From: Paracyclopina nana
Lineage: Eukaryota > Arthropoda > Copepoda > Cyclopoida > Cyclopettidae
DNA: 64,000 nucleotides
Reading direction: 5' to 3'
Assembly: GCA_019096065.1 (NCBI GenBank)
Contig: JAGUCH010000006.1
Location: 3,244,001-3,308,000 of the forward strand
Below, piece by piece: positions 1 through 64,000 of this stretch. Both the position numbers and the translations under genes were made by a program. The notes under the pieces are model-generated. The model worked only from the letters and a program-made list of their open reading frames with translations, was not told the DNA's origin and made no database searches. Numbering within the stretch: the stretch's first letter is position 1; each line of letters begins with the position of its first letter.

Positions 1-380
1 CACAATTCAAACGTCCATGCAATACAAAAAGTCCAGACTCGAGTCTCTTTAACATTTGGTTTATTTCGGCCAAATAATATAGAATTAGGAATATTCACAG
101 CTATGAATTGTTGTTCTTTCATTCATTTTTGTAGCAATATGTAGTAATTTGCGGAAAAAAGTTCATCATTTTTTGTAGTAGGTGGAGAGCAAAATTTTTT
201 TTTCAAGTGTCAGTTCACTTCTGGTTAACTGCAGTTACAAGAGATTCAATCGTCTCCTAGCAAAAAGGGGGGCAATTAAGGGGGCTGATTCATGTGTTGT
301 TGCTCGCAGTGTGCTCAAACTAAAAATGCTGATTTTTTAAGTACTTCTCTTTTTTAAGCCCTATCATGATAATAATACAT

Positions 381-396
381 TAGTAGTAGTAGTAGT
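381..396. repeat. (TAG)n microsatellite
   Basis: Five consecutive TAG units just downstream of the AUTS2-like poly(A) signal. Confidence 0.7.
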
Positions 397-401
397 ACAG
401 T

Positions 402-407
402 TTTATT
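402..407 (-). terminator. Poly(A) signal of the AUTS2-like gene
   Basis: AATAAA on the minus strand, only 22 nt past the TGA stop at 430. If used, the 3' UTR is very short. Stretch 1-400 otherwise shows no gene, only AT-rich sequence and a short (TAG)n run. Confidence 0.55.
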
Positions 408-429
408 ACACAGCAGCTGTGGGAGATTC

Positions 430-3400
430 TCATCTGAGTGGATGATGATGTTCATTTGGATGATACGGCGAGCCAGTGGCACTGCTCACATTGGGGGCGT
501 GGCCATTTAGCCCAGCTGCTCCGGGTGGGAGTGGCCCAAGTCCTAGCGAGGCTGCTGCGGCGGCTGAAGCACCATATCCTGGTGGGAATCCAGGTGGATA
601 GCCCAAAGAAGGCGGGCCTGGAGGCTTGGCCATCATGGGCGTGGCCCCAGGGGGTCCAGGGGGCGGGAACAGCCCTGGCGTGGGCGGGGCAATGGGATAA
701 TTGAGGCCCATTCTCGTGCGCTCCTGCTCAGTCATCATAAGTTGATTGAACCGCAACAATGACTCCCTACTCTGTAGGTAGGGATTTAAACTAGCCGCGG
801 CCGCTGCCCTGTACGGATCAAGGCCAAACAAGTGGTGCTGCAGGCCAGGGTGGCCCAGGTGTGGGTACAAGCCGGCCAGGCCAAAAGGGTTCATGGAGTT
901 GGCAGGCGAGGACAATGGAGGCCGTGCGAGGCTGGCGGCCAATGTCTTGTTATCCATGCTTGACCTTGCGGCCTTGTGATGATTATGAAGGCCACTACTG
1001 TTGCTATGCCTCGAGGGCGGCCTATTGTCCACACTTGTCCTGCCATTTGGCACATGGTTGTTCACTTTTTCACCAACAATGGAGACCTCGTGGTCCTCCT
1101 TCTTGAAGCTGAGGTCGAGGCTGCTACTGCTTGGCTGTTGATCACTTCTGACTATGCTGGGTGAGGACGAGGTCGAAGGCGGCCTCATCAAGGAGGGCGA
1201 CCTCGAAACCTCCACTCCTCCATTATTATGGGTCTTGGCAGGAATGGTCCCATTGCTGTTACGCGGAGAAGGGGACTGTTTTGGCCTTCTGTCCTTCGGC
1301 GTAGGCGGAGTTTGTGAGGGAGGCTTGATTTTCTTGTGCTCGTTCGAGACCAGAGGCCAGCCAATGGAGGCGTGGCCAGCCGCCAGAGAGGTGGGCGGGG
1401 CTGCGGCAGAAGTGTACATTGATGGGAAGCTCGGCGGCCTTGGAAGACCAAAAAAGTCACTGGCCGAACTGACAAGGCCAGGATAGCTAAGTGGGTTGGC
1501 AGGTCCACCTTGAGCATCCCTGAGAGATCCGAGGCCGCCAAATGGGACGGCTGACGCTCCAAATCTTGGGAATGCAGTTAGTGAGGCTTCTGAAAAATAA
1601 AGGAGATTTCATTAATATTACGTTCAAAAGATAAATGACGAATATGGCATAAAATCTTGAAGGAAAAAACTTAATCAATTAAAACTCTTTGGTGGTTAGA
1701 TTTAAGTTGAGAAGCACTTACGAAGAGGTGAATGTCCATATGGAGGCATGTATGGTGGCCTTTGCAGCAAAGGATTCATCTGATCCAAAGGATTAGGTGG
1801 CGGCCTTGGTGGCGGAAATAGCTGATTCCGGAGGATTTCTGCATCTGTGGCCGGCCTCTTGTGCATAAAGTCCGTTTGAGGTGGATTACCAGAGGCTGGC
1901 CTTTTTTGGCCTTGTTGTTGCAGGAGGTCACTGCTGCTGCCACTTCCATGCTGTGGTGGCCTGCCTGCACTTGTTGCCGTTGCAGAAGCCTTGGAAGAAA
2001 GACTAGATGTAGGATTAGCCAGAGGGTTACTCAATCCATCCCCTGGCTTTTTCGAGTCACCACCATTGCTGCTGCCTTTTTGCTTTTGCTGGTGATTGTA
2101 AATCTCCCAAGCAATTCTGACATGCATTGCATTCCATTTTCCAGTTTTCTGCAAAATTCAAGAGTACGTCAGCATAAGCGAAAATTGCCTCGGATTCAAT
2201 GCCTCACTTTTGGCTGTTGGTGCGAAGAAGAAGAAGCTCCAGTTGCCAGAATGGAGCTCGGTGTTGACATTGACGTGGAAGGCGTTGTGGATGTCCTCAA
2301 AGGATCCACAGAGGACGATCCCAGTGGTGAAATGCCATGGAACCCAGGAGGATTACCCAGTCCGGCAAACAAGGAATTGGGGCCTCCCATCTTAGGCACC
2401 TCTTTAGTCTACAAGCAAAACACATTTTGAGCTTTCTCTCTACACTTTTCATTTTATGCTGCATTCATGACAAAAGAAAAGAAAAATAGTTACCAGTGAG
2501 CTAGCCAAGAATGACGGAGACTGGCTCGAAGGCAGGGGCGGGGCCAACGGGTTGGAAGTGAGGTCAGACCTCATAAAAGGGGGCGGGCCCAGGGCCAGGT
2601 TTCTGTTGAAATACCGACTATCGAGCTCTCGCCTCAAATTCGCGGGGTCATTCAGTGGAAGATACGATTTCGGAGACGGTGCCGCCCCTGGGGGCGTGGC
2701 CCTCGGTACCGTTGTCGTGAGAGCATGGGCAAGTTTCGGCAAATGACTCTTGCATGTGAGATCGTTATAGTGGGAAGAGGCCACCGTATTCGTCCCTGTG
2801 ATGGAGGGCGTGGTCGTCTTGGTGGGCGGGATCAGCCCGTTTGTCGCGTAGTAGTGCGACAAGTCACCATATGTGCTAACTGGGACCGGCCCTAGTGAAC
2901 CGGGGTAGTAGGGGTTCACCCCAAAGTGGCGGTAGGCGGGGTGGGGCAGCGGAGGGGGCGGGGCAGAAGACGGAATGGAAGGCGGGGCAACTGAGGTGTT
3001 GGCCGCGGTAGAAGAGGGAGGCGGGCTGATGGCAAAGGGGCGGTAGAAGGGCTTTGGGGGCGGGGCCGCCTGTGGGGCCGGAGGCGGGGCTCCTCCACTA
3101 GATGACTGGGCTGGAGGTGACCCAAAGGGCGCGCCAGTTGACGGAACTTTTAACGATCGAGCCACTGATTCTGGGAGCGGCACAGCGGGTAGAGCCACCG
3201 ATGCCACGCCCCCTTCAGACTTCACAGCTGTGCCACCACCTGATGATAGGCCATTCTGACACACGTTGGACACTGCAAATAATCATATCGTTGAAAGCCG
3301 AAATACAGATAATCCCTTGGATGCGTATCTTACATTTTCTGGCTCTGAAAAAGTCGCCGACTCCTGTATCCGATCCCTGTAATCATGAGAGAAGAGCATA

Positions 3401-6400
3401 ATTAGTGACATTTTAATGCACCTTTTGAAACTTTTCCCCAGCACAATATTCTCCCTATTCGGCGTCGAAAATGCATCCGTACTTTTATGCACCCAGGAGT
3501 AAAGTAAATCTAGCTAGACAAGCGGAGGAAACCGCGACAAGAGATGAAGAAGAAAGCAGAAAAAGAAAAATAGGGGGAAAGCCATTTTGATAAAAAGTGG
3601 ATGATGTTCTGCTACACTATATACAGTGTGTGAAGATGCGTAGTAAAAGTTTACGAGCGAATTTTAGCACCAACTTTGTTTCGTCGTAAGCCAAACTTAA
3701 TGATCATTTTCCCCCCTTTTCGACTTGATTGGCTCGTAAAAAGTGTGCTGAAAATAAAAGCTCGCGAAAAATCCCATTTTTTCCTGCTCTTTGGGTAACT
3801 GATGGAATTTCACAACGCCGTGAAAAATTGCTGACATTTAGGCAATTTTAGTGCAACAAAAGGCACATTTTTTCGCCGTTCCTTAGCAAATAGGCTATCA
3901 TAAAACACACAGCTTAAAGCTCATTTGCGAATGAATCATTGCAGTTTTTACATCACTCTCCAAATGGCTTGAAAATGTGCGAGTTATCTGGTAGCTTTTT
4001 TCTCACGAGTTCACTTTTTTAACTCACTCTCTTGCTTTTTTTGCTACACATTTTTTGTAAATGCGGCTGAGCTGTCATCTTGGGTATTAAAAATTACAAA
4101 CAATTTCATTCTTGTGAGGTGGGCGAATAAAAAAGAAACGTATAAAAATAATGGCTCTCATGAGGTCGGCCATTAATCAGAAAGACATGTTTTTTCTTAC
4201 ATATTCCCTCAGTAATGCTACAAAGAGAATACACGACCTCTTTTTTGCTTCAATAACAAAGTGCCACAGTGGGCAATCTTCCACTTAAACTAAAATCCAC
4301 TGGTCATTTTGGCTTTTTGTGTATGGGTAAAAACAAACAATTTGTGTTTGTGTTCGGAGTGGGCGAATAGAGAGAAATGTTGATCTGATAAGCCAATCAG
4401 GATTTAATGCTCTTTAGCCAGCTCATGTCAAGTATGGTGGTCTAGTTTGGCTTTTTGCCCCTGAATTTTGACCTTTTTGCCCCTCAAATTTTTTGTTCTA
4501 TCACCTATCCCCACAAAAAAGCTCAACGGTCTTTCAAACTCTAAGCTTGCCTTGTTGATAGCTGGTGGAAAAAATCCAATGTTCTACCCTTAGTCGTGAT
4601 AATCATCTCTCACATAAATGTGAGGTGAGGAAAAAAAGGAAACGAGGACCAAATTAGGAGGGCATAAAAAAGCAAAAAATCGAGCTGTCAAGACATCAAT
4701 TTGAGCTCTACATTTTCATACGATTTTTTGCTCCCATTTTGAGAGCAGCTTGTTTTGAATCTTGGCCAAATATAGAGCAGCTTTGACTTATAGCAAAGTG
4801 ATGCTTTTAAAAAGTTGGAGAAACATAAACTCGTTTTCCAAGAAAGTCAGCTTTGGGCTAGATTCTTTTTTGTCTGTAGCCCTAAAAGGGTACTTTTTCC
4901 CGCATAAATTACAGCATAGAGGCCAAGTCGAGCCGCTGTTTTTTGGGCTTCATTTTTCTCACTTCGTATGTAAATCATGCGCATCAAACTCTGATTTGTA
5001 TACCGCGAGTGGTGGAATTCATAATTGAATGACTGAAAGCTTTCCACTTTTTTCGCCCTACATTTTGATGCACACTCCTTTTTTATTGCACGTTACTTTT
5101 TGCCCTGGGGAAAATGATATACTACACTTGAAAAAAGTGCAATAGACGTCTGAGTCCTCATTTTTTAAAGGCTAGCACATTTTAGCTAAAGCCTAAAACG
5201 AAAGAACTGACATCCACTAAAATTGATTTGATTTTCTTAATAGATTTGGTAGAATTATCCTTATTAATTTTCAGCTGTGAGCGCTGTGAGCGCTGTCAGC
5301 TCTTTACATCAAGGAATTATAACATCTTGAAGGGACTACTTTTTGACACACCACATCGAGGGCAAATTGCTCAGTGGTAACTTTAATCTCATTTTAGCCA
5401 CGTACTGAGATAATCAAGTCTCATTGTTTTAGTTAGTAAACCACGTGGGGGGTCCGCACGTTTCATCAGGAGCATACAAATTGCTCAAAAAGTTCGCCTT
5501 CTCCACTCTCGCCTGCTTGCTTCGCACTCGCAAAATTTTCAACTTGCGAAAGTAGTTTGTGCCAAAATGCATCGAAATTGCGACGAGGAGTGAAGAAGAA
5601 GGAACATCCATTAGAAAGTTGCCTAAGACAAATTTCAACAAGATTTTTCCCTAATGTGCTAAGTAGAAAGCTTTTCTTCCCTTCGCGCGCGCGCAAAGTT
5701 GCCACCCCGGTCGATATAAATGAACTGCTAAAACAGAATTAAAGTCTGCATGCACACTGGGCCGTGACGCGAAGAAGCTTTGCCGAAATGTAGTTTTAGA
5801 GTTTTTAAGAGGCATGTTAAAAATGCAATATTTTATATTGGAGCACGCAAGCAATTAAAGTAGGCTCTAATGTGTTTTTTATAGCCCAGCTCGATGCATT
5901 TTTGCAAATTGCGCAAACACAAACCAAATCAGATCTTTCCCCACACGCAATGCACTACAGAGCACAGCTATCAATCACTTGGCATTCCAAAACTTGATAC
6001 GACCACTGTGTAAACTCTGTGATCCCAGCAGTCCCAGTTGGTTTGATATGGTACTTGTGGGACTCTGGTAACATCAGTTCGAGCCAAAGTGTGTCGTAAA
6101 ACCTCCTTGAAAAGACAGAGGAAAAAGGAGAAGAACCAGGGAAAAATGCCCCAAGTTAACAGATTTATTGGGTGCAATTTGCGGAGCGACACGCCCACTG
6201 TGCACCACCTCCTTCTAGGTGACAATTAATTTATCCCCGATATTCACTGCCGTAGCCTTTTGTGAGTCATCCGTGGCATTTATTCCGCTAGATTGAACTT
6301 CCATTTCGAGGATCAGCTTTATTGGGAATATTGCAGCCTAAGCTTAGCACCCCCAAAGGAACGATAAAAAGCGTGATATTGCATCTAACCAGATTACTGT

Positions 6401-9400
6401 ATATCCTTTTAAAAGTGTCCATACAAATATAGTGCAATGAATGCAAATATGCCAGATGTGCTCTTTCTAAATAAATATCAATCTGCTGACAGGAGCCAGT
6501 TTTTATCTCCTGATGCACCTAAAAATCACGATGATAAATCTCCACACATCAACGAAATGGTGTGGTGCATTTTTCCAGTTGTCAAGACAGAAATTGACAC
6601 TGATTTGATACGAACTGGCCATTGGTTTAGCCTCACCGCTGCCTGTCCCTAATGGAAGCCTTTGTAGAGCAGCAGCCTTAATATGAATTGATGACATCAG
6701 TGTCAGTTACAAATATACCCACTCAGCCAATAATCATTACTTTCGAGTAGCACGCCCATTTTCTGTCGACAATCGCCAAAAAGTGACGAATGATGTTGTG
6801 GAAATAACTGCTTCCTCTTTCCATGATCATCATCATAGCAGGATCAATGGGCCAGCAGAAATTCCGCGAAATGGGTAGAACATAACTATTTCCTTTGCCA
6901 GTGAAGCTGCTGAGCATAAAAATGTGTCCCCTCCTTCCATTTTCATGCAAATGATGTCTGGTCACACTGGCCATTGTTGAGAGCAAAAAAGTTTTTTGCA
7001 GCACAAGGCAATGCGCATATTTTTTTACAGCAAATGTAAAGTAGCAGCTGCTTTTGTTGTTGTTATGGTTAAGACTCGTTTGTTGTGGCGCGTTAGCACA
7101 AAAAAGAGCGGGCCAAACAAGCTGCTCTCTTCACAGTTGGCGGTTTGTAAACAAATACGCTTTTTTGTACATGCCACCCCCTGAGTGGCCGAGACTCATA
7201 TCATGCATTCTAATGGCCTCATCGCAGTGAACTCGAAAAAAAGGAGAAAAAAGCAACTAAGAGAATCCTGCCAAAAAATGTTTAAGCTCAACTTTTGAAT
7301 TGAGCCTTCTAGTCTAGTAGTACCACGCTTGTAGTGCAAGAAAAGTGAGAGAGAAAAAGAAGGATCCTTGAAAAAGCTTCGAGAGGTCCTTCTGTGTAAA
7401 GAAGTACGACGGAGGCCCTCTCCAGAAAAAGGGAATTGCCAGGAGATGACAAGGCTCAAGTGCCCACTCCAACTGGCAAATTACACCAAGATAAATTACA
7501 TTGCTCTCCATTGAAGCATTGGACAAGAGGCCTTTGGACACTTGAAGTAATGGCCAGATTACACAATATCAGTTGGGCTTTTTTTCTCTCTCTCCCCAAA
7601 ATGTCAAATGAATTGTTTCGGAAAAGATATCTATTTCAAGCAGACCCTGTCATTTTGCTCATGACATGGGACATCTGGAAAAGCTAGCATTTGGCTTCTA
7701 TCACCTCGACAACAATCATAATTAGCCCAGGGAAATTACAGGGCAGGCCATCAAATGCAAATGTTCACACCTTCATTGAGAGACAGGAAATCAGCTGCTT
7801 ACCCTACTTCCAGCAATTGAATACCTTGCGCTTGCACACTTAGCTATTAGCTCTTGGGATTTTCAGCATCAACTGAGCTCGCGCGAAGAGTTAACTGAGG
7901 CGCTTGACTAGAGACGCCGCTCGACCACAAATTGATTGCCCAGCGAGCATGTGCTAATAATAGCAAAAGCTAATGTGCTAATTTTACTACCTCATCCTAG
8001 CACTTCTTTTTAAAATTGCAGGTATGGTCAAATTACACAGCAAAAAATCTCTGCTTGGAGCATTTTTTAAATGTGAGAAACCTGTCCAAGAGAAATATGC
8101 ATTTAAGAAATAAAATAAATCTTTCTAAAAGCAATTCTTTCGACAATTAAATATTTTTAAAAACAATTCTTTAAAAAATAATATTTGATACGTTAAGATG
8201 CTGAAAAGCTTGAAATTTGACGCCAAAATTGGGAAGCTTTCTAAAAAGTTTGATAAAAACATAGAAATTATATCACAAAACCACTGAAAAGGGCAAAGAA
8301 ATACGGTAAGCTTTCTCTATGGTTTCCTCTAGATATGACAGGCAAAACATCCAGAAAATTAATTGACCATCATCTTGGATAGAGATCCTCCGTTTATACA
8401 TGAAGGGAGACGATGACAATGTCGCATTTCGCCTACATTTTCAGCCTGCTTTAGCATAATCGTTGATCCGGAGCTCTCCGAGCCATTTTTTCCTGCCGAA
8501 TGACTGACAGATAGTATAGCATAGGATTGGGTTCTCCCAAGAGAGATGGTGACTGATTTCCTCAGACAGATGAACACCCTCCAACTAATCAGATCAAGCT
8601 GCTTCCACACAACTGCTTTCTACTCTGCTCAAACACACAAAATAATTTTTTTTGTGACTGTGCCCCATCTTTTTTTCCCTCTGGTCATAGCATAGGAGAA
8701 AAGTGGACCCAGTGGTCCAATAGTCTGGAATCTTGTTGGCAGCTTCTCTTGTTCTAGACCCATTTTTTCTTACGACTATTCCTTTACTTTTTTCATTGCT
8801 ACTGCTAGACAACGAGCAACTGACAAATTACACCTTCGGATTCAGCCTCAAAGAGGAAGAAGATTTACTATGGCAAACATTCCCCCAATTTGAATGAACC
8901 ATTTTTCTTGCAAAATCTCAATATATAAAGAGTCGATTTCAGAGCGCTGAGGAAAAGTCACATAGGTCAAGACTTTTTTTGCCCTGAATCTGATAAGCTA
9001 ACGTCTTGAATTTCTTGATCAAATTCTACTGTCACTTTTTATGCACTATGGGTAACAACAATGGATATCAAGTAGGAGCAAAAAAGGGTTTTTTCAAAGA
9101 AACGTCTGTATCTCTCTCCATATGCTATATAATATTGCGGTGAAAAAAGAAAAATGTTGCTAACCACTGTGTGTGTGTCATTGTTCGATGCTTATCAGTA
9201 GTGAATGAAATAAAAAATACAATAATTTCCACATGATGACAAAAAGGCATGGACACTTTTTTCTGGTTTCTTTTTGGGGTCAGTTTACCATACAGTGGAT
9301 TTGATATTGTGTGCCAAGCCATTTTTCAATGACCAACCAATGTTGTTGGGTGAGATAGAAATGAGATTGACGAGGCAAAAAAAGAGGAGGATGCACACTG

Positions 9401-11856
9401 GTCAGTTGGGAAGAGCAAAAAAAGTGTTCCCAATTTCAGACAAAGTAGTATACTTCTACGGCTGAAGTGGAAAAAGGGGAAAATGCATTCTAAAATCCTA
9501 CCTGACAAAGTCTCATGTGTGTGCTGACACAATTTGCATTTTTCGCAAAAGCTTTATAAGATACATATTTTTCCCAAAACTAAAAAGCCTAACAAAAATC
9601 CAAGCTACAGACAGTCTTTAAAATTGGCAATTTTGAGCCCAATTGAGATAAAGCTCGTATCGCTATTCTAATATAGTTTTAAGTGTATGAAAATAGATTT
9701 TTTGTCTTACCTTGTCGCCGTCACTGTCGCTATCACACTGCAAAAAGATGGGAAAGCCAAATTGAATTACCAAATAGGAAGCACATTACTCCATCTCCTT
9801 TGACCTTTCGTCTCATTGATCAAAAGAAGAAATGTAAATGCAATAATAAACTTACGATGTATCCCTTCTCGGAACTAGAACCACTTGAGCCCTGAAATAT
9901 CGAAAAAGAGGAAAATGTTAGAAATAAAGCGCGAAACTTTTCATCACAATGCATCATCAACTTAAAAAGAGGCAAAAATGGTGGAATTAATCCAAGAAAC
10001 CTCCTCTGCCAACTTCTGTTTGATCTTTGGAGGGGAAGAAAGAGGAAAAGGGGGATGATGAAGTCTATGAATTTTTAAGCACTTGAGCTCTCTTTTGGCA
10101 GCATATGATTATTATCAGTCTTCTCCTCCTTGTTTGACAAGACAAAACACTCTGGGGAGTTTCAACAACAAAAGATGTCAACCTGCAGCTCACAAAATTG
10201 ATTGAGTTGCACAAACGTGGAATTGAGGCCGTGATGTTTTAAAAGACTTATTTTCTCAGAAACAGAAGACGTACACACACACACTGGAGAAAAATGGGGC
10301 TAGGTGTGAAAAGACAAAACCCATGACCAACTATTATTGCTGTAATTTCCCTTTCCCCAAAAAGTTTGTCAGTCAATCAAGTCAACTGCCTTTTTTCCCT
10401 GCTTGTAGCAATTTAGGACCACACAAATTTCCACCCCTCCCCCTTTTCCTGCTTCTTTTAATTCTAAATAAAGCCTTCATTCTTTCTCTCTTACCTTGTT
10501 TGCGTTGGGATCAATTTGGCTGAGTATTGAGTCTCTGTCACGATTTTTGTCCTTTTTCTTCTTCTTTTTCTTGAGTTTCTTCTCCTCATCAAGTTTCAGT
10601 TTAGAGTATGGATCAGGATATTTGCCATTATGCTGACTTGACCATTTTGCCATTTTCTGCAAAGAACAATTTGTAGGATTATTTACTATTGGATATGGGC
10701 TTCCGGATGAGTTCAAAACCCCTTCGCTTTTCAGCAGTCGATTTTGCTTTATCGAGTTGCTTTTTCGGGGGGAGTCACATAAATCTAGTGGGAAATCCTT
10801 TGAAGCAAAGTAACAACAACATACATTGGGGAAAAGAGAAAGCAGCAGCTTTTCTTCAAGATCAACGCACATTTTTTTCTTTTTCTGCCACTTCTTCCTC
10901 TCAACTATTTGATGAAACAATTAGCAACAATTTATTCTTCATTTTCTCGTCTAGTCATCAAGCAAATCAATTTGGCCAACTTTATAAGCCCATTGATGCA
11001 ACAACCCAAAAATGGGAATGCACACTACCCGAAAGAGGAGGCAGTGAGACCAGTGTGCCAAAAAAGTGCAAAAGAAGTGCATTAGGGGATTTTTTGTAGC
11101 ATACAGTGCATCATTTGGGGCCAACTTCTTGCAGTCAAAAAGCATGCAATGAAACTTGTTAGGAGTTGTTTTCTAATCTTTTTTCTTGAAAAACCGAACT
11201 CATCAAAGGTGTCCAAAACTGAGTTTGGACATAATTGCCTAGAATTATTTGAGGTAAAGCATTGCATATCGAAAACGAAATACTTCACACGGAAGTTTTC
11301 TCAGAGAAAAAATGGTGGCTCAAATGGCTTAAAAACTATGGCGGGTTCCGCTAAATTGCTCTGATTCACCAGGCCATGCAGCGGTTCTAAAGGTTCCCGC
11401 AAGACCCGAACGCTCCGCTCGATTTTCGTAAAATGCGAGTTTTGTATGTGAAAATAGCCTAAAACGGGAACGGCCTCAAAATTAATAAAAAATTAATTAT
11501 CAAGAAGGATGGATTTCGCTATTTGAGGCCCAAGTGACCCTCCATATCCCAGCCCTGTTTGGCGTCACTTCGCTCGAATTCCGAAAGGCATCAAGTCTTA
11601 CATCAAGGTCTTCATAAGTTTTGAAGGAGCAAAATGAGAAGCCCTCAATGATGTCTTCCTCATAGAGCGGCTCCTTGAGCGTCTCCTTGATTTTCTTCGG
11701 CCTCGGCGGCCTCGGAGGCTTCAACTTGAGGAGGTCCGTGTCCTCCTCCTCGGCCGAGTCGAGGTCGTCCAGGATGCCCACAGGCTCCTCGGCCATGCGG
11801 GCTGCTCGTTCTCGCCGTTTACTCTTCTTATACTGGATCAGGGATTGAAGATCCAT
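430..11856 (-). CDS. AUTS2-like (tay): AUTS2/fibrosin-family nuclear regulator (tay-like), complete model
   Basis: Nine coding exons join in phase: 11856-11602, 10656-10495, 9891-9856, 9737-9711, 3376-3334, 3272-2494, 2408-2208, 2148-1722, 1589-430, giving 1029 aa. An in-frame stop lies just upstream of the chosen ATG. Family signatures appear in the order known for AUTS2: an acidic EEDIIEGFSFCSF block in exon 1, a CDSDSDGD block spanning the microexon, RRELDSRYFNRNLALGPPPF, the diagnostic GKWNAMHVRIAWEIYNHQQ, then FGGLG/PPSFPSMY and a C-terminal DPYR...ESLLRFN stretch. Most of the rest is low-complexity Pro/Ala/Ser/His. Vertebrate AUTS2 works in the nucleus with PRC1/P300 and also in cytoskeletal control; the Drosophila relative tay affects locomotion and EGFR signalling. 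The identity is well supported by motif order. The fine role here is inferred. Confidence 0.88.
3377..9710 (-). other. Large intron of the AUTS2-like gene
   Basis: Lies between the 43-nt exon (3376-3334) and the 27-nt microexon (9737-9711). Donor gtaaga after 9711, acceptor ...gattacag before 3376. ORFs here are short, AT-rich and without recognisable domains. No nested gene, RNA gene or repeat family was recognised. Confidence 0.7.
9711..9891 (-). other. Pair of in-frame microexons (36 and 27 nt)
   Basis: Exon 9891-9856 (36 nt) encodes GSSGSSSEKGYI and exon 9737-9711 (27 nt) encodes CDSDSDGDK. Both are flanked by good acceptors (atatttcag, tttttgcag) and donors (gtaagt, gtaaga). Each is a multiple of three and both junctions are phase 0, so either could be skipped without a frameshift. 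Together they rebuild the GYxCDSDSD block known from AUTS2. Confidence 0.82.
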
Positions 11857-13065
11857 CCCTGAAGGGATCACTCCACATTATTAGTTGAGCATCAGCTTCA
11901 ACTGGACCTGTTCACATGCTGACAGCCCCTCAAAAGTCCACAGGCCGGTCAACCAAGCAGCTAGGAGAATGGCTCACAAATTTCGGTTGATGCAAAACAC
12001 AACTCACAGCTAGACCTCGCCTTTGTAGTTCAGTCTACCACCGAGAAAACTGCGCCGAGCGCGCCCTAGCGGACACTTTTGGCATTCCTAGCCGCCATAG
12101 CGCGGCTCGCGAAGCACACCCGCACACACTTGGACTGTTTGAGCTGGTGGGAGGACGGCGGGTGTGCTAGACTACTCGTAAGGAAAGGAGCAGACACAGC
12201 TGCTTTGCTTTGGGGATAGCTATGTGCCCACATAGTGCTACCAGATGCCCATAAGCGAAACGCAGATGAGAAGCCGAGTCGAAGAAATGCCTTGTGTTGA
12301 TGTAGACACTTTTTAGGGTCATAGCTTGCAAATTCAACACTTGTGAACAAGTTTAGGCTGAACGCACAGTTGTTATAGCGAGGAGATCTTGATAATCTGT
12401 GCACTTTTGAGGGCAGGCTTTTTTACATAGTCTGGCAACGCTTGAACCCCCCTCTCCCATCAGTTCTCTGTTGGTTTGGATGGGCCAAAATCTTGCTAGC
12501 TTCTCCTTTACTACTCTAAAGTAGTACTAGCCTCCCTCCGCGCCCCATTTATGGTTGGACCACATGAGATGCACAAAATGACCATATGCACCTATCAGCT
12601 AATTAAAAGCTGCTACCGGCTCCACTTCAATTTGCTTCCCCCCCTTTTTTTTAATTGCCCATAAAAAATACTACACACCTGTTAATTATTACATGTGCAC
12701 TATCAAGGTCTCAATTTGATTAATGGTAATGGACTTGAAATGTCATCCTATCAAATGTCTTGCTTAATATAATGATGTTAGAAATGATTATAAGCCAATC
12801 TACTAATAGCTTGCAATATAAATTGCTAAGAGAGGGAATCTAGGGTAAAGACATGATTATACTAGTTTTTTTTATTGTTGCCATGATCAAGGTTGGAGCA
12901 GGAAGTGTCTGAGGAATGTGGACAGGTATTCATTTGCAAGTGACATGATTGCACCTCACTTATTACCAAATGCTTTCTCTTAGAAAATGATTGCCCTGCA
13001 CAACGTGCATGGTTGTTCATGGCTGTTACAACTTTACTAGCACAGCTGATATCTTCATAATTGCC
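11857..13065. promoter_or_regulatory. Shared upstream region of AUTS2-like and CCDC92-like genes
   Basis: About 1.2 kb between two divergent start codons. It holds no convincing ORF with domain content; the 112-aa minus ORF at 12066-12404 has no recognisable motif. A bidirectional promoter is inferred from the geometry only. Confidence 0.4.
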
Positions 13066-14085
13066 ATGAATAGTGCCAGCCTATTGTATGATGGTGATGA
13101 TACTGCCACTGCCATCAAATTCATTCAGAGAGAGCATGAAAGAGTATTGCATGGCCTCCACATGGAAATCGAAAGGTTGCAACAGAAATGCTCAGGTCTG
13201 ACTAAACAATATTCTTTTTTGTTTTTGGTTTCTAAATTAATGAAAAAAATTACAGAACTGCAATTTGCTCTGGCCTACCAAACAGCCTCAGCTGAAACTG
13301 AGGCTGATTTGAGATCCATGGTGGTGGGGCTGCAAGAAGAGTCAGACCTGAACAAGGACCTTGTGCTCAACTTACAATCGGAGTTGGAAAAAACGCAAAG
13401 AAAAGTGGTGGAGTTGGAGGAGCAGCTCAAATGGCAAGAATTGGACAGCCAAAATCAGCTCAACATAAAAGAGGCTAAAATTGTGGAGCTAAAAAAAGCA
13501 CTCAATTTGAATGATGCCACTCAGGAACAGCACCAACAGGTACATAGCCAAAATGCAGTTTGTTCCCAATTCCAGATTTCAATCCTTTTTTTTCTCTTGT
13601 AATTAAACCTGATGTCAACATGGTGATAAAAACCAGTCTCATTAGCTACTAAAAGCTTTTCTCATAGTTTGCTTCTATATCCACAGGTACTTCATAGCAA
13701 TAATGCTGAATCAAAAATGCCTGCCAAGCCATCATTGATGCCCTTAACTTCTCATCAGCATAAGCCTGTGCTAGAAGGCAACAAAGTGTTCAAGCACCAA
13801 TTGCATAGGAACAAGAGCTTAAATAGTTGCCACAATTTGTTTGAAGAAAGCAGAAGGCCTCATCAGCCTTGGTCAGTCAGTCCCAAATTTGTGGCTGTTG
13901 CTAAAGGCTCCTTGCCTTTCGATTTCAAGGCCACAGTGGCCACTTTGCCCCCAATTGAGGTGAACAGATCCACTCATACCAGTAGAAGAAGAGAGGTGAA
14001 TCTTCAAAGCTTGGCTGTGGACTCTGGCTTTTTTAGACTAAAGAGGTCAAAAAGCCAGTCCGACACTGCTTCACTCAAAGCTTAA
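13066..14085 (+). CDS. CCDC92-like: CCDC92-family coiled-coil protein
   Basis: Three exons: 13066-13195, 13256-13539, 13687-14085, 270 aa. The first intron is only 60 bp (gtctga...ttacag) and splicing restores the family signature FIQREHERVLHGLHMEIE followed by RLQQKCSELQFALA, very close to the CCDC92 N-terminal coiled coil. Residues about 15-140 are a predicted long coiled coil. The C-terminal half is basic and Ser-rich, with a short LPPIE motif resembling the IPPI segment of CCDC92. CCDC92 in vertebrates associates with centrosome/ciliary proteins; that role is transferred knowledge. The start is uncertain because the frame is open upstream to 12991 (an ATG lies at 13009). The internal ATG was chosen because it places the coiled coil near the N-terminus as in the family. 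Confidence 0.75.
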
Positions 14086-14143
14086 TTTCAAGCAATCCAC
14101 TCTGTGATGATTAAAGCAAACTTGTTATTATTGATTGACACGC

Positions 14144-14149
14144 AATAAA
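14144..14149 (+). terminator. Poly(A) signal of CCDC92-like gene
   Basis: AATAAA 58 nt after the TAA stop at 14085. It sits between two convergent genes whose stops are under 200 bp apart. Confidence 0.6.
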
Positions 14150-14282
14150 TCTAATGGATGAGCATCACGACAATATGCTTTTTTGCTCCTGCGTGGGAAC
14201 AAAGCACTATAAAAGAAATCTTTTGTTGCAGCAATTTAGTAATTGGTGTCTGTTAAAGGCCACAGTTCTATTTTAAAATATT

Positions 14283-16032
14283 TTAATCAGCATGATGATG
14301 CAGCATCGCATCTTCTCCAACCTCAAGGCTTTCCACACTTGGCTGATATCTGTAAAAAGAAAGTTATTTCACTTAATTCCGATTTTTAAGCAATGAATAC
14401 TTACAACACTTCAAAAGGATCAGACATGCCCAATATGCTCCATTTGGCTGAAATGTAGACAAGCACGAATTTGCCAGGCAAGGTCACTGCAGTGTCAGGC
14501 ATCCACACTTTTTTGGCCTCTGTCGACCTCCTACACACACTTGCCCATGTGTAGCCATGATAATCGTCCAATGAAGTGAAATGCTCCCTATACAGCCCAA
14601 TCCAGTCCCATGAACTCAGGAAACGACCTGCATTGTGGTCCAAATCGTACAGGATTTGCCGGTCTTCGTTTGTGTACCAGGGCTCATCAAACTTGTGGAA
14701 TCGGATCATTGGGTTGTAAGCATCCACCTCCTTTTTGGCTCCCAATTCCTTGCCAAAAGCAGAGATGGTGAACTCTTGAGAAACTGGCAAATGATCACTG
14801 CATCGGTAGATGGCATCACTGTGGGACTTGTAATTCGACGGTTCTAGGCTGAGCTCCACATTTTCATCCGAGTAATTGTAGGTGTTCACTCTAAACAATA
14901 TCCTGTCAGTCCAGGCTGGTCGTCTCCTAAAAGAGTATATTGTCCAAATAGGAATAGAGGCATAGTGAAAAATGACTACTTTTTGCTGTAGTTGCCAGTT
15001 CCAATGACAAACTTGTAAGTTGGGGGGAAAGTTGGCAGCTTCTCTGTCAGCTCATGGAAAGCTTTTTCCTCTTTGCGAACTTGAGTCAACTGATCTTTGG
15101 CTAAAAGTTTTCCAAAATCTCCATCTTCAATGGCTTTCACAATTTCCTCATGGTCATAAGTGGCCTCCTCAAGCCTAAAGTTTAAGTCACCCATCCAGAA
15201 TATGTAACTGAAGGAAAAATTAATAAAAACTAGAAAAGGATATTTAGAGCTGTTTTTTACTCATGGTAGAGAATTTTCGGAGTGTCCTCTTGCTTGTAAG
15301 AATGGTTTTCAACAATGTTGTTGTATTCTTGAATTCTGACAGGTAGCAAGTGATCATGAGCACACAAGTGTGAATTGACAAAGCACATGGATACTCCATA
15401 TAATTTGAGCCTGATGCTCACAGCTCCTTTCAAGCCCTGTAACAATGGATATGACAAATCTGAGTTTTTAAATAAGTTTGTAAGGTTATTCTCACAGAAA
15501 CAGCAACGCTGAGGCGAGTGTATTGACTCTCAATGTCCCTGACATAGAGTAAGTGTTGCTTTTTCACAAATACACTGATGGAAAATCCTATGAGCCTCAA
15601 TGACCTGATCTTGATGAATGAAAATTCATCCAAGACTCTCCTTTAAAATGCATTAATTAATCTCTGGACCGTAATATTTGTTGGTGGAATAATGACACAC
15701 CTGCAAGCTCTGGTCCAAGCATCTTCAGCATACAAAAGAGTGTCACAGAAAAAGTTGTCAGGCCTCAGGCTCAGTTCCTGGAAACTGAGCAAAATTTGAG
15801 CTAATTGATCCCTTCAATATATTTTCTTTCAGGATCTCACCCAAGGCAATAAATGTCGGGGATGTCCAGACCTGACTCCTTTTTCTCAGGGAGACCTAGT
15901 AGATTTCTGCAGTCCAAAGAAGGTGGAGCAGGTTGACCATTAGTATTCCAAGTGACAGCATAAATTCTAAGAGAGCAAATTATTTTAAGCTAACTTTACC
16001 ATTTTTCTTATTACTTACTTGAGTGGCTCCAT
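14283..16032 (-). CDS. INPP5K-like: Inositol polyphosphate 5-phosphatase, INPP5K/SKIP type
   Basis: Eight coding exons: 16032-16019, 15966-15841, 15784-15701, 15640-15496, 15436-15261, 15207-14980, 14926-14405, 14349-14283, all phases consistent, 453 aa (human INPP5K is close to this length). Catalytic motifs of the Mg-dependent 5-phosphatase fold appear in order: AVTWNTNG, GFQEL, LKLYGVSMCFVNSHL, WMGDLNFR, RPAWTDRIL and SDHLPV. A C-terminal SKICH-like domain follows, with WDWIGLYREHF. The enzyme removes the 5-phosphate from PI(4,5)P2/PI(3,4,5)P3 and acts at ER and plasma membrane in insulin and ER-network biology (family knowledge). The first coding exon is only 14 nt. In exon 7 the stop-like TAA overlaps the donor gtaagt; the spliced form adds a 22-residue tail. 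Confidence 0.88.
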
Positions 16033-16899
16033 GTTTTTTCTTTGTGTGAATTTGCTGCTTTATAAAATCACTCAAGCATGTCCCAATGTTAATGAAGCTA
16101 CTTCATTGTTTCCACAAGGCCTAAAACGCAATTTAGAGGTAGATGAAGATTCGCGCACACTCAGACCATAACATTTAAATAATAATTTAAATTACTGAAG
16201 CCAAAGATCTTAAAAAAAACCTTTCGGAGTTCCTTTTTTCAAATGTAAGGAATCATGGAGAGAACAGTCAATGAAGTTATGACTTTAGAAATTTTCCGAG
16301 GGTCTACAATTCACGCCAATTTTGAAGAAAAATAGATAGATTTGTCTGTCTGCGACGATGAATCTACACGTTATCCTAGTAATAAGTTACTTGCTTTTAG
16401 ATTTTACGTCAACTTTGTGTAAACACAGAAAAGGTAAAATTTACTACCCATTAATGTTTTCTTCAACAATAGTTTCATTTTAAGTTTTTAATTTTATTTT
16501 GATACTTTTCAACTATACAATTTGTGATTTGGCAGAGCTTTGTCAACTTTAAAATCGTAACATTGTTTGTGGTATTTATATTTTACTTAAACTCTAATAA
16601 GACTGAGCTACCAGATCTTCGGTTTTGCGCCAGCTCCTAAACGATGAAAACATGCATCAGAAATTAAAAAATAGCAATGAAAATAAGCAAAAAAACCATT
16701 TGAATCAAACTGTGTGATTTTATATCCTTTACACGCGAAATTGACTAAAGAAATATCATTGGAACGTTTCATATTTCGCTTTTCTCGTCAAACCGACTGG
16801 TCACACTGGAAACTGGAAAGTGAGAAAAACTAGCGAAGTAAATAAACAAAACATAGCGCAAAATTATTAAACTAAGCCAACCTTTTTCGTATAAGTGCA
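16033..16899. promoter_or_regulatory. Divergent promoter region, INPP5K-like / MRPL44
   Basis: 867 bp separate the two start codons on opposite strands. It is AT-rich with no ORF of note. A shared bidirectional promoter is inferred. No core element was identified with confidence. Confidence 0.4.
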
Positions 16900-19800
16900 A
16901 TGTCAACATTCAAAATTCTAAGTGCAACTCGCAGAGGAGCCTGTCTCTTCAATCTTGGCCAAAATCCACTCAAGCAAACTCCACTTCAAATAGGTAAGGC
17001 TGTAGTAGATAGTAGAAAATAGTTTTTCGTCCGGAATGCCAAAAATGTGATGGATTTTCATTAAAATCGTGTCAGATTTCGAGTTCGTTGTACAACGTAA
17101 AAATGAATGAATCGGATATTTTAGTTTATTTGCTTTTTATTGCTTTTTTAGCCTTACATTTTCGTGAAAGGCATTTGAATAAATTAACTTTAGTATTTCT
17201 CATGTATGCATAATTAAGCCATTGATCTTCGCTCGTTGCCATCCGATGAATTAGTTTCTTGCTTACAATTTATTTGAAAAATAGAGTTGTCCTATTAATA
17301 ACTTTTTTTAGTTAATTTCTCAAAGTTCTACTATCGCCTTTAAAGTTCTCCAAATGGATATATTTTTGAAGAAGTAATATAATGTTTTTAACGTATTTTA
17401 TTTTAAAAAACAGAAATTGCGTTTTTATGTCAGCGCATTTTATATGAGTTCAGTTTTCGAACAGTTTTCTTTCTTGGTCATTTTTAACTTAATGTTGAAC
17501 TAAGACTTTTTAGCAATAATTAGCAAATATTAAGCTATTTAATAACCATACAAGATATCTGAAGAAATGAATCTGTACACTAAGCCAATTATTAAGTAGA
17601 CTTTTTGAAAAATACTCGCAGTCTGAAGTTGGTACAGCATAAGAACAAGAAACTAGATTTTTGTGTTTTATGGGATTTCCGGAGTTATATTCGATTATCT
17701 AATGAGAATGTTCTAAAAGCAAGAGCTCAATGAACTCAATAATTCTGTTATGATGGTCGGGCTAGAGGCCCCAAACGGGTATGTGAATGTAGGTATACCC
17801 TTTGGCGTTTTAAGGCACCGGAATGGCTTAGCTTTCACATGCACACTTGATGAGGCTTCTATAGTAGTTGTAGGAAGAGTGTACTGTACCGGCTACTGCA
17901 AGCGATCCGCCTCTATATAAAGGGGGCGCTGACGTCTCTGTGAAAAAGCTTGTTGTTGTCCCAATACACACACAGTCATTGCGACAGCGTTCCCTAGTCA
18001 ACTCATCGCAGCTCTGACTATAACATTTCTCTACACACAATTGACCAAATAGGCCTGTTGGCCCACTGTAAGCAATACAGATTTACATAGCAAAATTCTT
18101 TTGCCTCATGATCTCCCATGAGATCAATGAGGTTTCATAGTGCAGATTCTTACAGTTTAGATAGCCTAGGAATTTCAGTAATGTGATATGGGTTATATGG
18201 TAGGTCATGATAATTAAATGCCCTTTAAACTGGATCTAGCTTTTTTGAGAGCTCATTCAAAATGAAGGTAGCTGGGCAAGCGGCTTTCACAATTATTATC
18301 TTGGTGTACTGCTTATGTGAAATTGGAGCAATCATCTTCTATAGCACACAAACAACAAACAGCTCACAAACAAGTATCAATTGGCCCAGTCCCATTATTT
18401 TTGTTGACCTCAGATTTCTGTAAGCTTGTGTCAGCCCAAAACTGGAAAAATCAGCCTTCTTTTTACCAACCGTAAGATTAACAGAAGTGGATTTTTTCCC
18501 TTGAGGAATTTACCTTAGAAATTTCTCATCTGGAAATTGCTACTCTATTTATAATTTATTTTTGTGTAGGCCCCTCACGTCAAGATTTTATCATTTCTTG
18601 CAACTGTTCATTATTAAATGGATTGCCAAGCTAAGTAACTGCAGTCACGACTTTTTATTTTGAGGGTTTTTAATAACTACTGACTTTCTCTCGAGGTAGA
18701 AAACAAATAATCATCAAGAGTTGAACAACATTGCCATGCTCTGTTAAAAGAATTTTGCTATTGTAAAAATCGTAAAAAGCATCACAGCTGTGCCATATTT
18801 CAACTTGCCATGTGGATCAATAGTATTCTGCGCACAATTAATTATGGTGGTCAAACAAGGTGAAGAAGAGCATCCAAGAAGAATCTCGTGAAAATAGGGC
18901 CATCCTAGTAACTTTCTTCCGAACAAAGTGAGGGAAGACCACCATGAAGTTGTGCTCCCCAATAGTCCTACTTTTGTGCCTCTGTAGGACAGGTCCAATA
19001 AAAACTCTGGATGTGTACCACAATCAGTTTGCAGTGCACATCAAGGGTGGTCCCCATCTGGCCTCCAAAGTAGCCTCTGATCATGGCCTCATAAATCTGG
19101 GCCAAATTGGAGCTCTGGAGGACCACTACCTCTTTGAACATCCGCATGTCCACAAAAGGTCCACATCATTAGCTACAGACCATCACAAAAGCCTAAGTGA
19201 AAGCCCCCACGTCTCATGGGTGGAGCAGCAAAAGGAGCTGAAGAGGACCAAACGATTCGTGGAGGACGAAATCATCCCTGATCCCCTCTTTCACAATCAG
19301 TGGTTTTTGAACCATGGAGCAGCTGATGGGTCGGACATGAATGTCATGCCTGCCTGGCAAAAAGGCTTCACTGGCAAAAATGTCGTGGTGACAATATTGG
19401 ATGATGGCATCCAATCCAATCACCCGGATTTGGCTCAAAACTACGATCCGCGGGCTTCCACAGACATCAATGGCAATGATGATGATCCCACTCCAAGAGA
19501 CAATGGTGATAACAAGCATGGCACACGTTGTGCTGGTGAAGTGGCAGCTGTGGCTTTTAACGACTACTGTGGAGTGGGAGTAGCTTACAATGCCAGCATC
19601 GGAGGTAAGCCACATTTTATGCTAATAACCACCACCCCATGATTTATGGGACTTGTCACTCTCTCAGGACTTTTACCTCCATTAATCCTTCTTTCCTGGC
19701 CATTTTTCCTCTTGCTCCAAGAGTCTGCTTTTAGACGTTATTCATTGCATGTAGGCTTGCTTCAAAGTAGTTCTTCAGTAAATGCACTTTTGAGGCCAGA

Positions 19801-22800
19801 GTTGCATTGGAATAAAAAAGGTTGCGACCTCCTAGCCATGCCATAGGTTGGTATTCTTCTTGGAAAGCTATGTGCTTTATATCAAAGGCGTTGCTGACAT
19901 AGACGCCAGCAGTCTTGTTAACATTTGCAAATTGATGACTGCAATCCTTTAGCTCCTATCGAGAAGTTGTAAACAAGTGGAGTAGCCATTAGTAAAAAGG
20001 CTTGGAAGTTAGCCGCTCGAGTCTGAATAATTTACCAGTTATGTTAAGCATTAGCTTTGCCACAAAAAATGGAGAAAGCCAACTTGAAACTTTTTCTACA
20101 GCTGCCCGTTTAACGCTAAAAATGAGCCGTTTGTTCTCATTGTGTAGGACGACTAAGCTAGTGTGTTAGCATAATTCTCAGTAATGCTAATGAAAAAAAA
20201 CCTAAGCAGACTATGATATACTTCATTTCATGCCATGCTGTGATTAACTAGCTTTTGTTGACTGCTCTCTTGATGAAGTCCCTTTGATGCATTGTATTTG
20301 GATGGTGGTAGTCGTTTTGCATGAGTGCCTTTATGTTGCTGCTCCCATATGCCTACAACGGTGTAGTAGTACATTTTATCCTCAGTGCAAAAATGCATTA
20401 TCGTTCCAGGAGTTCGTATGCTTGATGGCATGGTAAATGATGCAGTGGAAGCCAGAGCACTCAGTCTAAATCCCAATCACATTGACATCTACTCAGCCTC
20501 TTGGGGACCCGAGGATGATGGAAAGACTGTGGATGGGCCTGGCCCTCTGGCCAAAAAGGCTTTTGTCAATGGCATCTCCTCGGGCAGGAATGGCCTGGGC
20601 TCTATTTTTGTCTGGGCCTCAGGCAACGGAGGCAGGCAGACTGATAACTGCAATTGTGATGGCTACACTAATTCCATTTACACTCTATCAATCTCTTCTG
20701 CTACTCAAGGCGGAAGAAAGCCCTGGTATCTGGAAGAGTGCTCCTCAACTTTAGCCACGACCTACAGTTCTGGCACACCAGGCCAGGATGCCAGCATTAC
20801 GACAGTAGATCAAGACATGAGGCTAAGGCCTAATATGATTTGCACTTCTGGGCACACTGGGACCTCTGCATCCGCTCCAATTGCAGCTGGAATTTGTGCA
20901 TTAGCTCTGCAAGCGAATCCCAACTTGAGCTGGAGAGATATGCAGCACATTGTTGTACAAACTGCCAATCCTGAGCCGTTACTGCACGAGTCAGGCTGGG
21001 TAGTCAATGGGGTAGGCAGGAAATTTAGTCACAAGTTCGGATATGGACTCATGGATGCCGCTGCTATGGTTGATGTGGCTCTCAATTGGCCAGGAGTGAG
21101 CGCTCAGAAGGAATGCACATCACCTTTCCTTGCGCCAAACATGAATTTGGCAAAGCAAGCCAATGATGTTGTGCAAGTAGCTGTCACAGTTGACGGATGC
21201 ATAAATACACAACAAGCGATAGGCGTACTGGAGCACGTGGTTTGTAAGGTCAGCCTGCAGCACAGCCCACGTGGGTCTCTGCATATGGTGCTTATCTCTC
21301 CCATGGGGACTAGATCCTCACTGCTGCTACCCAGGCCCAGGGATAAGACTGATACTGGCTTTGACAATTGGCCTTTCTTATCAGTGCACTTTTGGGGCGA
21401 GCCTCCGAATGGAACTTGGACACTGGAATTGACTCAAAATGAGGGCAATACTAGGAGGCCTGGCATCCTCAAAAGCTGGCAGTTGGTTCTCTATGGAACT
21501 GCAGACTTGTCACCCTTGGCAGTGCCTCAAGATGATGGAGAGCCTGGCAGCATGGTGGATCCTTTCCAGAATGATTTATTAGAGAACATGAAGAATATAC
21601 AACAGCAAGAGGAGGCCGAGGATGCAGCCAATCTTATTCCTCTGGTTTACAATGAGCCTGTTGCTGGGAGAGATGGTTGTCACCCAGAATGCCTGTATGG
21701 CTGCAAACCTGATTTTCCTCCTGGGGCTGACACATGCAATGCCTGCCAGCATTTCAATTTTTCAGGCCACTGTGTGCTGGCCTGCCCCGCAGGGAGCTAT
21801 GCCACCCCTGACAATCAGTGTGAGCTTTGCGCCAAGGCCTGTCAAACTTGCTATGGACCCATGGCAAGCCAATGTTTGTCTTGCAACAGCAACAAATTGC
21901 TCACCACCCATGACACCTCGTGTGTCAAAGATTGCCCCAGAGGCTGGAGGCCAAATAAAGAGGCCACAACATGCGAGCCTTGCCCTAATAACTGCGCCAA
22001 CTGCAATGCTGAGGATGAGTGTGAGAATTGCCTCTCTGGCCTCTATTTAACTCCTGATACGAGGTCATGCGTCTCTGCCTGCTCAGTTGGATACTTTATG
22101 GACAAAGCCACCAAAACATGCCAGCCCTGTCATCCTGACTGTGAGACTTGCACTGGGCCAAGATACTCTCAATGTGCACGTTGCAAAAAGGGCTCGTTTT
22201 ACTTCCAAAGAAAATGCATCAAGGAGGGCTGTCCCAAGGGATATTTTGCGGATCTTTATATAACTGAATGTGCTCCGTGCCCCAAGGGATGCCAATCCTG
22301 TTTGGGCCACGACTCGTGTGAAGTCTGTGAGCTTGGGTGGTCCCTCATCAATGGCAAATACTGCACACCCACCCTTGCTACCAAATGTGCGCACGGGGGC
22401 ATGTACTTTAGTAACCACAGTGGCACGTGCGAGGCGTGCCATCTCAATTGCGCATCTTGCTTCTCCGCGGCCAAAGAAGGTTGCCTTTCGTGCCAGCCGG
22501 GACAATTATTGCATATCAATAGTTGCCTGGACGAAATATGCCCAGATTCAACATTCCAATCCAACAATGAGTGCAGGCACTGCGCGCATTCCTGCAACAA
22601 ATGCTCGAGCTTGCAAAAATGTGATACATGTCAGAGCGGCTACTTTTTGACCAGCACTGGCCACTGTGTGCCCACTTGCCCAGTAGGGGAATTTCCAAGC
22701 CAACCAGATGGACGTTGCCAGCTTTGCCCGTCCACATGCTTGGAATGCATCAATCAAACGACTTGCACGGTGTGCAAGGAAAAAACACCTCTTTTGGCAT

Positions 22801-25800
22801 CGGATGGCTCCTGCCTTGAAAGATGCCCGCTTGGCTCGTACAAAGGCCTCCACAACAATAGATGTCTACCCTGTCATGGCTCCTGTTACTCTTGCACAGG
22901 ACCCAGTAAAAATGACTGCACATCTTGCCCACAGGGCACTCGGCTGCACGAGTACACGTGCGAAAGCTGCAGCCCATCCTTCTACTATGACCTGTCCACC
23001 TCCAATTGTCAAAAGTGCCACACCTCCTGCTGGACCTGTTCTGGCCCCCTGCAGACAGATTGCCTGTCTTGCACTAATCCAGACCGCCATTTGGACGAAA
23101 ACCACACCTGTGTCCCCTGCTGCAGCAAAAATAACGCCACTGCTCTCGAGACATGCTGTAATTGTGATACGAGCTTAAATGGAGGAGAAGGAGGTTGCAT
23201 TCGTGCTGGCTCAGAGCATGTCAATGGGAACAAGAAACGAAGTAGCACAAAGGAATTTGCCACCACCAGATATTTGGATGCCTTTGTCGTCTTTTCCACC
23301 ATGACCGCACTAACTTTAGTGGCTATTGTCGCCTACAAGAGGTGGAAACGTATGCGACGCGTGCCCAGGGCCAAGTGGAGACGAGTTAGAGCGAATTATG
23401 AGAAAGTTGCGTCCAATTGCGAGAACGCTTCTTCTGCATCAGGCTGTGAAATTCTAACATCCAATAATGTCTTCGTTGACGATGGAGATGACAGCGAGGA
23501 TGATGATTATGACGAGGATGAGATTGAACTAAGCACTCATACATTTGGCGACGAAAGGAGACGTCTTTTGAAGGTGCATAATGGAAAAGTTTTGCCTGTG
23601 AACGCCTAGACTAGCGTATTTATAAATGCAATAATTTCATATCTGTACACACAACTTTATGATGGACTCCCCTGTGATGATGATGACAATAAATCATATT
23701 TAAAAATTAACTCAATGTTCTGATAGCATATTCTGCTTTTGATGCTTGCATCCTTATGCAGCCCGTGAAATAAGCTCTTTTTCTCATGCTTCTCTCACAT
23801 TCATCTTAGGCTTACGTTTCTACCGACATCGAAATATCTACCCAATGCTGAAGGATTTGAATAAGAGGCGAGAGCAAATAGCCCTTGATCAAAAGCTCAG
23901 GCATGGCAAAGAAGAAAGGCCACGGAGATCCGAATTTCTCGAATGGTAAGCATAACACCACTTTTCCTTTGAAGCTTTAACTGCAGTCATGATGACAGAA
24001 GGTCTGCTTCCAATGGAAAAGGCTACCGCAGTTAAGCTATTTTTGTGCATTTCCTACATATTCTATGAACATCTAGAAAGCTGCATATATGGATATGCTT
24101 TCCATCATGCTCAATCTTGCTCTGTTTTAGCCTGCCCCAAAATATATTCCAGCTTAGAATTATTGCGCACGTTGGTTGCTCTTGCATCACCACCAAATAT
24201 TTGGAAAAAGCTTTAGAGCTTGACTCGAGTATTAGTGATGTAAGAAAAACTTCAAGTTATTTCTACTTTTGTGCTGGACACGTTCTATGTATGGAACGTC
24301 GTTTACACTCGTTTTCCCTCGAGAGCCAGAAAAAGTTTTTAACAAGCCAGAGCCAATTTGAGGCAAGCAACTTTCCCGGTCGTTATTGGCCAAATTAAAA
24401 TGCCCAAACACATTTTTATCAGAGAAGGGAAACAATTACGTTTGCGTGAAATGGGATGAGAGAAAGCTCCTGGGATCAGTTTATTCTAGCCATAAAAAAG
24501 AGATGCCGATAACCAAGATTGAAAGGGTAGATGCAGAGAGCCATTAAATCTACGAAGCAGCAAGGTCAGCCTTGATGGCTTGGGAGAAAAAGCCTTTGGC
24601 AATAAAGGCTCCTTACTCGAAGCCTAAATTCCTAAATACTTTGCTGGGCGAGACACTTTTGCCCACTTTGCCCCAGCATTTTTGAAGCTAAAGTACTCAG
24701 GAGGCTTTCTAGTAGTAAAAGCTTTCAACTCATTAGGCCCTTTTCACCATGTGAATTTGCCTGAAAATAGAATGTTAGGCTTTCTTTGCTATCATTTCTT
24801 AAAAAGCTGCATGCAAAATGCTATCCATTCTAGCTCTTTTTTTTGCTTCAATGCTTTCCAAATAAGGACCAAAATATACGCCTAAACACAGCCTAGAAAT
24901 TGTAAGCTGTTGAGTTATTATTCTCTTTTTCCAAAGATGGGGCATGAAATAGGAGAGTGGTGTATATCATAAGCTGGTGTAGCTTATTAGAAAAGTTTCC
25001 CACTGCCTCTCCTTCATTGTTTTTCGTATCTTCCATAGCAGCATAAATGAAGAAGTGGCTTTTTTTACACCCAAACTCCCAAGAAAGTATAGTCAATCTT
25101 TTCTGCATCGAGTTAAGGCCACGCATTCGCGAAATTGGAAAAGTTTGCTAATTCTGCGATGCATTAGCTTGAACTCTGGTAGAGAGTTACTTCCACAGCC
25201 AAAAAAACTGAATGAAAAAGAAAAGTTGTGGCAATTAAGGTCAATTTACTAAAATTACTTCTAAATAAAGCATGAAATGAGCTCTAATATGAACATTTCT
25301 GGAGAGATGCCGTTTCTCGTTAATCTACTTTTTTGGTGTGTGTTCAATTTGGAAAAGGTCTGAGGATTTGTAAAGGGCATGCATATTCAGCAGTTCGACA
25401 CACAAAGAGGATGCCTGAGACCGAAGAGGGAATTAGTGTCAGCATTGTTTATCCTTACGCATGCATAGTGGCCTCGTTTTTCAAAAAAGCCTCCTAGCTT
25501 CTTCTCCTTTTGCTGAATCCAAAGAGTCAAGCTGTTTAGTGTTTTTGCGTGTTGGGTTGCTAAGTCACGATATGCTGCTCCGTTCTCTTGAAGTGCAGTT
25601 TCTACAGCAGCAGACTTGAAAAGGGGCCCCTTTCAAGATCTCACACGCAACAGCTTTCTAAAGATCGTGAGGGTAGAATTACTACACCTCTCAAGTGGCT
25701 TTTGGACAAGGCGAAGAACAAAACAAGACTAATTAAAAACAAAGCTTAATTGGATAAGAATGTTCAAAATTACTCGGCAAGCTCATTTACTTGACCTTGT

Positions 25801-28787
25801 AATGAGATTGTGGTGTTGGTACACAACTTTTGTCATTAAACAAGAAAAAATGGGCCACTTCAAGTTGGCTGCTTTCTAAATGACATGAACTTTTTGCTAA
25901 TTCAATTCACATGATGGTGATATAGAACCCAGGCCATGCAAACTGCCAGTGGGCAAAGTAGGCATAGAGAAAGTTAAAGGGGGCCTAACTTGTTATTTGC
26001 TTTCGCATGCAATATGTTGGCAAAAAGATGGCTATCTTGAAAAGAAGGTCCTTTTGCACCTTTCTCTAGTGAAAAAAGAAATAGAAAGCTCTCCTTATAT
26101 ATCGTTTTCGCCGACCTTTTTGTCCAGGCTAGAACATACATTGTGTTGTCACAATTATGAAGCATGGCCAAGAAAGCAAACATTCGACAAAATTACTTGG
26201 TCCCATGGGAACATCCCCTCTACCGTGCAGTATAGTAGCATATTGTTAGTATAAATATGGTGGCCTTTTGAGATATGAGCAAACATGTAGCATCAAAAAT
26301 CGTAATTTCAGGAACTATGACTGCGAGCTGGTTGCATTCGCTGCACGTTTAGGCGAAAAGTTTGATGACTCAAAGTTGCGTCAAGCTTTCATCAGCCTCG
26401 AATATGTGGAGGCCGAAATGAGACGACAACGCGAACTGCACATCAAAGATGAATCGATGGAAGACTTGCTGCCTAGCATGCCATCTAACGAGAAAATGGC
26501 CGAATTCGGAAGACAAGTGATTGTGGACAGCCTCAGAGGCTACTTGAGGTCAGCATTGCCCTATTTGCCCGAAGAAGGTGTGGAGGCCATCACTGAATTT
26601 CTCACAGAGGATAAAATGCTAGCCCACGTGTCATTCCACATTGGCACCATGGATCTCATTCTAACTGAGGTAAAAAGAAGTTAATTACACTTCCATATAA
26701 GCATGAAGTCATTTTCTGGCTTTGGCAACTTTGGTGGCTAATTACCATAGCAGCTCAAAAACACTCTTTTGCTGGGTGCATTAAATGAGGTCTATTCATG
26801 CTACTGCTAGTTTATGTAATACGAATGACATGACTGAAGATAGTTTCCATAGAGCTTGAAAATTGAATTTTTTACCTCTCTCTCTCTCTGACAACAAAGT
26901 TCCTGACTGTAACTCAATTTCTCTGACATGTTCGAAGACTTTTCTAAAAAAAAGTTTTTCCAATGCCAGGAAATCCAAGGATTTTTCTGTACCACTGCAG
27001 CAATTTTGCAGACTCTCTCCGATCCAGCTGCAATTTTGCACAAATGGATCTCGTCGCAAATTGCAAAAAAGTGCAGCGCTATTACCTCCAACCCTGCATT
27101 TTACAAATTGGCCTCTCCAATTTGGTTCGTTTTCTTTTTCATGCGATCAGTGAAAAATGAGAAAAAATTGCCCATTATTAATGATAAACGACCTCTCTTT
27201 TATAGGAGTATCCTCCCAGTGTGAAAATAATGAAAGCAGCCTTCGAGGCTGTTATTGGAGCCTTGGCCTCCGATCATCGTGGTCGAGCTCAGAGGCTCGT
27301 TTTGGACCTCGTGGCTACTCAACTTCACGGCCGAGATATCGTCGACATCTGGGATATCAAAGATCCAATGGGCAATCTGGTGCAGATTTTGGCCAACGAG
27401 AATCGAGGCCAACCCGAGGCCAGACTTTTGTGGGCAAGTGGAAAAGAGACCCTTTTAGCTTGCTACCACGTTGGCATCTATTCAGACAAACAACTCATTG
27501 GCCAAGGTAAATTTAATGATAAGAGCTATCCTTCTTTTTGCTGTTGTTGGTTCTTTGTTTCTGGTTTTTGGCCTTTGCTCACCCAAAAACAGATATCACT
27601 TGACACTTACGAAATTTGGAAGGGGAAACTTCTTCTTCTCCTTCAAAGTTGAAACCAACCAAGATTCAACAAGTTTTCCCGCCACACATGACCAAAGTTG
27701 AGCTCTGAGCGTGCAACCAAAGTTGGGGATTTCACAGCAACTGCTGTAGTTTAATATAAGGGTTGGCCTTTGACTGGTTGTTCTTCATTGCAGCCCCCGC
27801 ATGACTATTTAATTTGGATTGCTGACTGCGAAGGCTATTAGTTGAGTTCAATATTCTGTGTAGTTTGGTAGCTACAAAAGACCTTACTCGTTCTTAGCCA
27901 AGGATGTCAAGTACAGTTTTTTACAGTTTTTTTGGCACCTCGGCCAATGCATGAGGTGAAACTGTCGTAGGCAATCAAATGCAGGCCTTGTGCAATACAG
28001 AAGTGGTTGTACAACGTTTGCTGTTGCATCATCCTTTAACATGATTGCTTTATGCATTAAAATCAACAAAGAGAGGTTTTGCTCCCATTATTATTACCTT
28101 TTTGATTCCTTTGTCTGGAAACGCTCAAAGTTGGCCCCATGGACTATTCACTTTCTTTACCAAAATGAGAGGCTCATTGGCGCTCTCTTCTGTATTAAAA
28201 GGCTGTTCTTATTAACGAGGAGAGGTACATGTTATATCAAGCCCAGCAAAAAGTGAAGGAGAATTCCACTTCAATACTGACATTGTGTCTTTTTTCTTGC
28301 TTCTAATTTCAGCAAAATGCACTCTGCAACGAGGATTATTTTTCTTTTTAGCACTCAAAGAAAACCAAGCTGCAACTGAAAGCTGGTGCTGTTGTAACAT
28401 ATAATTGAATTGATCTTTTGTCTTTCACAGCTGGGTTTTGAACTAGCAAGAATTTCTTTTCATCCATAAAGTGACCTTGTGGAATTGGGTAACATAATTG
28501 TCTAATAGCAAGAGACGCTACTTGAAGTTGAGTGGCTTTTTGTTAAAATGCGCGTAACAACACTTCATCAGCCATTTTGACTTGGTATTTTTCCATTTTC
28601 AGCCCCTGGAGAGTCAGCTGAAATAGCTGAAGAAATGGCCGCTCGTGATGCTCTAAGGAGGCTCTTTCGCTTTGACGATTCCTCAAAGCCACTTCCTTTT
28701 GGTAGGGACCTCAAGGCAACGGAACTAAAAGCCACACCTAACCTCTCAGTACAAAATTGGAGCACTAAAAATGTAGCCACGGTTTGA
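16900..28787 (+). CDS. MRPL44: Mitochondrial ribosomal protein L44 (RNase III-like plus dsRBD)
   Basis: Five exons: 16900-16993, 23810-23945, 26312-26669, 27206-27506, 28603-28787, 357 aa. Exon 1 encodes a basic, acid-free leader (MSTFKILSATRRGACLF) typical of a mitochondrial presequence. Its split codon (G|GC) joins exactly to exon 2. Exons 2-3 give RRSEFLEW|NYDCELVAFAARLGEKF, the hallmark start of MRPL44. An RNase III-like fold (about 80-230) and a dsRNA-binding domain (about 250-325, ending AAEEMAARDAL-like as AEIAEEMAARDALRRLF) follow. The protein is a structural large-subunit component in the mitochondrial matrix whose RNase III site is degenerate in the family. The first intron (16994-23809) contains the furin gene on the same strand. 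Exons 2-5 are secure; exon 1 is the inferential part. Confidence 0.85.
16994..18261 (+). other. Upstream intronic/intergenic stretch before furin
   Basis: No ORF with domain content. It contains one good TATA element at 17914 (listed separately). The rest is AT-rich sequence in which nothing else was recognised. Confidence 0.5.
17914..17920 (+). promoter_or_regulatory. TATA box, candidate furin core promoter
   Basis: TATATAA followed by a G-rich run (aaagggggcgctgacg), with a possible initiator-like TCATT near 17975. It lies about 340 bp upstream of the proposed furin start at 18262. The position fits a promoter internal to the MRPL44 intron. Function is inferred. Confidence 0.4.
18262..23609 (+). 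CDS. furin-like (Fur2/PCSK5-like): Furin/PC5-type membrane-anchored proprotein convertase
   Basis: Best model: exons 18262-18419, 18988-19604, 20410-23609, 1324 aa, phases consistent. Domain order: hydrophobic N-terminus (FTIIILVYCL, about 9-27); prodomain (YHNQFAVHIKGG) ending in RTKR at about 139-142; subtilisin-like catalytic domain with Asp191 (ILDDGI), His230 (KHGTRCAGE), oxyanion Asn331 (WASGNGG) and Ser411 (GTSASAP); P domain about 500-630; a long furin-like Cys-rich repeat region about 678-1175; a transmembrane segment about 1211-1233; and a basic then acidic cytoplasmic tail (DDSEDDDYDEDE). It cleaves secretory precursors after R-x-K/R-R in TGN/endosomes, and the acidic cluster is a known TGN-sorting feature. 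All four catalytic residues are intact. An alternative unspliced start at 18944 would give 1286 aa with a shorter leader. Confidence 0.9.
19605..20409 (+). other. Furin intron within the catalytic domain
   Basis: 805 bp, donor gtaagc, acceptor cgttccag. Splicing restores NASIGGVRMLDG, conserved in furins. Nothing else was recognised inside. Confidence 0.85.
23688..23693 (+). terminator. Poly(A) signal of furin gene
   Basis: AATAAA 79 nt after the furin stop and only about 120 bp before MRPL44 exon 2. A furin transcript should therefore end inside the MRPL44 intron. Confidence 0.6.
23946..26311 (+). other. MRPL44 intron 2
   Basis: 2.37 kb, donor gtaagc, acceptor taatttcag. No domain-bearing ORF or repeat was recognised. 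Confidence 0.8.
27507..28602 (+). other. MRPL44 intron 4
   Basis: 1.1 kb, donor gtaaat, acceptor attttcag. Nothing else was recognised inside. Confidence 0.8.
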
Positions 28788-28792
28788 ATAAA
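28787..28792 (+). terminator. Poly(A) signal overlapping the MRPL44 stop
   Basis: AATAAA begins at the last base of the TGA stop (TGAATAAA). If functional, the 3' UTR is minimal. Confidence 0.5.
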
Positions 28793-31700
28793 GGAGAGCA
28801 GACAGCGCCCCTTTCTTTTTCTTCAGATATGATGGCTCATTTATAATTAACAGGAACTTGGCAAGCACGAATAGGAAATGGAATGAACACATTATGCTCC
28901 TATTTCTGTTTGAATGCTGCTCTCTATTTTTTTGGCTCGTGGTGAATGCTCATCGTCTGCTGTTTTAAAGAGTTGGATTAATATGGCTCATTTATGCACA
29001 TTGGGTGTTTTAATTACGTTTCAGCACATTTATTATTCAAAAATGTAAAAGAGAGAGAGAGCTTTCACTTGACTGTGATGTTCAACTACTACGAAATTAT
29101 TATCTGTATTTTCTCACTTCTAGCTCAACTCACTTCACCCTTGAAACACATTTAGTTGTACGTAAAAGTATTCAAACACACCATATGCTTAGTACATGAG
29201 CACCACTTTTAATGGCCTCATTTGTTATTAGCTCTATTTTTAGGTGAAAGCTGAAGTATTGTTTCATTTCATGGAAAACGACTTCAGCAGAATTCCCGCA
29301 GGATTTCTGTTTTCATATACAAATGTATTCAAAGTTACACTGGGAAATTGACGTTGGCTGTGTCAGCAGCTTTTTCCAATATGTCACACATAAATTAAGC
29401 CTTTCAGTATCTGAAATCAGCAAAATGCTACAAAGCCATGCTATTAATTATGCAGCAGGTTTTTTCCTAATTGAACGTGGGCCGCAATTGCATGAGGATT
29501 ATTCATGGGAGAGCCATTTAGCACGGAAGCAACATCTTGAGTACATTCTATTCGTATACACGTACTTGCATAAATTATCTGTCATGTTTCACTCAGTTCT
29601 AGACCAATATTATACCTTTCGTGGTAGAACATTCATTCATATCAGGCTAGAATGTGATAAACACGAGAGCACCAGAAGAATCGGAAAAAAGTACTCTCAT
29701 CGTAGATGGAAAAATTGATTTGTCTTGTTATAACAAGTTTTGAAGTGCATTCATCATTCGTTTTTCACAGCTCAAAAAACTTGACTGGAAGAAATTCATG
29801 AAGTCGTGAAGAAGACAAAAAGCTATTTTACATCCAATTGCTTATCGAATCTTTATTCTCAGTCGGTTTGGTACATACATTTTATTGCTACTCGCTGCAG
29901 TATTCCTATAATATATAGGACATGGTAGGTGTGGAAGAAAAAGAAGGTTTTATTGACTCACACCACAAACAACATTGATTTATTTTCGATACCATACACA
30001 TTCCTCAGAAGAAAATAGAAAGCAACTTCCCCAGAAAAAGTTCAGGTCTAGATGCTTGCAAAATGCCCTAAAATATGTATAACATAGTTAATATTTTTAA
30101 AATTAATCAAATCCTAATATTTCATTTAATTTTTGTACTCTATTGCATTGATTTCAGTCATTACATTTTTATCATGATACTTTTGGTTGAAATTACGCAT
30201 GACCTTAAACGTACTTAAGGCTTTTTTCATTGCAATAAATGTTGGAATCCGGATCGAAGTTGTTACAAAAGAAAGTTGAAGTGGAAAAAGTTTCTTCTTC
30301 TTCTTCATCAGTTCTTCTTTGGTGGTGAATTTAGCTGTCAATTCATCTTTGCCAAGCTAGTAGGGCTTTCTAGCCAAAAGTCTGAAAGCATGAATATATT
30401 AAGCGTGGGATCATCATAATCTGATATGATGAAAAAATGTTTGGCATGCTGCACATGTTTTCAGTGGAATTGAGCTAGCTTTTTCCCATGGCCTTCTTTA
30501 ATGTAGGCTTAACTACATAAAAGGCAAATAATGATGGCTGCTGGTGAATGGAAATGCTACAATGGCCAGAGGGAACGTGTAGCGCATTAAAACTACACAT
30601 TATGTATTCTCTTGAGGAAATAGTGAGGCTTTCACCACCGCAAGCAGCCTAGAATGAAAATTCTGCTGATGGAATTTTGGGTTAAGTGCACTCGCACCCA
30701 GAAGCAGGCCTTTCACCACAATACATGCATGAGATCCTATTGATCACACAATTCCGGAGGTGAGAAAAAGCTGAAGCCTCATCACAAAGAGTTGACAGCT
30801 TTTAAAAACTGAGCTTAATCCTTTATCGCAAACAATCCGAACATTAAGGTGAGCTATTTGGAACATTTCATATTAAAAATAATTATATAATGAATTAACC
30901 AATTACAGGAGCCTACTTTGCATATCAAGCAGCTCTTTGGTAAACGGATTTAGAAATTCATTAATAATGCATCGGCTTGTGCAAAATTGATTAATTTGCC
31001 ATCCAATTTTTGGCGGAATAAGACCTAAGCTAATTTAAGGATGATTTCGGAGAAAAAAGTCCCCTAGCCTTTTTTATGCTTCATCATGGGATCCTCCTTT
31101 GTTAGCCTCTTTTCGTGGTGGTATCCCACGAGACAGCATTGTTCTCTCCTCCAAGAATTCTTTCCTATGGTAGATGCAGACGAAAAAAGGCATAGAAAAA
31201 ACTAGGCCTTCCTACTACTAAACTCCTAATCAATATCCAATTTTCGGAAGGCATGTTGTTGATGTTGTCAGCAACACGAGCGAACGTTAAATTAACGAGC
31301 CTTTGGATGGAAAATGGAGCTTGCACCTTCTTCTCCCCTTTTATGTCAGCTTTTCATGCATATCCAACTGGAAGAATCTCACTCATCTACTATTCTTTAC
31401 TTGAGCCCTGAACAACAAGTTTTCCATGCAGCATAATATTTTTCCTTTCTAGGCCACACTTGTTTGATTGAGCATGCTAAATTAATTCGAGGTTTCTTAC
31501 CAACAAATTACTTGTGCAACTCAGTTGGAAAATTCGAAAAATCTCTTTTCTGACTGATGGTTTAAAGCATAAAATGAGGTCAATTCCTTACACAATTCAT
31601 TAATGTAGGAGAAAGGTTGCGTTTTCCGGACTCGAATTTTCCGCCGAACTGTTAAATGGTACATTTAGACAATTTAGAGATAATTGTGATAGCAAATTAA

Positions 31701-32471
31701 AGTAGCGTTATTGACAGGCCAAAAACAATTAATGAAACTTTTTCGAATTTTCTAATGAGCTCAGGTTAATCAAGATTTCCATCTGCTAATTTTGCAGCGT
31801 TCACTTAATATTTTAATTTTTTGTGCCTGAAGCAATCTTTGGCCATGGTCAAATGCAATGTGGGCATTCCGGATCTAACGGTATATAATAATTTGCATCC
31901 GGATGAAGATTCTGTCAACAATCCAGTTTGAACCACATCTCCATTTTTCCCATCGCTTTATCCTTGTATGAAATGTCCAATGAAGAGATTTTTAAAGGTT
32001 GAGAAGATCTAAAACAGAATCTCATATTTGACAAAGTCCTCTAGCTTCAAAAAGGTTAGCCTCAAGATAGAAATGTAACCGAGGACTTTTCTCGATAAAA
32101 GGTAAATGTACTAGGATGATGATAAAAAATGCCAATTTTATTTGGCCAAAACATTTGCTTGTCAAGTGTCGTTGACGTGATTGCGTTTTAACCCAAATTT
32201 CCAGAAGTGGATTGTCAAGTTTTGTCAGCCTTCACACACATATACACAATAATTCCAAGACGATGAAACTTTTCCAAACTAGATTTCTCACTGGCCTTGT
32301 GCTCGATCAATTAAAAAAATACCACAACGTATGTAGCACAAAGAACCAAAAATGACGAATTCTATTTAGAATCCTACTTTAATTTTAATGATTGACGAAA
32401 TCAGAAAAATTACGTAGGATCAATGGCGTCATTTAGTAAATTCGGCAAATGCACCAATCATACTTACTCAC

Positions 32472-32709
32472 TGCATAATTCGTGCGTTGAAAGTAGGGGG
32501 TTCCAAACGGACGAAAATCCCACCGACCTCTGATGGCAAATTCATTTAGGACACGGCCTGTGGGATATTTCGCCCGGATGCAATTCTCCCCCTGTGCATT
32601 TTCTTCTTGGTCTTCTCCTCCAGATATAGGCAATGCTAAAAGCTGGGCCAGAAATGATTGGTCACAATTGACATCACACATCCACATCAGCTGCTGAAGT
32701 TTGAGAGCA
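32472..32709 (-). CDS. Orphan internal exon candidate, function unknown
   Basis: A 238-nt open segment bounded by a good acceptor (atttgcttcag) and a strong donor (gtgagtaag). It encodes about 79 residues of varied, protein-like composition with four Cys and aromatic-rich stretches such as RGRWDFRPFGTPYFQRTN. I do not recognise the family. No partner exons were found with confidence; a small ORF at 33613-33490 on the same strand is one possibility. It may be an exon of a large-intron gene, a gene remnant or chance. Confidence 0.3.
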
Positions 32710-35228
32710 CTGAAGCAAATTTTCACATGTTGTCAATTCCCTATGTGTGTATGCTATGGCTACATGCTGTCGTATGTAAGTGTACACGAGAGAGGGCTGA
32801 AATCCTACAAAGTGTTTTAGGGGCGAAAAAATAATTTTAAGAATTTTTGCTAGTTATTCAATTTATGATTTGCGGTGGTGTCTTGGTTCGATTTCGAAAA
32901 AAGAGATAGATTTTCACGTGCAGGACCTTGGTTTTTTCAAGCTTAAACTACGTCGTACCTTTTTTCAGCTGGCTGCAAACTACGCTTCACATAGTCGGTT
33001 CGTGCTAGTTTTTGGCATATACCAAGTTTCTGACTTGTAGCACCAGCTCTATTTTATGCTATGTGTTTGACAATTTTCACAAACATGTGGGATGCACACT
33101 TTATACATATGCTATACACATTATTCAAGCATGCACAGCTTAATGTAGTGGCTTAGTATGTAGACCAAAAAAGATCTATCAAATGCTTCGCGTTGACAGC
33201 AAACTCCTACCAGTCAATCCAGTTGCTTGTTTCTCACCATTTTTTTGAATGAAGTGCTGTTTTATCAAGTCAGGCCAAATGTGCACACTTTGAAGCCCAA
33301 GAGTGAACTGAAGAAGGAGTTCCTTCTTTTGCCACTTGACGAATCTCGTCAAACTTCTCCTCCACCCATACAAGTACGAGGAGTACATGTAGCATGGCGC
33401 GGGTGTGTAAAGCACATATGTGAGGCCACTGTCGGGAAAATGCACATTTTTTCACTCGCACACTGCCTTGCTGCTCTGCTGTATATGAATTAACATTCAA
33501 TTGAGCCGACTATGGAACTTCTTGCATCCTTCATTTTTGTTGCAAAATCGCCCCTCTTTTTCGGCCTAACTGTGAAAAGAATTTCCTTCAGCTCGGTTAT
33601 ATCCTTGTCGTCCATGTGCGAGTTTCCTACGCGCGTGCATGCACGCGCCTGTAAGCACTGCGAAGTGTCCTTTTTGCTCCTCACTCCAATTGAAGAAAAT
33701 GCCGGCGAAAAATCGCATTCATTCGACAAAGTTAACTTTAAAAAATACTATTAGCAATCCCGACCGAAACTCACGGCCAGATAAATCTCTGAAATCGAAT
33801 TTCAATTTGCAACAGAGATATCTCATTCCAATTATGTTATTTAGATGCCAAAGAGATTGCAGCCATATGGCAAAAATAAGGGACTTTGCAGAAGGCATGA
33901 ATATTTGGGCCCATTTCACGCGAGGAAATCCCTTGGCATAGCACATAGGTTGCAAGGTGAATTTCTTCGTTCTTTCATTTTCACATTCCAAGCTGCGCTC
34001 ACATCCTGGTTTTGCTCGTGTGTGCGCAGACAATGCGCAGTTTCACACACTCAAATGCTGGCAGCGGCAGCTCTGGGGCGGGATGCGTCAGTTTTGCGTC
34101 AATAAAAGGCATTTCCTCAAGGGAAAGAAAAATTCCCACCGATTTTTATGCTTTATATAGTACATGTCCAGTCTTTCCTTTCCCCCGAGCATATCATTTT
34201 CTCTTTACTTATCAGCCATGATATTTCAAGCTTCTCAGCGAATGCTCATTACTGCCAAAAACTCCAGTAAGCACTTGTCTTTAATTGGTGCTAATTTTTC
34301 AGACGCTATTCTTAGTCTCATACATAATGAAAATTGTGCTTTCATCGTCAGTTATGCAAAAGTAATATTTGCTGTGAAAGTATGGTCTCTTTGTGGCATG
34401 TTCCGGGCAAGGAATGTCTGGCCGGAACAACAGCTTCAAAAATTCCTTGGAACGTCCTGGTACGCGCATACAAAAGGGCGGAATGGCAAAGAGCAAAGTA
34501 GAAATCAACCGATGAATTAATCATAAGAGAAGCTACCATTTTTCTAATCGTGGTTGGATATTCGAAGGTATCTTGCTAGTTATAGTTTATTTTTTGGTTT
34601 TACCACAATATAATACAAAGGAGAGACGACAGTGAAAACGCCTACTCAATTAGCTTGTTACATTAAAGGCCGCCCACTCTCATATCACCTCAAAAGCCTT
34701 TGTGGCCTTGTTAAATGCCTCTATTTGAAGGGACTTGATTATCACTCAAGTAGCTCCATATTGTGAGGGTTTTTCATTCATGATCGACCCATCTCGATGA
34801 AATTGCTGCAACCTTGCGAGGAATTTCATCTCGCCGCGCGACGTTGAATGCAAGAGAAACCAGATGCCAAAACATGCGGATGTGTACATTTTTACCCTTA
34901 TTATTACAACGGCCTTTTCTCCACAGCCTAAATTGTGCCCTTTTACTGCTTAGAAGAAGGTCAACGTCCTTGTCTTTTTCCTGATATTTTTTCGCAAGGA
35001 GTTTTTTAATCCGTTTTGGAATTTCTCCAGTTTCTGCTTTGAATCAAGGTTGCGTCAACTCAGTCCGATTGAAATTCCGAAAATTGGTGGCTAACTTGAA
35101 TTTAATTGCAAGAACAACGTGAATCAACTACAAAAGTGTGCTTTATATAAAGAATCGTGTAGGCTCCACAGCAAATTTAGTTTTTAATGAATATACGGCT
35201 CTAAAAAAATACTATAGGAGCTAGAAAT

Positions 35229-35921
35229 GGGCGCCATCATTTTGTCCGACACATTTCGTCAAGTTGTAAAATGTCCGACACATTTGGTATTGTTGTAAAA
35301 TGCCCAACACATTTTTGGCGACGGGTAAATTTTTTGCCCGACACATTTGGTATAGATGCAAAATGACCGACACATTTTGGCGACTGGTGCGTTTTTTGCC
35401 CGACACATTTGGTATAGATGCAAAATGACCGAAAAAAGTTGGAAATGGCCATGTGAAAATTCCAATAAGTTTAGACTAGCTGTAATTTGCCTGACAATAT
35501 TTTTTAGCTTTCTTAAGAATTTCCATTATCAATTTTCTAATAATATAAAGTCCTGTTTCCCAAAATTTTGCTATCTCTCATCAGTGTTTTTGATTACTTC
35601 AAGAAAGTTTTAGAAATGCAATTCTAATACCAAAGTAAGTCACATTTTCACCCTTGTATTAAATGATTTTACTATTGAAGCTCATAGGTGTAAGATGCAT
35701 AGAACATTTTATAACTGTGTCATGTCGGACAATTTACATCTGGGTTGTGTCGGACATTTTGCAGCTTGACAAATCCTGTCGGACATTTAACATTCTATTT
35801 GTCGGACATTCTACAACTATGACAAATCTGTCGGGCAAAAAACGCAGTAGATGTCGGACATTTTGCAACTAGACGTGTCGGTCATTTTACAACTTGATTT
35901 TCGGACAAAAAAAGTTCCCCC
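35229..35921. mobile_element. Foldback element with tandem-repeat arms and 8-bp target-site duplication
   Basis: The direct repeat CTAGAAAT flanks the element (35221-35228 and 35922-35929). The inner ends begin GGGCGCC on the left and, reverse-complemented, GGGGGAAC on the right. The left arm is built of 29-bp and then 61-bp imperfect tandem units carrying (G)CCGACACATTTGGTAT; the right arm carries the reverse complement (TGTCGGACATTTTGCA). The centre (about 35450-35720) is unrelated AT-rich sequence. It has no transposase, so it is non-autonomous. An 8-bp duplication is typical of hAT-class insertion, but the tandem-repeat arms are typical of foldback elements. Confidence 0.75.
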
Positions 35922-38388
35922 CTAGAAATGTCACGCTACATATTTGAGCAAAAAAATAAGTCTTGAGTTTTTTTTCTGTTTTTCAAACAGTTCTGGTAGT
36001 TCTAGTGCATAACGTATATCGTTCCATGTAGCGAGGCTGCAGCTTGACTTGCAATGTGTAATTGTGGCACTCCATTGTGCAGCTATTCAAAATGGCCGAT
36101 TACCTTCCACCTCGTTGGGTTGACCAACTAACTCTCAATGAAGTCCCGCGCACTTCATAACTATCCAATTGCCGTATCAGTGACTCTTCGCTCGATGTTA
36201 TAGCAGATGCTCCAACCGCCAGAGGATAGGCGTCCAAATGTTGCGGAAAAAATTCCACTTTTTCTCTCACCTAAACTCTAATAAAATAATTACGATTTTA
36301 GTACATTTTGGGCCAGTCTCTCAATTGGAAACGCAAGGTACCTATAAATATTGCTCATTCATTATTGAAAACTCAGAGCCTGGAAAAAATCTGGAAAAAA
36401 GAGTATCGAATGAAAGTACTAGAAAGCCGGCGTAATTTTTAAAAAAGTACTTTTTAAAATATGGCTTCTAGGGCATTCACTCGCTTTCTTCGCACCCAAG
36501 GCAAAATTAAGGCTCAGTCGCTTCGCTCGGTTTTTTCGAAACGCAACTTGGGTTAGATATAATGGCTGATTTTTCGTCGCCACCTCGAGCGCATTGAGCT
36601 TGTGGTGACTCCATTAAAAGTTGACACCCGAATAGACGACGCGAAAAATGGAAAGAATAAATGGCGCGCAATGTACCTTGAAGCCACTTAACAATTGAAC
36701 AACTGTCACCGCCAAACAATACGATCACAAAAGCTTGAACAATATTTTCGCGGACAGAGAATTTTTCACCAACCAACATTTTTGCCTTGGCAGAGCTAGC
36801 AACATTTTGGGTGTAAAAAAGAGCGGCTGCTTTCCAATTGAGCTTTTTTATCCTCCCGCTCCTCCTCAGAGTCCCAAGGGAGAATCTGGACGAGCTGATA
36901 CGAAAACTTTGAGTGCACTTTTCAATCTCGCCTTATAATCCTACCCTATTACAGAGACAAAATCCGAATTCTCCCGACAAATACCTTGTCCGTCAAGCTG
37001 TATCAGATCATTTTTTCATGAATTCTCCCCAATCAAAAACCTTTATCAATGATGCCCACAAAAATGTCATTACTCTGGTTCTATTTCTGTAACAAATTGA
37101 CCCCATTCATGGAGAATGCAGCAAAACGAGCTATGAAGAAAATTACCGATGTGTGTGCCTATTTTCAACCTAAGCAATGTGCATTTTCCTCCAATTTGGA
37201 TAGGAAAGTGTGCACCACGTGGGTGGCTCGTTTGACCCTTATTACCAGGATACGAGCGCGCGAGCGTTGTTTATTTTTCCCAAATAGCTTCCCGTTGCAT
37301 CGTGATGGATGACCACACTTACTATATGTAGCAGCATATTAACAGTAATGGAATGAAATCATTATCTAGCTACTCGTATGCAGTATGTGTATACGCGCAT
37401 CTATGCGAGATTTGTGACAGCAGATGATCATTTTGGAAAAATCATGCGATGACCCAAATTGATGATAGATGATATGTGAGTCTCACGCGAAAACCGACAA
37501 CTCGTTGAGTTGATGCTGTGAAAATCATCGATACAGCTAACCAAGCTCAGATCTTCGTTGGAGCATGATGCGAGTTGGCACCAATGATACCACTGGTACC
37601 TACGAGGACTACCATACGCGTAGATGATAAAAAAGAAAGCCGGCTGTTATTCAAAAGTGACATGTTCAAGCTGTCAGATCAGCCTTGTAATTCGGAATCA
37701 TTTACGCTTCAATTACGAATTTACACCATGTGAAATGCATCTAGCTCTCAGCTTGTGCTCAGCTTAAAGTTACTCGATTTTGGTACTTTATAGGTTGTTG
37801 ATTTTCATTCGGTGCTTTGCAAGATACGAAAAGGAAAATAGCGGGAATTACTTGCGTGAAATGCGTCATTGGTATATCCAATCTCAATTCTAAGCTGAAT
37901 GGCATAATAGGATGGCTTACACCTATTATCAGCTTTACGAAACAAGAGTATCATTTATCGCAAAGACGAGAGATTTCCTTTCAGAAAGTTTCATCGTCGT
38001 AGCAAATTGATTTCATTGCCTTTTTTTATCGCAAGCTTTCATTAATCGCTAGTAAAACTTACAAAAGCCTGAAAAAATTGGAGAAAAATTGCTTTTTATT
38101 ATTGTGTATACCTAGTGATATTTTCCAAAAGAATACGCCTAAGATTAGGCATTTTCAATTTTCATCCGTTTTTAAGCTGTATTGTTTCGCAATAAGCTAG
38201 ATAAATATTTTCATATGCCTCCTTTGAAGTGTCCACGCTAAAAATGGCTTTACTAGAATACTCTTACTTGTGACGTTGGTGCCATAACAAAAACCAAATA
38301 TGAAATCGAGCCAAAAAACGCAACAGCCTTCGGTTCGGCCAAAATCTTTTGCCATTGTTACATTGTTAGTATTTTTTTCATAGCTTTA

Positions 38389-38749
38389 GGGCGGTCTCAT
38401 ATTCGTCAATTGGGCAAGGTAGGTGGACTCACCTTCCCACCTACCTAGGGTAGGTGAGGGTAGGCAGGTGGGTAGGTGGGTAACCTAGTAGCTTAGTGAA
38501 CCAGTTAGTATGCAGGCAAGTTAAGTCAATTTGACTCAGAAATCACGAGAGGACATTTTGTGTAGAAGCAGCTTTTTGTTATGCTTAAAAAATTGACTTA
38601 AATTGCCTGCACTAACTGGTTCACTAAGCTACCAGGTTACCCACCTACCCACCTGCCTACCCTCACCTGCCTACCCTCACCTACCTACCCTAGGTAGGTG
38701 GGAAGGTGAGTCCACCTACCTTGCCCAATTGACGAATATGAGACCGCCC
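38389..38749. mobile_element. Hairpin element, GGGCGKTCTCATAT tip, copy 1
   Basis: 361 bp, nearly perfect inverted repeat with arms of about 145-160 bp and a central loop of about 55 bp (38534-38588). The outer tips read GGGCGGTCTCATATTCG and its reverse complement. The arms contain reiterated GGTAGGTGGG/CCCACCTACC. It has no coding capacity. It shares its tips with the elements at 40131 and 40439. A clear target duplication is not visible. Confidence 0.75.
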
Positions 38750-39712
38750 TTTTTTAAAGATATGTTTTTTTTCTGGATTTAGATGAACTTGGGCATTGGA
38801 AAAGAAGCGTCAGCTCGCGAGCAATAATTCCTTGTTGAAAGGTGATGCGTTGACAATGAGCAAAAAGTCATTTATAACAGCAGTTCAGCTTTTGTGGTTC
38901 CACACCGTCGAGTTTGGGCACAGTGGGTGGTAGTATGTGGCAACAAAACTCGTGGTTCTGGGCTCATTTAAAAGTGGATAAAATCTCCTTAAAAGATCTA
39001 CCGTTAATGGCATTGAAAATGGCCAAATATATATGTTAGTGCTTTCAAATCTTGATTTTTGCTTGAATTCCAAATGCTTCCGAATTTCCTATTTTTGGTC
39101 GCTTTGCCCTATTTGAAGCTGGCTTTTTGGGAGAGTTTTGGAGTGCAAAAATAAGAAGGTTATTTTTTTCATCCTTTGGAACAGTCAATGCATTTGAACG
39201 TGTGGGTTTTTCAAGGAGTCAAATGTTCAGCAAAAGTGCCCTTTTGCAGCCGGCTGTGATTGGGCGGCTTTCCATGAAGTAGGAGGAGTCAATCTGCAAT
39301 GCTCTGGTTCTGGTCGCGAAAGCGGGACAAAAGTCCCATGGTGCCGTTTTCCATGTCGACACCTCGCTTTCACTGATACGATTTGACTTTTCAGTGTTTG
39401 CACCAAATCCACCCCGAAAACATATTGAACGTTTCAAGCATGCAATAGCAGCACTAATTTGCTTGAATTGAACGCTATCTGGGAACTGATGATGCCTCAC
39501 ACAGGTATGCCTCCAAATTAGAGTGACATTCAATAATTTTCAAATTAACCTTTGAAGCCACACAAATGTGCCAAAAAGAGAAAAGAAGAAAATTCTCTTT
39601 GCATTTCGTAGCCTGCTCAAGTTGCTAATTAAAACTGATAGTATACTATTAGTAGTTATACATGCTAAATGGCTCAAGTTTAACTCCAACTCAAAAATTA
39701 CTCCTGATAAAG

Positions 39713-42700
39713 GTCAAGCTGGAATTAATCAATTGGGCGGAGTGTTTGTCAATGGCAGGCCTTTGCCAGATTATGTAAGACGCAGAATTGTGGAGCTGGC
39801 CATGATGGGTGTGCGGCCTTGTGACATTTCCAGGCAACTCCTGGTGTCCCATGGGTGTGTGTCCAAGATCCTGACCCGATTCTACGAAACTGGATCAGTC
39901 AAGCCTGGATCCATTGGAGGAACAAAACCAAAGGTAATCTTCCGACTTTGGATTAGCTGGGAGCAGAGTAATTACGCTTGCTTTATTTCTATTTTTCTGA
40001 GCTTCTGACAAAAATAAATCTAAATCGGCTCGCTGCTGATCTCCTTCAAAAGCCGCATTATCAAGTTGAAAGGCTTTATTTCCCGTTCCAACACGCTTTT
40101 TAGAGCAAAGAGCTCAATGCTCTTTTTATAGGGCGTTCTCATATCGCATTTGGGTTAAACCAAAACTTATACTGCTTAGACCAAACTGACTTTTGTCCGG
40201 ACAAAAGTCAGCATTCTTGTAGCGTTTAGTTTAACCAGAATCAGCGTGGTTTAACTAAAATCAGTTTTGGTTTGACCAAACTGCGATATGAGAACGCCCT
40301 ATGCCATTAAGTTTTTATCCAACTTTTAAATTGTCCGAAATTGTCAGTTTTAGGGCTAGCTATAGGATGAGTTATGGTAAGTTGTGGTGAAATAACCAGC
40401 AAAATCTAGGTATTTGCTGAAAAGCGCGTCAGACTTTAGGGCGTTCTCATATTGGACTTTAGCTTACCTGATTTTGGTTAACCAAAAACCTGTTTTCGGT
40501 AGGTAGCCACTACATAGCGCTTGACTAAAAACCAGTTTTTGGTTTACCAAAATCAGGTTTTGGTAAGCTAAAGTCCAATATGAGAACGCCCAAAATCCTA
40601 ATTCTTTTCGGCCACCTCAAGAGCAAAGACTTGAAACAAATATACTAATATTGAGCCTAGTCATTCCTCCTTAATCCAATTTTGTTTGGTTAAGCTAGGT
40701 TCAAAATTGATGCCACAGCATTAGCGCATTGTGGAAGGATTTTGTTCGTCAAGAGAGAACAAGAAAGTAAGCCTAGCTCTTTCAGCAATTATTATGCATT
40801 TATGTATCAAGCTCATTATTATTATTGCTGGTAAAATATGAGCTGTTTGGTGATAAGAGCAGGAAAATGTTGGATTAGAGTCCGTGAAAGGTGACTAAAA
40901 TGATGATTTTCATGACGGCTCTATTTTTCTGAAATCGAAGCAATGAAGCTTCCTTCTAAGCAAAGCCAATATAGCTTCATAAATATCACCAATTTTCTCA
41001 AGAAGTTCAGCTTCAATAGGAACCCGAAGTCAAGCTGACTGCACTAGATGGCACTGAGTTCAGACGGCTTGACGTCATCAGCGCGCGAGCGTAGTTGACA
41101 CGTTCATCAAATGAGCTACTAGACGTGAACTGTACAAAATAGTCAAAAAGAGCCAGCTTCCTACTATAAAAAAGCCACTTTAATTTAGTGTGTCAATCTG
41201 GAAACACTTTTAATTAGTGCTCTAGCTTGCCCATAAGCCAGCCCAAAGGCCAGCCTGGAATTTTAGGAAAAGATGGAATTTCAGGAAATATACCACTCTT
41301 AATATAGTGAGATGTAAATATAATTGGTCTATTTGAAACTTAGGCTCTACTTAAGCTTGTGAAAATTACACCTTGCGAAAAATAATCAAGAAAATAAGGC
41401 ATTTTGCTAATTCAGACGGCGCAGCGTGAGCAGCGATCAGCCGTCTGAAATCTAATGAGCTCGCCGGTAGGATAAATATGGTACCGTTTTACGGTTCCCT
41501 ATAGCAACGCGCTTTTTCTGAGCGAAATGTCTCGCAGAAACTAGCTAAAATCTCGAAATCAGCGACTAACGCGTAATGCTGCAGAATCAAGATAACATAT
41601 AAAGTTTTTATTCAATAACTTCGCCGTTTGTGAGTATTTAAAAATTAAAAGAACACGTCTCTAATAATTTGGTGCATTAAGTCTAGCCAAAAGCAAGCTT
41701 ATTCAAGCTTTAGATATATTTCTTTGTTAACTTTTGGGAGATTGGCTTTCTAAAAGTCAAGCAATAAGAAAGCAGAAAAATCACTTGCACATTAAGTGTA
41801 CATCGTTTATGTTTACAATTCTGGTGTTTTGGGCGGTTTTTTTACGAATTTGGCGAAAAAGCTCGCGAAGTCAAAACAACTCGTGATCACGCTCAACAGC
41901 AAGAAACAAAACCAAAACACAACCAGAATTATCATTTGCGTCTTGAAAATAAGCGAGGAGGGGGGAATATCTAGGTTAATCCATTTGTACTGTGACCAAG
42001 CTAATTGTTGTCGTTTATAGCAAGTGGCGACTCCTTCGGTGGTGAAGCGAATTCTGCGGCTCAAATCCGACAACCCCGGCTTATTTGCCTGGGAAATCCG
42101 AGATCAGTTGCTAGCTCAAAGAGTTTGCGATCCTAATTCCATTCCGTCAGTGTCATCAATTAATCGCATTTTACGCAATGCTGGGCATCCTCCAGATCCC
42201 GAATTGCCACCAGTGGCAGCATCAGCAGCCACTTCATCCGCTTCTGCGTCAACAGCCACAACTTCATTGGCGTCAACTTCGGGAGCCTCACCAAAAATCA
42301 AGACCAATGGCAGCAATAATTCCCAAAGGCCATTACACCTAGAAATTGGTAAGCATATGTCCTTTTTTCAGCATCATTCTACAAATATTCATTTTTGTCA
42401 TTTTTCATCCTGAATGATGGCGCGCTCGACATTGTTCAATATCTGATTTTCCCATGACCACAATTAAAGTTTGCGTTTAAAATGTCTCTATGGGCTAACG
42501 ATGCAGTAAAAGCCTAGCTGATGATGGTTTTCATGGCATGTGACAATCAAGATCATCAGATCTTGATGTCATGTCTGTGCCAGAACTGAAATCCATTCTG
42601 GAAAGCCAGCCTAATTTCCGCCAAATGCACCTGCGTTCACTTTGTTCTACCACAACTACTACGCGTTTACCTTTCTAAACCAAATGGGGGGAATCTCTCG

Positions 42701-43760
42701 AAAGTTTTACATTTATCTGGCCATCACGACATTCACTCGCTGAATTGTCTGCTATCAAACCATTTCTTCGCTTTTTCGAGCTTCTACCAAACCTCAAGTG
42801 AGATTTGAAAAGTCGTATTACACCACGGCTTCTTCACTGAAAATACATTTTCGTCTGTAAATGAAAATGAGGTAGAAAAAGAAGCTTTCGAAGCTGGGAT
42901 ATGCATGGGATTTTTTCCAAGAATTTTTCTTCTTTCTTTCAGGAGAAGCCAAAACTGCTGCAAGAACCACCACCAATAGGAAAGTCGGCCATTCAGAGGC
43001 TTCAAATTCACCCATGCATTTGCCCTTCATTCACCAGCATTTAAATGCAGCGGCCTCAAGTTCAACTGGGAATTTATGGCCTTCAGGAAATGGCGCACGA
43101 TCGCATCAACAGCCTCTGCTGGCCTCACAAACGGCCTCTAACTCCGCACTTCCACCACCCCAGGCTCCTTTTTTGCCCACGCAGCCTCAAATGGCGGCTT
43201 TGGCGGCCGCGGCTGCTGCAAATTACTCACTTTGGCCGTCTTACAGAGCTGCAGCGGCTGCTGCGGCTGCCGCTGCTTTCGACCATTCTTCAGCCCCTTC
43301 ATCGAGTGCAATGCCCACCAATCCCTACTTTGAGGCCCCCCAAACTGCCCCGCATTCAGGGCTGGAGCATTCCTCACAGTCCCTATTTTATCCCTACCAT
43401 TTTGCAGCAGCTGCAGCCATGGCCTCGAGCCAAATGGCAATTTTTCAGCAGAGACTTCAACAACAGCAACAATTGCAGTTGCAACAGCAGCAGCAGCAGC
43501 AAAATGCTGAAGAGGATTTGCCAAGTTCTACAACGCAAGAGCCCAAAACTCCGCAGAAAAATGAAGAGCCTGAGAAGAGCAGCAATTCGAAAAATCCCTA
43601 TTCCATCGATTCCATATTGCAGAGCTCGTCTGGTCTAGTCAAGAGGAAGATTCTGGAGGTGTTGGATGAGGCTTCCTCGGTGAAGAAAATCAAAGGTGAA
43701 GAGACTTCTGAAGAGGAGCTAAAGGTTGAGGATGACGAGCATGATGACAACGATGATTAA
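39713..43760 (+). CDS. Poxn: Pox-neuro type paired-domain transcription factor (5' exon not found)
   Basis: Visible exons: 39713-39933, 42021-42348, 42943-43760, 455 residues plus a missing first exon. A complete paired domain starts [20 protein letters not shown], continues through the [20 protein letters not shown] recognition helix of the PAI subdomain, and after a phase-0 intron [15 protein letters not shown] and [11 protein letters not shown] of the RED subdomain. There is no homeodomain. The remainder is poly-Ala and poly-Gln rich. Near the C-terminus NPYSIDSIL followed by KRKILE and an acidic end matches the arrangement of Drosophila Pox neuro (NPYSIEELL). In flies the protein specifies poly-innervated external sense organs. 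No in-frame ATG precedes the paired domain in this exon. The acceptor cctgataaag at 39712 has a weak pyrimidine tract. Confidence 0.85.
40131..40299. mobile_element. Hairpin element, GGGCGKTCTCATAT tip, copy 2 (Poxn intron)
   Basis: 169 bp. The tips are GGGCGTTCTCATAT and its reverse complement. The arms have different sequence from the other copies, based on reiterated GGTTTAAC/GTTAAACC-like words. The middle is a 26-bp perfect palindrome at 40186-40211. Confidence 0.75.
40439..40591. mobile_element. Hairpin element, GGGCGKTCTCATAT tip, copy 3 (Poxn intron)
   Basis: 153 bp. The tips GGGCGTTCTCATATTGGA and reverse complement are matched by arms reading ACTTTAGCTTACC / GGTAAGCTAAAGT and further ACCAAAA/TTTTGGT words. 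It is non-coding and lies 140 bp downstream of copy 2. Confidence 0.75.
41019..41499 (+). mobile_element. TA-flanked 481-bp MITE, copy A (Poxn intron)
   Basis: Begins GGAACCCGAAGTCA and ends ACGGTTCCC, with TA immediately outside both ends (41017-41018, 41500-41501). Short imperfect terminal inverted repeats. Sub-terminal CAGACGGC/GCCGTCTG palindromic words and a GACGTCATCAGCGCGCG segment. It aligns end to end, in reverse orientation, with 59043-59522. No ORF of note: a non-autonomous DNA transposon, TA target suggesting Tc1/mariner-class mobilisation. Confidence 0.75.
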
Positions 43761-43988
43761 TGGCATATAGCATGAATGGTATTTATTGTCATCAGGCTTG
43801 TTAGGTGTGTGTACTTGTGTATAATTGAGTCTGATGCCAGCAATGATGATATTTGAAAAATATGTCTGCCTCTCTCCTTTCTTCCCATTGTTTCGAAAGT
43901 TCAAGACTGTTTTAGCATTGTAAATTAAATTGTAAGAAGCTCCACGATCTAGTCAGTAATGAAAAAAGTCATAACTTCTCAAAGTGCA

Positions 43989-43994
43989 AATAAA
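43989..43994 (+). terminator. Poly(A) signal candidate of Poxn
   Basis: AATAAA 229 nt after the Poxn stop at 43760, in a stretch to 44846 that otherwise holds no recognisable gene. Confidence 0.45.
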
Positions 43995-44846
43995 TTCTCA
44001 AATAGAAAAATAAGCCGTTCTAAATCATTTTATCTGCGAATGGTGTAAGCATTTTCCGAAATTATGCTTGATCCTTATATTCAGAATAATGTTACTAATA
44101 GTAAATCGCCTTTTGGGTTCGCTTGACTTATGTGGTGTTCCTCTAAAAAGGAAATTAACTTGATCGGTAATGGTTGAATGAAAGGCTTCAAAAGGACGCT
44201 GAAGAAAAACTCAGCTTAACGGAAGGATTTTTGAAAGGCTAGAACTTGTAAATCTGGAAGATGACGTAAATGAACGCCAAATAATAGATAAGCATGAGTA
44301 TTCTTTGTTACTCAGAGGGATCACCAATTAGCCTCAAGGTATCGTTTACTAGTAATTGAGCTTGAATTGTGCCTCTCTAATGATTAAGTTCATTCTCATA
44401 CCCAGCAATTAGCAAATGCAGCTAGCTTCTACTTTCGAGTGATATTTTTCGTGGGTAACTTTAGCATATGTATGCCCATTTCTTTCAATGTGAAAAGATC
44501 AATAGCATCACGCGTTTGTAGTCGAACAAGCATTCATTCCAACCACTCTTGCAGCCAAAAATAGGCCCTTGTGTCAATCATAACGCAACTTACGAGCACT
44601 CGGGCTAATAACAAGTCAAAATACATCACGATGTAATGGATTCATGATTTCCCATCGGCAGATCGACAAAACGCCTAGGTAATTGCTACTAACGACTAGA
44701 AAAGCATGTCTGCGTTTTCCAAGGTATCCATATTTTGTTAGACTGAATATATTTATGTGTCATCATTACAAACATAATACTTTGGTAAGAAATCACAATG
44801 TTATATAGGAAAGCCCGCGATCGGTATAAACGGATGCTCAATTTGC

Positions 44847-46011
44847 TTAATGCCTCGTTCGTGCGTACATGCCAAAGAGCTGCTGGTACAAGTGGACAAT
44901 TTGAATGCTGTTGCTCAGGATGACCCAGTCCCTGAGGTCGCGTTCGGCCTCCGAGGTCGGGCAGGCCGTTCTAGCTAACACAATATCACGTTTGAGCACT
45001 GCTAAAGTCTCGGCCTCGTGGCCTCGCGATTTGAGAACCAAGAAAAGAGCCTCGACCACGCGGTTGGCAGCCTCGAAGGACAGCTTCCAAAAGTTGCCTT
45101 TTTTCGTGGCATAGGCCTCCGTCGAGGTTTCGAGGTCGCGTAGAACCAGCTCGAGGCCGATGGCCACGCGTTGAAAGAGGTTGTAGGCCGAGACGAGCAC
45201 GCCCTTTTCTGCGAGGCGAGCATTCTGTAAGAGATAAGGGTATGAATTTAAATATACTATGCTTTATAGTATAAGGGCCGCGGCCTCAATTAAGGTGAGG
45301 ATATGAGCCTACGTCAATGGCAGCTTTGTGTTATTTTGGTGTGAAAAGTACGAAAATTACCGTCGTTAAAGCATTCCATGCATGGCGAGGATGGCCAATC
45401 AACCGCTTCATTTTTGGAGGGATCATCCAAGGAAATGACATGTGCGCATATCTTTGAGAATAGGATGCGAAATCAGAGTCATGGAAAACGTTGAAGACCT
45501 GTAACATGAGAATTAAGTTAGATTCGCATTAGAGTCACAAGACCGGGCGGAATCTTACATATTGCTCTTTGAAGTGGTTGAATATTTCGCTCAATTCTGA
45601 CGCCTGCACTAGCAAGGTTTGCACAGCCTCGCCCTCTTCTTGCGGCAGAAAAACTGCATGCTGCAAAAATGATGACCACAGAGAACTGCTTCTTGTCGTG
45701 GCTTCCATAAATGGACATTGCTGGTGGGGGTTTGCCGCCAATTGCCCAATTTGGAGCATGCTCATCGAAATGACTGCAAAAAATGCGTTTTTAATATACT
45801 ATTAATTTTGAATTGAGAGAAAGTCTTACTTTGGATGAAAATCGAGTTTAGCCTTGAGATCATCACTTGTCTTTTTCAGTGGCTTTTTTGAAGTGCTTAA
45901 AACATGCTTTAACTGCGAGTCGTGAATTGCAACTAACCACCGTTTAAGCTTTCTGCTTTTGCTCCTCAATAATTCCACGGTGGTCGTGGGATATGGAACA
46001 AATTGTATCAT
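44847..46011 (-). CDS. Unknown helical protein, four exons
   Basis: Exons 46011-45830, 45760-45559, 45498-45361, 45224-44847 give about 299 aa with consistent phases. Splice sites are standard (gtaaga/gatgag, gtaaga/gttacag, gtaatt/tcttacag). The protein is rich in Leu, Ala, Glu and Arg, looks mostly alpha-helical, and has a Pro/aromatic centre (FPWMIPPKMKRLIGHPRHAW). I do not recognise the family. The 5' end is unsettled: an open segment upstream (about 46158-46060) encodes a basic, acid-free stretch (FLINRKVARACLRKIFLANL) resembling a mitochondrial presequence, but joining it in phase needs a weak donor (gtgcaa). The exon 2 acceptor was chosen by phase; the stronger-looking site at 45774 is out of frame. 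Confidence 0.6.
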
Positions 46012-46158
46012 TTCTCTGCGGTGAGATGTATTACCTCTTGATGCGCGTAGCAACTCACCTTGCACCGATGCGGTGGAAAAATGCCGCGTCGGAGATTAGC
46101 CAAAAAGATTTTACGTAAGCATGCACGAGCTACCTTTCTATTTATTAAGAAATTTTTC

Positions 46159-48117
46159 ATAATCTGAAAAAATCAAAAATTAACCAAGCCATTAAGCCAT
46201 ATGCTTTCCCCATTTCAATTTTTTTCCTAATGACAGATTTGTAACATTATAGGAGATAAATGAAATAAGCTTCAAGTTAATAATCTTTTGAGTTTAAGTT
46301 TTGGCCTCACCTAAAGCCCAATGCTCCAATGGCCAAGGTTTCGAGCCTTCTTTATGCATCTGTAGACCGAGTTATTCGGTAAAAATCGACTAATCGCGTT
46401 CCAATAATTTAACCTTTTTTCAAGGATTTTACAGGTTTCCTTATTCGCAAATTCATGATCTCAAAAATGTACTACTAGCTAAGAGTGCAATGATTTGCAA
46501 AAGTGTTCTCACAGTATATTTAAACACTTTTTTAAGCACGGCATCAATCTTTATATTTCTTTAAGTTTGTGCCCATTACGAAATGTGATTTTCATTCACG
46601 ATAAATAATTTGTAGTTGTCTAAAGTCCTAAATAAGCCACCCGTCGTTTATTTAAGGTTCAAGCATGATTCAGAGCTCGCACCTTAAGTTAAATTGCTAT
46701 TTTAGATCAACAGGCTAATTTTCCATGATGGCTTGCAATTCATCAGCCAAGGAAAAGCTATAGCTTAGGCTGCAACGCAAATTCCTGCATTCAAGACCAA
46801 AAGCCAAGGTATTTTGCCAGCTGTCGTAGGAAGGGAGAAATTCCCAAGCCTTCTTTGCCCTTTATGACACGTGAAGATGGTTGAGCATTCATTGCAAAGA
46901 ACGAACATTGCTCCGCATGAAAGTCGTACTTTTGGGATCGAACATTTAATTCTCATTAGAGCAAAACATAATTAAGAGTAGCACTAATACAGATAGTGTA
47001 GGGTAGCCAAGCGAAAATTGCGAAGAAAAAACAACAACAATTTAGTTTCCGCTTGGTAAGAGCTTAAAAGGAAATTTTCCAAGTGAGTTTTGTGGCAAAT
47101 TGTTTATGGAATTGTTCCGGACTTTTGGTTTTTTAATGGCTCTCATTAGGCAAATTAAAGGCCAACCAACTCAGCTGTCTTTTCCATTTACTCAGAATGT
47201 GCATTAAACATCACAGTAATCACAACATCTTTGTAGATACAAGACAGTTGGTGAAAAACCAAGACTTCTTACGCAAGCTGCTGTAGCTTAAAAGTAGTTA
47301 ATACAGCCTTGAACTTTTAAATTAATTATCATTTAACTTAACAGTTGCTAGGTTAACCTAACCTAAAAAGGCGTAATCAAAATCAATCGACGAAATGGTG
47401 CCTTTTTCATCTTTTCATAAAGAAAATTGGATTGTGACCAACATTTCCACCTACGCTTTGCGAACACAAAAAAATAATCCTCACTTAAAAAGTCAAGGAG
47501 CATCTCTTTAACAATAATTTTTTAAAAGGTTAATATTAGAATTTTGGCAAAAAGTCAAGCTTGAAAACAAGGCATGGTCCATCCATTTTTCTTTTGCGAA
47601 CTAATGCCTAATCTAGGAATTGGAAAATTTGGTCACTCTTTTAGTTGTGTGGTTTCTAAAACTGCTTGGCACCATGACAAAGTTTAGTCTATGCCATTTA
47701 GAACATCATTTTCAAGGCTTCTGATGCCATCAATCCATCTCATGGATTGGAATGAAGCATTTTGATACTAATCCGATTCGAAAGCCTGTTATCTCCTAAA
47801 AACTCTGAACGCTTTCACTGCCATCAAGTATTTTCCCTTTTTCTCATCTATGAAATTGCTCAGGTTTTGAGAGCTTAAAAGAAAGCGTGACACCAATTTC
47901 ACGGTCAGTTAAACGTGAAATTTGCAATTCTTGAGGATAATTATTCCTTAAACTTCCTTAAACTTCCTAAATCCCGCACATAAACGTAACATTTTACATA
48001 AGATTCACGGAACCTCTCTTCTGCTCATAATCTAGCTAAAGAAATTTAAGTGTGATTTACTAAAGTAATTAATGTTGAAAGTACTTTTAGAACGAGTACT
48101 TAAAAGCACAGAAAATG
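46159..48117. other. Intergenic stretch, nothing recognised
   Basis: About 2 kb of AT-rich DNA between the unknown gene and EXO5. Short ORFs lack domain content. One TTAACCTAACCTAA word near 47350 is too short to count as a telomeric repeat. Confidence 0.6.
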
Positions 48118-49286
48118 TCATTTTGGTCCATTGTTCCGCTGCAGCTCTTTCGCCTTGGCTAATCTCCAACTGCAATTTTCAGCAAAGCAACAAGAAGAAC
48201 ATTTCCACGCTTCTTCTATATCCACTCCTTGAGCAAAACGTTGTCCAAGCCAGAATTGCTCAAGACTTGCCACCTTTTCCGCGAGCCAAGTCTCATTGTA
48301 GTCTACGTGGACATTGGCAAAAACTTCATCAGCCTTGTCTTGGCAACGGTACTCAAGAATTGCGGATTGTTTCACATGCAACGGACCCAGCTCACGCAAC
48401 AGATCCATGAGTTGACTCAAGGATGCACATGAAGTCTGCGAAGGACAATGCCGAAGGACATCCTCGCCGAAGGTCTTGTCTTTGTCCAGTTTAAGTGTTT
48501 CACATACTTCGTCCACTTTGAGGTTGTGCAAGTTTTCAAGCAAGTACTGCACAATTTACAAGGTTTTGCTATGTCTCCGTAAAACTTCAAAAATTTGCTG
48601 AATATTTAAAAAAAAGAAAGCAATGAAAGTGACTGGCGTAAAACCTTGTAAATCATGAGTTGGAAGTCGTGCGTGATCTGTTGGGCTTTTCCAGGCAAAC
48701 ACGCCTTCGTTCTGGTCTTAAATTCGCAAATCTCAATGCCATCTTTGGTCCACCTCAACTCGTCGATTTTCCCTAGCAGAAAGAGTTTCCCAACCCTGCC
48801 AAAGATGGGCACTTCCCTGCAAAACTTGAGTGCTTTCAAGTTTTTCAGGTGGCTGTACAAGTTGAGAACTTTGATGGCGAAAATGTCCTCGTCCGATTCT
48901 ATCTTCACATCTACATAATCCTCGGATTCCAGCTCACGTGCCAAGTGGAGTTGTGATCCTTTTGACACGTACTCTGGTTGCTCTACTAAGGCCTCTTGCG
49001 GTCGAGTGAAGCCATATTCCAACTGTTGTTCGCACCATAATTGGCTCGTCAAGTGTGTCACCCATAGGTAGCCATTTCGCCACTTTTCCAAGGGAGTCAA
49101 TAGCTCATCATCATCTAGGTCACCTTTAGAAAACTACAGAAATTCAACTCATCCAATAACTGACAAAGCACAAGTCTAGTTGTCAAAGATAAAACTATTC
49201 ATGAATGAGAATCCGGATGATTCATTCTCACCCCAGATTTCATCATTGTGATCACACGATTTTCCTCCTGGATTTTGAGAGCTCAT
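48118..49286 (-). CDS. EXO5: Exonuclease V (EXO5/DEM1), Fe-S single-strand DNA exonuclease
   Basis: Exons 49286-49232, 49123-48645, 48546-48118, 320 aa, all phases consistent. TPLEKWR and THLTSQLWCEQQLEYGF match the family N-terminal signature. The [4Fe-4S] ligands are visible as Cys49 (SQLWCEQ) and a C-terminal C-x2-C-x5-C at 294, 297 and 303 (CSSCCFAENC), the spacing of human EXO5. The PD-(D/E)xK nuclease core is present: GKIDELRW and ICEFKTRTK, followed by the Gln-rich helix HDFQLMIYK. The enzyme degrades ssDNA from ends, sliding past adducts, in nuclear interstrand-crosslink repair and, in yeast, in mitochondria. It is somewhat shorter than human EXO5. Divergent from the spinster gene, 638 bp away. 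Confidence 0.88.
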
Positions 49287-49924
49287 GATGACGTCAACAT
49301 TTGGGCTGCCGGTATAGAAAGTTCCATTCGCGCGTGCGCAAATGACACGCCAAAAAGTGGCGTGATTATTTTACGAGCCTGATCCTTCTTTCCGTGTGAA
49401 AGCACCAACTTTCTCTTCAAGGCCGGCCTTCTCTTTCTCAATGGAGATTCTCCACCGAAGCAGCTGTTTTTGTTGCTCAACAACATCGCATGTTTTCCGT
49501 TATATCCTCGCTCACGACTTTCCACTCAAATAGTTCGTCAAATCGCCAGAGTGAAAGTCAGTGTAAATAAACCATTCTCTGGTTTCGCGAGAAACTCACA
49601 AAAAAACTGCAGCGTTACCAGATAGAGCGGAAATCTCGCTCAATAATGATTTTACCCGGAAATAAAGGGAATATACATCACACCGTCAACTTTCTAATTG
49701 ATTTCATTCAAATCCTGTAGAATGCGGAAAGTATTAAGCTGAGGGGTGGTTGAAGAATGGAAGTTTGTACTTAGAATTCTGGCGTTTTTTGAAAGTCTCG
49801 TCTGGTCACATGGGAGTGACGTCGGACCGTTGAAAAGCAGATTGTCGTGCGATTTCGAGCAGGCCGGGGATTGAGCTTCGTGCGACAGTTAAAGTTTCGT
49901 TGCGACTCTGGCTTGAGGTGGAAA
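49287..49924. promoter_or_regulatory. Divergent promoter region, EXO5 / spinster
   Basis: 638 bp between opposite start codons. The 80-aa minus ORF here lacks recognisable features. A shared promoter is inferred from the arrangement. Confidence 0.4.
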
Positions 49925-52601
49925 ATGTCCGACAAGAAGAACACAATGCTTGATCCAGCAAGAGCTCGTGTCATCAAGGCAATCCGTGAAGAAACCAAGG
50001 GCGGCTTCATTTCGAGCAATCCGAGCAGTCAGGCCCTCATGGCGAAATTGGATCCCTACAGTGAAGTTGTGGTGAGGAATTCTTCAGAGGAGTCCATTGA
50101 CAGCTACAAAGCTCACTATCATCCCGTGAAATCTCCAAACTTTGTCAGCAAAGCAGATTGGCTGACTTTGGCTGTGCTGACGTTTGTCAACCTCATCAAC
50201 TACATGGACAGATACACCATTGCTGGTATAATCATTACCTTAAGCTTTCATATTCATAACTTCACTTTAACCTCTGGTTTCGTTGCATTTCAAAATTCAC
50301 TGATCCAACATTTTGTCTAGGGCATGATTTGCCTTCTTTCCCTAAGGTCAAGGTCAACTTTTATGAAAGGTTGTGTTTTTTGGCCAAACAATCACGCACA
50401 TTTTTTTAGCTACAGCTCTGCTTGAACGCAATTTGCTCCGTTGAACATTGAGAAAGTAATCTTCTTCGCAATGTAAATGGTCCCTATTAAAGGCTACAGT
50501 ATTTCTAGAGCCTTCAGAGTTTGCTGTTATGCAACACTCTTTTATCGATCTGCGGAAAAAACCCAACTCAAATTGACTTTTCGTAATTATACATTTTGTG
50601 AATGACAAGCAAGGTTGCTATTATCAAACTTTAAACAGCTTTCTTAAAACTGCAAGTGTTATATGGAGGAGTTCGATTTTGCGAGGACTTCTCGAATATT
50701 CTGCTTTGAACTGGCTTTTAGAAAGTGGCCACTAAGTAACAAAAGAGTAGACTTGTTTGGTTTATAAGATACACTTCATTATTAATCGATAGCACTGAAA
50801 GCAGGCCCATAGTAACGGAAATTTCCACTACATGCTCTTATAAATTGAATGAAATTTTTCAGGTATCCTCAGCTCGGTGCAAGAATACTATGGAATCAGC
50901 AATGGTCACGCTGGTCTCTTGCAGACAGCTTTTGTCGCCAGTTTCATGGTGTTTGCTCCCCTCTTTGGCTTCTTGGGAGACCGATACAACCGGAAATGGG
51001 TCATGGTCTTTGGCATCACTATCTGGTCCATAGCCACTCTCCTGGGATCATTCATGACGTACTTTGAAGGCTTTATGGTAATGAGAGCCCTCGTGGGAAT
51101 CGGAGAGGCCTCTTACACAACAATTGCTCCCACCATCATCAGTGACCTGTTTGTGAAGGAAATGAGGTCCAAGGCTTTGGCAGTATTCTACTTTGCCATA
51201 CCTGTTGGATCTGGCTTGGGCTATGTCGTTGGCAAGGGCTTGGCCGATGTCTTTGGAGATTGGCAGTGGGCTCTCAGGGGAACTCCCATCCTGGGGGCAA
51301 TCGCAGTTCTTGCCATCATGTTCCTTGTCAAGGATCCTCCTCGGGGTGAGAGTGAGGGCCACAACCAACTGAAGGCCACATCTTACCTGGAGGATTTGAA
51401 AGATCTGTGCTCCAACAAGTCTTTTATCTTGTCAACTCTGGGTTTCACTTGCGTCACCTTTTGCACTGGAGCTTTGTCATGGTGGGGACCAAAGTTCCTA
51501 CAAGATTCCATTCAGGCAGCCAACATTGCCACAGAAGACAGACCGATGAGCCCCCAGAGGTATATTACAGTAATTTATCTTGATTCTTGCATGTTGCTCA
51601 TTGAAGCATATATATTTTCAGCATTGCATTTGTGTTTGGAGTCATCACAATGCTCTCCGGAATCATCGGAGTTCCCATGGGCAGTCTTCTGAGCACGAAA
51701 TGGAGGCCAAAAAATCAAAGGGCAGACGCTCTCATCTGCGGAATGGGCCTAGCTTTATCATCTGTTTTCCTTTGCCTTGCCCTATTTACGTGTAACATCA
51801 ACTTCTTCCTGGCCTTTGCACTCATATTTTTCGGTGAAGTCTCCTTGAACTTAAATTGGTCAATTGTGGCTGATATTCTATTGGTGAGGCTCTAACAACA
51901 ATTTTAATCTATGCAAGTTCACTCATCTAGTCCATTTTTAATCAGTATGTTGTGGTACCAACACGTAGAGGATCGGCTGAAGCAATCCAAATTCTCATTT
52001 CTCATCTGTTTGGAGATGCAGGCAGCCCTTATCTGATTGGAATCGTAAGTGCCTCTAAATTGATTCAGAGCTCGGTGTACTTAATGAGGGTTTTTTTGCC
52101 TTAAAAGGTGTCGGATTCGTTGAAGGAAACAACCGTGACAGTCGAAGAGTATTGCCCGACTCTTGAGTTACATGAGTTGAAGGCTGATAATGCTACAGCC
52201 TTGTGTGAGCACACTCGTGACTTCTACAGCATGCAGTATTCCCTTGTGGTCAATATCCTTGTTGTATTCCTTGGAGCTCTCTGCTTCTTCTTGAACGCCA
52301 TATGGATCATCAAAGATAAAGAACGAGTGGAACAACTCGTGGCTGGTAAGCTTTTCCGAAAACCATTTCAGACATTGTTTCAGTGAGCTAAAATATGCAT
52401 TTTTCAGCTTCAGATGGTGGCTTGAATTGTGAAAAGGAAGAAATGATGAGTGAAAACAACTCCACGTGGTCTCAAGATGATCTGCCACCTCAAATCATCA
52501 TTACCAAAGTTCAAAGTCAAGAAACAATGAAAAACGTAGAAGAACCCTTGTTGCGGCCTCTTGGTATCCACAAGTCAATTCCGAGCAATCCTAGCATATG
52601 A
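49925..52601 (+). CDS. spin (SPNS1-like): Spinster-type major facilitator transporter
   Basis: Six exons: 49925-50225, 50863-51559, 51622-51883, 51946-52044, 52108-52345, 52408-52601, 596 aa. After a soluble N-terminus, the MFS fold begins with [19 protein letters not shown], the spinster signature split by intron 1. It continues with [31 protein letters not shown] (the GDRYxRK loop), [17 protein letters not shown] and the second-half GSPYLIG and [14 protein letters not shown]. About twelve membrane segments can be drawn. Spinster proteins act on late endosome/lysosome membranes and export lysophospholipids or sphingoid lipids. Loss in flies causes lysosomal storage and synaptic overgrowth. 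Three introns are 61-63 bp, a compact style. Confidence 0.92.
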
Positions 52602-52888
52602 AACTGGTGATTTCAAAAAATTCCTCCTGGCTGTGTCCCAAAAAACATATAAGTTATCGATCGGTGCGTCAAGTGATTTGAAAGTATTTTGGCAAAACAA
52701 CCTAATCATCATCATTATCCGTTACATCAACTATGACAAAATATGGATCCCTGCCCTGCATTTACAAGGATTGTTCATTACTAGTCAATCAAACCAAAAA
52801 TTAGAACTAATGAAATTTTTTCGTTTTGGTCCTTACAGTTAAGTACCGTAAACTTAGTTGTTGTTAATTCGATCATAAGTTATTGAAA

Positions 52889-52894
52889 AATAAA
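52889..52894 (+). terminator. Poly(A) signal candidate of spinster gene
   Basis: AATAAA 287 nt after the stop at 52601. Stretch 52602-53395, between the convergent spinster and TBC1D2 stops, otherwise shows nothing recognisable. Confidence 0.5.
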
Positions 52895-53395
52895 TGATAA
52901 TTTATTGCTCACTTGGTACCTTTTTTCCAGAAATTTAATGCAATTTTACACTTGAACACGCTGATTCAAAAAAATTGATAATTAATTCTAAATCAGTGCG
53001 GACTCGCTCGCATGAGAAAAGATGATTGACCGTTAATTTTCAAATTCTGTTTATTCGAATCTAGCAACATCTATAAATTCTCAATTGTCAGCCATGCAAC
53101 AGTTAGTCAAATTAATTTCCACCAATGCAATGCTCAATTTAGGGGCAACAACCCAAAAAAGATGCAGTTGTTTCATCTCTCCAATTATTGCTGGTTATCT
53201 CGTGAAATATCTGTCTTGCAGGATTTCATAATTAAGAGTTTGCTCAATTGTAACATTTATCAGATTATAATAGGAGTAAATGGCTTCACCAGCGAAGCTT
53301 GTTTTTACGACAATGGATTTTCTTTTGCAATAGCTACATTTGCGCAAATCATTTACAGCTTGGTGACGGGTCGAGTCAAAAAAGCATTAGTTCCT

Positions 53396-56300
53396 TCAGT
53401 AATCATCTTCTTCAATTTGTCCAGGAACATCACATACCATATCCTCTCGTTTGCAGGAAGGTGTACGAGCCAGAGAGCTTTTCCTGTAGATTTGCCTGAT
53501 TTGATCTAGCTCCTTCTTTTGTGCCTACGATTTTTAACATGCAGTCAAAAATATCCCTTAAATCAAAATATAGTGGTGAGCTTACTTCAAGCAATTTGTA
53601 ATGGTGCTCTCTCTTGTGAATGATGGACCTCATGGGAAAAGGATTCAGCTCATGAAAAGCAATCTGAAATTTGATACCAATTTAAAGTACAAAAGCAAAA
53701 ATATCTCAGAGAAAGCTGATTGTTTACCTGAGTCAAAGTAACTGTATCCGTCAAATATTCCACACCATCCCTGAGAGTGTTGTAGATTGACATGTAATCA
53801 CACTGTTTCAGCAAAGCTCCTTCCATGTACTTGAATATGGCGATAGCGTATCTAAAGAGGACCTGTGCACGCAGAGAAATTCATTAAAAAGTTCAAGACT
53901 GCCATTTGATTAGCCACTTGCCTTGCTGCCTTCAAACAGAAATGCATCCCAGATATGTAAGTAGGTCTTCACAGGCATTGTATCAACGAAAACACAGAGA
54001 AACCAATTTAAGGAGAACAGAGCTGGATCAACGCCATGCTTGTTGAAGTGTTGGTTCAATTTGGGCAGTTTTTCAGCCAGCAGCTCCTTGAGTACTTCCT
54101 AAAAAGCAAATTAATTTCCAGCAGAGTTGAAGATACACTATCTAAGTCTAAATGCAAAGATGGTAGTAGTATTTGTACTGTTTACCTGATCAACTTGTGC
54201 TCCAATGAGTTGTTTGTCTCTGCTGTAATACTCTGACGGCATCAAAGACTCAATTATGTAGACAAGACACCAAAAAGCATCCTCCTCTGCCATGAACAAA
54301 AGTGCTATGGCAACCAACCGGTTGAAGCCCTAAATGCACGAAAGCAATCAGTTAAAACATGCCTTTTACTTCTTGCCATATATAGGATAAGCACCTGGCA
54401 ATATTCCACATCAGGATTGTGTACACTGTAAGCCAGCAAAACTCGTCTTAATTTGGGAATACCGTCAGCATTCAAACTGTCGTAGTGTTTGTTGCTCGGC
54501 AAAGTCCTCAGCAGATCCAATTCAATCTGGGCAGAAAAAAATTATTTTCTATACTTTGAGCAGGAATAATGTGTAGGTGTATTTTTCACGCAACCTTGAC
54601 CAAAACTGTAAGATCTCTCTTTTCTGAGTGCGCGTATTACACAACCGCAATACATAAGCATTGAAATGTATTTATATGAGAACTACCTGCTTAGCTGCTG
54701 GAGTCAGTTTTCTGCTTGGATTGTAATTAGCCAGCAACTTTTTATAGTAGTCAGCCTCGAATTTGTCGTTTTGTACTCTCATCAACTTGTGGTCCACAAT
54801 GGCTTTCCAGACTGCCCCACGTTGCAGAATGGGAATGCCGAGCCTCAAAAGATTCTTCAAGTCTGTTGTCATAGTAAATGGAGTTTTGGTGTTCAAAGAA
54901 GCAATGGCTTCGTCCCATCGTTTCTCACGATTCTCGTCCTAGAAAAGAATGCTTAGTTGGAGGAAGCTTTCAATGGTCATGAACTTACATGATACCCTCC
55001 ATCATCGAGTATCTCGTGGTGATCTTCAGCTTGACGTCGCAGCTTTTCTGCCTTGTCTTCAATGCTACTGCCAGAGGTGTCGATTCTGAAGCCAAAGCGA
55101 TCAAAAGATGCTGACGTTTGCGCCAAATTAGGTCGTTCTGCAGCCTCCACAATATCCTGAGAAAAAAAGGGTTCAAATTAAAATTTGTTCATTACACACA
55201 AAAGCTTTTTCCCAAGGCAAAAAAAGCCATTCGATGAACTAGAGATTGACTTGCTGCATCCTTTCCATTACAATAGTTCATGAATGAAAAAGAAACCATT
55301 CATGCAAGGAAACATGAAGGCACAATCAAGAAACACACCCTTAAAAGCCTGCTTGTGGTTTGAATTAGCTAGGATAAAAACAGACAAAATGCTGCAGTTT
55401 TGAAACATCATCTCTCTTGGGGAAAAGAGAGGATATTATGGGCTATTTTAGGAGCTGGAGATGGTGTGTCCTCAGAATACATTTGATCATCATGTGTATT
55501 CACTGGATACAGCGCTATATTTATCGGACGAATGGGCATGTAATTGCTTATATGCCTCTTTTGTATCCGACTCGTCACTGTCAGAGCTCTTAAATTTAGC
55601 TCTCCAAGCTAAATTGTCTTCATTTTTTTGGACCTCGTAAACACCTTTAAGTAATTCTTGGATGTAAGCTATTATTATCCTGCTTAGGAATAGCTTTTTC
55701 TTCCCATTCATTCAATGCAGAAAAACAATGACGTCTGCACTTTCAGTAGCTTATAATAGCCTTCAATTTGATGCTTCTTCCTCTGGCAGGAGAAGCAAAA
55801 AATATTCACATTTTGAGTGTTTACCTTGAGCAATTGGCTGACCATTTCTTGCCTGGATGCAGACACTCCAACTTGCGGGTTGTGCAGTTCATTGAGAAGC
55901 AGCAAGTATTTCGATTGAATTTGGTAAAACTTGGCCTCCCAATCCGACGATTCTCTGTAAAAAAGTGATAAAGTTGAGAACAAAGCAAATTAGATCTAGA
56001 AAGCCGAACGTACATAAACAGCTTTTGTTCTCTGTCGATAGCTTGTTGCCGAAGGTGATTCAACTCCAGAACTTCCTTATTAAGGAACTTATTCTGCATT
56101 TCGTAGGCAACGACCATATCCTGGAGTTTTTCTATATCTTGAGCTGAGATGGAGTCCGAGTCAGTGGAGGAGCCTTGCATTTTTGATGTCAGGTGCTCAG
56201 AGGCTCGTAATTCTGGGCCATACTGAATAGCAGAAAAAAAGAATCCATTTCAATTATTCAAGAGCTGGACTGTGCAGCATTAGTCTCTCATAGTATACAT

Positions 56301-59300
56301 AAACAACTGAGGAACACCAGACTCCAAGCTAAAAAGCCTCTAATCAAAGAGCTGACAACAACCCAAGAGTAAAATTGTTCCCATAATTATCTCGAAATAA
56401 CTAATCTTTGTGATGAGCTAATTTACTGACCTGAATTGATAGAGCTACATCAGCTGATGATCAATTGACAGTTCTTTGGTTGGAGGCTTTTAGCTTTACT
56501 CTAGTTGACTTACTGTGCTCGCTTTATCACTTGTTTGCACTCCCACTTCCACATATTCCTTGAATTCGCCCTTGTCGCTATCAAAGGACAGACCATTGCT
56601 GCTGTTCACCCTCAGCACGGCCATTTTTTGGAGGCTCAAATTACCCGGTTGGGCCCGTGGGCCACCAGGACTTGGGGGTACACTGGAATTCATAACTACT
56701 GTTTTGAGTTCTAATTCATGCAATTGGTTCGTTAATCGCACAATGGACTCGTCTTTGACCTGCAAAAAAAGAGAACACCTTTAATTAGTTTCCCCTTATT
56801 TTAGTGAATTAAAAAAGCTATAGTTTACCTCTATGAGGTCTTGAAATGTTTCCAGCTCTTTTGACACTTTGTCTAATTGCTGAGTGATTTTGTCGTTTTC
56901 GATTTGTTTGTCACGAGATGCATTTTCCAGCTCAACAATCTGCAAAAGTAAAGCCAACTTGAACCCTAGGCAATCGAGAGATTTTACGGGAGCTTCAAAA
57001 ACCTGGGTATCTTTGGTGTGCAGAATATCTAAGAGGTGAGTATCGTCCAAATTCGACATATGCAACGAGGTCCTGAAACGAACAAAAGATGAGCTTTATT
57101 AAATCTGCATTAATCTGCTCAAGTCTAAATATTTAAAGTGGCCTTAAAGCCACCTCGAGCTTCCAGGAAGCATGTCAGCTAATTTGTCTGATGAGAAACG
57201 AAGTAAATTATGCTGTAGAGCTTTCTACCACAATGGTTGAGACTTTTGTGGAGGCCATGTTTGCTCTTTTGGAAGCAGCAGATGTTTGATTAGGGAGCCA
57301 CCAAGTCATCTATTTTCGTAGCAAAGATGTTTTTCCGCCTCCTTTATTGCCCTATAGTAAGATGTTGTAAAGGTCTCTTGAGAGCTTAGCCTTCTAAAAA
57401 GTAGGCCCCTTTTAAGTGAAGTGCCTCTATATGTAAAAATACTATTACACTCGCGTAGCGATCTTTTTTAGCATTACTCTTTCGTATTTTTTTTAAAGAG
57501 CCAAAAAGCCTCAATTACATCAGTAAATGAGAAAAGAGGGCTCGCAATTAATCTTAAGCTTACAAAGTGTCTTTCTCCTGCTGAAGCTCTTCAACTTGCT
57601 TTCTTAGGACACTTATGACCTCCTTTGAGGCTGCAGCCTCATCACGAACAGCCTGGAGATCTTCTTTGATATTTTGAAGCTCAACAGCTTCGCTGGAAGA
57701 CCTTCCGAGGATGCCCAAAGATGTCCGTGCTGAAGGGGAAAGTACTGTTTGGTTGAAAGGACTGGTTTGGCCTCCAGCTGAGGCCAGACCAGCTGTACTG
57801 CTGGACTTTTTATCCCTCAAGGACTTCCTAATTTTAGTCAATGCCTGAAACGAACAAAAACCATTACATGCTTGATGAACCTATGTATTTTTTGGTTAAT
57901 AGATGAAAGTACTGAGCCTTTCATTACAGTTGTAAACTCTCGAGGAAAATAAGGGAACGGATTTTCTACAGAAAAGAACTTTTGACAGCTCAAAGCTTTA
58001 ATCAGGTTTTCGAATTAGAATAAAGTTATACCAAATCCTTTTTTATTTTCTCAAAAGGTCATTTCACCAGATACGAGTAAAACAACTCAAGCGTATCTTT
58101 CCCATATGGAGCTTACGAGCTCTCTCTCTCATTCAACCAGTCAAGGAGAAACTGATTTTTTGCCCTTATTGAAGATGAGATTTCCAATTTTGAGCATACC
58201 AGTCAAAGTACATCATTGGCATAATTTTCGTAATTTATGTTATTGAATCTGTACCTGGAAGCTTCCTGGAGTGGAAGAAATGCCCAAAGGTTTGTTCGCA
58301 GGAGGAGAAAGCATGCCCGAATTTCCCCCAGGAGGCGAAGGAGTTCGCATTGATGAGCTTCTGGGTATCCGAAAATTGGGACGATTCCGAGTAAAGCTCT
58401 GAAAGAGGAGGAAAAAAGTTGGTTTAGCTAATTGCTCTCACAGATCGTCAAACCTCAAGTTTACAGGCTTTCAACTAATTTTATGCTACACTTTAGAGCT
58501 CACTTATAAGAGCTATTTCGCAGAGATACAGCATTTAAGCGAAAAAGCAATTTTAATCAATTTTGAATACTCTACGATTACATTGAATAAAATAATGGAT
58601 CAAGGAAAAATGATAATGCTTACATATGCTTTCGAGAGATGTGTAGTAGTGAAAAATATAGCTTTTACACTAATTTCATATTAGAAAGCAGCACTATATG
58701 ACACAGACAGAAACTTTCCAGCAGGATTTAATTAAAGCCGTCAAAAGACCAAGAGTCTTTGCAGTGGAAGAAGTACAAAATGATACTACTTCTAAGTCGA
58801 AAAAGGAACAAAATTATGTAAGAAAAAAGTTGATGAAACTTTACCCATCTCGTCACATGAGCAACCTTAAGAAGAATAGGTCATTTGTTATGAGGAAATC
58901 ATTATCAATATATATTGTGGCCTAACTCCGAGCATGTGCAACGTGAATTTGTTTATCTTGGGGTATGATGATATAAGATAGCTAGTCTGAATAATTCAGG
59001 AGAATCTTGTTACTTTGAGCCACCTAAAATCTCGGAAATATAGGGAACCGTAAATCGTACCATATTTATCCTACCGGCAAGCTCATAAGATTTCAGACGG
59101 CTGATTGCTGACTTCGTAGCGCCGTCTGAATGAGCAAAATGCCTTATTTTCTTGATTATTTTTCGTAAGGTATAATTTTTACAAGCTTAAGTAGTGTCTA
59201 AGATTCAAATTGACCAATTATATTTACATCTCACTATATTTAGAGAGCTATCTTTCCTGAAATTCCATCTTTTCCTCAAATTAGAGGCTGGCCTTTGGGC

Positions 59301-62300
59301 TGGCTTACGGGCAAGCTAGAACACTAATTAAAAGTGTATCCAGATTGACCCATTTTATTAAAGTGGCGTTTTTGTACGAGGGATCTGGCTCTTTTTGACT
59401 TTTTAATATAGTTCACATCTGGCAGTTCACTTGTTAAACGTGTCAACTACGCGCGCGCACTGATGACGTCAAGCCGTCTGAACTCAGTGCCATCTAGTGC
59501 AGTCAGCCTGACTTCGGGTTCCTATACTCAGCTTAATTATCTTGATAATGGCTTAACTAGATTACAAAAGGCGACGGCTAAGCTTAGTTAGCACGAAAAA
59601 AAATCGAGACAATATTATAGTGCTAAATTGATTTGTAGGTAACGCAATAGCCAACTGTTTTTTACCTTGAGGGCAAAAAAACAGCCAATAATGAAGAGTT
59701 ACAGGAATTTTGCTATATAAAAGGCATACGACAGATTCAAATCGCATAAATGCTATGTGAATGCGTGAAAGCAATACATTCCAAGGCTAAAAATCAATAA
59801 TATCTTCTCTCCCCACACTTCACTGCAGGTCAGCATATGAAAAAACACTTCAGAACGCCATGTTCTACACTCGTTACGTAAAACGACAAGTGCATCTGAG
59901 AAACCAGAAAGAACTGGCTTGGAAATTGAATTATTATGGATTTCCCAAGAGAGTTCATTTATCTAATGAGCATTACAAATGAAATTCCACCTACTTGGAA
60001 GAAAGTCGTTTTCTTAGAGCAATAATCTGCTGACTTGGGAGGAGAAGTGACATTATGCTGGTGGAATAAAGTAACTGGAGTGCCAGGATGAGCTGTCAAA
60101 TCCGCAGGTTTTTCCAAGGTAGTCATCAATTCCTTGAAAGGTGAGGAATCCTTTAAGTGACAATCTGAGTCGTTGTTAGGCGAAACTTGGCTGTCCTCCT
60201 CATTGTCTGGTGTTTTCAGAAGACCCATCTTAAAGTGCAAATACTTGAATTACGTACAGTACTTTTAGCTTATCAATGTAGTATCTTGGCCACAAAATAT
60301 CACCAGGATATTGTAACTTGTAAAAAGCTTACTTGATGTGGATTGACGGCATTTCGCATACCAGCTGCCCCACCAGCTGAGAAATCCCTACGAGCTTTTT
60401 GCAGCTGTTGCAACCAATACATCCGTTTTTCTGCTGTACCAGCAGACACAACGTATTCACCAGTTTTCGTACTGGAAAAAAGTCACCTTTTAAAAAATCT
60501 TTTGAAACGGCTGAATGAATCGCATTTGCTTCGATCAATATACAAGAAAAACAATGGCGAAAGCTGATACCATCATAGTGTAGGAGTATTTGATGATACT
60601 TTTAGAAACCTTCTAGAAACATGATAGCACTTTTGGTAAAGACACTATCATTACTTAAAATGAATTTGAACATGGAGATATTTTGCTGCTACATATATAG
60701 GAGAAACGAAAAGCGCTACTCTCATTGTATTTCGCCAAGTTGCTACTCTAATACATCAAATTGTTTTGGTTGCTCCTTAATTGAAGTAATTATGCCCGAG
60801 GAAAGTACATTTGTCTCAATTTGTGCCAAGGCAATATAGCTTCCAGATGCAAGCAAGAAGCTATTTTTGTTTCAACTAGATTCAAAGGGATCAAAGTTTT
60901 TTTCCGCTCAAAGCCATAAAAGGAAACTGATTTGCCCATACGTACTTAGATGGCTCGTTTCGTGGTAACATAGTATTATAGCAAATAGCTGGCAGTATAT
61001 ATACTGCCAGTCACATAATCCAATAATACCAAAATAATTACCTTCGAGATAAATGTTGACTCAGGCCCAGCAACTAATCATTTATAACTAATACAGGGCC
61101 AAGCTACTTAGTATTTACACCATAAAATTACATGCTTAATGTTGCCAAGTTTGCCTCGAATTTCTGCTTTGAACTGGATATTACAACTCTTTGGTTGCGA
61201 CGCAGTTTTCTTACCAAATCGTAAACTCCCCAGAGTTGTCTTCTTCCACATCATAGCAAAAAGTGGCAGACGCTATGTCAATTTCACCCACAGGATCAGC
61301 TCCTCCCAAATCTTCCTTCTCGTTACGATAATACTTCAACTTGCCAGCTTTTTTGTCGTACACAACCCACCTTGTTTTCATCATTTGTCTCAGCCCTTTG
61401 GCACTGATCACCAGCATATGGAGATAGCCTGAAAAGAAGCAATCAAGTTATATATGAGGGCTCTTTGTCTACGCTCCAATGAAAACAGCCTGGAAACTGC
61501 AATAAAACTGCATTTCAGCCGCGTAAGCAAGAATTTCAAAATGGATCTTATCCTGAATAAAAGATTATAAAATCCTACGTTTAGATGTACGCCAAGCATT
61601 TGGAGAAAGGAATTTACTTTTGAGGCAATTGCAACACAGTGGGCCTCATATGCCCTTTAAAAGCTCACAATGAAATGCTAAAGATAATCTCAAGATATCC
61701 CAGTGTGAATGCACGCAATTATTGTTGACTTGGAAGGTTGTTGGGAGGAAATATTATGCAACAACATGGTAATCTAAAAATAGCATGAGGAATGTAGCAA
61801 TGTAGTACATAAAGGCTTTTTGAAAAATGTGAAATAATAGAGAAAGCAGCATTTAATTAAGTCAGTGAACATTTGTTGCTCTTTCTCAAGACAAAGGGAA
61901 GAAAAAGCATCTTTTTCTCCTTACTTTTGACAGGATTTAGCTGAGAAAACACGAGCCTGACGTGAGATTTAGGGTGTGCCAGACAAATCAGCGTTGTTAA
62001 TCTAATGCTTTTATCATATTGTAACTTAGCCTTAACAATGCTGCTCGTGATTTACTGAGAAATCCGAGCTTTTACCTAAATGTATGTATACGTAGCCAAC
62101 TTGCTAACGTTACACAAAAACGACACTGACAGAAAAAAATTGGAAATCGATACTGATGTCATTCGAAAAGTAAAACGACAATAATGCATACTTTGCTACT
62201 GTCAAATTGTGATATATCGGGGATACATGGAACGTTGGTCCGGATCTAGCCATTGTAGAGCCTAACACATTGGCGTTTGACCTCGAAAAAGAAATTGGGA

Positions 62301-63691
62301 AGGGATTGACGCGATTTCTAGCGGTGTGCTTTCTTCTTTGCTATCCGCAGAACCATATAAGCTTTTTGCTCAGAGGAGGTTTTTTTTGCCTTCCCATCTA
62401 ACCCACAAAGGTTTCAATATAGTTCTATCCCTGATCTAACCCATAGCTTCCTCGTAAAAATAGAGTATGTGTATGCATACTACATATATGTATAAACCCT
62501 AAGCCTTTCAGCTAGTACGCACAGGCATTAAGCACTTCTCGCATGCTTAAAAGGAGAGACGCTGAAGTTGTGAAAAATAAGCAAGCAAACCTGCGTGGAA
62601 CTTTCTCTTTTCATAAAATAGATAGCTCTACAAGACTCTCATCTACGTAAAAGTGTCACTTTACCTTTAAGGGAATCTCCAGAGGTGCTCAGATTTGCAT
62701 TCTTGTTCAATAAAGCTTGTGGAGGTTGTTTGACTTGGCTTTCACTGCTTTCACTCGTTTGCAACTGCTCCTCAATTTCATTGCCAATTTTGATAAGATC
62801 ATTGGCTACCTGGTCCAGCACACTGGTCGTCTCAGTTTCTTGCTGCTGGGATGGAATTGAGATGGGAGAAGGGGTTCCATGCTTTGGGTTAGGAGAAGAT
62901 ATGCCAGGGCTGGTTTTCAAAACTTTTCGTTTATATCTTGGTGGAGCCACAGGGGGCTTCTCCATGCTATCCCCCATAGTCTTAAAAAGGGGGTGTGGCA
63001 TTGTGGGGCTTTCTGGGGGCGTGTTGTAATCCGTGTTGGTCGATTTCAAGGTTGCAGATTTATCTTGATCCAGCAAGTCCAACAAATCACGGCCTGAAAA
63101 ATAGATATACAGTTAGGTTGATGAAAGCGCACGCGCAACAGCTGCACGCGGCCACGCGCAACAGCTAACTATGAGAAAAACGTAAGGCGATCATCAGTTA
63201 ATGAGGTTGCGTATGTGATTTCGCCTAAATTCATAAAATAGATGAGCTAAAATAAATTAGTGACACTCTGATAGGAATGCAAAACACACAAGATTTTGAT
63301 GCTAGAGAAAGAATCTTGCAGCTAAGGCAAAGCTGGAGGTTAATTTAGACACTAAAAAAAAAAGGAAAAAGAAGAAGGTAAATGCGTATGCTCACTGAAT
63401 TGGATCTTCTGCTGTGTTAGCAACTTGATAAAATGTCGGTTTGGACTGGACAAGGAGAAAAGTGTGTTAGTGTCTCACAAAAATGAGAGGCAACTTTGGC
63501 ACCGAAAGCACATGATATTTGAGGTCAACTACAGCTAAACAACTGCCATTAATAAGCAGGAGAGAGCTTTGGGGAGACTTATACACCACAAAAGTTCAAA
63601 ACTTACGCTGATTGTTGTAAGGGCTGCTGGAACTGTGCTTGCCAAACTTAAATGGCTGGATATCCGTCTCGTCTGCATCAACATAAAACAT
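53396..63691 (-). CDS. TBC1D2-like: TBC1D2/Armus-type Rab GTPase-activating protein (PH, coiled coil, TBC)
   Basis: About 21 exons: 63691-63607, 63093-62665, 61428-61215, 60471-60333, 60228-59995, 58398-58255, 57844-57564, 57072-57003, 56939-56829, 56759-56514, 56222-56014, 55954-55825, one unresolved exon near 55700-55515, then 55156-54989, 54938-54687, 54526-54395, 54329-54186, 54098-53922, 53862-53728, 53663-53586, 53524-53396. Roughly 1230 aa. A PH domain (about 172-280) starts GYLHMLVISAKG and ends YWLQQLQKAR. Coiled coils span about 460-760. The TBC domain carries the Arg finger in IELDLLRTLP and the Gln finger in NPDVEYCQGFNRL, then AFWCLVYIIESLMP and NWFLCVFVDTMP. Family members inactivate Rab7 at endosomes and autophagosomes downstream of Rac. 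An in-frame TGA precedes the chosen ATG. The N-terminal 170 residues before PH are Pro/Ser-rich. Confidence 0.88.
59043..59522 (-). mobile_element. TA-flanked 480-bp MITE, copy B (TBC1D2 intron)
   Basis: Reverse-orientation copy of the element at 41019-41499, begins GGGAACCGTAAATCG and ends CTTCGGGTTCC, with TA on both sides (59041-59042, 59523-59524). It differs from copy A by scattered substitutions and small indels, so it is not a very recent duplicate. It sits in the intron between TBC1D2 exons at 59995 and 58398. Confidence 0.75.
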
Positions 63692-64000
63692 TTTTGATGC
63701 TACTCAAGCCTCATTGCCACAAAGATCTCGATCTGGAATGAAAACAAATGATCAAAATAATCGAGGCTGTAAAAATAATCGACAAAATATTATGTAAAAT
63801 TATATTCAGAATTCAACTGATATCGAGCAAAATATTTTTACACTTTTTGTTTGGTTTTTGGCTGAGTCATAGTCACAGTTATTCAGCTATTGCTCGTCCA
63901 AACTTGAGCAAACTGACAGCACCTTTCAGCAACCTTCAAAATTCCCAGTTGAAAATAAAAACTATCTTGAGATTCTTCTTGAAAAACACTTGCAAGGGGA
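63692..64000 (-). promoter_or_regulatory. 5' region of TBC1D2-like gene
   Basis: A good acceptor (ttttcattccag) at about 63735 just upstream of the start codon suggests a spliced 5' UTR whose first exon lies outside or near the window edge. No ORF of note. Confidence 0.35.

Follow-up and report, generated by a model that had tools for sequence, protein, structure and literature searches.

Three hairpins crowded into 2.2 kb at a Poxn-like gene of the copepod Paracyclopina nana begin and end with identical tips, and the initial annotation took their arms to be private to each element, a combination that it set apart from ordinary MITEs and explained by capture of new arm sequence, by its synthesis through hairpin copying or by continual homogenisation of the arms. 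Is this a new kind of element, or a familiar one with palindromic interiors? The analysis reported here, which covered the window (the whole stretch of 64,000 nucleotides) and the 92-Mb genome in 10 contigs, points to the latter: the hairpins are very probably non-autonomous PIF/Harbinger MITEs of three subfamilies (A, B and C), which would be mobilised in trans and would descend from founder palindromes that each arose from one end of a larger element, an origin better supported for B than for C and A.

The three hairpins and their boundaries

The tips lie exactly where they had been placed (38389/38749, 40131/40299 and 40439/40591), but the boundaries drawn at them have to be moved outward, because 3-bp duplications around the genomic copies make each element one base longer per side (Table 1). 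With up to two mismatches allowed, the window holds seven tip matches, six exact and one, at 54674, with two mismatches, against a mean of 0.33 in the shuffled window. All three elements are predicted to fold more stably than their dinucleotide shuffles (RNA fold z of -33.8, -13.0 and -15.4 for elements 1, 2 and 3). The near-perfect complementarity attributed to their arms is found in element 1 (91-97% in pieces) and element 3 (97% and 90% in pieces), but not in element 2 (80% over 69 nt).

Compared with the 381-bp subfamily A consensus, element 1 is missing 18 bp in its left arm; it is flanked by a 3-bp duplication, TTT, at 38385-38387 and 38751-38753. Element 3 differs from the 160-bp consensus of C copies by the loss of 6 bp in one arm and the gain of one base elsewhere, and its right outermost base is A, not T; its flanks, TTT and AAA, form no 3-bp duplication, and those of element 2, TAT and ATG, form no perfect one.

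Table 1. Positions of the hairpin elements and paired-box coding parts in the window, and of two full-length elements elsewhere in the genome
Feature	Position	Strand	Length	Remarks
Element 1, subfamily A MITE	38388..38750	.	363 bp	
Poxn-like exon, first part of paired box	39712..39936	+		Pfam PAX positions 1-76; ends approximate
Element 2, subfamily B MITE	40130..40300	.	171 bp	
Element 3, subfamily C MITE	40438..40592	.	155 bp	
Rest of paired box, next coding stretch	42021..42176	+		PAX positions 74-125
Parent C2_2443	C2:2443243-2446997		3,755 bp	exact tip at both ends; duplication TAT
Parent C9	C9:4531675-4536016		4,342 bp	exact tip at both ends; duplication TCT

Copies and subfamilies across the genome

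A genome-wide search for the tips, coupled with a comparison of arms and named beforehand as the refuting test, came out against private arms. The 14-nt tip GGGCGKTCTCATAT has 471 exact matches in the genome (231 + 240), corresponding to about 235 elements, and the same tip read backwards, which served as a control, has none in the 92 Mb. Among the matches listed (100 of the 471, all on contig C1), the tips make up 59 elements, 41 of them with both tips exact, and these 41 measure either 148-169 or 366-379 bp. Odd sizes, such as 330, 382 and 539 bp, are also present.

Each arm type proved to be a subfamily of the standard sort, represented by dozens of young copies that hardly differ from one another and showing the 3-bp duplication of the other two. 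For subfamily A, the best 40 of 48 candidates include 36 other full-length copies at 82-96% identity to the window copy; there are 39 other copies of B (94-97%) in the best 40 of 155 candidates and 39 of C (93-95%) in the best 40 of 115. Mean divergence from the consensus is 0.6% for A (n=30), 1.7% for B (n=28) and 1.35% for C (n=40), figures that take in the window's own copies and are biased low, since the copies sampled are the best-scoring ones. The sets behind them, in each case the copies nearest the window's, are 30 of the best 40 for A, 28 of 30 loci fetched from the best 40 for B and the whole best 40 for C. To bring the copies to a common orientation, 16 of the 30 A and 11 of the 28 B copies were flipped in the consensus alignment, and two B loci (L056 and L059), whose match does not span both tips, were omitted from the consensus and duplication counts.

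Short, non-coding and present in many near-identical copies of fixed length, the hairpins behave as MITEs do, and the view that they are something other than ordinary MITEs falls with the privacy of their arms: because the arms are not private and the copies are many, they are ordinary families, new subfamilies of Harbinger MITEs and not a new kind of element. Both tip sequences gave no exact-text match in open-licence PubMed Central papers, repeat databases being outside the scope of that search.

Ends and target sites

All three subfamilies share a 15-bp end, RGGGCGKTCTCATAT, and the element unit reads RGGGCG...CGCCCY, one base beyond the tip on each side. GGGCG as the first bases of the element was tried and rejected, as no 3-bp duplications appear there; one base further outward, an exact 3-bp duplication flanks 21 of 30 A and 22 of 28 B copies and, with the 23 of 40 C copies, 66 of 98 overall, against means of 2.1-2.8 when flanks are swapped among copies. 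The remaining 32 copies, window elements 2 and 3 among them, do not have a perfect duplication. Duplications of 2 and 4 bp show no clear excess in the 98 copies, and those of 5 to 9 bp at the correct boundary number 0/30 in A and 0/28 in B, C having been examined up to 4 bp. Each of the three subfamilies thus combines terminal inverted repeats and a target-site duplication of one set length, as MITEs at large do.

The duplicated triplets are A/T-rich and varied: 43 of the 66 consist of A and T only, and 12 are TTA or TAA, so that there is no restriction to these two, and the target site shows a palindromic preference around A-Y-WWW-R-T. The TTA/TAA target triplet belongs to the description of plant Harbinger elements and is not taken here as defining the superfamily. 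An empty site is available for two C copies (L079 and L083), which interrupt a longer repeat; at 35230-35910 the window has this repeat without the insertion. Aligned with that empty version, the two copies show a duplication of 3 bp (TAA) in which one base of the left copy is changed; L083 has three further bases besides this change. Since both copies lie at the same place of the longer repeat, they probably represent a single insertion later copied along with its host repeat.

Full-length Harbinger elements with the same ends

Larger elements with these very ends reside in the same genome. A search with DDE_Tnp_4 (PF13359) gives 25 matches, and 10 tips depart from those of A, B and C in having A or T as base 16; two of the 10 sit 725 bp upstream of DDE matches and were followed up, and in a second set of seven odd tips five are ends of the five parents described here. 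Two DDE matches were read first and 18 others were viewed 300-1100 bp upstream; of the five left out, four are second fragments and one is a weak match. An exact tip is present upstream of three of the 18, and each of these three elements also carries the tip on its other side and is flanked by a duplication (ATA, TGA and TAA). All five double-tipped larger elements (C2_2443, C9, C6_882, C2_10373 and C1_16619, hereafter the parents) are therefore flanked by 3-bp duplications, the length that characterises PIF/Harbinger elements.

The parents contain reading frames of 300-399 aa without stops, and their transposases fall into three groups, with 96% and 98% identity within two pairs and 83-85% between groups. 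That of C2_2443 matches DDE_Tnp_4 at E=2.2e-30; among 103 homologues the top match is 37% identical and the named ones are mostly annotated as 'putative nuclease HARBI1', so elements with the same ends as the hairpins carry a transposase of the DDE_Tnp_4 / HARBI1 type. None of the solved structures is related to it in sequence at E<=0.001. On the opposite strand of C2_2443, a frame resembles Myb_DNA-bind_4 (E=1.5e-4; 22.5 bits, below the Pfam cut-off of 27 bits), a likeness that concerns this one element; for three of the five parents the interior was covered in the neighbourhood of the transposase. The available part of PMC2836001 describes a two-gene Harbinger plan in which a Myb-like protein is thought to bind the ends.

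We posit that the transposase, probably together with a Myb-like second protein, recognises the common ends and excises and inserts the miniature elements in trans. Mobilisation in trans is suggested by the ends and the duplication length that the hairpins share with the five larger elements, and recognition of the ends alone would explain how a common end can go with freely differing interiors. The closest parallel is mPing with Ping and Pong, likewise a short non-coding element whose ends and 3-bp duplications are common to two-gene Harbinger elements. Ping and Pong proteins, 62% identical in ORF1 and 77% in the transposase, both move mPing according to the accessible text of PMC2836001; the five parental transposases, at 83-98%, are closer to one another than that. 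Unlike the varied triplets here, the mPing duplication is usually TAA, and mPing does not have the long-hairpin arms that, at least in B, seem to come from one parental end.

Could the hairpins belong to another superfamily altogether? Zator was a candidate on account of the GGG tip, a Zator-like trait, and of the 3-bp duplications, and was dropped once the Harbinger parents had been found. The duplications fit Zator equally well, and the arm of A is internally repetitive like the ends of foldback elements, which made foldback or Mutator elements with long repetitive ends worth considering; the exact ends are nevertheless carried by five Harbinger-type elements, which leaves any other superfamily a negligible chance. 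Zator is related to ISAzo13 in the portion of PMC10045372 at hand, and PF07592 (DDE_Tnp_ISAZ013) has no match in the genome, a result that does not prove absence, as it has none in 14 control genomes either. For the Mutator foldback element Tm1, which resembles the hairpins in having composite inverted ends of variable length, the excerpted PMC3169594 gives duplications of 9 bp, a size absent from the A and B copies, and a Mutator-type transposase, in contrast to 3 bp and DDE_Tnp_4 here.

Origin of the arms

Arms were compared by local alignment beyond the 15-bp tip and scored against dinucleotide shuffles. Of the proposed mutual unrelatedness, the part that concerns A stands (z 0.0 against B, 1.1 against C), whereas the consensus arms of B and C, the subfamilies of elements 2 and 3, are related (z 6.9; 0/500 shuffles). 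In the comparison with all ten parental ends, both B arms prove similar to the right end of the C6_882/C2_10373 pair (z 8.5-11.4), whose left end gives no signal with either arm (z -0.5 to 0.2). Against C1_16619, the left arm of B scores weakly at both ends (z 3.0 and 3.8) and the right arm at neither (z 1.4 and 0.1). The best end for C is again the right one of C6_882/C2_10373 (z 4.8 and 5.5), the left ends of C1_16619 (z 3.8) and C2_2443 (z 3.3) being less similar. For A, the left end of C2_2443/C9 scores highest (z 7 and 8), in part through repeated GGTAGG-type motifs, and the right end scores z 4.6 and 5.1; none of the five parents is a close parent of A.

A match of both B arms to a single parental end is most simply explained by an inverted duplication of that end, and the B palindrome probably arose in this way in its founder. 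The C palindrome is likely to have come from one Harbinger end by the same route; for A, where repeated GGTAGG-type motifs and the want of a close parent blur the comparison, the one-end origin is suggestive only. Capture of foreign sequence becomes unnecessary, as this genome itself contains Harbinger elements whose terminal regions look like the arms, clearly in the case of B and less so for C and A. Hairpin copying survives in changed form, as an event in the founder: one Harbinger end would be duplicated in inverted orientation, for instance during gap repair, through fold-back synthesis or template switching, and the founder would then be amplified, its copies later mutating mostly one arm at a time. 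The match of both B arms to the parental right end makes such an event well supported for B, less for C and A. Fold-back inversions via single-stranded hairpins, described for yeast in the available portion of PMC7467729, offer a possible route.

The conventional alternative is that abortive gap repair simply removed the interior of a complete Harbinger element, the model given for Medicago PIF/Harbinger elements in the part of PMC2213677 available, with the left arm derived from the left end and the right arm from the right. Counting the tip, the two ends of C2_2443/C9 are 82% alike over 44 bp, and such a deletion could turn them into a weak hairpin. By contrast, the consensuses of A and C have outer arms with unbroken complementarity over 117 and 58 positions, more than the left and right ends of any of the five parents have in common. 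B matches the right end of C6_882/C2_10373 with both arms, and in that pair the left and right ends show little or no likeness to each other past the tip (z 2.2 and 0.1). Internal deletion is hence disfavoured for B and improbable as a general account, and we retain the inverted duplication of one end as the preferred origin.

Palindromic MITE-like families and MITEs with interiors unlike those of their parents are already known, as the accessible parts of PMC3212995 and PMC4877112 attest. The former reports families of Anopheles gambiae and Caenorhabditis elegans that are short and in some cases palindromic; the Anopheles clusters have no identity to known elements in the text available, whereas full-length elements with the same ends accompany the hairpins in P. 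nana. The latter deals with the Bari-related MITEs of Drosophila, which likewise have their parent's ends and interiors hard to compare with it, and which are said there to reflect a rearrangement more complex than abortive gap repair; they differ in belonging to Tc1/mariner and, in two D. melanogaster families, in having inverted repeats of 46-50 bp.

Ordinary mutation of the arms

If the arms of each element were held identical by continual arm-to-arm copying, through hairpin repair or gene conversion, changes should appear in both arms at once. Followed through the pairs complementary in the consensus (98 copies, 9,769 pair-cells), arm changes number 140 in one arm versus 3 symmetric in both, and ordinary mutation predominates in the sampled copies. 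The three symmetric cases represent two distinct changes (one in A, in L033, and one in C, in L087 and L091), against about 0.2 expected by chance in all, and they speak for some copying, as does the uninterrupted complementarity of the outer consensus arms in A and C. Variants that turn a consensus mismatch into a complementary pair occur in 9 A copies out of 30 and in 15 B copies out of 28, and shared ancestral variants explain these equally well. The B consensus, on the other side, retains 20 non-complementary pairs among its 83 arm pairs. Continual homogenisation is largely refuted for the sampled copies and very unlikely to be what shapes these arms; with one-arm mutation predominant, copying between arms, if any, would take place mainly in founders and not in each copy. 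The genome-wide comparison thus answers the claims of arm capture and arm homogenisation alike.

A possible advantage of same-end palindromes

In one 92-Mb genome, three groups of Harbinger elements, tipped on both sides with the common 15 bp, accompany hairpin MITEs with arms traceable, clearly so in B, to one parental end. We tentatively suggest, thinking the idea more apt to be wrong than right, that each burst of hairpin MITEs here starts from a fresh one-end palindrome, right-right or left-left, because a same-end pair is moved better or escapes control; arm copying would then be episodic, confined to the founding of a subfamily, which would be recent for A and C and old for B. If so, a same-end element would outmove the natural left-right pair or evade a control exerted on it. 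The one-end origin and the transposition advantage of same-end palindromes are possibly new: a limited survey of partly available literature turned up no direct test of such an advantage. In piggyBat, from another superfamily, activity is reported to be limited by a transposase site lying internally in the left end (PMC11707139, in the part available), a precedent that makes the advantage reasonable and testable. The origin of palindromic MITEs becomes accessible to experiment in this way, by comparing the movement of right-right and left-right elements.

The cluster at the Poxn-like gene

The gene takes the name Poxn from the initial annotation; the analysis covered its PAX domain. The three hairpins had been placed on its 5' side; this is right for element 1, upstream of the first paired-box part, and has to be corrected for elements 2 and 3, which lie inside the intron that splits the paired box. 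Might they be selected regulatory or small-RNA loci of the gene? The predicted hairpins are very stable, three of them fall within 2.2 kb and two are intronic, all of which would suit such a role; the same sequences are nonetheless scattered genome-wide, and the window copies bear ordinary indels and substitutions relative to their consensuses, so that we give regulatory selection scarcely any credence and continue to regard the hairpins as Harbinger MITEs.

Their proximity is unusual under uniform placement, a triple within 2.2 kb arising in 5 of 2000 simulations with 235 elements. Elements are crowded on C1 as well, where, among the matches listed, six gaps are shorter than 5 kb against 1.65 expected; a common preference for certain regions may therefore be enough to account for the window triple.

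A host repeat probably copied with its MITE

The window holds a second foldback-type repeat, unrelated to the MITE hairpins and built from inverted TGTCCGACACATTT-like units, for which we found 94 candidate places genome-wide and scored 40 of these. Two copies, on different contigs, are interrupted by a MITE of the C subfamily of PIF/Harbinger elements and, because this C element occupies an identical position in both, duplication of the host repeat probably came later than the insertion.

Nested elements, further hairpins and variant tips

Nesting was also seen among the elements themselves: an A-subfamily MITE carries a hairpin with a AGCTTGTTCTC tip, and another A element is inserted within a different element, forming a 787-bp nest. 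The B-like element of stretch L028 is a relative of subfamily B of greater length, and an additional hairpin family has AGGCCGTTCTCATAT or a near variant as its tip. Variant tips AGCTTGTTCTCATAAAC and AGCCCGATTTCATAT occur at other Harbinger-type loci (stretches L128-L130 and L122; left ends adjoining matches to the transposase domain DDE_Tnp_4). In the right ends of the five full-length Harbinger-type transposons the tip core is repeated, as CGTTCTCA or GTTCTCA, ~60-100 bp inward by eye; this inner copy may provide a second binding site.

Repeat elements, by stretch (L) or contig (C)
Element	Position	Length	Tips or arms	Duplication (left/right)
Foldback-type repeat	window 35230-35910			
Copy with C MITE inside	C9:2207225-2208036			
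Copy with C MITE inside	C3:8531419-8532233			
A element with inner hairpin (L134)	C6:4132349-4132885	539 bp	inner tip AGCTTGTTCTC	ATA/ATA
Outer element of nest	L036:1405-2189		GGGCGTTCCCATAT / GGGCGATCCCATAT	CAT/CAT
B-like element	L028:624-1003	382 bp	GGGCGTT tips, B-like arms	TGT/TGT
AGGCCGTTCTCATAT-type hairpin	L055:1750-1978	231 bp		TGT/TGT
AGGCCGTTCTCATAT-type hairpin	L063:1280-1493			none
AGGCCGTTCTCATAT-type hairpin	L004:2553-2755			none
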